The notes beneath the pieces are model-generated. The model was not told the DNA's origin. It ran no database searches and saw nothing but the letters and a program-made list of their open reading frames with translations. 64,000 nt of DNA from Phycisphaerae bacterium (GTDB lineage: Bacteria; Planctomycetota; Phycisphaerae; Phycisphaerales; UBA1924). Where the stretch lies: assembly GCA_030429705.1 (NCBI GenBank), contig JAUIES010000003.1, positions 62,001 to 126,000 on the forward strand, given 5' to 3'. Below, piece after piece: positions 1 through 64,000 of the stretch. The translations under genes and the position numbers were made by a program. Each line of letters begins with the position of its first letter. Within the stretch, counting starts at the first letter, position 1.

Positions 1-10
1 GGATCCATGT

Positions 11-517
11 TTATGGGACGAAAGCTTCAACAACCTCGCGCTGTTGCCCAGAGGAAATACGAAGCAATCGGCGACCACCCTTATCTCGGTGGAGTGTCCC
101 TGTTTCATCGCGCCAGAGCACTTCAAATCCGTCAACCAAAAGACTGGCGTTTCCGCGCCATGACCATTCGCCGTCCTCGTTCTGATCGAGTGCGGTCCCT
201 TCCCACTCGTTTTCAGCGAATCCGAGCAAGAGCGGGAGGTCTGCTGTTGCGTTTTGCGAGTCATCATCGATGAGCAACACGAGTTTGGTTGCTGCGCGTC
301 GAGCGGCGAGGAACTCGCCGATGGCATTGGCGCCGCCTGTGTCGCCGCCACCTGCACCAACCGGCGTTTCAGACATGACCGGCCCGGCCCGGAGGGACAG
401 GAGAATCCAGTAGCACAGAAACACAACGATCAAGATCGGAGCGATCAACCAAACGGTGAGAAGGACATTCTGTTTACGCACAGCCGAGCGTAGGTCCGTT
501 CGATGTATTTGGCGCAT
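11..517 (-). CDS. Hypothetical single-pass membrane protein
   Basis: This is a 168-residue protein of unknown function. One strong hydrophobic segment at about residues 19-41 follows a basic N-terminus, so it is probably anchored in the inner membrane with the rest outside the cytoplasm. The stretch after the membrane segment is rich in Gly and Ala, and the C-terminal half is soluble with many acidic residues. I recognise no domain. The start codon lies only one base from the T-tract of the sodA terminator and has no Shine-Dalgarno sequence. The gene must therefore have a leaderless or very short transcript, or start further inside, for example at a GTG at codon 13. The stop at 11-13 is complete. 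Confidence 0.5.
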   Translation of the reverse strand: MRQIHRTDLRSAVRKQNVLLTVWLIAPILIVVFLCYWILLSLRAGPVMSETPVGAGGGDTGGANAIGEFLAARRAATKLVLLIDDDSQNATADLPLLLGFAENEWEGTALDQNEDGEWSWRGNASLLVDGFEVLWRDETGTLHRDKGGRRLLRISSGQQREVVEAFVP

Positions 518-518
518 T

Positions 519-550
519 AAAAAACACCCAGCCTTCGATGGGCTGGGTGT
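519..550 (-). terminator. Rho-independent terminator of the superoxide dismutase gene
   Basis: A perfect 10-bp stem (524-533 with 541-550) with a seven-base loop is followed on the minus strand by a run of T (519-524). It lies 30 bases after the dismutase stop codon and directly before the start of the next minus-strand gene. Confidence 0.85.
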
Positions 551-579
551 GCGATCAAGTGGTCAAAATGCTGGTGGAT

Positions 580-1200
580 TCAGCCTTTGGCAGCGTCAAA
601 GCGCCGGCCGACCTCAGCCCAGTTGACGACATTCCAGAAGGCAGCAACATAGTCAGGACGACGGTTTTGATAGTTGAGGTAGTACGCGTGTTCCCAAACA
701 TCGAGGCCAAGAATGGGCGTATGCCCGAACATGATCGGCGAATCCTGATTCGGGGTGCTTCCGACATGCAGTTTGCCGTTTTCGTCAAGACCGAGCCACG
801 CCCAACCTGATCCGAATCGGGTTGCTGCAGCCGCTGCGAACTGGGCTTTGAAGTCGTCAAACGATCCAAACACCGCATCGATTTCAGCCGCGAGTGCCCC
901 TGTCGGTGTGCCACCGCCACCTTTTCCTGCGGGGGCGAGAATGGTCCAGAAGAGTGAATGGTTGGCGTGGCCTCCGGCGTTGTTCTTGACCGCGGTCTGC
1001 TTGTCTGCGGGAATATCCCCAAAATTCGCCAGGACTTCTTCAACCGGTTTGTCTGCCCATGAGGTGCCTTCGAGGGCCTTGTTGGCGTTGGCGACATAGG
1101 CAGCATGATGCTTGTCATGGTGGATTTCCATGGTTCTGGCATCGATATGTGGCTCAAGAGCGTCAAATGCGTAGGGAAGTGGGGGGAGTGTGAATGACAT
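580..1200 (-). CDS. sodA: Superoxide dismutase, Mn/Fe family (Mn-type signature)
   Basis: This enzyme converts superoxide to oxygen and hydrogen peroxide. The 206-residue length is normal for the family. Metal ligands are visible at His27 (HHDKHH), His81 ([10 protein letters not shown]), Asp167 and His171 (DVWEHAYY). The second-sphere Gln lies in the C-terminal domain (NQDSP, about residue 152) and Gly-Gly precedes the second His ligand, a pattern typical of Mn-SODs. Cambialistic use of iron cannot be excluded. The start at 1200 is chosen because AGGAG lies about seven bases upstream and homology begins there, although the frame is open to 1338. No signal peptide is seen, so it is cytoplasmic. 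It is monocistronic, ending at a clear terminator. Confidence 0.95.
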
Positions 1201-1861
1201 GTGGAACTCCTGTTTGATGGTTGAGGGCGTGAGGGAACCGGTCTCGTTGGGTGGCCTCTTGATCAACGCGCGCAAAGAACCTATACACCGGACTTGCTCA
1301 ACCGGGTGGTTTTCGCGTATAGTGACGCTTCGGCTCAACGAAGGCCGATGAATGGGATTGTGGTCGCGTTATCAGACAAACATTAGGCGTGAGCGGAACA
1401 AGGGTCAATCATCACAACTTTGCGTGGATTCGTCAGAGTTGGGCGATTTCCTCGCCGCAGTGACAGTGTCGATACATATTTATTAGAACGAGTCCAGAGT
1501 AGAACTGGAACTTTTCAAGTCGTTGCGTCGTATCAGATTAGCCGTGAAAACGCCAATCAGGAACACACCCAAACCAGGGGAGTTCAGCATAAGCAAAAGG
1601 CGTTTTAAGCGGGAAAAAGACGGATTCGCTGTGATCAGACATCTTGTGATGCACACTCGTCGAACCTTGTGGTAGACTCGCGAGTGACAGGAATCACACG
1701 GCATGTTCATTGCGGATCGAAATATCGGTGTTTTTCCAGAGGTCTCAGAGGGGCTCAACGGGGAATAGAACACGCTCAAACCCGAATCAGACTGTCAGGG
1801 TCTTTGAGAGGCCCGCGGCAAGGATGCGAAGCCACACAAGTGGTATGAAGGACAACAGGTC
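1201..1861. other. Intergenic region between divergent sodA and sigma-factor genes
   Basis: These 660 bases separate two divergently read genes. Short open frames exist on both strands (62-98 codons), but they overlap each other, lack ribosome binding sites and do not resemble known proteins. I see no RNA gene or clear repeat. The region probably holds the promoters and 5' leaders of both genes. Confidence 0.5.
1650..1678 (+). promoter_or_regulatory. Candidate extended -10 promoter for the sigma-factor gene
   Basis: A TAGACT hexamer (1673-1678) is preceded by TG at the extended -10 position, and a TTGACA-like TGCACA (1650-1655) lies 17 bases upstream. This is a visual match only, and it would give a leader of about 175 bases. 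Confidence 0.3.
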
Positions 1862-2926
1862 ATGGCTCAATCACAAAAATCATCACCGAGCCCGCTCGAA
1901 CAGATGCGGCGTCGGCATCGCGTCGGGGTGGTGCGCACCGCCCGCAAGGCGGATACCGCGCGTCGACTCTCGTCGTACGACGAGCGGCTGCTCAATCAGG
2001 TGCTTCAAAAAGATCAGGATTTCATCGATTCGGAAGCCTTCTATGAAGATGGCGCCGAGTCGGCGATCTATCAGGAAGCTCCAGATATCCAGAAGCCGGA
2101 CACGACTTGGTACCACCCGGTCATGGACGACTTGTCAGCGACTCGAACGCGCACCGTCAAAAGCGCCCAGCAGGTGATTCTGACAGGTGCAGAAGAGAAG
2201 GTCTTGTTCCACCAGTTCAACTACGCCCGATATCGGGTGTGGAAGTTGCAGCAGGAGGTCAAGGAATCGCCGTCACGCAAGCCCACGCCGGAACAGGCGG
2301 AGGACATCTTGCGCTGGCATCGTCTGGCGGAGTTGATTCGGGAGCAGATTGCGGAAACCAACCTTGCCCTGGTGCTCGCGATGGCGAAACGCACACGCAT
2401 GAGCGAAGTCGACTTTGCGGACCTCGTCAGTGAAGGCAACATGGCGCTGCTTCGTGCAGTGGACAAGTTTGACGCGGGTCGTGGGTATAAGTTCTCGACC
2501 TATGCCTGCCGGGCGATTCTCAAGGCGTTCAGCCGCCAGGGGATGAAACTCAGCAAGTATCGCCAGCGGTTCCCGACCGACTTCGATCCGAAACTCGAGA
2601 AGTCCAACTATCTCGAAACCAAGCGGGCGACTTTTGAGAAGGACGCAGCGGAAGAAGTTCGTGAAATCGTGCTCAACAACCGCGCGGACCTGACTTCTGT
2701 CGAACGAACGGTCATCGAGCACCGGTTCGGTCTCGAGTCAGAAACCGGTGAGAAACCCATGACTCTCGAACAGGTCGGGCAGATCATCGGCGTGACCAAG
2801 GAACGCGTGCGTCAGATCCAGAACAAAGCCATGGAAAAGATTCGCGTCGAACTCGAATCCATGTTCCTCGGCACTGAAGACGGATCAGAGGAAGAGCCGC
2901 TCGCCGAGACCGCTCGGACGAACTGA
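1862..2926 (+). CDS. RNA polymerase sigma factor, sigma-70 family (atypical)
   Basis: This 354-residue protein should direct RNA polymerase to promoters. Region 2 is clear at about residues 166-226 (NLALVLAMAKR, then GYKFSTYACRAILKAFSR). Region 4.2 is an HTH at about 300-328 (MTLEQVGQIIG, VTKERVRQIQNKAMEKIR). The N-terminal 100 residues are basic then acidic and match no region I know. In region 2.4 the usual WWIRQAI is replaced by CRAILKAF, and a canonical region 3 is not recognisable between regions 2 and 4. It is therefore not an ordinary RpoD; a group-2/3-like planctomycete factor is more likely. A weak AAGGA lies upstream of the ATG, and the gene ends in a strong terminator. Confidence 0.85.
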   Translation: MAQSQKSSPSPLEQMRRRHRVGVVRTARKADTARRLSSYDERLLNQVLQKDQDFIDSEAFYEDGAESAIYQEAPDIQKPDTTWYHPVMDDLSATRTRTVKSAQQVILTGAEEKVLFHQFNYARYRVWKLQQEVKESPSRKPTPEQAEDILRWHRLAELIREQIAETNLALVLAMAKRTRMSEVDFADLVSEGNMALLRAVDKFDAGRGYKFSTYACRAILKAFSRQGMKLSKYRQRFPTDFDPKLEKSNYLETKRATFEKDAAEEVREIVLNNRADLTSVERTVIEHRFGLESETGEKPMTLEQVGQIIGVTKERVRQIQNKAMEKIRVELESMFLGTEDGSEEEPLAETARTN

Positions 2927-2951
2927 TTCAAGTCGCAACGAAGATTATCAG

Positions 2952-2981
2952 CCGGGCTCCATCAGGAGCCCGGTTTTTTTT
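2952..2981 (+). terminator. Rho-independent terminator of the sigma-factor gene
   Basis: A perfect 9-bp GC-rich stem (2952-2960 with 2965-2973) with a four-base loop is followed by eight T. The loop and right arm also encode the end of the convergent flavoprotein gene, whose stop codon is at 2962-2964. Confidence 0.9.
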
Positions 2982-4245
2982 GAGCGATCACTTCGCCAGC
3001 AATCGATCGCCCGGCGATTGCCCCGGTTGCCCAGGCCCATTGGAAGTTGAACCCGCCGATTCGGCCGTCGACATCGAGAATCTCGCCGACGAGCCACAGA
3101 TTGTCGCAGCGCCGACTCTTCATCGTCTTCGGATCGATTTCATCAAGGGGCACGCCTCCCGCGGTGACCTCGGCGTGGGTAAATCCACGATCGCCCGCGA
3201 TTTCGACTGGCATTTCGACCAGCCCGTGCGCCAGCGCTCGACGATCGGGCTTGCTAAGTTGCGCCCCTGATTTCGCGGGATCGATATTCAGCGATTGACA
3301 CAGCGATCTCGCCAGCCTCTCTGGCAGGTGCCCACGCAACCAGGTCGAAACGCGTTCGCGACCGAGGTGTGCAAGTTGATCGTCGATCGAGGCGAACGAT
3401 TCACCGATCACCCAGCCGATGTACAGCGACGCATCTGGGTCGTTGAAACGAGCGTGCGTGAGCCATCGCGACGCGTCCATGATCGCCGGGCCACTGAGAC
3501 CGAAGTGTGTGCACAAGAGGTCGTTTTCGAATCGCGCCAATCGTTTGCCCCGCCCGGATCGCACTTCGACCGCGGCGCGCGCGCTGATGCCAGAAAGTTC
3601 GGTGAGCCAGTGCGATTTCGACCCGATGATCAGTGGGACCAACGCGGGAAACTGGTGTGTGGTGAGCGTGTGCCCGAGTTGCCGGGCGAGTGTGTAGCCG
3701 CTGCCATCTGAGCCACTCTTCGGGAGTGCTTTGCCGCCGGTCGCGAGAATGACGCAGCGGGTGTCGAGTTCAGTCCCGGTCAACGCGTTGGTGATGCGAA
3801 AGGACGCGTCTGCCTGTCGTTCAATTGAATCAACACGCCATGGGTGACGCAGGTCAATGTTGAGTCGTCGTACTTCGGTGAGCAGTGCATCAAGGACCGA
3901 GCGGGCGCTGTCGGTGACGGGGAAGAGCTTGCCGGTGTCTTCACGCTTGAGTTCAACGCCGAGGTCTCGGAAGAACTGGACCGTTTGTGCGACCCCGAAC
4001 TGGCGAAGCACGGTGCGGATGGTGTTGCGCGAGCCGCCAGCGTATTGCTGTTCGTCGACCTCATGATGCGTGACATTGCATCGGCCGCCGCCCGCGACGA
4101 GGATCTTGACCCCGACCGTTTTTGCTCCATCGAGGAGCACGACTCGAGCGTCGGTCTCGGTGAGTGTTCGGGCGGTCTGAATGGCTGCCATCAGACCGGC
4201 TGCGCCGGCACCCACAACCACGACTTCGACGGATTCTCGTTCCAA
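2962..4245 (-). CDS. FAD-dependent oxidoreductase, BaiN/HI0933 family
   Basis: This 427-residue flavoprotein has an N-terminal Rossmann dinucleotide-binding motif (VVVVGAGAAGLMAA, about residues 8-21), a GGGRCNVT motif near residue 53, and a C-terminal second FAD-contact region (LVGEILDVDGRIGGFNFQWA). This layout is typical of the HI0933/YhiN family, which includes BaiN, a bile-acid reductase. The physiological substrate here is unknown. The start is a TTG at 4243-4245, because homology begins immediately after it and no other start is available. A TATCCT hexamer lies five bases upstream of it. The last residues are encoded inside the convergent sigma-factor terminator. Confidence 0.85.
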   Translation of the reverse strand: MERESVEVVVVGAGAAGLMAAIQTARTLTETDARVVLLDGAKTVGVKILVAGGGRCNVTHHEVDEQQYAGGSRNTIRTVLRQFGVAQTVQFFRDLGVELKREDTGKLFPVTDSARSVLDALLTEVRRLNIDLRHPWRVDSIERQADASFRITNALTGTELDTRCVILATGGKALPKSGSDGSGYTLARQLGHTLTTHQFPALVPLIIGSKSHWLTELSGISARAAVEVRSGRGKRLARFENDLLCTHFGLSGPAIMDASRWLTHARFNDPDASLYIGWVIGESFASIDDQLAHLGRERVSTWLRGHLPERLARSLCQSLNIDPAKSGAQLSKPDRRALAHGLVEMPVEIAGDRGFTHAEVTAGGVPLDEIDPKTMKSRRCDNLWLVGEILDVDGRIGGFNFQWAWATGAIAGRSIAGEVIAQKKPGS

Positions 4246-4250
4246 GTTCG

Positions 4251-4256
4251 AGGATA
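4251..4256 (-). promoter_or_regulatory. Candidate -10 element for leaderless flavoprotein mRNA
   Basis: The minus-strand hexamer TATCCT lies five bases before the TTG start, and no Shine-Dalgarno sequence is present. It belongs to a recurring TANNNT-start arrangement in this window. Confidence 0.35.
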
Positions 4257-4532
4257 GGGACCGGGCCCGGTCCAGATCATGCCGAGGGCATCAAACAGAT
4301 GCGATCATCAGGTCGAGACGGGCAACCCAAGGCCGTATCGGTGCGAATGGAACCAAGCGGCCTGCGTTGGTCCGGTCGATCGGTGACGAAACTCTTGTCG
4401 ATTGATCAAGTTTTGGATCAAGCATCATCCGAGGCATTCGGCTAGGCTGTGCATCGCGGCGTAGACTCAAAGCCCGCCTCGAGCGCAAGTGCGGGTTCAG
4501 ACCAGAGAATCGACCGAGGAGGAGCCAGGTCC

Positions 4533-5690
4533 ATGAGTGTGGGAACGGAACAAGGGACAGAAGCGATCACCGGCCATGTCGCGCCGTTGGCGATTGAACA
4601 GCGGAAAGACCCTCACGCCACGCGTTGGGGCAAGTTTCTACAAGCCACGATCAAGTTCAAGGCATCGGATCTGCTGATCAAGAGCGGGCAGGTGCCGAAG
4701 ATTCGACTGCGCGGAGCGCTCAAGCCGCTCGACACCGAAGTTGTTGATGCCAACGAGTTCATGTCGATCGCCAAAGCGATTCTGACTGAAGAGCAGTTCA
4801 AAGACCTGCATCACTTTGGTTCGGTCGACTTTGCGTACGACTATGACGACCAGAACCGATTTCGCGTGAATCTGTTTCAAGCACGCGGGAAACTGGGCGT
4901 GGCGGCCCGACTGATCACCAGTAACATCCTCCCGTTTGAAGGCTTGCATCTGCCGCCTTCGATGGCGGAAATCGCCCTTCAGCCGCAGGGAATTGTGCTT
5001 CTGTGTGGTGTGACGGGTTCAGGTAAATCGACGACGATTGCTTCGATGCTCGACTATGTGAACCAGCGCAAGCCGGTCCACATCGTGACACTCGAAGACC
5101 CGATCGAGTACATCTTCGAAGACAAGAAAGCGATGATCAATCAGCGAGAAATCGGGATTGACTGTCTGGACTTCAAAACGGGCCTGCGTGCTCTTGTTCG
5201 TGAAAACCCGGATGTTGTGCTGATTGGTGAAATGCGTGACAACGAGACTTTTGAAGCCGCTCTGCACGCTGCTGAAACTGGTCACTTGGTCTATGGAACG
5301 ATCCACGCGTCGAGTACGACACAGACTTTCAGCCGTATCTACGGGCTGTTCCCATCTGAGGAAGTCGCTGAGGTTCGGAAGATTCTCGGGTATCAGATGC
5401 GTGCGTTTGTCTATCAGAAGTTGCTTCCCACGCTGCACGAGCACATTCACCGCATCCCGGCGATCGAGATTTTGATCAACAATGCGGTGGTTCGGACGCA
5501 CATTCTCGAGGAACGGGAAGGCGAACTGCGTGAGTATCTCAACTCGGTCGAAGCCCGCAAGACCGGGATGGTGGACTTCAACCAGACACTCGTGGAACTT
5601 GTAGAGAAGGAGTACATCCATATGCGTGTGGCTCAGGAAGCGAGCCCGAATGTGGATGAACTGAATATGCGTCTCAAGAAACTGGGTTGA
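4533..5690 (+). CDS. pilT: Type IV pilus retraction-type ATPase, PilT family
   Basis: This 385-residue secretion-superfamily ATPase is expected to power pilus retraction at the cytoplasmic face of the membrane. Walker A is GVTGSGKST (about 159-167), the Asp box is TLEDPIEYIF (about 186-195), Walker B is VVLIGEMRD (about 228-236) and the His box is TGHLVYGTIHAS (about 249-260). All catalytic elements are intact, unlike in its downstream neighbour. The start at 4533 is chosen because GGAGG-like sequence lies just upstream; the frame is open to 4449, but a TAGGCT -10-like hexamer abuts that earlier codon. No pilin or PilC gene lies nearby, so it may serve another motor. Confidence 0.88.
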   Translation: MSVGTEQGTEAITGHVAPLAIEQRKDPHATRWGKFLQATIKFKASDLLIKSGQVPKIRLRGALKPLDTEVVDANEFMSIAKAILTEEQFKDLHHFGSVDFAYDYDDQNRFRVNLFQARGKLGVAARLITSNILPFEGLHLPPSMAEIALQPQGIVLLCGVTGSGKSTTIASMLDYVNQRKPVHIVTLEDPIEYIFEDKKAMINQREIGIDCLDFKTGLRALVRENPDVVLIGEMRDNETFEAALHAAETGHLVYGTIHASSTTQTFSRIYGLFPSEEVAEVRKILGYQMRAFVYQKLLPTLHEHIHRIPAIEILINNAVVRTHILEEREGELREYLNSVEARKTGMVDFNQTLVELVEKEYIHMRVAQEASPNVDELNMRLKKLG

Positions 5691-5857
5691 GTTGTGCCGG
5701 GTCGAACGGACCCGGCTTTGGCGATACCCTATTGATCGTGTGGCATGATCGAATGCAGTTGCAAGAGAGATGCCGTTGGGGATGGCTCGATGATTGAAGT
5801 TCAGGATGGGTTGCAAGCGCGAACGCGACGCTGGACGATGACGGAGGTAGCGCGACG

Positions 5858-7594
5858 GTGACCATGTCTTCATTCCTGATGCCCGGCTCGGGCACACTCG
5901 CCATGGATTCGTTCTTTCTTGTCGGCTGGTGGTTTGCCATCCTGGTCCTGCCGCCCATCATGGGGTGGGCGTGGATGGTGTCCAATGTCTTCGACAAGCA
6001 CGCGATGCGGTTTTTCCTTGGCCGTGAGAAGTGGAATCTTGTCCACATGCTCATGGGGGTGGCTGCTGTTGCCGCTCTCGTTTTGATGCCTCTACCGGGT
6101 ATTGCGGGTTTTGCAGCGGGCTACGCCGGGATGCTTTTCCTGTTGGCCGCTGACATCATCATCTTCGTGGTGGTGACGAATCGTGATGACGAGCGTGTGC
6201 CGGCGGGTTCGAAACTTCGTCTTGATTTCTCGAAGATGGCCGAGGCGAAGAAAGCCAAAGCCGCTGCCAAGCACGCAGCGACGGTTGCGTTGCAGATTGC
6301 GGGGGCTGACAAGCAGACCATTCGTGCTCCTGAGAAAGAATCGCCTGATTACGAGATTCGCATCGCTGCCGAGCAGATGTTCATTGCCGGCAGTCGTCTT
6401 GATGCGTATCAGATGGACATCGCTCCTGGTCCTGACGCGTATCAGATCAGTTATCTGGTCGATGGCGTTCGTCAGGCCGGCGAGAAGATGCTGCCGCAAC
6501 TTGCTGTGAAAGTCATCGACTTCTGGAAGGCTGCCGGGGGGTTGGATATCGAAGACCGGCGCCGTCGTCTGAGCGGCGATGCCAGCATCCGCACCGATGC
6601 GGAAACGGTGCCGATTCGGATTACCTCGATGGGTTCGAAGGGTGGCATGCGTTTGACGCTGACGGTGAACCCTGCCCAGTCGGTCCGATTGAAGGCGGAA
6701 GATCTGGGGTTGCTCGACCCGCAGTACGAATCGGTGCGGACACTCGCGTCAGAAGAAGAAGGGCTTGTCTTGCTTGCCGCTCCTGGGCACAGCGGGCGTT
6801 CGACCACGCTCTACGCCATGCTCAAGTTGCACGATGCGTACACCTCGAATGTGCAGACCGTCGAGATGGAGCCACAGGACGCACTTGAAGGCATCCGCCA
6901 GATCGAGTTTGACCCATATAAGGAAGGCGCTGAGTACGCGGTGACGGTGCGAAGTGTGCTTCGCCGCGACCCGGATGTCGTCGGCATCGCCGAGTTGCCT
7001 GATGAAGCGACCGCGAAAGAAGTCGCGATGGCGGACATGGAGCGCACACGAATCTACATTTCGCTGAATGCAGAAGATGCGCTCACCGCGACGCAGCTGT
7101 ATGTAAAGGCGGTTGGCGATGCAAAGCAGGCATCAGATGTGTTGCGTGGTGTGATCGCCCAGAGGCTCGCTCGGAGCCTGTGCGAGAACTGCCGCGTGCC
7201 GTACGCCCCGCCTGCGGACATGCTCGCGAAACTCGGTTTGCCCGCCGACAAGGTCAAACAGCTCTTTAAAAAGGGTGGCCAGGTATTGATCCGCAACAAA
7301 CCGGAGATCTGCCCGGTATGCCAAGGTATTGGATACAAGGGGCAGACGGGTCTGTTTGAGGTCTTCCGGATCGGACCAACCGAGCGCGAGATGATTGTCG
7401 CGAACAACTGGTCTGGACTGCGGGCGGAGTTCCGCAAGCAGCAGTTGCCGGACATTCAGCAGGCAGCACTGAGTAAGGCTGTCATGGGTGTGACGAGTAT
7501 TGAAGAGATCTCGCGTGTGTGTGCACCCAAGAAGAAGAGTGCACCTCGCAAGAGCAAGCCCGGCTCGAGTGCACAGAAGCCGGCTGCGACCTGA
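5858..7594 (+). CDS. Membrane-anchored GspE/PilB-like protein, probable pseudo-ATPase
   Basis: This 578-residue protein combines about three N-terminal hydrophobic segments (residues 18-106) with a type II secretion/type IV pilus assembly ATPase-like core. The P-loop position reads APGHSGRST (about 308-316), so the Walker A lysine is Arg and the first Gly is Ala. Walker B is recognisable (DPDVVGIAEL, 371-380), but the downstream acidic motif is altered and the His box is lost. The Zn-binding four-cysteine site is intact (C442, C445, C485, C488), and the region after it matches the GspE C-terminus. It probably binds partners or nucleotide poorly rather than hydrolysing ATP. The start is a GTG at 5858, nine bases after GGAGGT. 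It sits between pilT and a CvpA-like gene and may be cotranscribed with both. Confidence 0.75.
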   Translation: MTMSSFLMPGSGTLAMDSFFLVGWWFAILVLPPIMGWAWMVSNVFDKHAMRFFLGREKWNLVHMLMGVAAVAALVLMPLPGIAGFAAGYAGMLFLLAADIIIFVVVTNRDDERVPAGSKLRLDFSKMAEAKKAKAAAKHAATVALQIAGADKQTIRAPEKESPDYEIRIAAEQMFIAGSRLDAYQMDIAPGPDAYQISYLVDGVRQAGEKMLPQLAVKVIDFWKAAGGLDIEDRRRRLSGDASIRTDAETVPIRITSMGSKGGMRLTLTVNPAQSVRLKAEDLGLLDPQYESVRTLASEEEGLVLLAAPGHSGRSTTLYAMLKLHDAYTSNVQTVEMEPQDALEGIRQIEFDPYKEGAEYAVTVRSVLRRDPDVVGIAELPDEATAKEVAMADMERTRIYISLNAEDALTATQLYVKAVGDAKQASDVLRGVIAQRLARSLCENCRVPYAPPADMLAKLGLPADKVKQLFKKGGQVLIRNKPEICPVCQGIGYKGQTGLFEVFRIGPTEREMIVANNWSGLRAEFRKQQLPDIQQAALSKAVMGVTSIEEISRVCAPKKKSAPRKSKPGSSAQKPAAT

Positions 7595-7633
7595 ACGACT
7601 CACCAACCCCCGATCCATTCGGAGGAGTAAACG

Positions 7634-9457
7634 ATGGTTCTGAATCTGATTTCCGCTGCTTTGGTCTTGTTGATCGCGTACATGTGGTCGATCCGAGGGT
7701 TCTTCAGTGCATTCCTGCACATGGTCGCCGTGATCGTGGCCGGAGCATTTGCGTTCGGGTTCTGGGAGATGACCTCGATCTGGCTGTTGAACATGTCGCC
7801 TGACAAGGGGATTCTGTCATCGATCGGTGGCAACGCGTGGGCGATCGGTTTGATCGTGCCGTTCTTGGTCTCATTGGTCATCATCCGGGTGATTTTTGAC
7901 AAGATGCTGATCGCCAATGTTGCACAGACTACACTCGCCAACTACATCGGTGGGGGCGTGTGCGGCGTGGTGACTGGCATCCTCAGCGTCGGCATTCTGG
8001 TCATCGCGCTCGGGGCTGTTCGTTTCGGCGACTCCACCATGGGGATGGGGTATCGGCCGATTTACTACACCGAGGATCGAGCGGCCGGTGGTGGGAGTCT
8101 TGTCAAAGATGACACGCTCTGGATCCCGTCTGATAAGATCACCTCAAAGTTTTACAGCCACCTGTCCAACGCGGCGTTCTTTGCTCCGGAACCACTCGCT
8201 AAATGGCATCCCGCTCCGTATCTCGAAGGCCCGACCGCGCGGTTGTCATACGGCGAGGGTGATGCCCGCAACACCATCAAGCCCAAAGATCTGACTTTCA
8301 AGGGCATGTACACCGTCGGCGGCAACGACCAAACGCCAGTTAATCAGCTGTTAACCTATGCGGGTGGAACGCAGCCTCAGAAGTACACCGATACCGACGG
8401 CGAAACCGTATCGACCGGGCAGTTGGTGGGGGTGAAGTTTGAACTCGGGCCGGCTGCGAAGGAAAGCACCGCGCAGCACATGATCAGCCCAGGTCAGATT
8501 CGCATGATCGCTGAGCCCGTTGATGCTTCTGGTGCCCCAACCGGCGAACCGAGTCACGACATCTTCCCGATCGCATTGATCAGTCAAGGCGATGGTGCGA
8601 GCGCTGAGTCGTATGGCCGTTGGCGGTTCGAGGCTGAAGGTGTGCATATCTCATCGGTCGGTGGTGGTGCGTCGGCCGCGATGGCAGCCGAGTTCGTCGT
8701 GCCCACCGGGAATCGCCCGATTGCGATCTATGTCAAAGGCGTGCGCCTTGAACTCGATGCCACCGCCGTGAGTGAAGCGACCAAGTTTGCCACCACCGGC
8801 ATGCGCGACGCGCAGGTGTCCGCGGGGACGATCCTCAAGGCCGCAAAAGCAGAAAACCTCGATCGAAGCATGTCGTTCACCTATCCGGCTGCGAACATCG
8901 GCACACGCGGCGGGAGCGAGATGCTGGTCATTTCCACCAGACTCGGTCGCGAAGCGTTTCCGTCATCTGCCAAGCGCGGGCTGCAACTCAACGAAGACAA
9001 GGAAATCGAATCAGGTTCAGGCACCTGGACCCCTGCAGAAGTTGGCCGCGGGCGTGACATTTCCGCCGCGCTCAAGGTTGATCGCTTCTCGGCACCAGCT
9101 GGGACTGCCATGTTTCAACTCAATGTCAGCCCGACAATGCAGGCGAGTCTGCTCGGTCAGGTCGGTTCTGTTGCTGATCCAAGCGACGCGTTCTACCTGA
9201 TCGATTCACAGGGCACGCTGTATCAGGCGGTCGGCTATGTCTACAAGGATCGAGAGCGGTATGACATTGTGTACAACCCCGGTCAGCCGCTCAACGGCAT
9301 GGCCGATATCAAGACACCAGGTCTGACGAGTGTGCGTGACGATCAGTCGCTCAAATTGTTGTTCTTGGTGTCGCTGAAGGTCGAACTCGAAGCGTATTCG
9401 ATCGGTGACAAGGTTGTCTTCCAGTTGGATGAGCCGTTTGAAGTGACGACGCGATAG
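7634..9457 (+). CDS. CvpA-like membrane protein with large C-terminal domain
   Basis: The first 135 residues form about four hydrophobic segments with the layout of CvpA/colicin V production family proteins. The remaining ~470 residues are soluble, beta-rich in appearance, contain no motif I recognise, and probably lie outside the cytoplasmic membrane. CvpA proteins are linked to secretion and envelope stability, but the function of this extended form is unknown. GGAGGAG lies just before the ATG, making the start firm. The gene follows the pseudo-ATPase gene by 39 bases, so they are likely an operon. A role in the same envelope machine is an inference from position only. Confidence 0.65.
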   Translation: MVLNLISAALVLLIAYMWSIRGFFSAFLHMVAVIVAGAFAFGFWEMTSIWLLNMSPDKGILSSIGGNAWAIGLIVPFLVSLVIIRVIFDKMLIANVAQTTLANYIGGGVCGVVTGILSVGILVIALGAVRFGDSTMGMGYRPIYYTEDRAAGGGSLVKDDTLWIPSDKITSKFYSHLSNAAFFAPEPLAKWHPAPYLEGPTARLSYGEGDARNTIKPKDLTFKGMYTVGGNDQTPVNQLLTYAGGTQPQKYTDTDGETVSTGQLVGVKFELGPAAKESTAQHMISPGQIRMIAEPVDASGAPTGEPSHDIFPIALISQGDGASAESYGRWRFEAEGVHISSVGGGASAAMAAEFVVPTGNRPIAIYVKGVRLELDATAVSEATKFATTGMRDAQVSAGTILKAAKAENLDRSMSFTYPAANIGTRGGSEMLVISTRLGREAFPSSAKRGLQLNEDKEIESGSGTWTPAEVGRGRDISAALKVDRFSAPAGTAMFQLNVSPTMQASLLGQVGSVADPSDAFYLIDSQGTLYQAVGYVYKDRERYDIVYNPGQPLNGMADIKTPGLTSVRDDQSLKLLFLVSLKVELEAYSIGDKVVFQLDEPFEVTTR

Positions 9458-9544
9458 TGAAGTTGCTGCAGACCGGTCGTGCGTTCATTCACCGATCGCG
9501 GGGTGGAGCGACGCGGTCGGCGCTGACTACGATGGAGTGACATC

Positions 9545-9618
9545 GGCCGTGTGCCCGAGTGGACTAAGGGGGCGGATTGCAAATCCGCTATTCGTGGGTT
9601 CGAATCCCACCGCGGCCT
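9545..9618 (+). tRNA. tRNA-Cys (anticodon GCA)
   Basis: This 74-base cloverleaf has a seven-pair acceptor stem (9545-9551 with 9611-9617, one G-T pair). The anticodon loop is ATTGCAAAT, and the T arm has GTTCGAATC. The discriminator is T, as expected for tRNA-Cys. CCA is not encoded. A TACGAT hexamer about ten bases upstream could be its -10 element, and a T-run follows the gene. Confidence 0.95.
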
Positions 9619-9842
9619 TTCCCCTTTTTTATCTGCAATGTCTCCATCTCATGCGCGATTGTTGCGCCGATCATTTTTGGTTGCGCGAATAGCCCGCCCA
9701 ATGTGGTGGGGTGCGTTTGGCACGGTTGGTCAGTGGCTGCATAATCGGCGAAGTTGACTGAACGCATCGCGTTGGTGAGCCGATGTTTCCGTGCCCCGGT
9801 GACTTGTTCACGGGGGTATACTCTCGGCCTCAAACGATCAAG

Positions 9843-11351
9843 ATGCTGTTCAACACCTACATCTTTCTGTTCGCGTTCTTGCCGATCACCCTCTTCGGGT
9901 ACTTCATGCTCACGGCGCGCGATCGCACGCGCCCGGCAGCCATCGCGTGGTTGGTGGTCGCTTCTCTCTTCTATTACAGTTACTGGGAACCCAAGTACCT
10001 CGCATTGATCGGTGTCTCGATCCTGCTCAACTACACACTCGGGCTCATCCTTTCAGACGAGAAACGCACCCGTTCGAGTCGCAAGGTTGTGTTGATCTTT
10101 GGAGCGGCGATCAACCTCGGATTGCTCGGGTACTTCAAATACGCCGGGTTCTCGGTGTCATCCTTGAATGGCATCTTCGGGCTCGATTTTCGTGTTCCCG
10201 AGATTGTGCTGCCGCTGGCGATTTCGTTCTTTACCTTCCAACAGATCGCGTATCTGGTGGATGCGTACCAGGGGCTGACGCGCGAGTATCGATTCATCGA
10301 CTATTGCCTGTTCGTGACCTTCTTCCCGCAGCTCATCGCGGGTCCGATTGTGCACCACGGCGAGATGTTGCCGCAGTTCGAAAACCGCGCCTCGCTGCGC
10401 CCTCGCGCCGACAACTTCTCTGTTGGCCTGTCCATGCTGGTCATGGGGCTGTTCAAGAAGGTGGTCATCGCGGACACGATCGCGGTGTTCGCGAACACGG
10501 TGTTCAACGATGCGGCTGCTGGGAGCGGTCCGACCTTTGCCGAGGCGTGGATCGGGTCGCTCGCGTACACCTTCCAGTTGTACTTTGATTTTTCGGGCTA
10601 CTCGGACATGGCGATCGGGCTCGGGCGGTTGTTCGGGATCAAACTGCCGGTCAATTTTGATTCGCCGTACAAGTCGCCGAACATCACCGAGTTTTGGCGC
10701 CGTTGGCACATGACACTGAGTCGGTTCCTGCGTGACTACCTGTATATTCCGCTCGGGGGCAACCGCAAGGGCAAGTCGCGGCGGTACGCCAACCTGCTCA
10801 TCACGATGATCCTTGGTGGGCTGTGGCACGGGGCCGGATGGACTTTCGTGGTGTGGGGGACGCTGCACGGCGTGTACTTGTGCATTCACCATTTCTTCCA
10901 GGCGCTGCGCAAGTCGATGGGTTGGGATGCTTCGCGTGATGGCGTTGTGATGCATCTGAGCGCTCGTTCACTGACCTTTCTGGTTGTGATCGTGGGTTGG
11001 GTGTTCTTCCGTGCGACGAGTTTTGACGCGGCGTGGTCGATCTTGCGTGCGATGGCTGGGTTTGACGGGCTGTCGATGGCGACTTCATTCGATATCAAGC
11101 AAGCCGGGATGCTGGTCGCCGGTGCCTGGTTCGTGGCGTGGTTCATGCCCAACTCGCAGGAGTTCATGGGCAAGTTCGAGCCTGCGATCATTCCGAAGAA
11201 GGGCCCTGCACCTGCGCCGCTTGCGATTCCGATGCTGCAGAATCTGCGTTGGACTCCTTCGGTTCTGTCCGCCACCATTACCGCCGGCGTTGCGGTGTTC
11301 AGCGTGTTGATGATGAGTCGCGTGTCCGAGTTCTTGTACTTCCAGTTCTGA
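9843..11351 (+). CDS. MBOAT family O-acyltransferase (AlgI-like)
   Basis: This 502-residue polytopic membrane protein probably transfers acyl (often acetyl) groups to an extracytoplasmic polysaccharide or similar acceptor. Family hallmarks are DFSGYSDMAIGLGRLFG, the FWRRWHMTLSRFLRDY stretch, PLGGNRKG and the catalytic-His region GGLWHGAGWTFVVWG. Length and hydrophobic pattern match AlgI/DltB-type proteins. The ATG at 9843 is chosen as start because the preceding codons in frame are not membrane-like and a TATACT hexamer (9817-9822) lies 20 bases upstream. The next gene, starting 10 bases after its stop, encodes an SGNH-like partner, a common pairing in O-acetylation systems. The acceptor substrate cannot be told from sequence. 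Confidence 0.9.
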   Translation: MLFNTYIFLFAFLPITLFGYFMLTARDRTRPAAIAWLVVASLFYYSYWEPKYLALIGVSILLNYTLGLILSDEKRTRSSRKVVLIFGAAINLGLLGYFKYAGFSVSSLNGIFGLDFRVPEIVLPLAISFFTFQQIAYLVDAYQGLTREYRFIDYCLFVTFFPQLIAGPIVHHGEMLPQFENRASLRPRADNFSVGLSMLVMGLFKKVVIADTIAVFANTVFNDAAAGSGPTFAEAWIGSLAYTFQLYFDFSGYSDMAIGLGRLFGIKLPVNFDSPYKSPNITEFWRRWHMTLSRFLRDYLYIPLGGNRKGKSRRYANLLITMILGGLWHGAGWTFVVWGTLHGVYLCIHHFFQALRKSMGWDASRDGVVMHLSARSLTFLVVIVGWVFFRATSFDAAWSILRAMAGFDGLSMATSFDIKQAGMLVAGAWFVAWFMPNSQEFMGKFEPAIIPKKGPAPAPLAIPMLQNLRWTPSVLSATITAGVAVFSVLMMSRVSEFLYFQF

Positions 11352-11361
11352 GTGTGTCCCG

Positions 11362-12543
11362 ATGAACCACAGGCGATACAACATTGTGTTTTCAGCTCTC
11401 CTCGCGGGGGCGTTGTTTGTCATTGCCGGGGTAAATATTGCTGCCGATCCATATGGTGCATACCCGTCGGTCCATGTCGAAAAAGTCGCGCGGATGTCGA
11501 ACGCGGTTGGCACGCGCACAGCAAGAGCGGAACTTCTTCGGCACGGGCCTTGGGAGTTCATCGTGCTCGGTTCGTCGCGATCTCAGATGGGGTATGACCC
11601 GGAATACGCTGCGCTCGGGGGCGTACGCGGGAGTAATGTCGCGGTGCCCGGTACCAATATTCGAGAGCTCCAGCCAATTCTGAACTATGCGTTGCGACAC
11701 AACGACCCGGATCGTGTATTTTTCGGGATTGACTTCGTGTTGTTTACGACCGGTCGAGACTTCAACCAGGATTTCGCGCAATCTCGATTTGCGCCTGGTC
11801 GTGATCTGGTGAGTTACCACCTCGACAACACCGTCAGCCTGCGTGCGTCGTTTGACACGATGCAGTCGTTTCAGCAGATCGTGCAAAAGAAAGAGCCGCG
11901 ATTTTCGCCGAACGGCCAGACACGCTTCGAACCGAACATGCGCGGCGGGGGGCGTCGCAAACTGATCAAGAAGATTCTCAGTGGGTTCTTTACCAATCCG
12001 GAGTCATACGGAAACTACCACTACGACCAGGATCGGCTTGATCGATTCAAGTTGATGATTGCTGCGGCTCGCGATGAGGGCGTTGCACTCGACATCGTGT
12101 TCAACCCGATGCACGCAGCACAGATGGAAGCGGTGCATGTCGCGGGGCTTTGGCCGATCTTCGAACAGTGGGTGACGGATGTGGCGGACATCGTCGCTGA
12201 ACAAAAGGCACTGCCGGGAGGTGAGCGCATCAGGCTCATGAGTTTCCTCGGCTACGGGCCGTATCGCGACGAACCCATTCCGCCTTTCGAGGATACCGAG
12301 TCTGATATGCAGTGGTGGTGGGAGTCGTCACACTTCAAGAACGAACTCGGATTGCTGGTCCTGGACTGGATGTACGAGGACCCCGCCGATCGAGATGCGG
12401 CGTTCGGGGTTGAACTTTCACCGGCATTGGTCGATGGGCATCTTGGCATGCTGCAATCAGGGCGAGAACGGTGGCTCAACGAACGCCCGGACGAGGCGTC
12501 GTTCGTCCGAGATGTCGCTCGCGAGGTTGGAGCGATCGAATAG
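11362..12543 (+). CDS. SGNH-hydrolase-like membrane-anchored protein, partner of MBOAT
   Basis: This 393-residue protein has an N-terminal signal-anchor (about residues 9-28). A GSSRSQMG segment near residue 72 resembles block I of SGNH/GDSL esterases, and SSHFKNELG near residue 320 resembles the block V His region. Proteins of this type next to MBOAT genes usually act outside the membrane in polymer O-acetylation or deacetylation. The Ser and His are visible, but a full catalytic set is not demonstrated. It lies 10 bases downstream of the acyltransferase stop, so cotranscription is likely. The SGNH assignment is inferred from these two motifs and the context. Confidence 0.6.
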   Translation: MNHRRYNIVFSALLAGALFVIAGVNIAADPYGAYPSVHVEKVARMSNAVGTRTARAELLRHGPWEFIVLGSSRSQMGYDPEYAALGGVRGSNVAVPGTNIRELQPILNYALRHNDPDRVFFGIDFVLFTTGRDFNQDFAQSRFAPGRDLVSYHLDNTVSLRASFDTMQSFQQIVQKKEPRFSPNGQTRFEPNMRGGGRRKLIKKILSGFFTNPESYGNYHYDQDRLDRFKLMIAAARDEGVALDIVFNPMHAAQMEAVHVAGLWPIFEQWVTDVADIVAEQKALPGGERIRLMSFLGYGPYRDEPIPPFEDTESDMQWWWESSHFKNELGLLVLDWMYEDPADRDAAFGVELSPALVDGHLGMLQSGRERWLNERPDEASFVRDVAREVGAIE

Positions 12544-12558
12544 CGGCACCGACAGGCG

Positions 12559-12564
12559 TAGGCT
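12559..12564 (+). promoter_or_regulatory. Candidate -10 element for leaderless moxR-like mRNA
   Basis: TAGGCT is followed by exactly six bases and then the ATG of the MoxR gene, with no Shine-Dalgarno sequence. The 11-mer GGCGTAGGCTT is shared with the btuF-like promoter on the opposite strand near 14500. Confidence 0.45.
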
Positions 12565-12570
12565 TGACGG

Positions 12571-13617
12571 ATGTCGAACCCGAACACTCCCGAGCAGGTC
12601 CTTGAGGCCGCCGAACGATTCCGTGCTGATTTCTATGCTGTCCGTGATCAAGTCACCAAGGTGCTTGTGGGACAGGAGACGGTCATCGAGCGCGTGCTTG
12701 TGTGTTTGTTTGCTGGCGGGCATGTGCTGCTTGAGGGTGTTCCTGGAATTGGCAAGACGCTTTTGATCCGTACGCTCGCCGAGGCAACCAGTCTGGATTT
12801 TGGGCGTGTGCAGTTCACACCCGACCTGATGCCCGCCGATATCTCCGGCACCACGGTTGTGCTCGAAGGCGAAGGCGAACACGGGCGGATTGAACGGCAG
12901 TTTGTGTTTCAGCCCGGGCCGATTTTTGCACAGATCGTGCTCGCGGACGAAGTGAACCGAGCGACCCCAAAGACGCAGTCTGCGATGCTCGAAGCGATGC
13001 AGGAACGCTCGGTCACGGTGGCGGGTGTTTCGCACGATCTGCCCAAGCCATTCCTTGTCATGGCGACCCAGAACCCACTGGAACAAGAGGGGACCTATCC
13101 CCTCCCTGAAGCCCAACTCGACCGGTTTTTCTTCAAACTGCTGGTCGGGTATTCGACGCGCGATGAGTTGAACGAGATTCTTGTGCGGACCACGGGTGAT
13201 GCAACTGCGGCTGCAAAACCTGTGCTCGATGCAGAGCGGATTCTTGAGCATCAAGCCCTTGTGCGTCGTGTGGCGGCGGCTCCGCGTGTGCAGGACTATG
13301 CGGTGCGGCTCGTGCTGGCGACCCACCCGGCCGATGTGAAGTTTGGTTCCGCCGGGTTGTACGCGACGCCCATGGTCAATCAGTATGTTCGCGTCGGTGC
13401 GAGTCCGCGTGCTGCGCAGGCGTTGATGCTCGGGGCAAAGGTCCTTGCCCTCCTTGATGGACGGGCAGCAATTGCGACAGATGATGTGCGTGCGGTCGCA
13501 CTGGCGGCGCTGCGGCATCGGTTGATCCTGAACTTTGAGGGTGAAGCAGAGGGTGTGACCGCGGATGCGGTCATCGCCAATATCATCGAGACCTTGCCAA
13601 CGGATGTCGAGTCGTAA
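12571..13617 (+). CDS. MoxR-family AAA+ ATPase
   Basis: This 348-residue AAA+ ATPase has Walker A GVPGIGKT (about 55-62), Walker B VLADEVNRA (about 126-134) and the sensor-1 stretch ATQNPLEQEGTYPLPEAQ. MoxR ATPases act as chaperones that mature or assemble other complexes, often with DUF58 and von Willebrand A proteins. No such partner gene lies beside it: the downstream gene is convergent and ends three bases away. The real client is therefore unknown. The ATG at 12571 has no Shine-Dalgarno sequence but lies six bases after a TAGGCT hexamer, suggesting a leaderless transcript. Confidence 0.9.
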   Translation: MSNPNTPEQVLEAAERFRADFYAVRDQVTKVLVGQETVIERVLVCLFAGGHVLLEGVPGIGKTLLIRTLAEATSLDFGRVQFTPDLMPADISGTTVVLEGEGEHGRIERQFVFQPGPIFAQIVLADEVNRATPKTQSAMLEAMQERSVTVAGVSHDLPKPFLVMATQNPLEQEGTYPLPEAQLDRFFFKLLVGYSTRDELNEILVRTTGDATAAAKPVLDAERILEHQALVRRVAAAPRVQDYAVRLVLATHPADVKFGSAGLYATPMVNQYVRVGASPRAAQALMLGAKVLALLDGRAAIATDDVRAVALAALRHRLILNFEGEAEGVTADAVIANIIETLPTDVES

Positions 13618-13620
13618 AGG

Positions 13621-14493
13621 CTAGGGCGACTCCGGCGGCATCCAGGATTCAAGCACGGACCGTAGATCTCGCGCAAACTCAGCCATCGCAGAACTCGGCG
13701 TGAGATAGGCAACGCCATCAAGTACAGCGATGCGTCGATTGGTCGTGGCGGGCAGGTCGAGTGTTCCGATCCCCCCCAAACGGTTGATGGCTTGGTCGCC
13801 GATGGATTCGATACCTGTGCCGTTCGTTGCCGGTGCGATCAGGACGATCGCATCAGGTGCAAGTGCGATGATGTCTTCCGCATCGAGTTGGATCCAGGGG
13901 GCACCTTCGATAATCGCAGGGATGCCGCCGAGGTTGGTCAGGATCTCATGGTGAAACGAGCCCGGACCGAGCGCACCGGGTGGATTCGTCGCGCCCAGCA
14001 GGAGGACGCGTCCGACGCGATTGATTGCCTTGGTGGAAGGGGCCCAGGATAACGCAAGGCTCGAACTTGCCGGGGAATTGTCTTGGACGGTACCGAACCG
14101 TTCTTCGAGCATATCCGTGGCGTTCAGGATGTCGTCGAGTGTTCTGAGTTCAGTTCGTTCGATGGACCAGTCGTGATCGGCAGCGAGTGAGACCAGTCGA
14201 TCGGGGAGCGGCCTTGCACCCCATTCGATGAGAATGTGGGTTGGGTCCAGTGCAAGCACCTGTTCGTAATCGATGCCGCCCTGATGCCCGCACGCGGGTC
14301 GATCGGTATAGATTTGATCGAAGTCGTGGCGACCGATCATCAGGTCGCCGCCCCCGACATGGTCGAGCATGATCGCCAGCGCCGGGCTGAGCACGACGAG
14401 CCGTGCACCGTCATGCTCGGTCGGGTCGTTCGTGGTTGCGTCCTGGCAGCCGGTGATTGCCAGTGCGATCAGAATGGCGAGCATCGTTCTCAC
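13621..14493 (-). CDS. BtuF/FhuD-like periplasmic-binding lipoprotein
   Basis: This 290-residue protein has a lipoprotein signal peptide with lipobox LAITGC (Cys16). The body resembles the class III periplasmic-binding fold used for vitamin B12, heme or siderophore uptake: an N-terminal lobe around VVLSPALAIMLDHVGGGDLMIGRHD, then EQVLALDPTHILIEWG, and a C-terminal lobe with AEDIIALAPDAIVLIAP. The substrate cannot be assigned. No TonB receptor, permease or ATPase gene is adjacent, and no cobalamin riboswitch is visible upstream, so it is an orphan here. The GTG start at 14493 follows a TAGGCT hexamer by six bases, with no Shine-Dalgarno sequence; an in-frame ATG lies three codons later. Confidence 0.75.
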   Translation of the reverse strand: MRTMLAILIALAITGCQDATTNDPTEHDGARLVVLSPALAIMLDHVGGGDLMIGRHDFDQIYTDRPACGHQGGIDYEQVLALDPTHILIEWGARPLPDRLVSLAADHDWSIERTELRTLDDILNATDMLEERFGTVQDNSPASSSLALSWAPSTKAINRVGRVLLLGATNPPGALGPGSFHHEILTNLGGIPAIIEGAPWIQLDAEDIIALAPDAIVLIAPATNGTGIESIGDQAINRLGGIGTLDLPATTNRRIAVLDGVAYLTPSSAMAEFARDLRSVLESWMPPESP

Positions 14494-14499
14494 GCCAAA

Positions 14500-14532
14500 A
14501 GCCTACGCCTTCGCTCGCCCGTTCGATATGCT
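14500..14532. promoter_or_regulatory. Compact divergent promoter region with two -10-like hexamers
   Basis: The 45 bases between two divergent start codons hold TAGGCT on the minus strand (14500-14505) and TATGCT on the plus strand (14527-14532). Each is exactly six bases from the start codon it serves, which fits leaderless transcription both ways. Confidence 0.45.
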
Positions 14533-14538
14533 GCAGTG

Positions 14539-15120
14539 ATGTATCTCGTTGCTTCGTTCCACGACTATCTGTCTGCTCACCATTTGGTGTTGTACTTGCG
14601 AGAGCACGGCGTACCAGCAAATGTCTCTGGTGAGTTGCTCGATGCGGTGTCGACATTCGGCGGGCTTCTCGAGGGCCAGTACCGCGTCAGTGTGGTGTGG
14701 AAGGAGTATGTTGGTCCGGCCAAGAGTCTTGCCAAGGCTTTTCGAACCGAGACAATCGCGCTCGATGACAATTGGGAGGAGAATGCCGAGCCCGACTTGA
14801 CGCTGCTTGATCCTGCGTTTTTGCCGCAATGCGGGTCATGCCGCCACCAGTTTTTTGAGCAGCCGTCCGACGGCTTGTGCCCGGCGTGTCACGAGCCTGT
14901 CGATTTTACTGACCTGATCCTCGAACAACATGGACCTGAAGCACTGGAATCGTGCTATGCGAATGAGCCGATTCAAGCGTCGTTTGACGATGACGCTGTG
15001 CGTGCGTTGGATCTGCCTTGCCTTCGGTGTGGCTATTCGTTGCAGGGTCTGGATGTCAGCGGGAAGTGCCCCGAGTGCGGCCAGCCGTTTGACAAGGTGG
15101 GCGACGAAGGTTGGGGTTGA
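14539..15120 (+). CDS. DUF2007-like domain protein with C-terminal zinc ribbons
   Basis: This 193-residue protein starts with a segment (residues 1-75) resembling the small alpha/beta DUF2007 putative signal-transducing domain (YLVASFHDYLSAHHLVLYL and AFRTE). It is followed by two Cys-rich zinc-ribbon-like units: CGSCRHQFF with CPACHEPV (about 95-120), and CLRCGYSL with CPECGQPF near the C-terminus. The function is unknown; zinc binding is inferred from the CxxC pairs. The frame is open far upstream, but ATG 14539 lies six bases after TATGCT and matches the domain start. No signal peptide is seen, so it is cytoplasmic. Confidence 0.65.
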   Translation: MYLVASFHDYLSAHHLVLYLREHGVPANVSGELLDAVSTFGGLLEGQYRVSVVWKEYVGPAKSLAKAFRTETIALDDNWEENAEPDLTLLDPAFLPQCGSCRHQFFEQPSDGLCPACHEPVDFTDLILEQHGPEALESCYANEPIQASFDDDAVRALDLPCLRCGYSLQGLDVSGKCPECGQPFDKVGDEGWG

Positions 15121-15203
15121 TTGCCCGTTGCACGGCTTTGACCTACGGTTGCCTAGCGCGGGAAGGATTCCCGATTTGATTTGTCATCAGGAGCCAGGTC
15201 ACC

Positions 15204-15461
15204 ATGCCTCACATCATTGCCGAGCCTTGCAAGGGTACGAAAGACACCAGTTGCGTGGATGTTTGTCCGGTTGATTGTATTCACCCGACAAAAGACGAAC
15301 CTGATTTTGAAACTGCTGACCAGTTGTTCATCGATCCGGACACCTGCATCGATTGTGGCCTGTGCGTTGATGAATGCCCCGTGCAGGCGATTTATCAGGA
15401 TGAGGATCTGCCTGAGGAGTTCAACAACTATGTCCAGATCAATCTGGACTACTACCAATAA
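15204..15461 (+). CDS. fdxA: Ferredoxin, 7Fe/8Fe FdxA-type
   Basis: This 85-residue electron carrier has two cluster motifs: the N-terminal set around C9, CVDVCPVDC (C17, C21, C25), typical of FdxA proteins that hold a [3Fe-4S] or [4Fe-4S] cluster, and CIDCGLCVDECP (about 49-60) for a [4Fe-4S] cluster. The stretch TKDTSCVDVCPVDCIHPTKD is characteristic of bacterial FdxA. AGGAG lies 9 bases before the ATG, so the start is firm. The gene stands alone between a zinc-ribbon gene and a surface-protein gene, so redox partners cannot be inferred from context. Confidence 0.92.
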   Translation: MPHIIAEPCKGTKDTSCVDVCPVDCIHPTKDEPDFETADQLFIDPDTCIDCGLCVDECPVQAIYQDEDLPEEFNNYVQINLDYYQ

Positions 15462-15588
15462 GCCGAGTTCTGCTCGAGTTCGTGAACGGTCGGTGTCTTC
15501 TGGTGTTTGGCTTGTGAGTAAGCCGATCCTGTGGTAGGGTATTGGTACAGAGTTGTGATGACTCTATCCAGAATGAGGGAGAATGCGC

Positions 15589-16296
15589 ATGTCAGACCAG
15601 GCACAGTCAACGGTGAACAAGACAAACTCGACCTTGGCAGCTGCAGCTGCGATCGCAGCCGGGACCGCTGCATATGGCGATGTGATTCGTTTTGACAACA
15701 CCACCGGTTTTACATGGTACTACACCACGCTGGACCTGACACTCTCGGCAGACAATCAAACTTACGGCGGTGTGGGCAGCGTCACCGGCACCTCGATCTA
15801 CCTCGACTATTTCGCCGACTTCTACCCGACTTTCTCGTACCAGCACTCGTATACGAGCGGCAGTGGGGCCGAGATTTTCAACAGCGGCTTTAACAATCGC
15901 TACGCCAAGCCGATCAACGCGGGTGATGTCATCGGACCAGGGCTGGCTGGTGGTGCGTTCCATTCCGGCAGCACACTCGAGTTCGCGTTCGATGCGTGCG
16001 ATATCTACTACTACAACTACCAGTACTACTACGACTGCACAAGTGGCAACCGGGGCTTGTTGCCCACCGATGGATCGCAAGCCTACATCGGTGTGCGCAT
16101 GACCATCGACTCCGCGTTCCACTATGGGTGGATCGGTGTCGAAAACCACAACGGCTATATCGAGGTCTTTGCCTGGGGCTACGAGACTGAAGCCGGTGTC
16201 GGCATTGAAGCCGGTGCTGTGCCCGCTCCGGGCGCGCTTGGGCTTCTGGCATTCGGAGCGGTCGGTGCCTTGTCACGCAAAAAGCGTTCGGCTTAA
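15589..16296 (+). CDS. Secreted PEP-CTERM-like surface protein, Tyr-rich
   Basis: This 235-residue protein has an N-terminal hydrophobic Ala-rich segment (about 17-29), a Tyr- and Gly-rich beta-like body, and a C-terminal sorting signal: VPAPGALGLLAFGAVGALS followed by RKKRSA. That is the PEP-CTERM layout with a VPAP motif, which an exosortase would recognise. A Tyr-dense stretch at about residues 141-149 (YYYNYQYYY) lies between two cysteines. The start at 15589 is chosen because GGAG lies seven bases upstream; the ATG at 15583 is too close to it. It probably sits on the cell surface or matrix; its exact role is unknown. The downstream fusion gene begins 39 bases later. Confidence 0.75.
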   Translation: MSDQAQSTVNKTNSTLAAAAAIAAGTAAYGDVIRFDNTTGFTWYYTTLDLTLSADNQTYGGVGSVTGTSIYLDYFADFYPTFSYQHSYTSGSGAEIFNSGFNNRYAKPINAGDVIGPGLAGGAFHSGSTLEFAFDACDIYYYNYQYYYDCTSGNRGLLPTDGSQAYIGVRMTIDSAFHYGWIGVENHNGYIEVFAWGYETEAGVGIEAGAVPAPGALGLLAFGAVGALSRKKRSA

Positions 16297-16335
16297 TCGA
16301 AGCGCTGCGGCTGATGTCAGCGGCGACCAAGACTT

Positions 16336-19038
16336 ATGACTGATCAACCGACCGAGCCAAACGCATCGGTGGATGCTGTTGTTCCCGTTCGGCCCAAGCG
16401 ATTCCTGTTGATCGGCTGGGACGCTGCTGATTGGAAACTGATGCAGCCGCTGATCGACGCGGGCGAAATGCCCAACATGCGTCGATTTCTCGAAGAGGGT
16501 ACGAGCGGGAATGTGTCCACGCTGCAGCCGGCGTTGTCACCCATGCTGTGGACCTCGATCGCGACCGGCAAACTTGCTGACAAGCACGGCGTGCTCGGGT
16601 TTGCCGAGCCTGATGAATCAACCGGCAAGTCGCGTCCGGTGACGAGCACGGGCCGGCGGTGTCAGGCGATCTGGAACATCCTCTCCAATCACCAACGACC
16701 GGCGGGCGCGATCAACTGGTACGCAAGTCACCCGGCTGAAGAGATCGAAGGGTTCGTCGTCACGGACCGGTTTGCACATCCGATCGGGCCTTTGGATGCG
16801 GACAAGCCGCATCTTGGTTGGCCGTTGGTGCCGGGCAGTGTGTGGCCGAACGATGATCTTGAAGCGCTCGCTCCGGTCCGTGTGCATCCTGCGATGATCT
16901 CGCAAGATATGGTGCAGGCGTTCATCCCGGCAGCAACTGACCCGGATTCGGTGACCTGGCCGAAGGTGTCGGAGTTGCGCACGCTCATCGCACATAGCAC
17001 GACCGTGCATAATGCTGCGACTGCGTACATACACGAACGCCCGTGGGATTTCCTCGGCATCTATTACGATGCCATCGACCGGTTCGCACACGCGTTCATG
17101 GAGTACCACCCGCCTCGCATGGAGCACCTTTCGAAGGAGGACTTTGAGAAGTTCAGCGGCGTGATGAATGCCTGCTATCGCTATCACGACTTGATGCTCG
17201 GGCGACTCATGAACCTGATCGACGACGACACAGCGGTGTGCATCGTGTCAGACCATGGTTTTCATTGTGATCACTTGCGGCCGAGCGGGTCGAGTGCGAT
17301 CCGTGATGGGAAACCTGTAGCGTGGCATCGGCCGCAGGGGGTCCTTGCGTTCTGGGGGCCTGGCATTCGTAAGGACACGACGCTGTTCGGTGCGAGTCTG
17401 CTGGACATCACGCCGACCATTCTCAATGGGTTGGGGTTGCCGGTTGCGAGTGATATGGACGGCCGACCCTTGATGCAGATCTGGGAGACGCAGCCGAACG
17501 AGATTGAACGCGTGCCGACTTTTGAAACGGAAACCGAGAAGACGGTGACGGAAACGACGGGGCACAATCTAGCGACCGAATCGGCGATGCTCGAACAACT
17601 TCGACAACTCGGGTACCTCGGCGAAGACGACGCGGAGGCCTTGACCATTGACCGATTGCGAAACCTCGGAATTGTGTTTCAGTCCACGGGGCGTCCGCAC
17701 AAGGCGGTGGAGAATTTTCGCGCCATTTTGGCCATCAAGCCGGATGATCGTGGCGCGAAGTTTTCGCTGATCGGTTCGTTGATGGCGACCGGGGCGTTTG
17801 ATGAGTGCGAGACATTGGTCAGTGAACTGGCAAGGGCTGATGCTTCGGATACGCGGCTTGCACTCGTGCGTAGTGCGATCGCAGCAGCGCGAGGTGAAGA
17901 CTCAACCGCCCTTGACCACTTACGCGCGCTGGCGGATGCGGATCAGAACAACCCGGCCGTGCAGTCCCAACTCGGGCTTGCGTATTACCGCAGCGGATCA
18001 CTTGCTGAAGCGGAGCGGTCGTTTGATGCCGCCCTGGCCGTGGATCCGGAAGATGTGGGCGCGCTCGATGGCATCGGGCTTGTCTACCGTGCCACAAATC
18101 GTTCATCCGATGCGGTGCTCGCGCATACGCGTGCGATCGCGCTCGATCATCATCGGCCGATGTCGCATTTTCATCTTGCGCAGGCGCTGGCCGATGTTGG
18201 GCGCACGGGTTGGGCGCTCGAAGCGATCGCGGTGACCCTTCGGATGGCTCCTTCACTTGCAGCGGCTCACGATCTGGCAGCCGACATCTATGAGCAAGTC
18301 ATGGGCAATGCCGCCAAGGCGGCGTTTCACCGTGCGCGGTCGTCGAGGATCCGCCATGGAGAAGGCGGGCGATCGCCAGCGAACAAACACGCATCGGGGA
18401 TTGAAACACCTGATGTGACCATCGCATCAACAAAACATCGAGCGCCAGATCCGAGCAGCGAGATTGTGGTCGTCTCCGGGCTTCCTCGATCGGGGACTTC
18501 ACTCATGATGCAGTTGCTGCATGCCGGCGGTGTCGAGGTCATGACCGACGGCGAGCGGGCTGCGGATGAAGACAACCCGCGCGGGTATTTCGAACTTGAG
18601 TCTGTGAAACAGGTCGCACGAGACACGGGTTGGATCGACGGTGCCGAAGGGAAAGCGGTCAAACTTGTGCATGTGCTTTTGCGTGTGCTTCCAGACGATC
18701 GCGACTACGCGGTTGTGTTCATGCGCCGGGATATTGACGAGATCATCGCATCGCAGAGGCAGATGCTCGAGCGGCACGGCAAGCGAGGTGGTTCATTGCA
18801 GGACGATCGATTGCGGGCTGCATATGCGCGGGACATTGATCGCACCTTAACCTGGCTCGGTCGATCGAAACGGTTTCGGTGGATCCAGGTGAGTTACAAC
18901 GAACTGATGGACGAGCCGACCAGTCAGATCGATCGTGTCGAACGATTCCTCGGTCGATCACTTGATCGTGCTGCGATGCTTGCGTGTGTTGACCCGGATC
19001 TGTATCGCAATCGGGCGCCAGCGACGGGTGATTCGTAA
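16336..19038 (+). CDS. Alkaline-phosphatase-like / TPR / sulfotransferase fusion protein
   Basis: This 900-residue protein has three parts. Residues ~20-385 are an alkaline-phosphatase-superfamily (type I phosphodiesterase-like) domain with GWDAADW (metal ligand Asp29), SPMLWTSIATG (candidate nucleophile), DAIDRFAH and SDHGFHCDH. Residues ~415-680 are tetratricopeptide repeats (for example VQSQLGLAYYRSGSLAEAER). Residues ~710-890 are a sulfotransferase domain with a PAPS-binding P-loop-like SGLPRSGTSLMMQLL at about 713-727. No signal peptide or membrane segment is obvious, so it is likely cytoplasmic. The combination suggests handling of phospho- or sulfo-esters on a glycan or peptide, but the substrate is unknown. 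No ribosome binding site is clear, so it may be read through from the PEP-CTERM gene. Confidence 0.78.
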   Translation: MTDQPTEPNASVDAVVPVRPKRFLLIGWDAADWKLMQPLIDAGEMPNMRRFLEEGTSGNVSTLQPALSPMLWTSIATGKLADKHGVLGFAEPDESTGKSRPVTSTGRRCQAIWNILSNHQRPAGAINWYASHPAEEIEGFVVTDRFAHPIGPLDADKPHLGWPLVPGSVWPNDDLEALAPVRVHPAMISQDMVQAFIPAATDPDSVTWPKVSELRTLIAHSTTVHNAATAYIHERPWDFLGIYYDAIDRFAHAFMEYHPPRMEHLSKEDFEKFSGVMNACYRYHDLMLGRLMNLIDDDTAVCIVSDHGFHCDHLRPSGSSAIRDGKPVAWHRPQGVLAFWGPGIRKDTTLFGASLLDITPTILNGLGLPVASDMDGRPLMQIWETQPNEIERVPTFETETEKTVTETTGHNLATESAMLEQLRQLGYLGEDDAEALTIDRLRNLGIVFQSTGRPHKAVENFRAILAIKPDDRGAKFSLIGSLMATGAFDECETLVSELARADASDTRLALVRSAIAAARGEDSTALDHLRALADADQNNPAVQSQLGLAYYRSGSLAEAERSFDAALAVDPEDVGALDGIGLVYRATNRSSDAVLAHTRAIALDHHRPMSHFHLAQALADVGRTGWALEAIAVTLRMAPSLAAAHDLAADIYEQVMGNAAKAAFHRARSSRIRHGEGGRSPANKHASGIETPDVTIASTKHRAPDPSSEIVVVSGLPRSGTSLMMQLLHAGGVEVMTDGERAADEDNPRGYFELESVKQVARDTGWIDGAEGKAVKLVHVLLRVLPDDRDYAVVFMRRDIDEIIASQRQMLERHGKRGGSLQDDRLRAAYARDIDRTLTWLGRSKRFRWIQVSYNELMDEPTSQIDRVERFLGRSLDRAAMLACVDPDLYRNRAPATGDS

Positions 19039-19049
19039 GGTTTTCGCGG

Positions 19050-19520
19050 TCAGGCGGCCTCGCCGAAGTGCTGTTCAAACTCGTCGATCGCGTCGAGTTC
19101 CTGCTCTCGTCGATTGCGTTCCTCCCAGCGATCAGGACGCACGCCTGCTTCGGAATTGGGAGGCTCACGCCAGTCTTCAGCATTCGGCAAGTTCAACTCG
19201 CTGGGCATGGTCTTGCGGTATCCGAGCAATCGAATGACCTCGAGGACATCGGACCAGGCGGGGAAGGCGCGGTTGTTGGCTTTCTTGAAGGCATCGATCG
19301 CGACGAGGAACAGAAACTGTTCGTCGGTCATTTCGCCTTCTTCAGCGGCTTTGGTAAAGTCTGATCGACGACGCCCGGGGCCTCGTCGGCGTTCGAGCCC
19401 TGTCTGCTCAGTTGATGAGCCCGGCAAATCGCGGCGGTCCAGGCCGAGTCTGCGGTCAACGACCTGTCCGGACGCTTCGAGCGGGTTCACGGGCTTCTCG
19501 GACTCAGGTTTGGCTGACAT
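19050..19520 (-). CDS. Conserved-looking hypothetical protein, basic/acidic, cytoplasmic
   Basis: This 156-residue protein has no signal or membrane segment. The first 60 residues are Arg-rich with repeated RRxxLDRRD-like and RRRGPGRRRSD tracts. A compact helical core follows (about 62-110; MTDEQFLFLVAIDAFKKAN, then WSDVLEVIRLLGYRK), and the tail is acidic. I do not recognise a named family. GCAGGAGAG lies upstream of the ATG, so the start is firm. It lies 50 bases after the hyperacidic-protein gene on the same strand, so the two are probably one transcript; the Arg-rich part could contact the acidic protein, which is only a guess. Confidence 0.7.
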   Translation of the reverse strand: MSAKPESEKPVNPLEASGQVVDRRLGLDRRDLPGSSTEQTGLERRRGPGRRRSDFTKAAEEGEMTDEQFLFLVAIDAFKKANNRAFPAWSDVLEVIRLLGYRKTMPSELNLPNAEDWREPPNSEAGVRPDRWEERNRREQELDAIDEFEQHFGEAA

Positions 19521-19570
19521 GAACGACTCTCCTGCAAAGTTCGCCGCCCGTCATTGGGCGAGGATGCTCT

Positions 19571-19807
19571 TTACAGATCATCGTCCTCGTCTTCGTCGTC
19601 GTCCAAGTCTTCTTCTTCGTCATCGTCAAACGGGTCGTCATCCTCGTCGGACTCATCATCTTCGTCGTCATCGTCGTAAAAGTCATCGTCGTAATCGACA
19701 TCATCGTCGTCACGATCCATGACAAATCGCGAGCCCCATTGGTCCGGTTCGGCTTCAAAAATACCAACCTGTGACTGTTCCGACTGTTCCAAAAGAGCGG
19801 TGATCAT
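19571..19807 (-). CDS. Hyperacidic small protein
   Basis: This is a 78-residue protein whose last 49 residues include 38 Asp/Glu, coded by a repetitive TCGTC-like tract on the plus strand. The first 29 residues look like an ordinary short helical segment. Such tails can mimic nucleic acid, bind basic proteins or bind divalent cations; none of this is shown. The gene is probably real because AGGAGG lies about eight bases before the ATG. It is followed on the same strand by an Arg-rich protein gene. Confidence 0.65.
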   Translation of the reverse strand: MITALLEQSEQSQVGIFEAEPDQWGSRFVMDRDDDDVDYDDDFYDDDDEDDESDEDDDPFDDDEEEDLDDDEDEDDDL

Positions 19808-20012
19808 CGCTCATTCCTCCTGCCAGGCGTGCATGCTTGCTTTGGCCCTACCCGAGGTCCGTTGACCCCGTTGCCTTACAACAGTTTCATCTATCGGCCC
19901 GTACACTACCGGGTCAACCGTCCTTGTCAACACCCAAACCAGACCCGCGTGCCACATTCTTGACCATCGCGGGGTACACTGTCTCGACCAGACCCTTGTG
20001 ACGGATCCACAA

Positions 20013-20597
20013 ATGACCCAAAAGCCCGGTTCCAGCATCCATTTTGTCGCCGGTTTGATTGCACTCGCCTTCCCCGGTGCGGGTCATTTCTTTGTGCTAG
20101 GAGAACGCCAACGCGGTTTTTTTGCTGCGGTCGGCGTGCTCGGGCTTTTCTTTGGTGGACTTCTCGTCGGTGGCATCAGCGTTGTTGACCGCGAAGAAGA
20201 CAAATACTGGTTTCTCGGACAGGCATTGATCGGACCCATCGCCTTTGGGGTGAACACGATCCATCAGAACAGCTACAAGGCGTATGAGGTGCCGCCCGAG
20301 ATCATCGAGTTTCAAAAGGTCGATGCCAAGGTGGCCAACTCGTTTGTCAGACGGTCCTTGCATCCTGATGAAGAACTGAAGGTTGTCGAGATGACAATTC
20401 TGCAGCCGACGGGCGCAGAAGTGACCACGCGCATGCCAGTGGCTGTTCCCGCGGGTCCGGGCGGTGGTCCGCCTGCGTATCAGTCAATCGGCCGCATGAA
20501 TGAACTCGGCATGCTCAGTTCGACGCTTGGCGGGATGTTGAATTTCATCATTATTCTCGATGCACTCTTTCCAACGCGAAGGAGGAAGCAGGCATGA
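20013..20597 (+). CDS. Hypothetical polytopic membrane protein
   Basis: This 194-residue protein has about three hydrophobic segments in the first 90 residues (FVAGLIALAFPGAGHFFVLG, then FFAAVGVLGLFFGGLLVGG, then FLGQALIGPIAFGV) and one near the C-terminus (LNFIIILDALF), with a soluble region between them. The GAGHFF-LGERQRG stretch resembles small planctomycete membrane proteins, but I cannot name a family with certainty. The ATG at 20013 or the GTG at 19998 could be the start; a TACACT hexamer lies at 19975-19980. It overlaps the next gene by four bases, so the two proteins are probably made together. Confidence 0.6.
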   Translation: MTQKPGSSIHFVAGLIALAFPGAGHFFVLGERQRGFFAAVGVLGLFFGGLLVGGISVVDREEDKYWFLGQALIGPIAFGVNTIHQNSYKAYEVPPEIIEFQKVDAKVANSFVRRSLHPDEELKVVEMTILQPTGAEVTTRMPVAVPAGPGGGPPAYQSIGRMNELGMLSSTLGGMLNFIIILDALFPTRRRKQA

Positions 20598-20848
20598 GTT
20601 TGGTGCTCGCGTACACGCCGTTTATCGATGCGATGAATCTTGATCGTGTCTGGTATCTGATCTTGATCCCGATGTGTTTTTTCATCGCGGTGGGGTACAA
20701 GTCGGTGCGGACCTACGACATGAAGGACTACATGAAACAGGTATTCCAGTTCACCGGGATGATGGTGATCGGGATCGCAGCACTCGGTGCCGGGTTTTAT
20801 GTGTTGATCAGCGTGCTGCTTCCGATGTTCGCCCCGATGGCCGAGTAG
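20594..20848 (+). CDS. Small two-pass membrane protein
   Basis: This 84-residue protein has two hydrophobic segments (about 19-34 and 53-79) linked by a short polar loop. It is translationally coupled to the preceding membrane-protein gene: the start overlaps the stop (ATGA), and AAGGAGGAAGC lies just upstream inside that gene. The function is unknown; it is probably a subunit or partner of the upstream membrane protein. Confidence 0.65.
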   Translation: MSLVLAYTPFIDAMNLDRVWYLILIPMCFFIAVGYKSVRTYDMKDYMKQVFQFTGMMVIGIAALGAGFYVLISVLLPMFAPMAE

Positions 20849-20871
20849 CAACATCGCAGCATTTTGCCCGA

Positions 20872-21741
20872 TTAACCGACCGATCGCGTCACGCTGACAG
20901 CTCGATAGAGCCCCTCGACTTGTTCGCGCGGATAGACCGAAGGCGGGTAACGGTTGTTGATCGGTTGCAAGCGAATCATCTCTTCGTCGTCACTTCCGCG
21001 TTCAAAGTAGATGCGTTTGAAGGTTGTTTCGTGATCTGGTGCCAGGCGGACAAAACAGTCGTTGCCGCTATCGATGTCGCGCGCCGGGCTGAAGACAACG
21101 ATGTCACCTTCGATGTACTCGGGGCTCATCGAGTCACCGACGACTCGGGCTGCGAACGCGTCGGCATCGCCGAGCCCCGGGCAACGGACATATTCATCAG
21201 CCACGCGTGCGGGGTAACCGAGATCGGTGAAATCGGTCGGATAACCCGCCTGCACACAGTTGATGAGTGGAACTTCCATCGGGAGAGCAGACTCAAACCG
21301 TTGGAGATTGCCAGCGTGACACGCGTGCTCGACAAGTCGGTGCAGTTCACCGGTTCTATAGGCTTCGTCGAGTGAGCCTCGCAGCCTACCGGCATCGTCG
21401 ATGCCCCCGGATTCGATGAGGGTTGCAATTTTTCGCCCTGCTTGTTCTCGATTGGACAGTGCGACCAACTCTTGGCGCACTTCTGTCGGTGTCTGGCTCC
21501 AGGCTGCCAGTCTGGTGAGTGCGCCGGGTTCCAGTGCGAGCGTGTGTTCGAGTTGTTCGAGCAGTGCCTTTGAGGGCGGTCCTTTGTGTCCGTTCTCGAG
21601 TGCGGACAGGTAAGACTTGGCGCAGTTCGCTCGGGCAGCGACTGCGGCGAGTGTGAGATCGGCGTGCAATCTCGCGCTTCGAATGGCTTCGCCGAGTCGG
21701 GGTCGTTTGAAGCCTGGCTTTGATGGAGTGTTTTTTGGCAT
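20872..21741 (-). CDS. XRE-HTH / S24 peptidase repressor (LexA/CI-like)
   Basis: This 289-residue regulator has an N-terminal XRE helix-turn-helix (about 28-52; LTLAAVAARANCAKSYLSA) and a C-terminal S24 domain. Catalytic residues are visible: Ser204 in GDSMSP and Lys242 in TTFKRIYF. An Ala165-Gly166 pair (VQAGYP) sits where LexA/CI proteins cleave themselves. It should therefore be a repressor inactivated by RecA-stimulated self-cleavage after DNA damage. It is read divergently from the terminase operon, which it probably controls. The ATG at 21741 is preferred over 21786 because a TATGAT -10-like hexamer lies between them (21775-21780). It converges with the small membrane-protein gene. Confidence 0.82.
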   Translation of the reverse strand: MPKNTPSKPGFKRPRLGEAIRSARLHADLTLAAVAARANCAKSYLSALENGHKGPPSKALLEQLEHTLALEPGALTRLAAWSQTPTEVRQELVALSNREQAGRKIATLIESGGIDDAGRLRGSLDEAYRTGELHRLVEHACHAGNLQRFESALPMEVPLINCVQAGYPTDFTDLGYPARVADEYVRCPGLGDADAFAARVVGDSMSPEYIEGDIVVFSPARDIDSGNDCFVRLAPDHETTFKRIYFERGSDDEEMIRLQPINNRYPPSVYPREQVEGLYRAVSVTRSVG

Positions 21742-21967
21742 GGCTTGGCTCGGGTTGTTGCGATGTGTCAACCAATCATATACCATACATTAGCCGATCG
21801 CATGGCCGTGTGCGCGCGTTCATGGTACTCGAACTGAAAGTCCTTGATTCGTGTTCACCGATTGGTAAAACCGTTCTGTGGAGTTCGCTAAGTAGTGAAT
21901 CCACAAGGTTGTGTGAAATCGCAGAGATTCGACTCATGTATGTGCCCCGGGGGCCAAGGAGAACCAA
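21742..21967. promoter_or_regulatory. Divergent regulatory region with candidate operators
   Basis: This is the region between the S24 repressor and the terminase operon. It contains a perfect palindrome CACAA-GG-TTGTG (21902-21913), an inverted pair TGTGGA/TCCACA (21877-21882 and 21900-21905), and distant inverted ACCAATC/GATTGGT (21771-21777 and 21859-21865). These are plausible repressor-binding sites. A minus-strand TATGAT lies at 21775-21780. Operator function is inferred from position. Confidence 0.35.
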
Positions 21968-22453
21968 ATGAACCGTAGGGAGACCCTAACACCACGATCA
22001 CCGAGTGGAGCCTGGAAAGATGCCCGAGAGAGTGCCGTGCGAGACCTACGACGCCGAATCGACCGATCGCAGGCGGATCGCATCGTCGCTCGGGCGGCGT
22101 TCCTGCCTCATCCTGATCGGGCGCTGCTCGAAGCATATTTCTTGCACGGCCGAACGGTGAAGGACATCGCACTCGCTCAGGAGACCGAAACCCGCCGCGT
22201 GAGCCGTCGGCTTCGACGCTTGGCGGTGCGGGTTCTGTCTGACCGGTTTACTTTTGTCGTTCAACGAATGAATGTGTGGGCGCCGTCCCGGCGGAAGGTG
22301 GCGACCGCGATGATGCTCGGCGGGCAGTCGATGCGCGAAGCCGCGCAGACGCTGCACATGACGCTTTACTCCGTTCGTCGGCATCATGACGCGATCTGCG
22401 CTCAGTATGAAATGGAATGCGGGTCACGAGCGAACACGCGAAAGGGTGCGTGA
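21968..22453 (+). CDS. Double helix-turn-helix protein, sigma-region-4-like
   Basis: This 161-residue basic protein has two HTH-like units. The first (about 50-90; LLEAYFLHGRTVKDIALAQE, then RRVSRRLRRLAVRVL) looks like sigma-70 region 4 or a LuxR/sigma-like DNA-binding unit. The second (about 110-140; ATAMMLGGQSMREAAQTLHM, then SVRRHHDAI) resembles another HTH. No sigma region 2 is present, so it is not a complete sigma factor. It could be a transcription regulator of the operon, or a DNA-recognition subunit comparable to a small terminase; neither is proven. AAGGAG lies 6 bases before the ATG. Its stop overlaps the start of the next gene. Confidence 0.7.
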   Translation: MNRRETLTPRSPSGAWKDARESAVRDLRRRIDRSQADRIVARAAFLPHPDRALLEAYFLHGRTVKDIALAQETETRRVSRRLRRLAVRVLSDRFTFVVQRMNVWAPSRRKVATAMMLGGQSMREAAQTLHMTLYSVRRHHDAICAQYEMECGSRANTRKGA

Positions 22454-23904
22454 TGCCTCGGGTCGTGCTGACAACCGGTCAGCCGTCGCAAAGGCAAATA
22501 CAGATCTGCGCTCCATTTGGTGTTGCGCTTGCTTCATCTGACGAGAAGCCATCGATTGCATCGTTTGGGGCTGCGGATTCGGTCCGGTCGGCATTGCGGG
22601 GCGGGGGGGTTGCGTTTCTGAGCGGCCCGAGCGGTAGCGGCAAGTCGACCGCGCTACGGGCACTTGAACGGAGACTCTGTCGACGCGAAGAGCGTGTCGT
22701 CGTGCATCAGTCGATGTTGGATGATGATGCTTTGCTGATCGATATTTTTGGGTCGGGCGTGTCGCCGGAGGAGACATTTCGGCGACTCGCGGCGTTCGGG
22801 CTCGGTGAACCGGCACTCATGGCGCGGCGCGTCGGTGAACTCAGCGAAGGGCAACGGCACCGAGCAGATCTTGCTCGTACATTTCACGATGCAGTACGCA
22901 CTCGATCGAAGTGGATCTTGATCGATGAGTTTGCATCAGTCCTCGATCGCGTGACCGCTCTTTCGTTGGGGGCATCTGTTCGCAAACAAGCAGCGCGTTA
23001 TGGGCTCGGTGTGGTGTGTGCTTCTGCCCATGATGACATTATTTGTACGCTCATGCCCGCGATCGTGGTGCGGTTTCATCTGGATCAATCGTGGGCACTG
23101 GTCCCGAATGCGACGCTCGCCTCGCATGAACCCGTGGTCGAAGTTGAGCGCGGGTGTCTTGCCGATATGGACGGGTTGCTGGCGTATCACTATGTTGCGG
23201 GTCGGCCGGCGACGCGGGTCGGGATTCTGCGTGCGTTCGATCGGACTCATCGGCAGTTGGCGGGCGTGTTGGTGGTGTCGATGCCGACTTTGAATGGTGG
23301 TTGGCGTCAACAGGCGTGGCCGGGGCGATATGCGGGGCGAGACCGGCGTGCATCGGCAGGCCGAATCAACGCCGAGTTGCGTTGTATCTCGCGCGTCATT
23401 GTTGATCCTCGGTATCGCGGGTTGGGTGTCGCGACGAAGTTGGTGCGTGCGTATCTTGCGCAGCCGATGAGTGTCGCCACCGAGGCTGTGGCTGCGATGG
23501 GTGCGATTTGCCCGTTTTTTGAGCGTGCAGGGATGCATGCTTATCGCGTTCCGATTCACGCTGCCGACGCTCGGCTGCAGGATGCGTTGGATGCAGCGGA
23601 GGTATCGCCCTGGATGTTGGCCGATCCGTCTCGCGTGCCGACGCTCATGCGTGACCGATTTGTTCGGTCCGAGTTGCGGGTATGGGCCCGTCGTCGCCGC
23701 GTTGTCGCTGTCGATGATGCAGCGTTGTGTCGTCTGGCCGGTGTGCGCGTGTGCGTGCAACCGATGGCTTATGCGGCTGTAACCCCCCCTAATCAAGTCT
23801 CGTCTTTGGCGACGAGCGCACCATGGGGGAGTCAACATGTCGAACGGAAACCGCGACGATCAGGGACATGCCGCGACAGAGCCTCGTCCGAGCGCCCCAC
23901 ATGA
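22453..23904 (+). CDS. ABC-type ATPase fused to GNAT acetyltransferase (COG2401-like)
   Basis: This 483-residue soluble protein has an ABC ATPase in its first half: Walker A GPSGSGKST (58-66), signature LSEGQ (130-134), Walker B WILIDE (154-159) and H-loop His193. The second half has a GNAT domain with acetyl-CoA motif RYRGLGVA (about 321-328). This fusion is the architecture named COG2401, best known from archaea and some viruses; its function is unknown. With no membrane partner it is not a transporter and may act on DNA or protein. Its ATG overlaps the upstream stop (TGATG). The last ~40 residues overlap the next gene by 68 bases and follow a run of seven C, so the natural C-terminus may be shorter. 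Confidence 0.8.
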   Translation: MPRVVLTTGQPSQRQIQICAPFGVALASSDEKPSIASFGAADSVRSALRGGGVAFLSGPSGSGKSTALRALERRLCRREERVVVHQSMLDDDALLIDIFGSGVSPEETFRRLAAFGLGEPALMARRVGELSEGQRHRADLARTFHDAVRTRSKWILIDEFASVLDRVTALSLGASVRKQAARYGLGVVCASAHDDIICTLMPAIVVRFHLDQSWALVPNATLASHEPVVEVERGCLADMDGLLAYHYVAGRPATRVGILRAFDRTHRQLAGVLVVSMPTLNGGWRQQAWPGRYAGRDRRASAGRINAELRCISRVIVDPRYRGLGVATKLVRAYLAQPMSVATEAVAAMGAICPFFERAGMHAYRVPIHAADARLQDALDAAEVSPWMLADPSRVPTLMRDRFVRSELRVWARRRRVVAVDDAALCRLAGVRVCVQPMAYAAVTPPNQVSSLATSAPWGSQHVERKPRRSGTCRDRASSERPT

Positions 23905-24055
23905 TGATCTGCCGCACCCACTGACCATTTTTCTCACATCCGGTGAACGGCGTCGCGTGCTTCGAACGCTGCGTTCATACCACCGTCAGCGTGCGTGCGC
24001 GCTGCTTCGGGCGCTCGGGCTTGATGAGACAACAGAAGACGAACGGGGGGTGTGA
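23837..24055 (+). CDS. Small hypothetical protein in terminase operon
   Basis: This 72-residue hydrophilic protein has an unstructured-looking N-terminal half and a basic helical segment (about 36-60; SGERRRVLRTLRSYHRQRA). The function is unknown. GGGGGAG lies a few bases before the ATG. The gene overlaps the end of the ABC-GNAT gene, and its stop lies two bases before the terminase ATG, so it is part of the same coupled operon. Small partners of terminases are common, and the basic helix could bind DNA, but this is not established. Confidence 0.55.
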   Translation: MSNGNRDDQGHAATEPRPSAPHDDLPHPLTIFLTSGERRRVLRTLRSYHRQRACALLRALGLDETTEDERGV

Positions 24056-24057
24056 AG

Positions 24058-25539
24058 ATGGACGAACATTGTTCTGAGGGGCTGTCGCTGCGCAGGCCGA
24101 GAACCGCGGACGAGTTGCATGCATTCCTGGTTGAACATTTTGATCTCACGGTGCCTCGTTCGGGGTTGATTGTCGGGCATGCGGCACCGTTTGATTATCT
24201 GTGCCACGCGTTTTTTGAACAGGAGCCGGGCGCATCGCGTGATTGTGTCGTGTGGGCGAATCGGGGGGGCGGCAAGACCTTTCTCGCTGCAGTCGCCACC
24301 GCTCTTGATCTGGTGTTCAAGCCGGGCATCGAGATTCGCATACTGGGTGGATCTCTTGAACAGGCGAAGCGCATGCATGCGCATCTGCGGGTGTTGTTTG
24401 CCCGACAGCCATTTGATGCACTGATTGATGGCAAGATCACTGAAAAGCGCATCAGACTCTGCAACGGGTCGGTGGTCGAACTGCTTGCGCAGTCGCAAAC
24501 TTCCGTCCGTGGCACACGCGTCCAGAAGTTGCGGTGCGACGAAGTGGAACTGTTTGATCCGGAGGTCTGGGAGGCAGCACAACTGACGACGCGATCGAAG
24601 AATTGCGGCGGGGTGCATGTGACGGGAACGATCGAGTGCTTGTCGACGATGCATGTGCCCTATGGGCTGATGTACCGCCTGGTCAACGAAGCGAGGCATG
24701 GCGAACGAGCGATCTTCAAGTGGGGCGTGGTCGATGTGCTCGGTGCGTGCAGCGATGCACACACCTGTCTCGATGAGCACGGCGAGTCTACTTGCGGGCT
24801 CTATGCAGCGTGCGAAGGGCGGGCAAAGAAGCGCGACGCGCGCGGCGAACCAGCGGGACATGTCGAGGTGCATGATGCCTTGCAGCAGCAATCGCGGGTG
24901 GCGGAATCGACCTGGGCGTCCGAAATGTTGTGTTTGCGACCCAAGCGGAGCGATTGTGTGCTGCCGGAGTTTGAGCGGGCGGTGCATGTGGTGTCGTCGA
25001 TGCCGTGTGCGATGGAAGATGGGCAGTGGATCGGCGGGATGGATTTTGGGATTCGAGCGCCGACGGTGGTGCTGTGGGCGGTTGTTGCTCCCGGGGGGGC
25101 GGTCTATGTGATGGACGAACGATCTGAAGCGGGTGTCATTCTTGGCGAACACGCGCGAGCGATTCTAGAGGGTTCGCATCCGGTGCCTGCGTGGATCGGG
25201 GTCGATCCGGCGGGGAATCAACGGTCGGGGCAGACCGGGCTGAGTGATGTGCAGGCGCTTGCGCGGGTCGGGCTCAAACCAATCTGGCGGAAGATGGGCA
25301 TCATCGAGGGGCTGAGTCTGGTGCGGGCGAGGCTCAAGCCGGCCAGCGGGACACCCACGCTGTTTGTCCATGAGCGATGCGAGACGCTGATCGAATCACT
25401 TGAGAAGTATCGGTATCCAGCCGAGAACCAGGAAACCCTGACCCCGGTCAAAGACGGCAGCGACCACGCGGTCGACGCGCTGCGGTACATGATCCAGTGC
25501 CTCGATCGAAAGTATGAGACGAAGATGAACAAATACTGA
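24058..25539 (+). CDS. Phage-type terminase large subunit
   Basis: This 493-residue protein has both halves of a DNA-packaging terminase. The ATPase half shows Walker A ANRGGGKT (67-74), Walker B LRCDE (158-162) and a coupling-like HVTGT (187-191). The nuclease half shows an RNase-H-like acidic set: Asp329 in GGMDFG, Asp383 in GVDPAG and Asp469/Asp473 in DHAVDALRY. Between them is an unusual four-cysteine stretch (C231, C237, C246, C252) that may bind zinc or an iron-sulfur cluster. The length and all key residues suggest an active enzyme, not a decayed remnant. The ATG is coupled to the upstream small gene. No capsid, portal or tail genes occur in the window. It is followed directly by ftsW. 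Confidence 0.85.
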   Translation: MDEHCSEGLSLRRPRTADELHAFLVEHFDLTVPRSGLIVGHAAPFDYLCHAFFEQEPGASRDCVVWANRGGGKTFLAAVATALDLVFKPGIEIRILGGSLEQAKRMHAHLRVLFARQPFDALIDGKITEKRIRLCNGSVVELLAQSQTSVRGTRVQKLRCDEVELFDPEVWEAAQLTTRSKNCGGVHVTGTIECLSTMHVPYGLMYRLVNEARHGERAIFKWGVVDVLGACSDAHTCLDEHGESTCGLYAACEGRAKKRDARGEPAGHVEVHDALQQQSRVAESTWASEMLCLRPKRSDCVLPEFERAVHVVSSMPCAMEDGQWIGGMDFGIRAPTVVLWAVVAPGGAVYVMDERSEAGVILGEHARAILEGSHPVPAWIGVDPAGNQRSGQTGLSDVQALARVGLKPIWRKMGIIEGLSLVRARLKPASGTPTLFVHERCETLIESLEKYRYPAENQETLTPVKDGSDHAVDALRYMIQCLDRKYETKMNKY

Positions 25540-25601
25540 AGGCTGCCACTTTGTCAACGAGCAGATCTTCGCTTCTCTGGCCAATTCGCCGGCGGCGTGC
25601 C

Positions 25602-25607
25602 GATAAT
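25602..25607 (+). promoter_or_regulatory. Candidate -10 element for ftsW
   Basis: GATAAT (one mismatch to TATAAT) is followed by six bases and the ATG at 25614. This supports that start and a leaderless transcript separate from the terminase operon. Confidence 0.4.
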
Positions 25608-25613
25608 GTGTGC

Positions 25614-26852
25614 ATGCTTCGGACTGGGCACATTGTGGTTCTGTGCGCGCTCGCCTTGCTGACGCTGGGCGTGGTGATGGTCAACTCTGCCGAGATGGCG
25701 GTGAGTCCGATGACGCCCGAAGCAGCCGCACTCAATGCCGGGGTGACGCAGGAGGGTGTGACCTTCCAATCGATTGCGACTTCGACCGCTGCCAAGCACA
25801 TGTTGATGGCGTTGGCCGCTTTGACGGTGGCTGCGTTGTTCCCGGTCGGGTTGCTTCGTCGGGCAGTTGGGCGGGTCGGGCAGATGTTCAGTCCGCTGGT
25901 GCTGCTTTCGGTTGGCGTGATTGTGCTTGTGGGCTTGCTCGCGACGGTGTATTGGTCGCCGATCGCTCGACCGGTCAATGGGTCGAATCGATGGGTGACG
26001 GTCGGTCCGATTCAGAGCATTCAGCCGAGTGAACTGGGCAAGTGGTTCTTGATCTGGCTGATCGCGGCGTACGCCGTCTGGGTCGGACGCGAAAGGCTTG
26101 CCAAGTTCTGGGTCGGATTCGTGCCGGCGGTTGTTGCGATCGGCATTGTCAGCGCGTTCGTCGTGCTTGAAGATCTCGGAACGGGCGTGCTTATGGCGAC
26201 GGCGGCCTCGTTGGTGCTGCTCGCTGCGGGCGGGCGGGTGCTGCATTTCGCGTTGATTGTGCCGCTGGGATTGGTTGGTATCGGTGCTGCGATCATTCAG
26301 AATCCGTACCGCATCCAGCGTGTCTCCTCTTTTCTCGACCCCTATGCCGACCCGCAGAACTCCGGGTTTCACATGATTCAGTCGATGGCGACGGTCGCGG
26401 GCGGCGGCGTGACGGGCCGAGGGCTCGGGAACGGGCTCCAGAAGTTCGGTTATCTGCCGGAAGATCAGACGGATTTTCTATTTGCGATCATCAGCGAAGA
26501 ACTCGGGCTCGCTGGCGCGATGTTGACGCTGACGCTGTATGCAGTTCTTGTGTGGGCGATTCTGGCGATTGTGCGTCGGCAGGATGACCCGTTGCTTCGC
26601 CTTGGCGCACTTGGGATCATGGCGACGATTGTCATTCAGGCCTCGATCAATCTCATCGTGGTGACCGGACTCGGGCCGACCAAGGGGATCGCGCTCCCGC
26701 TCTTGAGTGCGGGCGGGACAGGTTGGATCTTGACAGCCGCTTGTCTCGGGCTCGTGGTTGCGATTGATCGATGTTCGCGACCGGTCCAATCGGCGATCGA
26801 TGAGATTGCTGACGACCAATCTGATGACTTGCAGACACCGGTTCTCGCGTGA
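25614..26852 (+). CDS. ftsW: FtsW/RodA/SpoVE family peptidoglycan glycosyltransferase
   Basis: This 412-residue polytopic membrane protein has the SEDS family layout of about ten hydrophobic segments. It should polymerise lipid II into glycan strands during division or growth. Family motifs include NGSNRWVTVG, a QPSELGKW stretch, the YADPQNSGFHMIQS segment, LPEDQTDFLFAIISEELG and the C-terminal GLGPTKGIALPLLSAGGTG. It overlaps murG by four bases, the conserved dcw pairing, which favours FtsW over RodA. The ATG at 25614 is preferred because it begins just before the first membrane segment and follows GATAAT by six bases; a TTG at 25551 is an alternative. Confidence 0.9.
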   Translation: MLRTGHIVVLCALALLTLGVVMVNSAEMAVSPMTPEAAALNAGVTQEGVTFQSIATSTAAKHMLMALAALTVAALFPVGLLRRAVGRVGQMFSPLVLLSVGVIVLVGLLATVYWSPIARPVNGSNRWVTVGPIQSIQPSELGKWFLIWLIAAYAVWVGRERLAKFWVGFVPAVVAIGIVSAFVVLEDLGTGVLMATAASLVLLAAGGRVLHFALIVPLGLVGIGAAIIQNPYRIQRVSSFLDPYADPQNSGFHMIQSMATVAGGGVTGRGLGNGLQKFGYLPEDQTDFLFAIISEELGLAGAMLTLTLYAVLVWAILAIVRRQDDPLLRLGALGIMATIVIQASINLIVVTGLGPTKGIALPLLSAGGTGWILTAACLGLVVAIDRCSRPVQSAIDEIADDQSDDLQTPVLA

Positions 26853-27976
26853 GCGTGCAAGGCGTCATCTTTGCGGGCGGCGGGACTGGTGGGCACATCT
26901 TTCCAGCGGTTGCGATTGCAGAACAACTCAATCGTGTCGGAGGCGATGATCACCCGGGCGGCGCATCGGGGTCGCAGATTCCGATCGCATACTTGTGTTC
27001 GACGCGTGAGATCGATCTGCGGATCCTTGAGCCGCGCGACTGCGATTTCACACAGATTCCGGCGGTGCCTTTTTCAGCTCGACCGAGATCGTTGATTCGC
27101 TTCTTGTGTACCTGGCGTGGTTCAGTCCGGGCATGCAAGACAGCGATTCTGGATCGGTGCAAGTTGTGGGGGGTTGAGCCCGCGTCCGTCGCGGTTGTTG
27201 CGACGGGAGGGTTCGTCTGTGCTCCGGCGGCTCGAGCAGCACGGTCGCTCGGGTGCTCCGTGACGCTGGTGAATCTTGACGCGGTACCGGGCAAGGCGGC
27301 GCGACTGCTCGCGCGTCGAGCGGATCATGTGTTTACAACATACCCTGCGTTTGGGGTCGAGCCGATCGGTCCGATTGTCAGGTCAGAGGCTCTCGCACCG
27401 GATACACCTGAGCAATGCCGGGTTGCCCTCGGTCTCGATCCTGCCAAGCCGACGCTCGTGGTCTCGGGCGCGAGTCAGGGTGCCCAGTCATTGAACGGAT
27501 TTGTTCTGATGCTGGTCGAGCGGGAGCCATCGGTTTTCGAGGGATGGCAGATTCTTCATCAGGCCGGTCCTGATCGCGTGCATGAGGTGGAGGCTGCATA
27601 TGCACAGTGCTCGGTTCCCAGTCGGGTTGTCGGTCTTCTCGATGATGTTGGTTTGATGTGGGGATCGGCTACGCTCGCGATCGCGCGTGCTGGAGCTGGG
27701 ACGGTGGCTGAACTTGATGCGAACGGTGTTGAGTCGATTTTTTTTCCTTACCCATATCACCATGACGACCATCAGAAACGGAATGCGCAGCCGATGGCCG
27801 ATGCCGGGCGAGCGACCATTCTTCAAGATTTCGTGAATCCGGAGCAGAACATGCAAGCCCATGCTGCTCAGATCAAAGCCGCGTTGAATGCGGCTCGTGA
27901 GCGAAAAACTCGGTATTTGCAGCGGGAATCGAGTGATGGCGCCTTGGAAATCGCAAAGATGCTCCGAAACTTGTGA
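26849..27976 (+). CDS. murG: UDP-GlcNAc--undecaprenyl-pyrophosphoryl-MurNAc-pentapeptide GlcNAc transferase MurG
   Basis: This 375-residue GT28 glycosyltransferase adds GlcNAc to lipid I to make lipid II at the inner face of the membrane. Motifs include the N-terminal loop GGGTGGHIFPA (about 10-20), ATGGFVCAPAA in the first domain, SGASQGAQSLN as the second Gly-rich loop and ARAGAGTVAEL in the donor-binding region. The GTG start overlaps the ftsW stop, so the two are coupled. Its presence supports a peptidoglycan wall, consistent with the L,D-transpeptidase gene near 55 kb. Confidence 0.93.
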   Translation: MSVQGVIFAGGGTGGHIFPAVAIAEQLNRVGGDDHPGGASGSQIPIAYLCSTREIDLRILEPRDCDFTQIPAVPFSARPRSLIRFLCTWRGSVRACKTAILDRCKLWGVEPASVAVVATGGFVCAPAARAARSLGCSVTLVNLDAVPGKAARLLARRADHVFTTYPAFGVEPIGPIVRSEALAPDTPEQCRVALGLDPAKPTLVVSGASQGAQSLNGFVLMLVEREPSVFEGWQILHQAGPDRVHEVEAAYAQCSVPSRVVGLLDDVGLMWGSATLAIARAGAGTVAELDANGVESIFFPYPYHHDDHQKRNAQPMADAGRATILQDFVNPEQNMQAHAAQIKAALNAARERKTRYLQRESSDGALEIAKMLRNL

Positions 27977-28122
27977 GTCTTTTCATCGTATAACGCTTGA
28001 ATCAGGACACGAGGTTTGGGATCCTCGTTCGCGGTGCCGCGCCCTGCGCTGGAATCCGTGACTTGCTGAGCAGTGCTCCCTGTCACGCCCGCGTTTCCAT
28101 ATGTTCGAGCGATCGGGAGTTC

Positions 28123-28638
28123 ATGCAAACAACACCCATGAAGAGTGTGCAACGACACCAGGCGAGGTGTGTAATTTGGCGTTCGGCCGACGATGTCGTG
28201 CCGGCGGCCTTGCGAAAGGCGTTGCAGGATCGTGGGCTGTGGTTCACGGAGTGCGATACGGCATCGTGGGCGACCGCTGAGGCGTGTCGGCTGAACACGA
28301 TGGATGACTGCACGCCGGTGATCCTTTTGCTGCTTGCTCCTGCGTCTTTGCCTGATGCTGATGCTGTGCTGCGTACTTGTTTGAAGTTTGCCCCGCAGGT
28401 CTCTCACTGGGTGTATGACGAGGATGCGACGCCGAAGTTGCGAGCTCGGGTTCCGGAAGTGAAAGGGTGCGCTGCTCAAACGCCATCTTTGCAAAGTTGG
28501 TCCGTGGTGTCTGACGGCGAGGGTGCCGATAACCCCTCATCAGGGTGTAAATCTGGGGAAGATTCGAGATCTATTTTGAGTTTTGATGAACTTGATGCCC
28601 TGAAACACCCAGAACAGGCGGGCGATCAACCATCATGA
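28123..28638 (+). CDS. Hypothetical protein upstream of diguanylate cyclase
   Basis: This is a 171-residue soluble protein with no recognised domain. The central part (about 12-100) alternates hydrophobic beta-like stretches and helices, as in a small alpha/beta domain (CVIWRSADDVVPAALRKALQ, and TPVILLLLAPASL); the C-terminal third is polar. The start is uncertain: GGGAG lies three bases before ATG 28123, a second ATG lies five codons later, and the frame is open to 27997. It overlaps the GGDEF gene (ATGATG), so a regulatory partnership with that enzyme is likely but unproven. Confidence 0.55.
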   Translation: MQTTPMKSVQRHQARCVIWRSADDVVPAALRKALQDRGLWFTECDTASWATAEACRLNTMDDCTPVILLLLAPASLPDADAVLRTCLKFAPQVSHWVYDEDATPKLRARVPEVKGCAAQTPSLQSWSVVSDGEGADNPSSGCKSGEDSRSILSFDELDALKHPEQAGDQPS

Positions 28639-29981
28639 TGTCACAGTCTGAGTTGATTGCGCAGCAGGATGTAGATGTGAGTGATGCGAAACGGACAGAC
28701 CGATCGGGTCGCCCGCCAGACGCGATGTGCGTTGTGGTGGTGGGCGCCACCGGGCGAACGGGGGCTCTTGAAGCCGATCCGTCGGTGTCCATTGCGCGCG
28801 TCGAAACGCTGCTTGAGGCGATTGCCTTTTTCAGCGTTGTCGATCGCAATTCAGATCTGATCCATATCGCGGCACTTTCGACGGAAGTTTGGGATCTCCC
28901 TGCGCTCAAAGAATTCATGGATGCCCTCCGATTCGTCGATGCCAATGCAAGTGTTGTGCATATCGGGCCGTGCAAGCCCGCTGCGCGCGAGTTGATCGAT
29001 GGGGTTGTGAGTCACCAGATGAATCCGGACGAGATTCGAGCCATTATTGAGACCAGGCCGGTCACTGAACTACCGCCTCCGGTGGAGGTCTTGGCTTCGG
29101 AAGATCCGGAAGCGCCGCCGGTGTCATCGATTGGTGATGCCGAGTTGGTCCGTGCGTTGATGTTGGGTGAAGACCTGATTCCGCTGGCGACTCAGTTGAT
29201 CGCCGAGCGGCTGGCCGACCCATCACTGCAGTTCGTCCCGCAATCGACATCGGTCGAGTTGAGTCATGCCAAGAGCGTGATGGTCAAGAGTGAGGGGCGC
29301 ATCGCCGGGTACCTGGTTTCAGAGAACCGTTCGGTCACGCTTGCGACACTTGAATCGCATTCAGCGTGGCTTGGCTGCTGGCTCGCGCTCGATCGCCGAT
29401 TCCGTGATCAACGCATCGAGGCGCTGACCGATCCGTTGACGGGCGCCTGGAATCGCCGGTACTTTGACCGCTATCTCTCGCGTGCGATCGAACTTGCCCA
29501 GTCGTCGCGGCACACCGCGACGATCATGGTCTTCGATATCGACGAGTTCAAGAAGTACAACGACCAGTTCGGGCACGCAGCCGGTGACGAGATTCTCGTC
29601 GAAGTCGTGCGGCTGCTTCGGAGTGTGATTCGGCCTTCGGACCGTGTGTGCCGCATCGGTGGCGATGAGTTTGCGGTGATTTTCTTTGAGCCGCGCGGGC
29701 CTCGTGTCCCGGCGAGTAAGCCGCCTGACTCGATCTACCGCATCGCTCGGCGTTTCCAGTCGCAGATCGGCGGACACAGTTTCCCGAAACTCGGGCAGTC
29801 GGCACCCGGGACGCTGACGATCTCGGGTGGTCTGGCGACCTATCCGTGGGACGGTCGTACGCCTCAGACACTGCTCGAACGGGCGGACCAGTTGGCGATT
29901 CAGAGTAAGGCGGCGGGGAAGAATGTGATCACGCTGGGTCCGGGTGCGTCGCGTGCGTGCCGCGAGCCGGAAGATGAGTGA
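28635..29981 (+). CDS. Diguanylate cyclase (GGDEF domain)
   Basis: This 448-residue enzyme probably makes cyclic di-GMP from two GTP. The C-terminal GGDEF domain (about 255-435) has an intact active-site motif RIGGDEFAV and an inhibitory RxxD site (RPSD) five residues before it, so both synthesis and product inhibition are expected. DPLTGAWNRRYFD marks the start of the domain. The N-terminal ~240 residues resemble no sensor I can name and have no membrane segment; they partly echo the style of the upstream protein. It is coupled to the preceding unknown gene. Possible targets in the window are the PilZ protein (60.1 kb) and the MshEN protein (32.0 kb). Confidence 0.9.
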   Translation: MMSQSELIAQQDVDVSDAKRTDRSGRPPDAMCVVVVGATGRTGALEADPSVSIARVETLLEAIAFFSVVDRNSDLIHIAALSTEVWDLPALKEFMDALRFVDANASVVHIGPCKPAARELIDGVVSHQMNPDEIRAIIETRPVTELPPPVEVLASEDPEAPPVSSIGDAELVRALMLGEDLIPLATQLIAERLADPSLQFVPQSTSVELSHAKSVMVKSEGRIAGYLVSENRSVTLATLESHSAWLGCWLALDRRFRDQRIEALTDPLTGAWNRRYFDRYLSRAIELAQSSRHTATIMVFDIDEFKKYNDQFGHAAGDEILVEVVRLLRSVIRPSDRVCRIGGDEFAVIFFEPRGPRVPASKPPDSIYRIARRFQSQIGGHSFPKLGQSAPGTLTISGGLATYPWDGRTPQTLLERADQLAIQSKAAGKNVITLGPGASRACREPEDE

Positions 29982-30044
29982 CATCCTCGCCAAGTGGCGT
30001 GAGCGGTGCTACGCTCAACCCGTCCCGGGCACCCGGGACATGCA

Positions 30045-30131
30045 GGTGCGGTGGCCGAGCGGTTGAAGGCACACGACTTGAAATCGTGCAGGCGTGAAAG
30101 CGTCTCGGGGGTTCGAATCCCTCCCGCACCG
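30045..30131 (+). tRNA. tRNA-Ser (anticodon TGA)
   Basis: This 87-base class II tRNA has a seven-pair acceptor stem (30045-30051 with 30124-30130) and discriminator G. The anticodon loop is CTTGAAA, a long variable arm follows, and the T arm has GTTCGAATC. CCA is not encoded. A TG-C-TACGCT sequence about 30 bases upstream could be an extended -10 element. Confidence 0.95.
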
Positions 30132-30152
30132 TTTTTCTTTTTTTTTGAAAAC

Positions 30153-30194
30153 AAACCGATGAACCGAGCGGCGATGGCCATCGGTTTTTTTTTT
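30153..30194 (+). terminator. Rho-independent terminator after tRNA-Ser
   Basis: A 9-bp stem (30153-30161 with 30179-30187) has a 17-base loop and runs into ten T. On the minus strand the same stem is followed by a shorter T-rich stretch, so it may also stop transcription of the convergent rimO gene. Confidence 0.75.
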
Positions 30195-30256
30195 GGTTGG
30201 ATTGATGATGGCTATACAGAGCCATTTCCGAGATGCTCGGCTCGTCGACGCGTGTG

Positions 30257-32023
30257 TCAGATCACATTCAGGCTGATACGGCCTTCGAGGTCGGTGATGG
30301 GGCGGGCGATGAGGTCGTAGCCATCAGAAGCGACGATGACGCACGGGACGAGTTCGCCGGGTGTGAGTTTTTCACGCGACTGGACGAAAGTGATCGCGTC
30401 GATTTTGGGTGCCTGAAAGTAGGTTCGGCCTTGAGCCAGGTACTGTGTACGGACCCCCCCTGCAAGACCCCCTCCGGCCTCGAGGACTCGGCCACCTTCC
30501 CCGCTCGCGGGGGAGGGAGCAGGTGCGTCGTCCGGTGCGCTCATGGATTCGTCGATGAGGACATCAAACCTGCAGCCGGAGTCGGTCGGGCTTGCCGGGT
30601 CGAACTGGTCGGCCACGAATGCAGCCTGGTCATAAGCGATCTGCTGCTGGAGCGCCATGATCTCGTCGTGGCGGCGTTGTTTGGTCTCGGCATCGACCGC
30701 GAGGGCAGGGTCTGATTCCATGCGGCCGGCGACGGTGCCGGGTTCGGCGGAATACTGGAAGCACCCGACCGCGTCGAATCCGACTTCGTCAATGAATGCA
30801 AGGAGTTGCTCGTGATCCTGCTCGGTCTCGCCGGGAAAGCCGGTGACGAATGTTGTGCGGATAGCCATGCCGGGGATGCGGTCGCGAAGTTTGTGCATGA
30901 GTTCGAGTTGTTGAGCTGCATCGACATTGCGTCGCATCGCGGTGAGCACCTGATCGGACGCGTGCTGAAGGGGGATGTCGATATAGGGCAGCAGGTACCC
31001 CTCGGCGACGAGGGCTGCAAAGGCATCGATGATTTCGTCGGTGAAGTTGCTCGGATAGGCGTACATAAGGCGCAGCCAGGCTTTGCCGGTTTCTTCACGA
31101 ACAGCCGAGGAGAGGGACTTGAGGACTTTGGGCAGGCCTGCGGTGAAGAGGTCCCTTGCTTGCGCTTCGGGCTCGTTGTTCATGCCTGTCCCTATATCGT
31201 CGCCATAACTGGTGGTGTCTTGGCCGATGAGGAGGAGTTCGTACGCGCCGTCGCGAAGGAGTTCGCGTGCTTCAGCGACGATGGCGGCTTCGGGTTTGGA
31301 ACGCATCTTGCCTCGGATCGAGGGGATGGTGCAGAAGGCACAGTTCTGGTTGCAGCCTTCCGAGATGCGCAGGTACGCGTAGTGGCGGGGGGTCAGACGC
31401 AAGCGCGCAGCGTCCGATTCAAAGTACCCGATGCCTTTGCCGTCCTTACCATTGACGGTGATGCCAGCAGCGACCGGGCCGGTCGACTGGGCTTTGGTGA
31501 GGGCGTTGGAACTGATCCAATATGGAGCGGCGGTCTGGGCGACCTCTTCGAGCGATTCGCGGGTGGGGGCCACGCCGCGAACAGCCTCAAGGATTTTGTC
31601 ACGATCGAAGACGCCGACCATGGCATCGATGCCCGGTTCCCACTCGAGCATCTTGGCGCGGTGTCTTTGAACGAGGCAACCGGCGACAATGACGCGTTTG
31701 ATCTCGCCCCGTTCCTTCGCCTCGACCGCTTCTCGAATGACACCCATCGACTCCTGCTTTGATGCTTCGAGAAAGCCGCAGGTGTTGATGACGATTGCGT
31801 CGGCCGGTGTGACGCGGCCACTGGTTGCGGAGGCATCCTGCTCTGACCCAGAGAGTGAGAGGTCGTCGTGTTCGTTGTCGGTTTCGATGTCTGCGGAGAC
31901 GGGGGATATGCCGTCCTCAGCGAGGAGCCCGAGCATCTTCTCGGAATCGACGAGGTTCTTCGGGCATCCGAGCGAGACGAATGAAACCGTGCGGATGTCG
32001 AGTTCGGCTTGGGTGTCGGGCAT
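30257..32023 (-). CDS. rimO: Ribosomal protein S12 methylthiotransferase RimO
   Basis: This radical-SAM enzyme methylthiolates an Asp of ribosomal protein S12. The N-terminal UPF0004 cysteines are visible (SLGCPKN, NTCGF, AGCLVQR), the radical-SAM cluster motif is CNQNCAFC, and the C-terminal TRAM domain ends the protein. At 588 residues it is well over the usual ~440. Extra segments lie in the N-terminal domain (Asp/Ser-rich, about 40-68), before the SAM motif, after SYGDD (MNNEPEAQARD) and before the TRAM domain (SPASGEGGRVLEAGG, from a palindromic repeat). All insertions keep the frame, so the protein is probably functional. The ATG follows a TACAGT hexamer by six bases, with no Shine-Dalgarno sequence. 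Confidence 0.9.
   Translation of the reverse strand: MPDTQAELDIRTVSFVSLGCPKNLVDSEKMLGLLAEDGISPVSADIETDNEHDDLSLSGSEQDASATSGRVTPADAIVINTCGFLEASKQESMGVIREAVEAKERGEIKRVIVAGCLVQRHRAKMLEWEPGIDAMVGVFDRDKILEAVRGVAPTRESLEEVAQTAAPYWISSNALTKAQSTGPVAAGITVNGKDGKGIGYFESDAARLRLTPRHYAYLRISEGCNQNCAFCTIPSIRGKMRSKPEAAIVAEARELLRDGAYELLLIGQDTTSYGDDIGTGMNNEPEAQARDLFTAGLPKVLKSLSSAVREETGKAWLRLMYAYPSNFTDEIIDAFAALVAEGYLLPYIDIPLQHASDQVLTAMRRNVDAAQQLELMHKLRDRIPGMAIRTTFVTGFPGETEQDHEQLLAFIDEVGFDAVGCFQYSAEPGTVAGRMESDPALAVDAETKQRRHDEIMALQQQIAYDQAAFVADQFDPASPTDSGCRFDVLIDESMSAPDDAPAPSPASGEGGRVLEAGGGLAGGVRTQYLAQGRTYFQAPKIDAITFVQSREKLTPGELVPCVIVASDGYDLIARPITDLEGRISLNVI
30495..30516. repeat. Palindromic GC-rich element inside rimO
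   Basis: Arms CCTTCCCCGC (30495-30504) and GCGGGGGAGG (30507-30516) form a near-perfect 10-bp stem with a two-base loop. Flanking GGCC and CTCGAG sequences extend the symmetry. It is translated as an in-frame insertion between the radical-SAM and TRAM domains. The look is that of a dispersed REP-like element, but other copies were not seen in this window. Confidence 0.5.
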
Positions 32024-32029
32024 GGCCCA

Positions 32030-32035
32030 ACTGTA
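32030..32035 (-). promoter_or_regulatory. Candidate -10 element for leaderless rimO mRNA
   Basis: The minus-strand hexamer TACAGT lies exactly six bases before the rimO ATG. No Shine-Dalgarno sequence is present. Confidence 0.4.
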
Positions 32036-32043
32036 TGCGTGGT

Positions 32044-32523
32044 TCAGGCTCGCAAGTTTCGCTCGAACTGTTCGAGCAGATTATCGTCGATTCCCATTGG
32101 GTAGTACGCCTGCAATGCAGCGGTGAGGGCCTCGGGTGTGGCGAGGAGGAAACGACATGGGTCCGGAACACGCCACCCGACGAACCGCATGGCTCGCGGA
32201 AGCGATGCGGTGTCTGAAGCAACGAGCAACTCGCGACGGTCGAACCAGAGGGGTAGGCACCGGAACTGCCACGCCTGTCGCCGTTCGATGGTGGCGAGGG
32301 CGTTGGCTGCGATTTGAGCATCGAGTGGGTCGATCCAGTCGGCGATTTCGGAAAACTGGGTTGCCCAGGCTTGTTCGATGGCTTTAGAAGAGAGACCGAA
32401 CATTTCTTCAGCGAGCAAGCCGAACGGGCGTGCGCCCAGTTTCTGGACTTCCATGATCTCAACGCGCTGGTCTTCTGTCAGCAGCCCGTCGCGGACCAGG
32501 ATCTCACCCAAACGAATAGCCAT
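32044..32523 (-). CDS. Stand-alone MshEN / GspE N-terminal-like domain protein
   Basis: This 159-residue protein matches the N-terminal domain of type II secretion/type IV pilus assembly ATPases (MshEN, GspE-N). It opens with IRLGEILVRDGLLTEDQ, the pattern of the cyclic-di-GMP-binding half-motif, and has a second similar helical unit around AIEQAWATQFSEIADWIDP. No ATPase core follows. It could bind cyclic di-GMP and regulate a motor ATPase in trans. GGAGGGG lies about eight bases before the ATG. The stop lies 20 bases before the rimO start on the same strand, but rimO appears to have its own promoter. Confidence 0.7.
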   Translation of the reverse strand: MAIRLGEILVRDGLLTEDQRVEIMEVQKLGARPFGLLAEEMFGLSSKAIEQAWATQFSEIADWIDPLDAQIAANALATIERRQAWQFRCLPLWFDRRELLVASDTASLPRAMRFVGWRVPDPCRFLLATPEALTAALQAYYPMGIDDNLLEQFERNLRA

Positions 32524-32743
32524 AACTGCACCCCTCCGAAAAACTCGATCGCTTTACGGTGCGTGCATCGGTTGCGTGCGATGGTGTCGATGACATGCGC
32601 ACACGAAAGTGTGGCAGGTCGCCGGAACTTGCACGGCGTGGAATCGGTGTGCGCGTTGAGACGGCTCAAGTTGAAAAAAGACCAATCTATTGCGTGAGAT
32701 CGGTTGCAACGCCACTTGAGCCGGTGGCTGCACGATTGGTGCG

Positions 32744-33094
32744 TTATGTGGCCGCTTCGATGGTGGCGATAAGTCCGCGGCTGCGCAGGCGATCGCGATA
32801 GAGTTCGGCCAATTCCTTGTGCGTCGTAAGCACGATCGCGCGACCTCTGAAGTGAGCGGCGAGCATGATCAGGGCGGCTGCACGCTTGTTGACTGGTGTG
32901 GCGACCGTGATCGACTCGACAACCTCAGCCATGTCGTGGTGATCGTCGTTGTGCAGGAGCACATGAAACTCGGGCAGTTTATCGGCCTTGGCAGGCGCTG
33001 GAGCACGCTGCGGTTTACGAGTCGCCGGAGGTGCGGGTGTTTCGACGGGGGGCGCGTCGGGTGTAGCCGTGGACATGAGGTGGCTCGTGGTCAT
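32744..33094 (-). CDS. clpS: ATP-dependent Clp protease adaptor ClpS
   Basis: This 116-residue adaptor delivers N-degron substrates to a ClpA/C-ClpP protease. The core (about 42-116) shows the substrate-binding LHNDDHHDMAEVVESI, with the Asn-Asp-Asp characteristic of ClpS, and a later His in the TTHKELAE region. A Pro/Ala-rich N-terminal extension of about 35 residues precedes it. The start at 33094 is chosen because the ATG at 33115 lies upstream of a TATACT -10-like hexamer (33104-33109). clpP genes lie 5 kb away; no clpA/C is in the window. Confidence 0.85.
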   Translation of the reverse strand: MTTSHLMSTATPDAPPVETPAPPATRKPQRAPAPAKADKLPEFHVLLHNDDHHDMAEVVESITVATPVNKRAAALIMLAAHFRGRAIVLTTHKELAELYRDRLRSRGLIATIEAAT

Positions 33095-33103
33095 CGTGCC
33101 GCC

Positions 33104-33109
33104 AGTATA
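33104..33109 (-). promoter_or_regulatory. Candidate -10 element for clpS
   Basis: The minus-strand hexamer TATACT lies nine bases before the ATG at 33094, between two possible start codons. It favours the inner start and a near-leaderless mRNA. Confidence 0.4.
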
Positions 33110-33136
33110 CCGCATGTGCCTCGATTGGTCATGCGA

Positions 33137-34540
33137 TTATTTGCCAACGCAGAAGGATGCAAAGATGCGGCCGATGATGGCATCAGGAGCAATGTGCCCG
33201 GTGACTTCGCCGAGATGATCGAGGGCTTCGCGGAGAAAACCCGCGATCAATTCAGCATCGAGCAGTTCGGCATCAGGCTGATTGGTGAGTTCTTCGACCG
33301 CGCTCACCAAGAACGTGCGTGCGGATCGGGTGTGGGCTTTGTGTCTCGGGATGAGCATCGATTCGTCCGCTCGTCGTGAGCCGAAGGCGTGGGCGGCGAT
33401 GTGTCTGCGAAGAGCGTTGAGATGCCAGCCGTCGCGGGCACACACCGACAGGTCTGCCAGCGGCGACGGAAGATGGCGGTCGGCTTTGGTGCAGATGCGC
33501 AGCATGGCGATATGCGTTGGTACATCGGCGAACACTGTGGCTTCACTGGCAGAACTTGCCGATTCGGTCGTCTCCTGAGAAAGCTCAGCCGTGCGGTCAG
33601 TACCGTCTTGATGCTGCGTCGATTGACAAAGCAGGATGAGATCGGCGCGTTCCAGAATCGCTGTGGCGTGCCGCTGCGCGTCTTGATCTACGACATCGGT
33701 CGTGTGTTCGTCGAGTCCGGGCAGGTCTGCCAGGTCGACTGGGGGGGCGTTGGCGATGGACAGATCAAGCGGTTCGACGATCACATCGCGGGTCGTGCCC
33801 GCGACTGGGGTAGTCACGACTCGATCGCGTCCGAGGAGCGCGTTGAACAGTGTCGACTTGCCAGCATTGGGCGGACCAACAAGCGCAACGAGCGGGCGAT
33901 CGCTGGACCACGATGTGTGCACCGGTCCGATGGCGGCATCGAGCAGGTCAATGAGTTCGCACAGCCCATCGCGCAGGCGATCGGAGGGTATTGAGACGAC
34001 ATCTTCCTGATCGGTGAAATCGATGCCGGCTTCGACGAGGGCGAGGAGGGTGGCGAGTTGATCGGCCCAGGCGCGGTGTTCGTCGCCTGCCTGACCCGAC
34101 AGGACACGGTCGGCAGCCCGCAGCGAACTCGCTGATTCGGCGGCGATTTTGGCTGCGACACCTTCCGCCTGCGCCAACGAAAGTTTGCCGGCAAGATAGG
34201 CACGCGATGAAAACGCGCCGGCTTCGGCCCGACGGACACCATCCAGAGAGCACAAACGATCAATCAGCAGATTGACCAGTGTGTCGTTGGCGGGCAGGAG
34301 CAACTCGGCCGCATCTTCACCGGTATATGACGCGGGCGCCATGAACCGAAGCACAAGCATCGGCAGGTCGTGCGGCCCAAACACCGACGCGCGCGCCTTG
34401 AACGCTCCGCGTCGGCGCGGCGTGTCGATCTTGAGGCAGTTCAGGGCATCTTCGGTGTGCGGGCCGCTGATGCGGATCAGCGTTCGACGGGCCTGCCCGG
34501 GCGCGGTGGCGCGGGCGACAATGGTGTCGCCGATGGGCAT
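33137..34540 (-). CDS. mnmE: tRNA modification GTPase MnmE
   Basis: With MnmG, this 467-residue GTPase modifies the wobble uridine of certain tRNAs. The N-terminal folate-binding domain starts with [14 protein letters not shown]. The embedded G domain has G1 GPPNAGKST (about 221-229), the AGTTRD switch, G3 DLPGL and G4 TKAD in place of NKxD. The C-terminal cysteine motif is FCVGK, a conservative variant of FCIGK. It starts three bases after the yidC stop, the conserved yidC-mnmE order, so the genes are cotranscribed. MnmG is not in the window. Confidence 0.93.
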
Positions 34541-34543
34541 GGG

Positions 34544-36856
34544 TTATCTCTTGGGCTTCTTCTTTTTATAGTTGGGTTCGGTTTTGTCAGGCGCGACATT
34601 TTTGACCCGGCGCATCATGCGCTTGCTGGCTTGCTGCTGTTGTTGCTGCTGTTCGGCCGCCGCTTTGAGCCTTGCCATGAACCCGTTGGAGGCTCTGGCT
34701 TCGCGTTTGGCTTGGGCGCGTTCGCGGAGTTTGTCGGCATCGAGCATCCCATGCTTGTTCATGTGAGCGCGAATCCACTTATTCTCGAAGATGGCGAGCG
34801 TTGAGTTGGTCACGAAGTAGAGGGCCAAGCCACTGGGGGCAGCGTACATAAAGATCGGGAACAGGAACACGCTCATGATCTTGACCATGCGCTGTGTTGA
34901 TTCCTGTTCCGGTGTCATTGAGGTCGAGGTCGGGGGGGTGAGATATTTTTGATGGAAGAAGAACACGAAGCCCATGAGAATGGGCAGAATGTTGATCGCA
35001 TCGATCTGTGCGAAGCCGAGGTTCCAGGACACGCCAAGTGGGATGGCGTTATCTGAACGAGACAGGTCGGCAAGGAACTGCCACCCGCCGAAGACCGATT
35101 GGAACACGCCGTAGAACGCGGGTTCGTGACGCAGTTCAACCGCGAAGAACAGGGTCGCGTACAGCGCGATCCAGACCGGGCTCTGGAGCAACATGGGCAA
35201 GCACCCCAGCATGCCGGCGGGGTTGACACCCTCTTCGCGCCAGAGTTTGGTCATCTCCTGCTGCATGCGTTTGGGATCGTCGCCGTACTTTTCCTTGATC
35301 TTCTTCTGCTTGGGCGCCATGGCCTGCATCTGCACGCCGAAACGCTGCATTTTGATCTGGCTCCACCGTGTCACCGGGTGGAGGCAAGTGCGAACGATGA
35401 CCACGAGCAGAATGATGCTGATCGCCCAGTCGAAGGTGATCCCCTGCAGAAAGTGCAGCGTCGCGAGAAGTAATCGAGCGAGCGGCTGAAAGGTGCAGAA
35501 CGCGCACATGCCGCCGAAGTTGTAGAGAACAAGCCCGTCGAGCCCGAGGGCTTTGGGCATGGGTTCAGCGTTGATGGCTGGTCTTGACAAAGGTCCGGCG
35601 AACAGGCCGAGGTTGAAAGCACTCGACGCGCCTGGTTCGATGCGGACAGTCTCTGAATCAACGAGTGTGAGCACAATCGTTGCCGCGAGCAGCTCGCCCC
35701 GCTTGGCGTTCATCGGCGTGCCGGGTTCGAGACCGGCGATGCGGGTGACGCGGCCTGCGGGCATCAGTCTGTTCGGAGCCGTCGGGTCGATCTCGGGATG
35801 GAGCGCGGCTCCGAAGTAACGATCGGTGATGCCGAACCAGACCAGACGATCGCCTGACTTGAGGCTGTCTTCGTTGGGCCACATGTCGGCGGCGAGCGGA
35901 ATGGTGAGTGCATCGTTTTGCTTGGTGATGCCGACCAGCGAAGAAAACGGCTTGGTGTACTTGTTGCTGAGGACGGCGGTGTCACCGGCCTGCGCTTGCG
36001 GACGGAGCCAGTACCCAAACCGCGACCGCCTCTTGTCACCGCCATAGCCACCGGTATCTGGGTCGAGCGTGATCGGTCCCGAGTGCACCCAGTGCATGGT
36101 AAGAGGCGCTTCAGACAAGTTGATTGCCCGCTGTGTTGCCCGCACGACATGAGAATTGGTCGTTATCTTCAGCGTGCGCTCGATACGGAGTACAGGCTCG
36201 CCGTTTGCATCTTCGATGATGGCATCAAATGCGCCCGGGCTTCGACTCGGCATGTGTTGCCAGACGGGTTCGCCGTTCGGGCCGCTCGTCAGGTCGATGC
36301 GCCGTCCGTTCACAACCACCGCGGTCAGCGCAAACGGCACTGCGGTACTGACCACGCCTCCCGTGTCAATCTCGCGTGTGGATTGAACGAGGATGTGGTC
36401 TTTGCGATCGATCTCTTGAAAGTAGTCAGTCAGGCGGAGTGATTCGATACCCAGTCCGAAGGGCGAGATTTCGGCCAGCATCTCGTAGTCGGAGTCAGCA
36501 TCGAGACTGCCCAGCGTGGGCATCGCGATGGCGGTGTCGAGGGTGCGCACGCGAAGACCGGTCGGCGCGGGCGTGTCGGTCGCCGGGGTCGATTCTGGTT
36601 GTTCTGGTTCGACCGGATCGATCGTTGGCGTGATCGGCGAATCGATCGGGTCGGGGGTCTCAACAACAGTCGAGTCGTCGTCGACCGTCGGTGCAGCGTC
36701 ATCGTCGGTGTCCTGATTCGTCGCGAGCGTCGGATCGGGCGTGGTGGTTTTTGATTTAGAGCCGCCCTGAGCAGCCAGAATGGCGATTCCAACACCCAGC
36801 AGAAGAGCGCCAAGCGGAATGAGAAGTCGGAGTGTCGTGTTTTTTTGTTTGGGCAT
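34544..36856 (-). CDS. yidC: Membrane protein insertase YidC
   Basis: This 770-residue protein inserts proteins into the cytoplasmic membrane. It has an N-terminal membrane anchor (about 10-29), an Asp/Thr/Pro-rich linker (about 35-105), a large periplasmic beta domain like that of Gram-negative YidC, and the conserved C-terminal five-helix insertase core (WAISIILLVVIVRTCLHPVT; NPAGMLGCLPMLLQSPVWIA; YAAPSGLALYFVTNS). The C-terminal tail has a run of seven Gln and a Lys-rich end (YKKKKPKR) that could contact ribosomes. The start at 36856 is where the anchor begins; the frame is open to 37003. It lies directly upstream of mnmE. Confidence 0.92.
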   Translation of the reverse strand: MPKQKNTTLRLLIPLGALLLGVGIAILAAQGGSKSKTTTPDPTLATNQDTDDDAAPTVDDDSTVVETPDPIDSPITPTIDPVEPEQPESTPATDTPAPTGLRVRTLDTAIAMPTLGSLDADSDYEMLAEISPFGLGIESLRLTDYFQEIDRKDHILVQSTREIDTGGVVSTAVPFALTAVVVNGRRIDLTSGPNGEPVWQHMPSRSPGAFDAIIEDANGEPVLRIERTLKITTNSHVVRATQRAINLSEAPLTMHWVHSGPITLDPDTGGYGGDKRRSRFGYWLRPQAQAGDTAVLSNKYTKPFSSLVGITKQNDALTIPLAADMWPNEDSLKSGDRLVWFGITDRYFGAALHPEIDPTAPNRLMPAGRVTRIAGLEPGTPMNAKRGELLAATIVLTLVDSETVRIEPGASSAFNLGLFAGPLSRPAINAEPMPKALGLDGLVLYNFGGMCAFCTFQPLARLLLATLHFLQGITFDWAISIILLVVIVRTCLHPVTRWSQIKMQRFGVQMQAMAPKQKKIKEKYGDDPKRMQQEMTKLWREEGVNPAGMLGCLPMLLQSPVWIALYATLFFAVELRHEPAFYGVFQSVFGGWQFLADLSRSDNAIPLGVSWNLGFAQIDAINILPILMGFVFFFHQKYLTPPTSTSMTPEQESTQRMVKIMSVFLFPIFMYAAPSGLALYFVTNSTLAIFENKWIRAHMNKHGMLDADKLRERAQAKREARASNGFMARLKAAAEQQQQQQQASKRMMRRVKNVAPDKTEPNYKKKKPKR

Positions 36857-37047
36857 AGAAGATGTCCGCTGCACTTGAGGAGCCGGGGACAAGGATAGAC
36901 CCCTGTCCGGGCGGCATCGAGCGAGTCGGCAGGTCGGACGCTGCGGTTGTGCGGAAAACGGATATGTGGATTGCGACGAGATGGCTGCATCGCACGATCG
37001 CAACGGGTGTCGAAGCGTTCTTCAGCCCTTGGATCGGTGGATCGGTT

Positions 37048-37827
37048 CTACCGACCTTCAAAGAGGCGATCACCGAGCCAATCGTGCAGATCGGGGATGG
37101 CTTTGATTTTGTCGGCGGTGACCTTGATGTCGTACTCAACGCGTCTGAATTCCACGCCATCGGGGTGGATGACGGCATAACTGGCGCGAGGGTCCTGGTC
37201 GCGGGGTTGGCCGACCGATCCGACATTGATGACACATTTTTCGCTGGGATTGAACTTGTAGATTCGGGCATCGCCCAGTTCATCAGGCGGATAGAAGTCT
37301 GGCTCGTCGGTGAATACCCCCGGAACATGGGTGTGTCCTACCAGAGCGACACGGTCGACGCGTTCAAAAATAGACTCGAGTTTGTCCGGCGCGTCGTTGG
37401 CATCATCGGGGAAGATGTACTCATTGATGGGCCGGCGCGGCGAGGCGTGAACCGCCAATATCGGGAAGTCACCATCGGGCGTTTGCTCGACCACCCGCAC
37501 ACGCAAGCGACCGAGAAAGTCGTACCGAGAGGCGCGCAACTCGTGATTTGGCTCGGCATCAAACTGGCCGCGCGTCCAAAACGCGCTTGATTCGGCGACC
37601 GGGTTGAAATTTGTCGGTTCGTAGAGCACGCCGAAATCATGGTTCCCCATGAGTGTCCAGGTGCACTGATCTCGGACGAGATCGACAACTTCGAGGGGGT
37701 CCGGGCCGTATCCGACGACATCCCCAAGGTTGATGATTCGTTCAATACCTGAATCGTGAATGTCTTCGAGGACTTTCTTCAAGGCTTCGGCGTTGCCGTG
37801 AATGTCGCTGATAACGGCTGTAGGCAC
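37048..37827 (-). CDS. Metallophosphoesterase, calcineurin-like
   Basis: This 259-residue cytoplasmic phosphoesterase has the complete dimetal motif set: DIHGN (7-11), GDVVGYGPDP (about 35-44), GNHDF (about 60-64), VHASP and GHTHVPG. The DIHGN plus GDVVGYGP form is typical of a diadenosine-tetraphosphatase/PP1-like bacterial subgroup whose substrates are mostly unknown. The start is GTG at 37827, with GGGAG about 12 bases upstream. It is transcribed apart from its neighbours, with the clpP pair divergent upstream. Confidence 0.85.
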   Translation of the reverse strand: MPTAVISDIHGNAEALKKVLEDIHDSGIERIINLGDVVGYGPDPLEVVDLVRDQCTWTLMGNHDFGVLYEPTNFNPVAESSAFWTRGQFDAEPNHELRASRYDFLGRLRVRVVEQTPDGDFPILAVHASPRRPINEYIFPDDANDAPDKLESIFERVDRVALVGHTHVPGVFTDEPDFYPPDELGDARIYKFNPSEKCVINVGSVGQPRDQDPRASYAVIHPDGVEFRRVEYDIKVTADKIKAIPDLHDWLGDRLFEGR

Positions 37828-38112
37828 GGGTTTGAGACTCCCTTCGGGTCGATTCTCGGGCGTTCGGGTCTCCGAGCGGGAGAAAACCCGTAGCGGACAT
37901 GCTAGAGCCTGTGTGTGACAAGAGCAACGAGTGTGCCCCTTGGTTGCCTGAGCGAGAATTGCGCCGGTCTGTCACGGGCGATCTGAGTAATGATTGGGGG
38001 TCGGGATTGCCGAAGGTGATAGTTCACCGAATGATGTCGTGTGGGCGTGCGCGTGTGCGCCCCGTCTCAGCGGCACCAAGGCGTCCAAGTGGACTGAAGC
38101 GCGAGGGAGACC

Positions 38113-38697
38113 ATGCCAGCAGCCAGCGTGAATTACCAACGGACGCGGGAGATGACGATTGATGAGCTCTTGCTCGAAAATCGGATCGTCTTCCTCGTCG
38201 GCGAAATCAATCAGGCATCGGCATCGCGCGTGATGATGCAGATGCTCTATCTCGAGAACCAGCGTCGGACGCAGGAGATCAGCCTGTACATCAACTCACC
38301 CGGTGGGGCGGTTGATGACACACTGGCGCTCTACGACACGATGCGGTTCCTCTCGAGCAGCATTGCGACCTATTGCATCGGCCGGGCCTACTCGGGCGCT
38401 GCGCTGTTGCTCACCTCGGGCGCTGAGGGTCGGCGGTTTATTCTGCCGCACGCCAAGGTGATGATCCATCAGCCCTACGGCGGTGTGACCGGTCAGGCGG
38501 AAGATATCCGTCTGCAAGCCGAGCAGATCATCAAGAGCAAGCAGACCCTGACGCGGATCATCGCTGAGCACACCGGTCAGGACTATGACACCGTTGTCAA
38601 GGACTCTGAGCGTGACAAGTACTTCACGGCGACCGAAGCCAAGGCGTACGGTCTGGTCGATGAGGTTCTTTCATCACCGCCCAAGGGCGCCGCTTGA
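38113..38697 (+). CDS. clpP: ATP-dependent Clp protease proteolytic subunit (variant ClpP1)
   Basis: This 194-residue serine protease subunit is from the ClpP family. The expected triad is visible: Ser in [10 protein letters not shown] (about 98), His in MIHQPYGG and Asp near [12 protein letters not shown]. The Ser motif differs from the usual GQAASMGA, with Tyr before Ser and Gly after it. The active-site environment is therefore unusual and the subunit may need its neighbour for activity. GGGAG lies seven bases before the ATG. The second clpP follows 38 bases after its stop, so they probably form a mixed ClpP1P2 complex. Confidence 0.88.
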
Positions 38698-38735
38698 GAA
38701 CTGGGAGAACACGCATGAATACGCAAGGAGCATCC

Positions 38736-39356
38736 ATGAATCCCAGTGCCAACACGCTTGTGCCGATTGTCGTCGAACAGACGGGGCGCGGCGAGCGTTC
38801 GTATGACATTTTCAGTCGTCTGCTCAAAGACCGCATCGTCTTCGTGACCGGTCCCGTGATGGACGACATGGCGAACCTGATCGTCGCGCAGTTGTTGTTT
38901 CTTCAAAACGAAGAAGCCGGCGCAGATATTCACCTCTATGTCAACAGCCCGGGCGGATCAGTCACCGCCGGACTCGCGATCGTTGACACCATGCAGTTCA
39001 TCAGCCCGGATGTGTGTACCTACATCATCGGGCAGGCAGCGAGCATGGGCTCGGTCATCGCCTGTGCCGGCACCAAGGGCAAGCGGTATGCACTGCATAA
39101 CAGCCGCAACCTGATGCACCAGCCGCTTATCAGCGGTGTGCTTGAAGGCCAGGCAACCGATATCGAAATCGAAGCTCGCGAAATGCTTCGTCTGCGCGAT
39201 CGGTTGTATTCGATCTATTCGACCGCAACGGGTCAGTCAGCGGAGAAGATCGAAGCCGACTGCGACCGCAACCTGTGGCTCGATGACAAGGAGATGATCT
39301 CGTACGGGCTCATCGACGAAGTGCTGCACAGTTTGCCGAAGACGAAGAAGGAATAG
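38736..39356 (+). CDS. clpP: ATP-dependent Clp protease proteolytic subunit (canonical ClpP2)
   Basis: This is a 206-residue ClpP with the standard Ser motif GQAASMGSV, His in LMHQPLISG and an Asp in the [10 protein letters not shown] region. It starts with [18 protein letters not shown], normal for housekeeping ClpP. AAGGAG lies five bases before ATG 38736, which I prefer; ATG 38715, preceded by GGGAG, would add seven residues. It follows the variant clpP and ends in a strong terminator, so the two form a dedicated operon. The ATPase partner (ClpX/ClpC) is not in the window. Confidence 0.93.
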
Positions 39357-39385
39357 CCGAAACTGGATTCCGATGAACGCGTCAC

Positions 39386-39417
39386 AAGCCCAGCCATCCG
39401 AATGGCTGGGCTTTTTC
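39386..39417 (+). terminator. Rho-independent terminator of the clpP operon
   Basis: A perfect 12-bp stem (39386-39397 with 39402-39413) with a tetraloop runs into five T. Confidence 0.9.
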
Positions 39418-39434
39418 ATTTCAACCATGGGGCG

Positions 39435-39596
39435 CTATGAATCGATCGGCGGTGTACGCATCGCGGCAATGCGTGCGATGAGATCGGCACGAAACTCATC
39501 GAGCGGGCGACCTTTGGGGATCGGCGACTTGTCAGCCGGTGGCGGGGTTCCGCGTTTGATGGATCGTGGATGGCGTCTGGTTCGGGCTTTGCGCAT
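39435..39596 (-). CDS. Possible small basic protein
   Basis: This 53-codon minus-strand frame lies in an otherwise empty 450-base gap between clpP2 and the guanylyltransferase gene. The predicted product is very basic at the N-terminus (MRKARTRRHPRSIKRG) and ends in a helical stretch (RPLDEFRADLIARIAAM). GAGGAAG lies about 11 bases before the ATG. No family is recognised. It may be a real small protein or chance; nothing else is visible in the gap except the terminator and the promoter of the next gene. Confidence 0.3.
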   Translation of the reverse strand: MRKARTRRHPRSIKRGTPPPADKSPIPKGRPLDEFRADLIARIAAMRTPPIDS

Positions 39597-39796
39597 GGTG
39601 TCTCACTTCCTCGAGACAAAGGTGCTGCCGGTTCGGAAGTTGTGCCCGTGGGTTGGGTGGTTGGCGTGTGACCGAGGCTGCATGACCGGAACCAATCACC
39701 GGTGTTGACGACAGCGAGGTGCGATAACGATGCCGAAAGACGGGGATGCCTCGATTGCGGTTGACAGGTTGAAACTCGGCCCGGTGATGGCCGAGG

Positions 39797-39802
39797 TATA
39801 GT
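39797..39802 (+). promoter_or_regulatory. Candidate -10 element for leaderless guanylyltransferase mRNA
   Basis: TATAGT is followed by six bases and the ATG at 39809. No Shine-Dalgarno sequence is present. TTGACA occurs at 39761-39766, but at a spacing of 30 bases it is too far to be a normal -35. Confidence 0.45.
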
Positions 39803-39808
39803 GCCAGC

Positions 39809-40915
39809 ATGCGCTACGCAATGATCATGGCAGGCGGTTCGGGGACTCGGCTGTGGCCGATCAGTCGAAAGGGCACACCCAAACAACTCATTCGGTTCAT
39901 CGACCGGGGCGAGGGCGAACAGGCGAGTTTGCTCGAGATCGCTGCCGAGCGCCTGGTGGGGCTCGTGCCGGATGGCTGCCGGTATATTTGCACGAACGAA
40001 GGGCATCGATCGCGGATTCTCGAAACGGTGCCGGGGTTTGATGATGATCACATTCTGGGTGAGCCGGTCGGGCGCGACACGGTCAATGCGGTCGGGTTTG
40101 GTGCTGCGGTGTTCGGGCTTGATGACCCGGACGCGGTGTTCGCGGTGGTGACAGCGGATCATTTGATCGAGCCGATCGATGTGTTTCATAAGGCTGTCAC
40201 GACCGGGTTCGATCTCGTCGAAGCCGACCCATCGCGGATTGTGACATTCGGTATCAAGCCGACCCATGCGGCGACCGGGTTCGGGTATATCGAGCAAGCC
40301 GGTGATATTGACGGGACCGATGGCCTTGGGTTTCAAGTCGCGCGGTTCGTCGAAAAACCCGATCGTGAAACAGCGGAGGGGTATGTCGCAAGCGGCAAGT
40401 TTCACTGGAACGCGGGCATGTTCGTGTTTCATGCGCGCACATTCATGGAGATGCTCAAGAAGCACGCACCAGAGTCAGCCGCCGGGCTTGCGAAAATTGC
40501 GCAGGCATGGAAAACCAACGATCGGCGAGCGGTTCTGGACGAGGTCTATCCGACGCTGCCCAAGATCAGTGTTGACTATGCGATCATGGAGCCGGCGTCA
40601 CATGACGACTCGGTAACGATCTGTGGCGTTCGGACTGATGTCGACTGGCTCGATGTCGGTTCGTGGCCGGCGTACGGCGAGACGCGCAAGCCCGATGCGG
40701 GGGGGAATCGTATTTCTGGCCCGGGCTCGATGGTGCATGTTGATAGCCGCGACAACCTGGTGGTGACGAGCGGGGGCGAAGCGCACACGGTGGCTCTGCT
40801 TGGGTGCGAAGGGTTGATCGTGGTGCAAACGCCGAATGCGACACTGGTGATGCCGCGCGAACGAGCGGAAGAGTTGAAGCGGCTTCATGAGTTTGTGCCG
40901 GATGATTTGAAGTAG
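39809..40915 (+). CDS. manC: Mannose-1-phosphate guanylyltransferase
   Basis: This 368-residue nucleotidyltransferase makes GDP-mannose from mannose-1-phosphate and GTP. The pyrophosphorylase signature GGSGTRLWPISRKGTPKQ is at residues 9-26, followed by GRDTVNA (usually GRNTAPA), FVEKPD, FHWNAGMFVF and VDWLDVGSW. No C-terminal phosphomannose-isomerase domain is fused. GDP-mannose feeds surface glycans, consistent with the amidotransferase and SDR genes that follow. The convergent asnB-like gene ends 20 bases after its stop. Confidence 0.92.
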   Translation: MRYAMIMAGGSGTRLWPISRKGTPKQLIRFIDRGEGEQASLLEIAAERLVGLVPDGCRYICTNEGHRSRILETVPGFDDDHILGEPVGRDTVNAVGFGAAVFGLDDPDAVFAVVTADHLIEPIDVFHKAVTTGFDLVEADPSRIVTFGIKPTHAATGFGYIEQAGDIDGTDGLGFQVARFVEKPDRETAEGYVASGKFHWNAGMFVFHARTFMEMLKKHAPESAAGLAKIAQAWKTNDRRAVLDEVYPTLPKISVDYAIMEPASHDDSVTICGVRTDVDWLDVGSWPAYGETRKPDAGGNRISGPGSMVHVDSRDNLVVTSGGEAHTVALLGCEGLIVVQTPNATLVMPRERAEELKRLHEFVPDDLK

Positions 40916-40935
40916 TCGCTTCACTTTACCCGTGG

Positions 40936-42879
40936 CTACATTGCGATGCCCCTTTCGGGGCAGAACGGGACGGCGCGTTCCATGTCGATTCCAAACCGTT
41001 CTACCCACGCTCCGAAGCAGATCACCCGCCATACAACATTGTCGTAAGTCGGCGCATCGTCACCCTCTGAGAGCATCGCACGGAGGCGATGGGCAGCGGT
41101 GGGGGACAAGAGATCAGCAGCGGCTGTCAGTCCTCGTTCGAGGCGATCCTTGGCGCGATCGTCTGATCGCAGCCAAGCCTTCTCGGGTGTTGAAAACGCA
41201 ACCTTGTCGGTGCGGTTGAGGATGTCGCCGGGCACGATGGTGCGCAGTTCTTCGCGCAACGCCCATTTGGTGATGCCGTGTTTGATCTTGGCTTGGGTAG
41301 GCCGTGCCAGCGATGCAGCGACGAGATCGTGGTCGAGGAACGGGACGCGGGCTTCGACACCGAAGTGCATGGAGTTGCGGTCTTCCCAGTGGAGGAGTTG
41401 CGGGAGGCTTCCCCTGGTGAGTTGGTCGAGGCTCAGCTCGCGGGCGGAGCGCCAGCCGTTGGGCATGGCATCGAATGGGTCATTCCAGCCCGCGGCAACA
41501 TCACGCGAGAGCAACGCGTTCGATCCGCGAACACGGGCACGAAGCCACTTGGGGGCGAATGCGGCCAGAGCTTGGGCGACCTGCGTCGTGAGTGGAAAGC
41601 CGTGCAGTTCCTTGGCGCTGTGGGCGTGGACATGTGCAGCGAAGAATCGCCCTCGGGAGAAATATTCAGCGAGGGCTGCTTTGAAGAAAGCGTGGTAGCC
41701 GCACAGTTGCTCGTCGGCGCCCTGCCCATCGAGCATGACCTTGAGGCCGAGGGCTTGGGCGCGCTCAAAAACCTTGAACTGCGCAAAGATCGAGGGCGAT
41801 GCGAACGGCTCGTCTTGCGCCCAGACCAGTTCGTCAAGCATGTCAAACAAAGCGACGCCGGTTGGCGTTACTTCGTCGATCGAAGCACCAGCATTTTTGG
41901 CGGCTGTGTGTGCGAAACGAGATTCGTCAATCGTGGATTCTTCACTCGATGACAGATCAGTCGTCCGGGCATGAATGGTCTGGAGTTGGGCTTGAGCGTT
42001 CTGTGTGTGCAGCGACCTCGATGCCAGCGCGACCACCGCAGATGAGTCGATCCCGCCCGAAAGACATGATCCGACCGGGACATCGGCGATGAGTCTCTGT
42101 TCGACGCTCTTTGCGAGCAGATCGACGAGGCTTCGGTTGGTCGGCGGTGCGTGCGTTGCCAGATCGAACCAGACATCAGTCGTCATATCTTGTGGCCGAT
42201 CGAGCGGGATGAGGACTGATGTTCCCGGGACGACCTGATGCACGCCTGCGAACATGGTTTCGCCGGGGACATGGTCGATGAGGCCTCGCGCGAGAAAATC
42301 GAGCGCACGCGGTGTGTTGAGTTTGGGTTTCCAGTCTGGGTGGACGGTGAAGGCTTTGATTTCAGATGCGATGCACATTACGCCCGGTTCCGGGCTCCAG
42401 TGGTAGAGCGGCTTGATGCCAAAGCGATCGCGAGCGAGGAGCAGGGTGTTTGCGTCGCTGTCGTAGAAGCAGAACGCGAACTGGCCATCGAGATGCGGGA
42501 TTGCCGCACGGCTTTGCGCTGCGAGGAGGTGCAACAAGACCTCTGTGTCGCAGCCTGACTTGAACTGGACGCCGGATGTTTCGAGCGGTGCACGCAACTC
42601 ATTGAAGTTGTAGATTTCGCCGTTGAAGGACAGCGTGTGCTTTTCTTGCCCGGTCGACATGGGCTGGGCACCGGCATCGGAGGTGTCCTGAATCGCGAGT
42701 CGACAATGGGCGAGTGCGAGGGTGGCGGGTGCATCGTGGTCGACGGGGCCGCAGTTGTGGAAGACGATCATGCCTCGCCCGTCTGGGCCTCGGTGTTCGA
42801 TCTGATCGAGCATTGATCGGGCCAACGAGCCCAGATTTGGTTTGGGCTCGGCGGACAATATGGTGACGAGTCCACACAT
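40936..42879 (-). CDS. Glutamine-dependent asparagine synthetase-type amidotransferase (AsnB-like)
   Basis: This 647-residue protein has an N-terminal class II glutamine amidotransferase domain that uses Cys2 as nucleophile (MCGLVTILS), with HRGPDGRG and FNGEIYNF motifs. The C-terminal synthetase domain has PP-loop CLSGGIDSSAVVALA. It would either make asparagine or amidate a sugar or peptide; such enzymes in glycan clusters are often not true asparagine synthetases. The start at 42879 is fixed by the Cys2 requirement; the frame is open to 43023. A TAAAGT hexamer lies eight bases before the ATG. The divergent SDR gene starts 183 bases away. Confidence 0.88.
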   Translation of the reverse strand: MCGLVTILSAEPKPNLGSLARSMLDQIEHRGPDGRGMIVFHNCGPVDHDAPATLALAHCRLAIQDTSDAGAQPMSTGQEKHTLSFNGEIYNFNELRAPLETSGVQFKSGCDTEVLLHLLAAQSRAAIPHLDGQFAFCFYDSDANTLLLARDRFGIKPLYHWSPEPGVMCIASEIKAFTVHPDWKPKLNTPRALDFLARGLIDHVPGETMFAGVHQVVPGTSVLIPLDRPQDMTTDVWFDLATHAPPTNRSLVDLLAKSVEQRLIADVPVGSCLSGGIDSSAVVALASRSLHTQNAQAQLQTIHARTTDLSSSEESTIDESRFAHTAAKNAGASIDEVTPTGVALFDMLDELVWAQDEPFASPSIFAQFKVFERAQALGLKVMLDGQGADEQLCGYHAFFKAALAEYFSRGRFFAAHVHAHSAKELHGFPLTTQVAQALAAFAPKWLRARVRGSNALLSRDVAAGWNDPFDAMPNGWRSARELSLDQLTRGSLPQLLHWEDRNSMHFGVEARVPFLDHDLVAASLARPTQAKIKHGITKWALREELRTIVPGDILNRTDKVAFSTPEKAWLRSDDRAKDRLERGLTAAADLLSPTAAHRLRAMLSEGDDAPTYDNVVWRVICFGAWVERFGIDMERAVPFCPERGIAM

Positions 42880-42887
42880 TGGGGATG

Positions 42888-42893
42888 ACTTTA
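42888..42893 (-). promoter_or_regulatory. Candidate -10 element for the first asnB-like gene
   Basis: The minus-strand hexamer TAAAGT lies eight bases before the ATG, with no Shine-Dalgarno sequence. Confidence 0.35.
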
Positions 42894-43061
42894 CCACGCC
42901 AGCCACACCGTGTACCCGGACCCCCCGGAATTGACAGAATTCGGTGCCGAATCTAGTCTGGCAAGCGACGAATGGTGGCGTTCGGCGCGCTACCCTTCGC
43001 CTTGCAGCATCCAGTGCGATCAAGGTTGATCCGCTTGTCAGATGCTCGTGGAGGCACGATT

Positions 43062-44066
43062 GTGGAACTTGCTGGCAAAAAAGTCATGGTCATCGGCGGT
43101 GCAGGACTCATCGGAAGCCATGTGGTGGACGAACTTCTCAAGACCGATGTTGGCGAAGTTGTGGTCTATGACAATTTCTTTCGTGGGTCGTACGACAACC
43201 TCGCTGAGGCTCTTGAAGACCCACGGGTGACCGTTTCGCCGCACGGCGGAGACATCCTGCAGACCGACATCCTCGAACGAGCGATGGAGGGTTGCCACGG
43301 TGTGTTTCACCTGGCGGCACTCTGGATCCTGCAGTGCCATGAGTATCCGCAGACCGCGTTCGATGTGAATGTGCGCGGCACATTCAATGTCATCATGGCG
43401 GCGATCAAGAACAAAGTTGAACGCGTGGTCTATTCGTCCTCAGCATCGGTCTATGGCGATGCAGTTGAACTGCCCATGACCGAAGACCATCCATACAACA
43501 ACGATACCTTCTATGGTGCAAGCAAAATCGCGGGCGAGCACTTCTTCAAGAGCCTCGGGCATCGTTACGGGCTCGACTGGTGCGGCCTGCGGTACATGAA
43601 TGTCTATGGCCCGCGTCAAGACTACAAGGGCGCGTACATCGCGGTCATGCACAAGATCCTCGATCGCATCGAACGCGGCGAGCAGCCGGTGGTGTATGGC
43701 GACGGCAGCCAGCAGTATGACTTCGTGCATGTCACCGATGTTGCACGGGCAAATGTGCTCGCGATGGGTTCGACCGCTGGCGGGCAGAATTACAATGTGG
43801 GCCGCGGCATCGGGACCTCGATCAAGGAACTGACCGAACTCCTGCTCGACCTGTCGGGCAGCGAACTCGACATCGCATACGAGAAGGCGGGTCTGACCTT
43901 CGTGACGAATCGGATCGGGTGTCCCAAGGCTGCCGAGCGCGATCTTGGATTCAAATGGACCATCGATCTGCAGGAAGGCATGCGGAGCCTGATCGAATGG
44001 CGTCGAGGGAATGAGACGGCGCTGGTAGGCAAGCAGCGTGCTTCGGGCGGTATTCTCGCAACTTGA
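43062..44066 (+). CDS. NAD-dependent nucleotide-sugar epimerase/dehydratase (extended SDR)
   Basis: This 334-residue extended short-chain dehydrogenase has the Rossmann motif GGAGLIGSHV (about 11-20), Ser in SSSASVYG and the catalytic YxxxK (YGASK). It resembles UDP- or GDP-sugar 4-epimerases and 4,6-dehydratases acting on nucleotide sugars for surface polysaccharide. The exact substrate is unknown. The GTG at 43062 is chosen because GGAGG lies seven bases upstream and homology starts there; the frame is open to 42972. The second amidotransferase gene follows 16 bases downstream, so an operon is likely. Confidence 0.85.
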   Translation: MELAGKKVMVIGGAGLIGSHVVDELLKTDVGEVVVYDNFFRGSYDNLAEALEDPRVTVSPHGGDILQTDILERAMEGCHGVFHLAALWILQCHEYPQTAFDVNVRGTFNVIMAAIKNKVERVVYSSSASVYGDAVELPMTEDHPYNNDTFYGASKIAGEHFFKSLGHRYGLDWCGLRYMNVYGPRQDYKGAYIAVMHKILDRIERGEQPVVYGDGSQQYDFVHVTDVARANVLAMGSTAGGQNYNVGRGIGTSIKELTELLLDLSGSELDIAYEKAGLTFVTNRIGCPKAAERDLGFKWTIDLQEGMRSLIEWRRGNETALVGKQRASGGILAT

Positions 44067-44082
44067 TGCAGGAGGCTGACGC

Positions 44083-46170
44083 ATGTGCGGAATTGCCGGA
44101 ATCGTCAGTCTGAACGGCCGACCCGTTGACCCCAATGCACCCAAACGCATGTGCGACATCATCGCGCACCGCGGACCGGATGATGCGGGGTATGTGTTCT
44201 TTCATCACGGCCGAGCGCCCGACGGACAAGGTTCGTCCTGGGTGCGATTCTGCGATGCTGAGTTCACCCATCTCAACGAACACCTGCCTGTGTTCGGCGG
44301 TTCGTATTCGAGATCAGAACTTGGTGAACGAGAGTTCACACTTGCGTTCGGACACCGGCGGCTGTCGATTCTTGATCTCTCGCCCGCGGGTCATCAGCCC
44401 ATGTGTTCGCCCGATCGATTGCTCTGGATCGTCCACAACGGCGAAGTGTTCAACTTTCAGGAGTTGCGTCAGGATCTTGAAGCGCGCGGCTACCAGTTTC
44501 GCTCGGGGACAGACACTGAGGTCATTCTCGCGCTGTGGGAAGAGCACGGGTCGCGATGTCTGGAGATGTTGGACGGGCAGTTTGCGTTTGCGGTCTATGA
44601 CCGGCGTGACAACTCGTTGACACTGGCTCGCGATCGGTTCGGGGTCAAACCGCTCTACTACGCGATTGCGGATGGCCAGTTGGCATTTGCGAGTGAAGCC
44701 AAAGCGCTCTTTGCCAGTCGCCTGTTTCGACCCGAGATCGATCCGGCGTCGCTTGTTGAATACATGACCTTCCAGAATACGCTCACGCGCGAGACGATCT
44801 GGAAGGGTGTCAAGATCCTGCAGCCGGGCGAACTGTTGCGGATCGAGCCGGCAGGTGGAACTGAGCCGCGGATCGAGCGGTATTGCGAAGGCAGCGCTCC
44901 GCTGCGGATGACGACGGATTCGCCGGCAGAGTCGGCGGCGCAAGTCGCGCAGTCATTCGGCGAAGCGGTTCGCCGTCAGTTGATCAGCGATGTGCCTGTC
45001 GGCAGTTATCTGTCGGGGGGGATGGATTCCGGTTCGATCGTCGCGGTCGCTGGCAAGGTGATCGATCGGCTGCATACTTTTACCGGCGGGTTTGATCTGA
45101 CCAATGTGAATGGCATTGAGCAGGGGTTTGACGAACGCCGCATGGCGGAGCAACTCAGTCACCTGCTCCAGACCGAGCATTACGATGTTGTTTTGCACGC
45201 GGGCGATATGCCGGCAGCGATGGAGTCTTTGACCTGGCATATGGATGATCCGCGGGTGGGCATGTGCCACCAGAACTGGTATGTCGCCAAGTTGGCTTCG
45301 CGGTTTGTCAAGGTTTGTCTGGCGGGCACCGGGGGCGACGAGTTGTTCGCGGGGTATCCGTGGCGGTATCGACCATCGTTGCAGTTTGATTCGATCGGTG
45401 GCTTTGATGATGCGGTGTTTGAATCGTGGCATCGGTTGTTACCGGCCGGCGAACTGGGGCGACTGTTCTCATCTGACATGCAGCAGCACCTGGGTGTGCC
45501 GCGTGAGCGATTCGATGATGTTATGCGCGGTGCGCCCGCGTGGTCAGACCAGGCCGACTCGGTCGATAACCTGATGCATCGTGCATTGTACTTTGAAGAG
45601 CGCACCTTTTTGCACGGGCTTCTGGTTACAGAAGACCATATTTCAATGGCGCACAGCCTTGAGACGCGGGTGCCGTTCCTCGACAATGCACTTGCCGATC
45701 TGGCGTGGCGTTTGCCGCCATCGGTGAAGATTCAGATGGACAAGTTGCGAGCGGCGAGTGCTGACGATTTTATTGACTCGGCGGACGGCAAGATCGTTCT
45801 TCGCCGGGCGATGGAACGGTACCTGCCGAAGGAGTTTGTCTATAACCGGAAGCAGGGATTCAGCCCCCCCGATGAGAACTGGTATCGCGGGCCATCGATG
45901 GACTACATCAAGTCCATTCTGCTGGACAGCCAGACACTTGAGCGGCCCTGGTTTGACAAGGCATTCCTGCAGAGTCGTTTGGATGAACACTTCTCAGGGC
46001 AGCGCAATCATCGGCTGTTGATCTGGTCAATGCTCAGTTTCGAGTGGATCCAGCGACACTTTGCGGATGGTTCGATCGTGCAACCCGAGGATCGGCTGCG
46101 CTCTCTCCGTCCGACGGTGCGCGTCATACCAAGCAGCGCATCGAGCGAACTCGCTGAACCATCGGTCTAA
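44083..46170 (+). CDS. Second AsnB-like glutamine amidotransferase/synthetase
   Basis: This 695-residue paralogue of the upstream minus-strand gene has Cys2 (MCGIAGIVS), HRGPDDAG and NGEVFNF in the glutaminase domain, and PP-loop YLSGGMDSGS in the synthetase domain. An insertion in the N-terminal domain (about 40-78) and a C-terminal tail account for the extra length. AGGAGG lies seven bases before the ATG. It follows the SDR gene and precedes the ABC-exporter-like gene, pointing to amidation of a surface glycan or its precursor, not amino-acid supply. True asparagine synthesis cannot be excluded. Confidence 0.88.
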   Translation: MCGIAGIVSLNGRPVDPNAPKRMCDIIAHRGPDDAGYVFFHHGRAPDGQGSSWVRFCDAEFTHLNEHLPVFGGSYSRSELGEREFTLAFGHRRLSILDLSPAGHQPMCSPDRLLWIVHNGEVFNFQELRQDLEARGYQFRSGTDTEVILALWEEHGSRCLEMLDGQFAFAVYDRRDNSLTLARDRFGVKPLYYAIADGQLAFASEAKALFASRLFRPEIDPASLVEYMTFQNTLTRETIWKGVKILQPGELLRIEPAGGTEPRIERYCEGSAPLRMTTDSPAESAAQVAQSFGEAVRRQLISDVPVGSYLSGGMDSGSIVAVAGKVIDRLHTFTGGFDLTNVNGIEQGFDERRMAEQLSHLLQTEHYDVVLHAGDMPAAMESLTWHMDDPRVGMCHQNWYVAKLASRFVKVCLAGTGGDELFAGYPWRYRPSLQFDSIGGFDDAVFESWHRLLPAGELGRLFSSDMQQHLGVPRERFDDVMRGAPAWSDQADSVDNLMHRALYFEERTFLHGLLVTEDHISMAHSLETRVPFLDNALADLAWRLPPSVKIQMDKLRAASADDFIDSADGKIVLRRAMERYLPKEFVYNRKQGFSPPDENWYRGPSMDYIKSILLDSQTLERPWFDKAFLQSRLDEHFSGQRNHRLLIWSMLSFEWIQRHFADGSIVQPEDRLRSLRPTVRVIPSSASSELAEPSV

Positions 46171-46172
46171 TT

Positions 46173-47939
46173 GTGGGTGCGATGCTGACATCCGTGACCG
46201 AGTTGGGCCGAACGATCCACGACTTTGCGGGCATCGTTCGTCGAGCGGTGCGTGGTCGAAAGGCGGACTTCACCGCAGTGATCGGATTCGGTGTTCTTGG
46301 CGCGGCGGCTCAGATTGGCGCCATTGCTGCGTTGCTCGGTTTTCTTCGGCTGATGAATCGAGCGGAGACTGACGGGCCGGTGATGTGGCACGGAGTCGAG
46401 TTCTCGAGCGGCCTGGGCGCGCTCATGCTTGCATCGGGCGTGCTTGCGATCATGTTGATCGTCGCAGCGGTCGCCAATTACCTGGCGATCCGACGGGCTC
46501 GAGCGATCGGACGCGGTTGCGCCGAATCAACCACGCTACATCTCTTTGATCTGGTTGACCGAGCAGAATCCATGCCCGAGGGGATGAGCAGCAAAGAACT
46601 GCAAGCGATGGGCGTGCGCGGTTCGCGGCTGAGCGGGATTTCGGTTGAGAACACGATTCGGCTGATTCATCCGGTGATTCAGATCGTCGCGTTGCTCGGG
46701 GCGCTGTTTTATCTCGACTGGTTGGCAACCGCGCTGTTTGTTCCGGCGATGTTGGTTCCGATCCCGGTGCTCTGGAAATACAATCGGCGTGTGCGCGAAT
46801 CGGCCCGCGAGTTTTATGACTCGGCAGCCAAGGGCTTTGGCCGAGCGGTGGGGACCACCGTCGAAGCGCTCCAGCACGCCAAGGGTCGCAGCGGAGTATT
46901 CAAAGATGCAGCGATCGATCGATATCGCAGCACGCCTGAAGTTTCCAGTTTTTTCCATCATTACGATGACATGCAGTTGACTTCGAGTCGTGCGGTTCTG
47001 ATCACATCTTTGTTTCGCCCGCTCATCATGGTTTATGTGTTGCTGGTGCTCGGGTTGCGGGTCGGAGAGGGGGGGATGACATGGCCGGATGCGATGGGAT
47101 TCCTGCTTGTTCTCATTCAGGTGACGATGCGACTGGAAGGTGCCGTTGCCCAGGTTTCTGTCCTGAGCCGATTGCACACGCAGATTGAGCCGCTGTTGGC
47201 GTTTGAGTCGCATGTTGCTGCAGGAGAAGCAGCCTATGCTGGCAGGTGGCAGCGAGAGCCCATCGTGTTGCATTGGAACGCTATCCGAGTGATTGGTCAG
47301 CCGGGATCACCCGTTCAGTTTTTTACGGGGCGATCGACGCTGCGGCTTGAACTGCCCGGTCTGATCGAAGACCTCTCGACGCATCTCACTTCGGGTCTCG
47401 ACGCGCTGCGGTCGGCAGCCTTTGTCAGTCGGCGATTTTGCCCGAACGGCGTGAACGGTGCTGCACTATTGACCGGCCAACGCAATCCTGGTGATGATGA
47501 ACTCAAACTTGTCATGCGAATCGCCGAATCGCTCGAGGTTGCTGCTGAGGTGCGGATTTACGCTGCCGAAACTGTGACACTGGAACGTTGGGGTTCGATG
47601 TCTCCGGCCTGTCGGATTGTTTTTCAACTCGGTGCCGTTATCTGCGATGAAGAGCGACCGGTGATGCTCGACATTGGGCTCTTGACTCAACTCGACCGTT
47701 CACAGGCCGAGACGCTCCTCGCAGAGTTCGCAGATCGCATCGTTGTGCTTCTCGCGCAGAACTACGGCTCGAACTGCGTCTACGCCACCGATGTTGTGGC
47801 GCTTGTCGATCGAGATATTGTGTGGGCTGGTCCGAGCGCCGCGTGGGCAACGAGTGATATTCGGTCGTCATTGGCCAATGACACGCCGTCGGCTTCTGCT
47901 GAGGAGGTTGATGCGACGCTTGAAGACGAGCTGGTGTGA
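46173..47939 (+). CDS. ABC-exporter-like membrane protein with degenerate nucleotide-binding domain
   Basis: The first ~330 residues of this 588-residue protein form an ABC exporter-type membrane domain with about six hydrophobic segments (for example AIMLIVAAVANYLAI, LFVPAMLVPIPVL). The C-terminal ~230 residues are placed like an ABC ATPase but show no Walker A or LSGGQ signature. A faint Walker-B/D-loop-like stretch (RPVMLDIGLLTQLDRSQAE) and an end resembling VALVDRDIVWAGP remain. It is probably an ATPase-dead half-transporter or a scaffold in glycan export. The start is GTG 46173 or ATG 46182; it lies two bases after the amidotransferase stop, so it is in the same operon. Confidence 0.6.
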   Translation: MGAMLTSVTELGRTIHDFAGIVRRAVRGRKADFTAVIGFGVLGAAAQIGAIAALLGFLRLMNRAETDGPVMWHGVEFSSGLGALMLASGVLAIMLIVAAVANYLAIRRARAIGRGCAESTTLHLFDLVDRAESMPEGMSSKELQAMGVRGSRLSGISVENTIRLIHPVIQIVALLGALFYLDWLATALFVPAMLVPIPVLWKYNRRVRESAREFYDSAAKGFGRAVGTTVEALQHAKGRSGVFKDAAIDRYRSTPEVSSFFHHYDDMQLTSSRAVLITSLFRPLIMVYVLLVLGLRVGEGGMTWPDAMGFLLVLIQVTMRLEGAVAQVSVLSRLHTQIEPLLAFESHVAAGEAAYAGRWQREPIVLHWNAIRVIGQPGSPVQFFTGRSTLRLELPGLIEDLSTHLTSGLDALRSAAFVSRRFCPNGVNGAALLTGQRNPGDDELKLVMRIAESLEVAAEVRIYAAETVTLERWGSMSPACRIVFQLGAVICDEERPVMLDIGLLTQLDRSQAETLLAEFADRIVVLLAQNYGSNCVYATDVVALVDRDIVWAGPSAAWATSDIRSSLANDTPSASAEEVDATLEDELV

Positions 47940-47963
47940 GCGAATCAAGGAGTGTGCCTCGGA

Positions 47964-48404
47964 ATGCGACTACTTGGGATTGACCTCGGCGACAAACGGA
48001 CCGGCATTGCGTTAGCCGATCTGTTTACTCGGATCGCGAGCCCGATCGAAGTCGTCGAAGTACCGATCGCTCGTCATAACGGTGCGGATTTGCTCAAGTC
48101 ATTGGTCGTTGTGATCGAGCGTGAACTCGGGCCGATCCAGTCTGCCGGCGAGGTCGTTCTGGGATTGCCGCTAAACATGGATGGTTCGGCAGGGCCTCGC
48201 GCGAAGATGGTGCAGGCGTTTGGTGAACGCATCGCGCAAGCAACCGGACGGACGGTCCATCTGCAGGACGAAAGGCTCAGTTCGGTCGAGGCAGACCAAA
48301 GAATGGCACAATCCGGCCTGACGCACGGTCAGAAGAAGTCTCGTCGTGATGCCATCGCTGCAGCCGCAATACTTCGCAGTTACATGGACGCATTGGCCGA
48401 ATAA
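47964..48404 (+). CDS. ruvX: RuvX/YqgF family putative Holliday junction resolvase
   Basis: This 146-residue RNase-H-fold nuclease belongs to the YqgF family, which acts on pre-16S rRNA ends and perhaps Holliday junctions. It begins with MRLLGIDLGDKRTGIAL, where the first catalytic Asp lies. Further conserved features are VVLGLPLNMDGS, the DERLSSVEA motif and a C-terminal Asp in SRRDAIAAAAIL. AAGGAG lies 12 bases before the ATG; the upstream GTG at 47952 abuts it and is unlikely to be used. It starts 24 bases after the preceding gene. Confidence 0.9.
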   Translation: MRLLGIDLGDKRTGIALADLFTRIASPIEVVEVPIARHNGADLLKSLVVVIERELGPIQSAGEVVLGLPLNMDGSAGPRAKMVQAFGERIAQATGRTVHLQDERLSSVEADQRMAQSGLTHGQKKSRRDAIAAAAILRSYMDALAE

Positions 48405-48459
48405 CTTGTCAGCGTACAGTGTTTGTCGAACGGTACTGTCCTGTACAAGGAGCTTTCAC

Positions 48460-49437
48460 ATGACTCTCTTCGTTCACCTGATGCTTTCGCTGCTTTTAGC
48501 CTTGGGCGGCATGTGGTCGACGGGTACTCAGGAACCCCAGCCTTCGATCGATGCCGGTACGACGATACCTGAAAGTCAGCCGGTTGCAGAGTCGCGCGAT
48601 GTCAAGGCTGAATCAGAGGATGAAGAGGCGCCACGCCAATTCGAGTCGGCGGGAGCGTTACTCAGTGCGCTTGAAAAGGCGGACAAGAACATTCGGACCT
48701 TTACCGCTCAGATTCGGTACATACGGCTGTTCGAGATTCAGGGCGATGTGCAGACCCGACTTGGCTACCTCGCATTTGAAACCGATCCGCCTGTTGAGAT
48801 CAAGCAGGACTTTGCGGTCCCCGACCAGGCACAGCCGATTCGCAAGCGATCGGTGGCGGTACGGTTTGACAAGTTCATTGCAGGCGGGCGCCAAGACAAT
48901 GAGGAACGCCTGTGGGTCTTTGATGGTGAATGGCTTGTCGAGAAAAACCCCGCGGAGCGGCAGTTCATCAAACGCCGCATGGTGCGCCCCGGGCAGGTGT
49001 TCGATCCACTTCGCGTTGGCGAAGGGCCGTTCTTTGTGCCCGTTGGTCAGCGTCGCCAGGATATGGAGGGGTACTTCCATACCGCGCTGCGCGACAGCGA
49101 CCATGGTTTGACCGACGACTTTGACGCCGAGCGGGACGCACTTTTAAAGGCGCTCGCGAAGAAACTGGACGGTCTGATTCAACTGGAGTTACGCCCTCGG
49201 CAGGGGATTGAACAGGTCGAAGATTTCGATCTGATCCGCGTGTGGTACGACCCGCAGACGCTGCTTCCGCGTGCGTCGCTGTCGGTCGATCCGCTCGGTG
49301 ATACGGACATTTTTGAGCTCTTTGACATTGATCTGAATGAAGTGCGTCGCCCGCTTGCTGCGGACGCATTCAGCGTGCAGATTCCCGGCCCGGAAGACGG
49401 GTACCATGTCGAAGTCGTGGACAGGACGCTGCCATGA
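48460..49437 (+). CDS. LolA-like exported protein
   Basis: This 325-residue protein has a signal peptide (about 1-25), a Glu/Ser/Pro-rich linker, and a LolA/LolB-like beta domain (about 65-320; ALEKADKNIRTFTAQIRYIR, YLAFETDPP, VWYDPQTLLPRASLSVDP). LolA-fold proteins carry lipoproteins or other hydrophobic ligands across the periplasm; the ligand here is unknown. AAGGAG lies eight bases before the ATG. It overlaps the next gene by four bases, so the LolA-like protein and the metalloprotease-like protein are made together. Confidence 0.75.
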   Translation: MTLFVHLMLSLLLALGGMWSTGTQEPQPSIDAGTTIPESQPVAESRDVKAESEDEEAPRQFESAGALLSALEKADKNIRTFTAQIRYIRLFEIQGDVQTRLGYLAFETDPPVEIKQDFAVPDQAQPIRKRSVAVRFDKFIAGGRQDNEERLWVFDGEWLVEKNPAERQFIKRRMVRPGQVFDPLRVGEGPFFVPVGQRRQDMEGYFHTALRDSDHGLTDDFDAERDALLKALAKKLDGLIQLELRPRQGIEQVEDFDLIRVWYDPQTLLPRASLSVDPLGDTDIFELFDIDLNEVRRPLAADAFSVQIPGPEDGYHVEVVDRTLP

Positions 49438-52058
49438 GATGTGCTTTTTCTGTCGTGACGGCTGCCGTCGCGATGAGTCTGTGTCCGGCGCTCGCCTGCG
49501 CGCAGGACGACCAACCCGACATCAACCCGGCCGTCCTGCAACGCGTGGAAGCGTCGTTTCTGACGGATGAAGAACGCCAGGATCTTCGCGTCTATCACGG
49601 CTTGTGGACGGCGTCAGACCTTGATACTCCGGCTCGGCAGGCGCGGGCGGCATTGACGGTCGGTGCGATTGATCATGCGTCGTTGCACGATGAATCGGTT
49701 TCCGTGCTGGATCGAGCCGAAGGAGCGCTTCGGCGAGGCGATCTGGAAACATGCATCGAGTTGGTCGCCGGTCAGACCTCCATACGCGCGATCAGACTCC
49801 GCGCCCAGTCGCTTGCTGACCTCGGCCGATTTGACGAAGCCGATGCAGCCCTTGACCCATTGATCGGGCGCATGGCAGAGGAAAAACTGGATGCCAATCA
49901 ATTGGTGGAAGGGGTTCGCGGGTTACGGCTGCGCACCTGGATGCGCGGTTCTGCGCGAGTGGACGGCACGGACTATCGGCAGATTCTGTCGCTGTTGAAT
50001 AAAGCCCGCGATGAACTCGATCGACTTGCGTGGCCGGTTCGACTGGCTGAAGCCGAACTCCTCTACTCGCGGCACAATCGAGCAGAGGCCTTCCAAGCGG
50101 CGCAGGAGGTGTTGCTGTTGAATCCACGATGCACCGATGCATTGTTCATTCTGGGTAGTTTGGCTGTCGATGGTTTCGACTTCGAACGCGCGAATGCAGT
50201 CGCCGACTCGATGGATGTTTTCGCGGGCGGCCTCAACGCGACGAGCGCGGGGGCAGACGCGATTCGCGCTAAGGCGCTGTTGCGCGAGCGTGAGGCTCAT
50301 GATGCCGAAGCGCCGCTCGAACGGTTGCTTGGTGCATACCCATCGCACCGACTCGGGCTCGCGCTTGCTGCAGCGGCGGCCGCGGGTGCATACGACGACG
50401 AGCGCGCACGCGACCTGCTCGCATTGAGTGACGATCTCAGTCCGGGGCATCCGCTGGCATGGTACGAAGTGGCTCGGGTGCGATCGGAAACCCGTCAATA
50501 CACTCAAGCAACCGAAGCGTTTGCCGAGGCGATTCGCCGCCAACCGAACTGGCCCGCTCCTCACATTGACCTCGGGCTGATGGAGATGCAATCCGGGCAG
50601 GATGGTGAAGCGCTCTCGGCTCTTGAACGGGCGATGTCGCTCGATCCATTCAATGCCCGGGCCGCCAATAGTCTTCGTCTCATGAACGAACTGGCGTCTT
50701 ACGACACGATCGAGACCGAGCATTTCGTGATTCGCTACAAGCCAGGAGTTGATCAGGCATTGGCGCTCGATATGCCGCCAATTCTGGAGGCGATACACGA
50801 GCGCGTTTGTGGCAATGACCTGGGGGGGATGGATTACGAGCCAACACGCAAGACCACGATCGAACTGATGCCGAATCACGAGTGGTTCGCCGTTCGTATC
50901 ACCGGCATGCCAAGCATTCATACGATGGCAGCCTCGACCGGGCCCGTGATAGCGATGGAGAGCCCGCAGTTCGGTCCGGGGTTTATGGTCGGTCCTTACG
51001 ATTGGCCTCGCGTGTTGCAGCACGAGTACACCCACACGGTTTCACTCGAGCGCACCCGCAACCGCATCCCGCATTGGATGACCGAGGCAGCGGCCGTTTA
51101 TCTTGAGGACGCTCCTCGTGATGCGAACCGATGGAAACTGCTTGCGGCGGTGGCAGCGCGAGACGCATGGTTCGACCTCGATGAGATCAACATCGCCTTT
51201 GTGCGCCCCGAACAACCGACCGATCGCAATCAGGCGTATGCCCAGGGGCATTGGATGTACGAGTTCATTGTTGAGCGGTGGGGGGGAGAAGCACCGCTCG
51301 CTTTGATGGATCAGGCTGCGGCAGGTGTCGAAGAATCAGAAGCGTTTGTTGAAGTGCTCGGGCTCGATCGGGATGCGTTTGTCGAGGCCTTTATCGAGTT
51401 CGCTGAGGGTCAGTTGCAGGCTGTGGGCATGATCCGGGCTGACGGTCTGTCTTCGATTGGTGACCTCATCGAACCTTGGACGCAGGAATGGGCGGATCGT
51501 GGATTTGAGCCTTCAGCCGAGGAACGGCTCGAAGTCATGCAAGCGTTGCTCGAGGATCACCCGGAGCATCCTGATGTGCTCGAGGGCGTGATTGTTTCCG
51601 AGGTCGAGTCGAATGAGGGCGAACCGACCGAGGCGCTGATTCCGATTCTCGTGCGGTACGCCGCGATTCGAACGGTCGACGATCTGCCTCATCGGCTCTT
51701 GGCTCGGTGGTATCTGACGCGCGACGATCCGCAGCAGCACGCCGAAGCAATTCCGCATCTGGAATGGCTTGATACGCGGCAAACAACAAGTGCGGCGTAT
51801 GCCGCCGAACTGGCGCGTCAGTATGTCGCGACCGGGGCATTTGATCAGGCAATTCGTCACGCCGAGCGGGCGACGCAGGTGGCGCCGTTCGACGCAAATG
51901 AGCGCGAGTTCGCAGCACGGGTTGCACTATTGGCGAAGGACTACGCAACCGCCGAGCGGCACATCGTGGCGCTCACCATTCTCGAGCCTGACCGCACCCA
52001 GCATATCAAGCGGCTCGAGGCCATTCGTACGATGATCGAAAACGAGTCAGGCGGCTGA
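49434..52058 (+). CDS. Exported TPR protein with HExxH metalloprotease-like domain
   Basis: This 874-residue protein has a signal peptide (about 1-23), then TPR-like helical repeats to about 415. A peptidase-MA/gluzincin-like domain is centred on HEYTHT (about 529-534), with a downstream Glu in WMTEAAAVYLED. These give the HExxH...E zinc set expected of an active protease. More TPR-like repeats form the C-terminal third. It is probably periplasmic or surface-located. Substrates are unknown. It is translationally coupled to the LolA-like gene (ATGA overlap), and its last 12 bases overlap the convergent acyltransferase gene. Confidence 0.75.
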   Translation: MRCAFSVVTAAVAMSLCPALACAQDDQPDINPAVLQRVEASFLTDEERQDLRVYHGLWTASDLDTPARQARAALTVGAIDHASLHDESVSVLDRAEGALRRGDLETCIELVAGQTSIRAIRLRAQSLADLGRFDEADAALDPLIGRMAEEKLDANQLVEGVRGLRLRTWMRGSARVDGTDYRQILSLLNKARDELDRLAWPVRLAEAELLYSRHNRAEAFQAAQEVLLLNPRCTDALFILGSLAVDGFDFERANAVADSMDVFAGGLNATSAGADAIRAKALLREREAHDAEAPLERLLGAYPSHRLGLALAAAAAAGAYDDERARDLLALSDDLSPGHPLAWYEVARVRSETRQYTQATEAFAEAIRRQPNWPAPHIDLGLMEMQSGQDGEALSALERAMSLDPFNARAANSLRLMNELASYDTIETEHFVIRYKPGVDQALALDMPPILEAIHERVCGNDLGGMDYEPTRKTTIELMPNHEWFAVRITGMPSIHTMAASTGPVIAMESPQFGPGFMVGPYDWPRVLQHEYTHTVSLERTRNRIPHWMTEAAAVYLEDAPRDANRWKLLAAVAARDAWFDLDEINIAFVRPEQPTDRNQAYAQGHWMYEFIVERWGGEAPLALMDQAAAGVEESEAFVEVLGLDRDAFVEAFIEFAEGQLQAVGMIRADGLSSIGDLIEPWTQEWADRGFEPSAEERLEVMQALLEDHPEHPDVLEGVIVSEVESNEGEPTEALIPILVRYAAIRTVDDLPHRLLARWYLTRDDPQQHAEAIPHLEWLDTRQTTSAAYAAELARQYVATGAFDQAIRHAERATQVAPFDANEREFAARVALLAKDYATAERHIVALTILEPDRTQHIKRLEAIRTMIENESGG

Positions 52059-52844
52059 GCGCTCGTCGTCGTCCGGTGACGCCATCGGGCGAGCGTACGG
52101 GCTCGCGGTTTTGCCCGACTCAATGTCTGCTTTGTCCGGCGACTCGTTCAGTGACCACCCGGACCAGTCAAGGAAGTGCTGTTGAATCTGTGTGGCAATC
52201 TCGTTCGCCGAGAGGCTGCGTTCAAAGGACATCATCGGTCCGAACTCGATGCGTGCGTTGCTTGTTTTCCACAGGCTTGCCCACGCCGGATCAACCTGGG
52301 GGGTGCCATCGATAAAGACGGGCAGCACACGGGCATGGCTTCGTCTGATCATCATGCCGAGCCCCGGGTTAAAGGGGAGGATCTGTTGGGGGGGGCGTTC
52401 GATGCCCCCTTCCGGGAAGATGCCGATCACGCCATGCGACCTCAGGTGTGCGATCGCGGTTCGCATTCCCACGCCGTTGTCCGATCGATCGCGCCCGATG
52501 AAGATGATCCGTTGCCACTTCCAGAACCATTCGAGTGCGGGTGCTCGCATGTCAGATGCCATGAGCCAACGGATTTCGAACGGACAGACGGCTTGAATGA
52601 GGATCGGGTCGATCCCTGCGGTGTGATTGGCCACGACGATGATGGGCCCGGGCGCTCGGTTCTCGGGGATATGCTCTCTACCGTGAACTTGCAGATGGTG
52701 GACCAATCTGACATACCAGCGCCCGAGGATGAACGCCACTCCGGCTTCAAACTCGCCTCTGGGGTTGCGAAACACGGCGCGCGACGCAAAACCCACTCCA
52801 ACAAGGGGTATTACGAGCACCAGCGTCCAGAAAAACACGGTCAT
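52047..52844 (-). CDS. 1-acyl-glycerol-3-phosphate acyltransferase-like protein (PlsC family)
   Basis: This 265-residue membrane-associated acyltransferase has an N-terminal hydrophobic segment (about 2-24), the catalytic NHTAGID (NHX4D motif, near residue 73) and FPEGGIER (block III). The family acylates lysophosphatidate or related lysolipids; the acyl acceptor here is not certain. A TAACAT hexamer lies nine bases before the ATG, with no Shine-Dalgarno sequence. The 3' end overlaps the convergent TPR-protease gene by 12 bases, and rarA diverges 83 bases upstream. Confidence 0.85.
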   Translation of the reverse strand: MTVFFWTLVLVIPLVGVGFASRAVFRNPRGEFEAGVAFILGRWYVRLVHHLQVHGREHIPENRAPGPIIVVANHTAGIDPILIQAVCPFEIRWLMASDMRAPALEWFWKWQRIIFIGRDRSDNGVGMRTAIAHLRSHGVIGIFPEGGIERPPQQILPFNPGLGMMIRRSHARVLPVFIDGTPQVDPAWASLWKTSNARIEFGPMMSFERSLSANEIATQIQQHFLDWSGWSLNESPDKADIESGKTASPYARPMASPDDDERSAA

Positions 52845-52927
52845 TTGGGCACCATGTTAGCGTGTGCAAATGCTCGGGGCGCGACGATGCAATCTGCTTT
52901 CCTGACACGGGTTGGGATTGGACGACG

Positions 52928-54298
52928 ATGAGTGACCTATGGGCGGATAACCGAGAACGCTCGAGGCGGCGCGTTGAACCGCTCGCGGTGCGGCTGAGGC
53001 CCCGCACGCTCGATGAGTTTACCGGGCAGGCATCGATCGTCGGGCCCGGACGACTCCTGCGGCGCATGATCGAAGCCGACGCGATGACTTCGATCATTCT
53101 GCACGGCCCGGCGGGCACGGGAAAGACCACGCTTGCCGAGGTCATTGCCAATGCGACCAAACGGCGATTTGTTCGAGAGAATGCCGCGTCGGTTGGTGTG
53201 AAACGAATTCGGGAGATCATCGACGAAGCAGGCGCGGTTCTGGATACCTCCAGCGTGCGCACGATTCTGTTTCTCGACGAGATTCATAGATTCAACAAAG
53301 CCCAGCAGGATGTGCTGCTCGGTGATGTCGAGCGCGGGTTGATCACGCTCATTGGCGCGACAACAGAAAACCCGTTGTTTGCGGTCAATAGCGCGTTGAT
53401 CAGCCGAAGCACGCTGTTTCGGCTCGAATCGCTCGGCGAGGGCGACATCGTGCGGGTGCTTCGGCGAGCGATCGCGGATGAATCGCGCGGGTACGGATCG
53501 CTCGACCTGACGGTGACCGACGAAGCGCTGCGGGTCTGGTCGCTCAAGAGTGAAGGGGACGCAAGGCGTGCGCTGACCGCGTTGGAGGTGGCGGTTCGCT
53601 CGCAGATTGAACGGCAGGATGCTGACCATCAGCCGATCGTGATCGATGAGCAAATCGCCGAAGAGTCAATTCAGGAAAAAGTCGCTGCGTACGGCGCTGA
53701 CGGGCACTACGACGCCGCCAGCGCGATGATCAAGTCGGTGCGTGGGTCCGACCCGGATGCCGCGTTGTATTGGATTGCCCGCATGCTTGAGTCGGGCGAA
53801 GATCCCCGATTTATTGCGCGTCGGCTCGCGATCCTGGCGAGCGAGGACATCGGCAACGCCGATCCGCGTGCGGTGGTCATTGCCGAGTCGTGCTGGAATC
53901 TGGTCGAACGCATCGGCATGCCGGAGTGCCGAATCACACTCGGGCACTGTGCGACCTATCTAGCACTCGCACCCAAGAGTAATGCAGCGTATGTGGCGAT
54001 CGACGCAGCGATTGCGGATGTTCGCGAAGGAAGGGTCCTGCCGGTGCCGTTGTACTTGCGCGACCCGAACTCGTCACCCACAGCCGGCGAGACGGGGAAG
54101 GGTGTGCGAATGCGCGACCGCAAAGGAGAGCAGTATCAGTATTCGCACAACGCCGAGGGCAGCGTGACCGACCAGGACTATCTCGGTGTCACGAAGAAGT
54201 ACTACCAGCCCACAGAGAACGGGGCCGAGCGAATTTTGAAGGAGCGACTCGAGGCATATCGCAAACTGCGCGCAAGGCGGAGGCATCACGGTGGTTGA
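52928..54298 (+). CDS. rarA: Replication-associated recombination protein A (RarA/MgsA)
   Basis: This 456-residue AAA+ ATPase acts at stalled replication forks. It starts with MSDLWADNRERS and the PLAVRLRPRTLDEFTGQ sequence typical of RarA. Walker A is GPAGTGKTT (about 61-69), Walker B is FLDEIHRFNK, and sensor 1 is GATTENP. The C-terminal half contains the MgsA tetramerisation region (DGHYDAASAMIKSVRGSDPD; LASEDIGNADPRA). The ATG at 52928 is chosen by homology; the frame is open to 52862. It overlaps the folate-enzyme gene by eight bases, so the two are cotranscribed. Confidence 0.92.
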   Translation: MSDLWADNRERSRRRVEPLAVRLRPRTLDEFTGQASIVGPGRLLRRMIEADAMTSIILHGPAGTGKTTLAEVIANATKRRFVRENAASVGVKRIREIIDEAGAVLDTSSVRTILFLDEIHRFNKAQQDVLLGDVERGLITLIGATTENPLFAVNSALISRSTLFRLESLGEGDIVRVLRRAIADESRGYGSLDLTVTDEALRVWSLKSEGDARRALTALEVAVRSQIERQDADHQPIVIDEQIAEESIQEKVAAYGADGHYDAASAMIKSVRGSDPDAALYWIARMLESGEDPRFIARRLAILASEDIGNADPRAVVIAESCWNLVERIGMPECRITLGHCATYLALAPKSNAAYVAIDAAIADVREGRVLPVPLYLRDPNSSPTAGETGKGVRMRDRKGEQYQYSHNAEGSVTDQDYLGVTKKYYQPTENGAERILKERLEAYRKLRARRRHHGG

Positions 54299-54866
54299 TC
54301 CTGCAGCCGAGAAAGCGCAGTTGCGGCTCAGGCTGCGTGCGAGACCGATCGCACCCGATGCGCATGTGGCGATCGACGAACAACTTGAGACCTCGACAGC
54401 ACTTGGCTCGTGCAAGGTTGTCATGGCGTATCTGGCGATGCCTGATGAGGTTGATGTGGATAGTTGGATCGCCCGGGCCCTGCATCGAGGGGTGTCCGTC
54501 TGCGTGCCCCGTGTTCACTGGGAGGACCGGACTATGGAAGCTGTGCGTCTTGAGCGCACGGGCGACTGGGTCGTTGGCCGATTTGGATTGCGCGAGCCTG
54601 CAGCGACAGCAACGGTTGTGCCGATCGAACATATTGAGGCTGTGCTTGTGCCCGGTCTCGGATTTGATCTCGACGGATTTCGGCTCGGGCGTGGCGGTGG
54701 TTTCTATGATCGATACCTGGCGGGTGCGCCGTCGGCGTTGATGCGGCTCGGCATCGCGCCAGACGAACGGATCGTCAAGCGTGTGCCACGCGAGTCTTGG
54801 GATGAGCCGGTGAGTCATCTGGTTGGCGAGAGAGGCGTGCGGCGTGTTGATCGCACGGTGGAATGA
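54291..54866 (+). CDS. 5-formyltetrahydrofolate cyclo-ligase
   Basis: This 191-residue enzyme converts 5-formyl-THF to 5,10-methenyl-THF with ATP. The family signature VPGLGFDLDGFRLGRGGGFY is at about residues 121-140, giving the phosphate- and folate-binding loops, and an N-terminal RLRLRARPI region provides basic contacts. The length is typical of the YgfA/MTHFS family. The GTG start overlaps the rarA stop by eight bases. The next gene starts 13 bases after its stop. Confidence 0.88.
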   Translation: MVDPAAEKAQLRLRLRARPIAPDAHVAIDEQLETSTALGSCKVVMAYLAMPDEVDVDSWIARALHRGVSVCVPRVHWEDRTMEAVRLERTGDWVVGRFGLREPAATATVVPIEHIEAVLVPGLGFDLDGFRLGRGGGFYDRYLAGAPSALMRLGIAPDERIVKRVPRESWDEPVSHLVGERGVRRVDRTVE

Positions 54867-54879
54867 CGGAAGGAACGAA

Positions 54880-56202
54880 ATGGGATTGCCCTCACAATCT
54901 GCACGGTCACAGAACATCGCCGGGCGGAGTTTTTCGTCGCGGCGCCGACGCCGATCAAAGTCGGCCGGACTCGTCGCGTTTGTCGGCGTTGTGCTGGTGC
55001 TTGGTGGCGTTGTCTATGGCGGGCTCTGGGTGTTCGGTGTTGTCGGGGACGCTGGCGAAGAATCGCCGATCAAAGAAGTTGCAGGCACCACGCCGACTTC
55101 CGATACAGAGTTGAACAATGGTCGCGGGCCCGAAGTGATTGATCAGGGCTCGCGTGCGGGAAATCCGTCGCCTGATTCTCAATTGCACACCGAAGCCAAA
55201 GGGCCGACCGGGTACACGCCTCCGGGCGCAACTGGTACCGGTGGTGATACGCCCCAGCGTCGCAATATTCTGCGTGAAGGACTCGAAAACGCTCGTCAGG
55301 GCGGTGAGTCGGGCGTGGTGACACCTATCTCATCTTCGACGAATGACAATGCGGCTGATGCCCAGAAGGCGGGTCAAGCCGAGCAGGGCGATCCAACGCG
55401 TGCACCAGATGGCGTGGCCGCTGCGCTGGCAGCACGGATCGGCGAAGCCGACGACCTGATGAACAACAACAAGCCCCTCGAAGCGAGGTTGGTGCTCAAT
55501 GCGGCACTGATGAGTCCTCGCGTTCGTGGGAGTGACGCCGAAATGCTTCGAGCGAAACTTGGCGCACTCAATGCGGACTTGGTGTTCAGCCCGCGCGTCA
55601 CACCGGGTGACCCGATGTGCGAGGTGTACGAGATTCAAGGCGGCGATCGACTTTCCAAGATTGCGCAGAAGCGGGAACTCGCGACCCATTGGAAGTTGAT
55701 TCAACGCGTCAACGGCATGTCGAATCCGAATCGCATCCGCGCGGGGCAGCCTATCAAACTCGTGCGTGGACCGTTCCATGCGGTCGTGCACAAGGACGAC
55801 TATCGCATGGATATCTTTCATGGCTCGCCCGAGTCGCCGGAGAACTGGCTGTACATTCGTAGTTTTGATGTTGGCCTTGGCAAAGAGGACGGCACCCCGA
55901 TCGGGACTTTTCTCGTTGCTCGTAACTCAAAAGTCGCGAATCCGGCGTGGGTCAATCCACACAACCCGAGCGAGCGTTACGCACCAGATGACCCCGGAAA
56001 CCCAATCGGTGAGTATTGGCTCGGGCTCGAAGGTCTTGGCGATGCTGCGGCGTTCGTCGGATACGGGCTACACGGTACGATCGAACCTGACAGCATCGGC
56101 GAACAGGCTTCGCTCGGTTGCGTGCGCCTCGGCAAGGACGACATCGAACAAGTATTCGAGTTGCTCGAAGAAGGCATCAGTGTGGTCAAGATCGTTCGGT
56201 AG
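54880..56202 (+). CDS. Membrane-anchored LysM / L,D-transpeptidase (YkuD) protein
   Basis: This 440-residue envelope protein has an Arg-rich N-terminus and a membrane anchor (about 29-54), then a long low-complexity Gly/Thr/Pro region. A LysM-like peptidoglycan-binding unit (about 245-295; YEIQGGDRLSKIAQ and MSNPNRIRAGQPIKLV) is followed by a YkuD transpeptidase domain with the catalytic HGT...SLGCVRL motif. It should make 3-3 crosslinks or attach proteins to peptidoglycan outside the membrane. GGAAGG lies just upstream of the ATG. Together with ftsW and murG it supports a peptidoglycan wall. Confidence 0.88.
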   Translation: MGLPSQSARSQNIAGRSFSSRRRRRSKSAGLVAFVGVVLVLGGVVYGGLWVFGVVGDAGEESPIKEVAGTTPTSDTELNNGRGPEVIDQGSRAGNPSPDSQLHTEAKGPTGYTPPGATGTGGDTPQRRNILREGLENARQGGESGVVTPISSSTNDNAADAQKAGQAEQGDPTRAPDGVAAALAARIGEADDLMNNNKPLEARLVLNAALMSPRVRGSDAEMLRAKLGALNADLVFSPRVTPGDPMCEVYEIQGGDRLSKIAQKRELATHWKLIQRVNGMSNPNRIRAGQPIKLVRGPFHAVVHKDDYRMDIFHGSPESPENWLYIRSFDVGLGKEDGTPIGTFLVARNSKVANPAWVNPHNPSERYAPDDPGNPIGEYWLGLEGLGDAAAFVGYGLHGTIEPDSIGEQASLGCVRLGKDDIEQVFELLEEGISVVKIVR

Positions 56203-56252
56203 CGCCTGATCGAGACGGCAGACCCGCACATCTCGATTTCAAATCGCCAGCG

Positions 56253-57077
56253 TCAGAGCGAGTCGGGTGTTGGTGTTTCGTGATTCGTCAACGCGGCGGC
56301 GATGGCTGCTCGGACGACATCCTGCCGGTTCATCACGAATAAGAGCGGGAGCGACCTTTTCTTGTCGTCGCTGTCTGTCCATGCGATGCTTCCAAACCCT
56401 TTGGTTGAGATCGAGACCGGGCCATCGAGTGTGAACACCTGTGTATCGCGGGGTTTGGTGCCGTTCCATGGAAAGCGGATGATCTCCAGTCGATTGGGGC
56501 TGAGTCTTGCATAAGTGGGGAGGCGCCAGAGAAAACCGACGATGGCTGCGACGGTGCAAGCGAGCGCGACCAGAACCCAGAAGGGGACATGTGCGAGCAG
56601 ATGCATGCTCGCCAAAGGCAATGGCAAAAGCGACCAGAGTCGCTGCGACGGGCTTGTGATATCGAGGAAAGCGGCATCTGGCAGAAACGCTCGGAATCGT
56701 TCGGGTTCAAAGGGTGAAGACTCGATGGCTTGGAGGGTGCCCAGTTCGTCCGGCCAGCAGATGATGTGCACCCGGTATCGCTCGTCGGGTGCAAACGGGA
56801 GCGATGAGATGTCGTTTGAACGCCTGAGCATGCGAGCCGCGTGGATGCCGCGGTTCCAGAACACGAACACAACAACAACCGCCAGGGCTGATATCCAGAT
56901 CACCGGGTGAATGGGGAGTGTGGAGCGTGCGATGACGAAACTGAGAGCAAAAAAGCCAAGTACACCGACAATTGCGGGTGCTAGTAGATCGAGGAGGAGC
57001 AGGACGGTACCTGTAGCCGCGTGGGTTGTCCCGCCACGCGAGAAATGAGGGGTGTCCTGATGTTCGAATTTGGGCAT
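56253..57077 (-). CDS. Hypothetical polytopic membrane protein
   Basis: This 274-residue protein has two adjacent hydrophobic segments near residues 21-50 and 56-73, and a third pair around 150-190. Soluble stretches between and after them look like small alpha/beta units. The C-terminal portion (about 200-255) contains a beta-rich segment. I recognise no family. It is read convergently with the L,D-transpeptidase gene and diverges from gyrB. The start at 57077 has no clear Shine-Dalgarno sequence. Confidence 0.55.
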   Translation of the reverse strand: MPKFEHQDTPHFSRGGTTHAATGTVLLLLDLLAPAIVGVLGFFALSFVIARSTLPIHPVIWISALAVVVVFVFWNRGIHAARMLRRSNDISSLPFAPDERYRVHIICWPDELGTLQAIESSPFEPERFRAFLPDAAFLDITSPSQRLWSLLPLPLASMHLLAHVPFWVLVALACTVAAIVGFLWRLPTYARLSPNRLEIIRFPWNGTKPRDTQVFTLDGPVSISTKGFGSIAWTDSDDKKRSLPLLFVMNRQDVVRAAIAAALTNHETPTPDSL

Positions 57078-57119
57078 AAATAGACGGTCAAAAAAGGGGT
57101 TTGGGTGTGTCGAAAGCGC

Positions 57120-57125
57120 TAGAAT
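57120..57125 (+). promoter_or_regulatory. Candidate -10 element for gyrB
   Basis: TAGAAT lies about 90 bases before the gyrB start. The same hexamer occurs upstream of pckA. No good -35 is visible. Confidence 0.3.
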
Positions 57126-57127
57126 AG

Positions 57128-59863
<2,736 letters not shown>

Positions 59864-60073
59864 TGGATGCGGCTGACTGATCGGTCTCTGTAATTCGGCC
59901 GATCGGCTTGCATTGAGCGATAGCAATCAGTGCGGTTGCTCTCACCGCAACTCCGATAAAGTCGGCAAGCGATGCAAACAGATCGCTCATCACCTTCAGC
60001 CCGGCGGAATGCAAATCTTCCGGTCGTTTGTAGTCGATTTACCTCGCAGGATGTTACCTTGTGAGGTCGTTTG

Positions 60074-61222
60074 ATGAAAAAGTCTATTCGTTCCAGGACA
60101 AGGCCAAATAGTGGTGCTCGTGAGAACACCCTCGGGTCACAGGCGCACAAACTCGATGATTTGCTTGACGAACTCGACGCCCGGGGCGGCGATAACGCCA
60201 ACCGGTCGCATCAAAGATGGACTTTTCGCGATCGTTCTGTTGAAGTGTTGCTGATTCGCCCTGATGGCTCGGAAGTGACGCTTCAACTGGCAGCCAGAAA
60301 TCTCTCTGTCGGGGGTGCGAGCTTGCTGCACAGCGCTTTCGTGTATCCAGAGACCGAAGCGATCGTGCATCTCCCGAAGGTAAACGGCAAGATCGCGCGA
60401 ATTGAAGGCGTTGTAAAAAGGTGCTCACATGTTCGAGGCGTGATTCACGAGGTCGGTATCAAGTTTCACGAACCAATCAATCTGCATGATTTTCAAGAGT
60501 CCGACCCGTTTGCTCAATCATTTTCGTATGAAAACATCGATCTGTCCAAACTGCAAGGCACGATCGTCCACATCGATCCGTCGCAGATTGATCGTCAGAT
60601 TGTGCGGCATCTGCTTCGGGACAGTTCACTCTCCATTCGTGGATGCGAGTCATTTGAAGAGGCGAAGCAGTTTATGGAGAAAGGCTGCGACCTGATCATC
60701 ACCGAGTTCAACTTGCCTGATTCTGATGGCGCGATGCTGACTTCTCTGCTTCGTTCGGAAGGTCACACGATGCCGATCATCATCATCAGCAGCAGCACCG
60801 ATCAGGCAACACGCGACATGGTCAAGCGAGCAATGGTCGATGTGTTCATCGAAAAGCCGATTGAGCCAGGGCGCCTTATATCCGCGATTGCTGAGTATCT
60901 TGCCCCAGAGAGCACGCACAGCGAACAGCGTGCGGGGGGGCTTGACGAAGGAATGCGTGAACTGGCTGCGTTGTTTGCCTCGTCACTTGCGGAACACGCT
61001 GACAATCTGGAGAAAGCCATCGAGGCAGGCGATGTGCATCAGATTCAGGCAATTGCCATGCAGATCAAGGGGAGCGCGCTCATGCTCGGCTTTGACAAGA
61101 TCGGCAAGAGTGCCGATGAGATTACAAGTTCAGTTGCGACACTGGCGAGTTCTGAATCGGTGTTTCGTGTCACGCGCAAGTTGATTATGGCCTGTCGAAC
61201 GGTTCGGCCGGTGGTCACCTGA
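60074..61222 (+). CDS. PilZ / pseudo-receiver / pseudo-Hpt protein
   Basis: This 382-residue cytoplasmic protein has three domains. A PilZ domain (about 44-135) has the cyclic-di-GMP contacts RWTFR (48-52) and NLSVGG (76-81). A receiver domain (about 161-278) carries Glu211 where the phosphorylated Asp should be and HIDPSQ instead of the usual double-Asp pocket, though Lys261 is kept. A histidine-phosphotransfer-like helix bundle (about 290-375) reads AMQIKGSA where AHxLKGSA is expected, so the phosphorylated His is Met329. It thus looks like a cyclic-di-GMP effector that has lost phosphorelay chemistry. The ATG follows GAGG by about eight bases; no operon partner is visible. Confidence 0.8.
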   Translation: MKKSIRSRTRPNSGARENTLGSQAHKLDDLLDELDARGGDNANRSHQRWTFRDRSVEVLLIRPDGSEVTLQLAARNLSVGGASLLHSAFVYPETEAIVHLPKVNGKIARIEGVVKRCSHVRGVIHEVGIKFHEPINLHDFQESDPFAQSFSYENIDLSKLQGTIVHIDPSQIDRQIVRHLLRDSSLSIRGCESFEEAKQFMEKGCDLIITEFNLPDSDGAMLTSLLRSEGHTMPIIIISSSTDQATRDMVKRAMVDVFIEKPIEPGRLISAIAEYLAPESTHSEQRAGGLDEGMRELAALFASSLAEHADNLEKAIEAGDVHQIQAIAMQIKGSALMLGFDKIGKSADEITSSVATLASSESVFRVTRKLIMACRTVRPVVT

Positions 61223-61273
61223 AACCAACGCATGAACTGTTCGAGCTGGTTCATGCGCAAGTCTGAAATGAAG

Positions 61274-61348
61274 GGTGACCGACGGGATTCGAACCCGCGA
61301 CCTCCTGGACCACAACCAGGTGCTCTAACCGACTGAGCTACGATCACC
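61274..61348 (-). tRNA. tRNA-His (anticodon GTG)
   Basis: This is a 75-base cloverleaf on the minus strand. The encoded G-1 (61348) can pair with discriminator C73 (61274), the tRNA-His hallmark. Acceptor stem, D arm, anticodon loop TTGTGGT and T arm GGTTCGAATCC are all present. CCA is not encoded. Confidence 0.95.
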
Positions 61349-61436
61349 ATCGCCAGAGCAACGCTCTGCGAGCAGTAGGGTACGAGGGTGAGGAGGCACG
61401 GGTCAATCAACGGTGTTCGACCTTCGACAAGTGGCC

Positions 61437-61442
61437 TAGAAT
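61437..61442 (+). promoter_or_regulatory. Candidate -10 element for pckA
   Basis: TAGAAT lies 37 bases before the pckA ATG. A TTCGAC at 61416-61421 could serve as a weak -35 at 15-base spacing. A clear ribosome binding site follows. Confidence 0.3.
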
Positions 61443-61479
61443 CTCGACCATTTTTCGACCCATACAGGAGAGTGCAGAA

Positions 61480-63075
61480 ATGTCTGCCCAACTCGGCACG
61501 AAACCTCAAATCGAAGAAGCGTCCACCTTCACCAATCTGTCTGCTGCCGAGTTGATCGAGCATGCGATCCGCAATGGCGAAGGACGCCTGTCAAGCGAAG
61601 GCGCGCTGGTCTGCCTGACCGGTGCCCGCACCGGAAGAAGCCCGAACGACAAGCTGCTCGAAGACTCGCCAGGCATCCACGACACGATCTGGTGGGGCAA
61701 GGTCAACAGGCCGATCACACCAGATCGATTCGATCGTGCCGTGCAGATCGCGACCGAGTATCTCAATTCGCTGGACAAGCGCTATGTGTTTGACGGCTTT
61801 GCCGGTGCGGACACCAGCCATCGGCTCGGTGTACGCGTGGTGAGCGAATATGCTTGGCATTCGCTGTTCGCGCAGACGCTATTTATCGAGCCGGGGTCGG
61901 CTTCCGATGATGGCGATGGATCGTGGAAGCAGGATTGGACGATTCTTGCTGCAGGCCCACGCGAGTTGACCGCTGAGGAACAGGCGGAACTCGGTCACGA
62001 TTCACCGATCTTGATCGCTCAGTCGCTTGAAAAGAAATTGGTGGTGATTCTCGGCACCCGTTACGCAGGCGAGATCAAGAAGAGCATTTTCTACGCCATG
62101 AACTACGACATGCCCGACGAAGGCGTGTTCCCGATGCACTGCTCGTGCAATGTCGCCTGTGAAGACCATTCTGATGTGGCGCTGTTCTTCGGTCTTTCGG
62201 GCACCGGAAAGACGACGCTGTCGGCCGATCCGGAGCGGAGTTTGATCGGCGACGACGAGCACGGCTGGGGTCCAAACAGCGTGTTCAACTTTGAAGGCGG
62301 GTGCTACGCGAAGTGCATCAAGTTGACGCGTGAAACCGAGCCACAAATCTGGGACGCGATTCGGTTTGGTAGCGTGCTGGAAAATGTCGTCATCGACGAC
62401 GAGACGCGCCAGCCTGACTTTGACGACGGCTCACTGACAGAAAACACGCGGGTGACCTATCCGGTCGATTTTATACCCGGTGCGACCATCCCTTCGGTGG
62501 GCGAACATCCGAAGAATGTGATCTTCCTGACCGCCGACGCATTTGGCGTGTTACCCCCGGTGAGTCGATTGACCGCCGAGCAGGCGATGTATTACTTCAT
62601 CAACGGGTATACCTCGAAACTTGCGGGGACGGAAGCCGGTGTCACTGAACCGATGCCGAATTTCAGCCCATGCTTCGGCGGGCCGTTCTTACCGCGTCGT
62701 CCGAGCGAGTATGCCAACATGCTCGCTGAACGCACGACCAAGCACGGTGCCCGTGTGTGGTTGCTCAATACTGGTTGGTCGGGTGGGCCATATGGTGTCG
62801 GCGAACGATTCAGTCTGGCGTACACGCGTCAGATGGTTCGCGAGATTCTGAACGGGCATCTGAACAACGGCGAGTTCCAGACCGACCCTGTGTTTGGGTT
62901 GCATGTCCCCAAGCAGGTCAAGGGCGTGCCTTCCAAGGTGTTGATGCCCAAGAATACCTGGGCCGATCAGGATGCGTATGAAGTTAAAGCGAAGGAACTT
63001 GCAGCGTTGTTCCGCAAGAACGCCGAGCAGTTCAAGTTGACAGATGCCGTTCGTGCTGCCGGTCCGCAAGGCTGA
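61480..63075 (+). CDS. pckA: Phosphoenolpyruvate carboxykinase (ATP)
   Basis: This 531-residue cytoplasmic enzyme interconverts oxaloacetate plus ATP and PEP plus CO2 plus ADP. Signature elements are the P-loop GLSGTGKTTLS (about 242-252), the metal-binding LIGDDEHGW (about 260-268), the FYAMNYDMPDEGVFPMHCSC stretch and RTGRSPND near the N-terminus. Length and motifs fit the ATP-dependent bacterial class. CAGGAGAG lies eight bases before the ATG. A strong terminator follows, so it is monocistronic. Confidence 0.95.
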   Translation: MSAQLGTKPQIEEASTFTNLSAAELIEHAIRNGEGRLSSEGALVCLTGARTGRSPNDKLLEDSPGIHDTIWWGKVNRPITPDRFDRAVQIATEYLNSLDKRYVFDGFAGADTSHRLGVRVVSEYAWHSLFAQTLFIEPGSASDDGDGSWKQDWTILAAGPRELTAEEQAELGHDSPILIAQSLEKKLVVILGTRYAGEIKKSIFYAMNYDMPDEGVFPMHCSCNVACEDHSDVALFFGLSGTGKTTLSADPERSLIGDDEHGWGPNSVFNFEGGCYAKCIKLTRETEPQIWDAIRFGSVLENVVIDDETRQPDFDDGSLTENTRVTYPVDFIPGATIPSVGEHPKNVIFLTADAFGVLPPVSRLTAEQAMYYFINGYTSKLAGTEAGVTEPMPNFSPCFGGPFLPRRPSEYANMLAERTTKHGARVWLLNTGWSGGPYGVGERFSLAYTRQMVREILNGHLNNGEFQTDPVFGLHVPKQVKGVPSKVLMPKNTWADQDAYEVKAKELAALFRKNAEQFKLTDAVRAAGPQG

Positions 63076-63111
63076 ACGCGACAAATCGGTCCAATCGTCC
63101 ATTGTTCAAAG

Positions 63112-63143
63112 AACCCTCATCGGCGCGCCGATGGGGGTTTTCA
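63112..63143 (+). terminator. Rho-independent terminator of pckA
   Basis: The sequence has a long GC-rich stem with a central palindrome (63118-63133), extended by AACCC/GGGTT, then a short T-run and T-rich tail. Confidence 0.8.
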
Positions 63144-63216
63144 TTTTGTTCGATCTCACGCCACGCTCGCGCTCAACGAGCGCGTTCAAGCCGGTGTATT
63201 GACGGTTTGCACATGT

Positions 63217-64000
63217 TCAAGGCAAGATCGGGTTCGGGCCGAGGGTTTTGCTCCCGAGGGGGGTTGAGTACACTATGCCCATGCGCAGAATGTCGTTGGT
63301 GTCCACATAGCAGTCGCCGTTCATATCAAAGATCTCTTCGCCTGGTTCGATGTGGGCTCCGGCTCGGGTGATCATGATGTCAATCGCTTGCTGAACTTCG
63401 GCTGCGTCGATCATGCCATCGCCGTTCGGGTCACCCAGTCGCGTGGGGTGCCAGGCGGTCCAAGTACGGTTTTTCTGGTAGCCTCGTAGCGTGCGACGAT
63501 GCGTGCTGTCAGGCCATCGGATTTCGATCGCTTCGATGTTGAGCGGGCTGTCACCAAGTCCGACATGGACCACGCGTTCATTGTCTGATTTGTAGTTGGT
63601 GCCTGCTCTCACTTCCCTGAATTGCTCGAGTCCTTGCGAGGTCACACGGACCTGTGCCCCGATGGCGTGGACATTGGGTCCGGTGCCGTTCACTTTCAGG
63701 CGGACCCAGTCACGGTTGTCGCCCTCTTGATTGATGTACAGCCGCAGTGGTGCAAATGCGGTTGCGACCGCAAGGTCGAGGTCGCCGTCCAGATCGATAT
63801 CTGCGGTCGCCGAGATGTAGGTTGTGCCGGATTCGCCGACACCCATCGCCGCGCTGACATCAACGAGCGGGAACAACCCTTCGTTTTTGAGCAACACATT
63901 GGTTGCGTTCATGTGTGCGATATACAGGTCTTCCCAGGTGTCGTTGTTGTAATCAAAGAAACTGCAGGACCAGCCGATTTCGAACAGTTCGACACCCGCA
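63217..64000 (-). CDS. CRTAC1/ASPIC-UnbV protein with dockerin-like C-terminus (5' end cut by window)
   Basis: This is the C-terminal 260 residues of a larger protein; the frame stays open to the window edge. FG-GAP-like repeats (FFDYNNDTWEDLYIAH; ADIDLDGDLDLAVATA) are followed by an ASPIC/UnbV domain (VRLKVNGTGPNVHAIGAQVR, then IEIRWPDSTHRRTLRGY). The end carries dockerin-type calcium loops (GDPNGDGMIDAAE and DMNGDCYVDTNDI). Such proteins are usually secreted or surface-bound and common in planctomycetes; the function is unknown. Its ATG at 63912 is internal and should not be taken as the start. Confidence 0.8.
   Translation of the reverse strand, partial: AGVELFEIGWSCSFFDYNNDTWEDLYIAHMNATNVLLKNEGLFPLVDVSAAMGVGESGTTYISATADIDLDGDLDLAVATAFAPLRLYINQEGDNRDWVRLKVNGTGPNVHAIGAQVRVTSQGLEQFREVRAGTNYKSDNERVVHVGLGDSPLNIEAIEIRWPDSTHRRTLRGYQKNRTWTAWHPTRLGDPNGDGMIDAAEVQQAIDIMITRAGAHIEPGEEIFDMNGDCYVDTNDILRMGIVYSTPLGSKTLGPNPILP

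Follow-up and report, generated by a model that had tools for sequence, protein, structure and literature searches.

A repressor-controlled terminase operon in a Phycisphaerae bacterium is probably the packaging half of a split gene-transfer agent

Few gene-transfer agents (GTAs) are known outside Alphaproteobacteria, according to the accessible part of PMC12946183. Agents of the RcGTA type, as described in the available portion of PMC11841831, have a long history of vertical inheritance, are often spread over several loci, and have a TerS without a detectable DNA-binding domain. PBSX, in the account excerpted from PMC12946183, packages host fragments of 13.4 kb. SSU5-like and nickie-like phages carry a run of genes for ParB, ABC, GNAT and a DNA-binding protein upstream of the terminase large subunit gene (TerL), followed by portal and capsid genes; Cyrano, a phage with a similar module, was viewed as far as the DNA-binding protein. 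Full-text searches of PMC listed no paper whose title or abstract presents a GTA in Planctomycetota or Phycisphaerae; in the hits examined the term was applied to Rhodobacteraceae, stood in a reference or was used in a general way. A GTA in Planctomycetota is apparently undescribed so far.

We analyzed a 64-kb stretch of a Phycisphaerae genome (the window), in which an earlier note, made from the sequence alone, had listed five ORFs. All five were found in place: an XRE–S24 (LexA/CI-like) repressor gene on the minus strand (20872..21786) and four overlapping plus-strand genes, encoding a sigma-70 region-4-like protein with two HTH motifs (21968..22453), an ABC ATPase–GNAT acyltransferase fusion (22417..23904), a 72-aa protein (23837..24055) and TerL (24052..25539). 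The earlier note had also proposed comparing gene order in relatives. The sigma-like, ABC and GNAT genes lie upstream of the terminase gene in 61/61 testable loci, and the repressor gene does so in 53 of these. Conservation of this order excludes chance, and the operon is real, not prophage debris. Thirteen profiles for phage structural genes gave no match across the whole window, and inspection of ORFs by eye revealed no recognizable integrase beside the operon. Hence the claim that no other phage genes lie nearby holds for these 13 profiles in the window but fails genome-wide, as portal and capsid genes are present on another contig.

TerL comprises an ATPase, a four-cysteine insert and an RNase H nuclease, and matches phrog_2 (8.7e-18). 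Its catalytic residues are invariant in 16/16 aligned rows, and the fold is that of a large terminase (D6E 5oe8, Foldseek E 5.8e-18; HK97 6z6d, Z 21.4), in keeping with the earlier description of an intact enzyme. The two-HTH protein matches PF08281 (1e-4) and TIGR02937 (5.7e-7), each below its cut-off, and is likely a regulator. For the ABC–GNAT protein (predicted structure, pLDDT 86.5), the ABC part is identified by PF13401 (4.8e-9), PF00005 (1.5e-7), phrog_11143 (2.3e-21) and phrog_293 (2.1e-15), and the GNAT part by phrog_886 (3.8e-7), with GNAT models in Pfam weak and below cut-off. Fold searches with this model were filled by ABC domains, and defence-system profiles gave only weak ABC and HTH matches. 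In several other families, ABC and GNAT are encoded by separate genes. The 72-aa protein clusters with ParB-domain proteins of ∼200 aa (phrog_723, 4.7e-15; PF02195 below cut-off) that occupy its place in other families. Judged from this clustering, it is what remains at the C terminus of a ParB-like protein after loss of the ParB domain in this lineage. TerS is absent from the genome as well. An SSU5-type run (ABC, GNAT, ParB, a DNA-binding or TerS-like protein, TerL) occurs in further families of the order and the class; relative to it, the window has lost the ParB domain and TerS.

The repressor, which probably starts at Met16 of the listed ORF, matches Peptidase_S24 (PF00717, 1.4e-15) and HTH_31 (PF13560, 3e-10). 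The catalytic pair given earlier as Ser204 and Lys242, counted from Met16, corresponds to Ser219 and Lys257 of the ORF, and the Ala–Gly site to residues 180–181. In an alignment of 19 rows, including the window's own, Ser219 and Lys257 are each conserved in 17, Ala180 in 18 and Gly181 in 19. Outside the order, the repressor profile was matched in only 4/20 loci. The gap upstream of the repressor gene contains a predicted 20-bp operator (21882..21901), a match to TGTTCACTATATAGTGAACA. With a matrix built from 30 sites of other genomes, it is the best site in the window (14.1 bits; runner-up 9.7), its right half reading GAAT rather than GAAC. The palindrome GTTC-N10-GAAC was found in 30/64 distinct intergenic regions, compared to a mean of 0.08 and a maximum of 1 in shuffled controls. 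Protease residues of the LexA/CI type together with a conserved palindromic operator make SOS-like control plausible.

The earlier note had suggested looking for portal and capsid genes elsewhere in the genome, and both are present on a different contig (G000:C8:232559-237411). This head locus encodes a portal, a protein called scaffold-like from its position and a major capsid protein (MCP), and has three small genes without family match. The MCP is of the SU10 type (PF17236, 3.2e-88). Ordinary chromosomal genes flank the locus, and no integrase or replication gene was seen among 10 Pfam-scanned neighbors. A search for HK97-type portal and capsid genes (PF04860, 16/101 genomes; PF05065, 12/101; neither in this genome) would by itself have suggested a capsid-less device, a reading overturned by the SPP1-type portal match in this genome. 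An operator shared by the packaging and head loci was sought and not found, and the repressor site is absent before the portal gene.

Are the two loci parts of one system? Among 101 genomes (this one plus 100 relatives), TerL is present in 79 (77 strong matches), the SPP1-type portal in 74 (71 above cut-off) and the SU10-type capsid protein in 73. TerL is thus widespread, versus 16 and 12 genomes for the HK97-type prophage genes, and not patchy or strain-specific. Both TerL and MCP occur in 68 genomes, TerL alone in nine, MCP alone in five and neither in 19 (Fisher p 1e-9; G022 and G069, which hold an MCP fragment only, were scored as present). In a draw of 294 genomes from the phylum, the same 20 genomes, all of the class, carry both genes; TerL matches of E 1e-144 or better were confined to these 20. 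Pairwise distances in 16 genomes are correlated for TerL–MCP (0.55) and TerL–portal (0.56), each with 0/9999 permutations as high, and for MCP–portal (0.44, 1/9999); neither the Fisher nor the Mantel tests take account of shared ancestry. Where dS could be estimated, dN/dS was 0.10–0.28 for TerL (12/12), 0.11–0.20 for MCP (9/10) and 0.13–0.24 for the portal (8/10), with dS close to saturation, and up to 0.52 for smaller genes. These three genes are under purifying selection. The earlier view of selection, not decay, is borne out.

In the TerL tree, the order forms one clade (SH-aLRT 99), and seven of nine multi-row families fall on one side of a branch. A viral row on a long branch (L086) sits between a deep clade (L257/L260/L266) and all other rows, so the tree does not show that all of the class shares one origin. 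A single-sequence viral scan found nothing; relatives, at up to 45%, came from an alignment-based scan. Vertical inheritance is therefore evident within the order and uncertain for the deeper branches, the viral row among them.

We conclude that the operon probably constitutes the packaging half of a GTA that is inherited vertically and split between loci. That the genome encodes a host-owned DNA-packaging particle is held with slightly greater confidence; for actual DNA transfer between cells we have a milder preference. The earlier note had listed a split GTA among several options, and that option now has strong support: the same genome holds a capsid locus, this locus is inherited together with the terminase, and selection is purifying. 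The other proposals, a packaging device that lacks a capsid, a satellite that borrows the capsid of another phage and a defence system in its own right, have become unlikely.

Under the split-GTA reading, the S24 repressor would bind the 20-bp palindrome in the divergent promoter and be released, perhaps through RecA-stimulated self-cleavage. The sigma-like HTH protein may then turn on the head genes, which have no detected repressor site before the portal. A procapsid would form from the portal, the scaffold and the SU10-type capsid protein, and the terminase would load it with host DNA by headful packaging. Site choice would be slight, given the loss of TerS and the ParB domain in this lineage, which is consistent with non-specific packaging. 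Going by a published prediction, the ABC–GNAT protein probably acts on the packaged DNA, by modifying or otherwise handling it. Particles may be released by lysis-like genes such as those of relatives, which encode a lipoprotein and one small protein that matches a spanin (phrog_89, 3.9e-5).

A domesticated PBSX-like particle, made for killing or competition, would pack host DNA and deliver none. Its genes would likewise be conserved and selected, and PBSX itself packages host fragments. But no tail, lysis or killing genes were found at the genome's own loci, and a tail should be no less necessary for killing than for transfer; we consider this reading unlikely. Less probable still is that the terminase operon works alone, as a capsid-independent DNA-processing or abortive-infection device, with the head locus unrelated. 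Linkage is tighter among the operon genes than to the head locus, nine of the 77 genomes with strong TerL matches have no MCP match (one, G080, is a single contig, 93% complete), and in G126 and G194 TerL is separated from the rest of the operon. Yet TerL, portal and MCP co-occur with correlated divergence, G126 retains portal, scaffold-like gene and MCP elsewhere, and in G108 TerL, portal and MCP lie in one run. Repeated acquisition of ordinary, decaying prophage remnants is highly improbable and, for this order, largely refuted: broken genes in single genomes (internal stops in TerL of G069, MCP of G071 and the portal of G058), phages of similar module order (SSU5, nickie, RHph_X66) and the viral row in the tree speak for it, but presence is wide in the class, operon genes are retained in 61/61 testable loci, dN/dS is low and the order is a clade.

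G108, of another order, has nearly all the genes in one 23-kb cluster. The earlier note had held that the block would be an ordinary prophage remnant if close relatives had integrase, portal and capsid genes contiguous with it, or if attachment-site repeats were found. This has partly turned up in G108, where portal and capsid are nearly contiguous with the block, albeit in another order, and no integrase was recognized by eye. A cluster of this kind, combined with class-wide inheritance, indicates a domesticated prophage rather than an ordinary remnant. Tail-like genes (T22–T25), found only in other families, are named by position, as neither Pfam nor PHROG gave a convincing match. TerL, portal and MCP are all missing from the nine f2 genomes listed besides G086, and MCP lies in two places in seven genomes. 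Further, more distant SU10-type capsid genes occur in G026, G039, G063, G071 and G079, indicating that this capsid family also exists outside the agent. Separately, a capsid-encoding mobile element is located within the capsid gene of some relatives.

A broader scenario is offered tentatively, as possible and somewhat less probable than its alternatives. The GTA would go back to the ancestor of all Phycisphaerae, the class having inherited it vertically, and would derive from a phage whose portal was of the SPP1 type, whose capsid was of the SU10 type and whose packaging module resembled that of SSU5. It would have split into separate loci, shed both TerS and the ParB domain so as to package non-specifically, and kept the ABC–GNAT enzyme to mark or select host DNA, with capsid-encoding mobile elements exploiting it by insertion into the capsid gene. 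If so, it would explain gene exchange among mostly uncultured environmental Phycisphaerae, add a possible DNA-modification step to packaging, and provide an independent origin for testing the change from phage to GTA, with TerS loss traceable across families. The phenomenon would reach further still with a related capsid gene that occurs in 22 genomes from other families of the phylum, often accompanied by a terminase match. Virus databases may list such GTA loci as viruses.

How does this agent compare with known systems? Like RcGTA and CcGTA of Alphaproteobacteria, it combines phage-derived head and packaging genes, several loci and long vertical inheritance. However, this genome lacks two common portal and capsid families, PF04860 and PF05065; the agent, compared with RcGTA by gene family, has instead an SPP1-type portal, an SU10-type capsid, an S24 repressor and ABC–GNAT; a phage ancestor different from that of RcGTA is the best reading. 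FpGTA, compared by description, comes from gut Faecalibacterium, and its packaged host DNA was sequenced, as the consulted part of PMC12946183 reports, whereas the agent here is known from genes. The ABC and GNAT proteins of SSU5-like and nickie-like phages hit the same PHROGs as those here (293, 886), but ParB lies at the opposite end of their module. In nickie, the portal belongs to phrog_145 and the capsid to phrog_212; the latter was found in 1/101 genomes and the former, the SSU5-type portal, in 0/101, by a search that matched no positive control either. Finally, the ABC-ATPase-coupled GNAT DNA-modification systems described by the Aravind group, in the part of that work available, have the same domain pairing, their modification role being a prediction.

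All five genes that the earlier note had read in the operon at window 20872–25539 were present: a repressor on the minus strand and, on the plus strand, genes for a sigma-like helix-turn-helix (HTH) protein, an ABC-GNAT protein, a small protein and a terminase large subunit (TerL). That the last is a true large subunit was borne out by family (phrog_2, 8.7e-18), predicted fold and active sites. The predicted model (pLDDT 83) had the D6E terminase 5oe8 as its best solved-structure match (Foldseek E 5.8e-18), and aligned with HK97 6z6d (Z 21.4, 398 residues, 7.8 Å), the P74-26 ATPase domain 4znl (Z 22.8, 213 residues, 2.4 Å) and the P22 nuclease domain 4dkw (Z 18.8, 172 residues, 3.0 Å). Walker A, D163/E164, D331, D385 and D475 were invariant in 16 of 16 aligned rows, as were four cysteines of an insert; the nuclease triad is presumed from known TerL motifs. 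HTH and S24 domains were both found in the repressor, whose cleavage site and catalytic residues are conserved in 17–19 of 19 rows. Two small membrane-protein genes adjoin it (19998–20848) and recur by the operon in 10 of 21 compared loci, in many cases beyond TerL.

The operon is class-wide. A protein search of the own genome and 100 relatives found TerL in 79 of 101 genomes, 77 of them strongly (matches in G085 and G100 were weak). In a class draw, 125 of 198 genomes matched; 22 of the matches were weak, and the other 103 reached at least E 1e-31 (list read by hand). A few of these 103 showed 30–36% identity and fell in a deep clade of the TerL tree. In a phylum draw of 294 genomes, matches at E 1e-144 or better came from 20 genomes, all in the class. 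Outside it, genome G338 gave a match over most of the length (9e-47), its terminase followed by a gene that is portal-like by eye, and the remaining matches were C-terminal. Record titles of the best 80 database loci named Planctomycetota, Phycisphaer- or Tepidisphaera in 76 cases and differed in four (L151, L163, L205, L212). Records L151 and L212, titled as cyanobacteria, contain the operon; the title of L151 is probably wrong.

A search of related genomes for the same gene order, proposed in the earlier note, found sigma-like, ABC and GNAT genes before TerL wherever the sequence ahead of TerL was 4 kb or longer, which was so in 61 of the best 80 database loci. These 61 included a divergent repressor in 53, a ParB profile in 34 and TerS in 7. 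The order was repeated in most of 20 loci from the own order. Another 20 loci came from G338 (one) and from other parts of the class (19); 10 of these had sigma-like, ABC, GNAT and TerL in order, four of them with the repressor; the others showed a contig end, a lone TerL or an operon interrupted by other genes. At L254, L250 and L255, and at L249 and L264, TerL is separate from the other operon genes or inserted genes break the operon, with the TerL frame still open.

The earlier note had seen no capsid, portal, protease, tail, lysis or integrase gene within 20 kb on either side. A search elsewhere in the genome found portal and capsid genes on another contig. In this head locus (contig 8, 232559–237411) a portal gene (PF05133, 1.9e-17; phrog_64, 1.1e-25) comes first, then genes for a scaffold-like protein that matched no family and an SU10-type major capsid protein (MCP; PF17236, 3.2e-88; phrog_1328, 2.9e-78), then three small unmatched genes; PEP mutase, phosphorylase, PqiA and MlaD genes surround the locus. 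This SPP1-type portal occurs in 74 of 101 genomes, with one match each. HK97-type heads (PF04860 portal, PF05065 capsid) were sporadic among the genomes, with none in the own genome.

All 20 portal loci compared contain the portal, scaffold-like and capsid clusters, the capsid in some being the N-terminal part alone. Outside the own order, the three recurred with a further gene, HC1, in five of five class genomes examined. MCP identity to the own copy was 55–67% in 11 other genomes, and across 16 genomes MCP was more conserved than TerL (mean identity 0.61 versus 0.45). In other families of the phylum (f39, f47, f68, f98, f100, f108), 22 genomes encode a capsid protein related to this one, at E 1e-60 to 1e-149 (G291, G315, G335, G440 and 18 others; loci L313–L316), 18 of them also with a C-terminal terminase match; these are perhaps a second lineage resembling gene-transfer agents (GTAs), or prophages. 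Three IMG/VR contigs filed as viral (L323, L324, L325) carry the class-type capsid at 56–57% identity, and L325 (8251–18291) has portal and tail-like genes in an order matching class loci. These contigs may be GTA loci mistaken for prophages.

TerL and the head genes co-occur. Across 101 genomes, 68 had TerL and MCP, 9 TerL only, 5 MCP only and 19 neither (Fisher 1e-9); for portal the counts were 68, 9, 6 and 18 (Fisher 9e-9), both tests being uncorrected for shared ancestry. The 20 class genomes that gave the strong TerL matches in the 294-genome draw carried MCP as well (partial in G069 and G072). Pairwise distances of the loci's genes correlated across 16 genomes, again uncorrected for shared ancestry. 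TerL, portal and capsid are missing from the listed genomes of family f2 of the own order (e.g. G061, G066, G070). The one exception, G086, carries each of them, with its capsid gene in two places; f2 is a candidate for lineage-wide loss.

TerL and portal lie on contigs 5 and 8 in the own genome, and on one contig in 28 genomes (lists read by hand), ~8–67 kb apart in 24 of these. In G108 (family f14, another order), packaging and head genes form one run of ~23 kb: repressor, then sigma-like, ABC, GNAT, TerL, portal, scaffold-like, capsid, HC1, HC3, T22, T26, a protein that looks LamG-like by eye, T24, T25 (T22–T25 being tail-like by position), a one-TM protein and a lipoprotein. A hydrolase-like gene on the opposite strand separates the sigma-like gene from ABC. 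The earlier note had proposed that integrase, portal and capsid genes contiguous with the block in close relatives would indicate an ordinary prophage remnant; portal and capsid follow TerL in G108, and no integrase was recognised among the cluster's ORFs, read by eye. One ancestral cluster, later broken up, is the parsimonious history.

dN/dS was 0.10–0.28 for TerL (12 comparisons), 0.11–0.20 for MCP (9 of 10 estimable), 0.13–0.24 for portal (8 of 10 estimable) and up to 0.52 for the small genes, ratios that are rough because synonymous sites are near saturation. A 41-row TerL tree, from a quick IQ-TREE run with SH-aLRT as its sole support measure, placed the own order in one clade (99); seven of nine multi-row families each made up one side of a branch, the exceptions being f15 and f20. 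L257, L260 and L266 formed the separate deep clade, and a viral row on a long branch (L086) was placed between it and all others. Vertical descent thus has good support within the order, and for the whole class it is likely.

GTTC-N10-GAAC occurred in the repressor/sigma-like gap of 30 of 64 distinct sequences, versus a mean of 0.08 (maximum 1) in shuffles; other spacings from 4 to 19 gave 0–5 occurrences. A matrix built with the window sequence left out placed its top site in the whole window at 21882–21901, inside this gap, with GAAT as right half. The matrix found no site before the own portal, so the head genes are probably under other control, perhaps that of the sigma-like protein.

An ~11-kb insert occupies the identical capsid-gene codon in four of four examined genomes (L309–L312; G035, G017, G002, G086), lying at 1109–12206 in L309. 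The L312 copy codes for a Phage_capsid_4 protein of its own, besides a large serine recombinase, an AAA_25 ATPase, a sigma-like protein and a DNA methylase. The insert appears to be a satellite that encodes a capsid and targets the capsid gene of the agent itself. Of the 73 genomes positive for MCP, 7 have the capsid gene in two places.

Together, the loci probably constitute a split GTA, which would form particles, package host DNA and transfer it. We hold this reading with good but not high confidence because the own loci yielded neither a tail nor a lysis gene (in relatives, position or weak matches give such genes their names), agent genes are broken in several genomes, some genomes have further, more distant SU10-type capsid genes, and the evidence comes from sequence and predicted structure. 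Titles and abstracts of the open-licence literature searched named no GTA of Planctomycetota or Phycisphaerae. Where passages of the papers found mention GTAs, they refer to Rhodobacteraceae, cite a reference or remark in general terms; one paper lists incomplete prophages, with tail genes, from MAGs of Phycisphaerales. Characterised GTAs named in PMC12946183 come from Rhodobacterales, Desulfovibrio, Brachyspira, Bartonella, Caulobacter and Methanococcus voltae, with FpGTA of that study in addition; 'Planctomycet' is absent from its text and from that of PMC11841831.

The packaging module is eroded in the window. In other families, the counterpart of the small protein is a ParB-like protein of ~200 aa, of which the window retains just the C-terminal tail, and a gene of ~150 aa before TerL is called TerS-like by position, its product having no Pfam or PHROG match; a TerS profile search gave no match in the own genome. 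A published prediction gives the ABC-GNAT pairing a role in DNA modification (PMC7824862). Phages SSU5, nickie and RHph_X66 have a run of ParB, ABC, GNAT and DNA-binding protein genes upstream of TerL, then portal and capsid (the SSU5 portal is annotated hypothetical, and nickie families come from profile matches), and in Cyrano the run was traced as far as the DNA-binding protein. The operon is therefore a detached phage packaging module.
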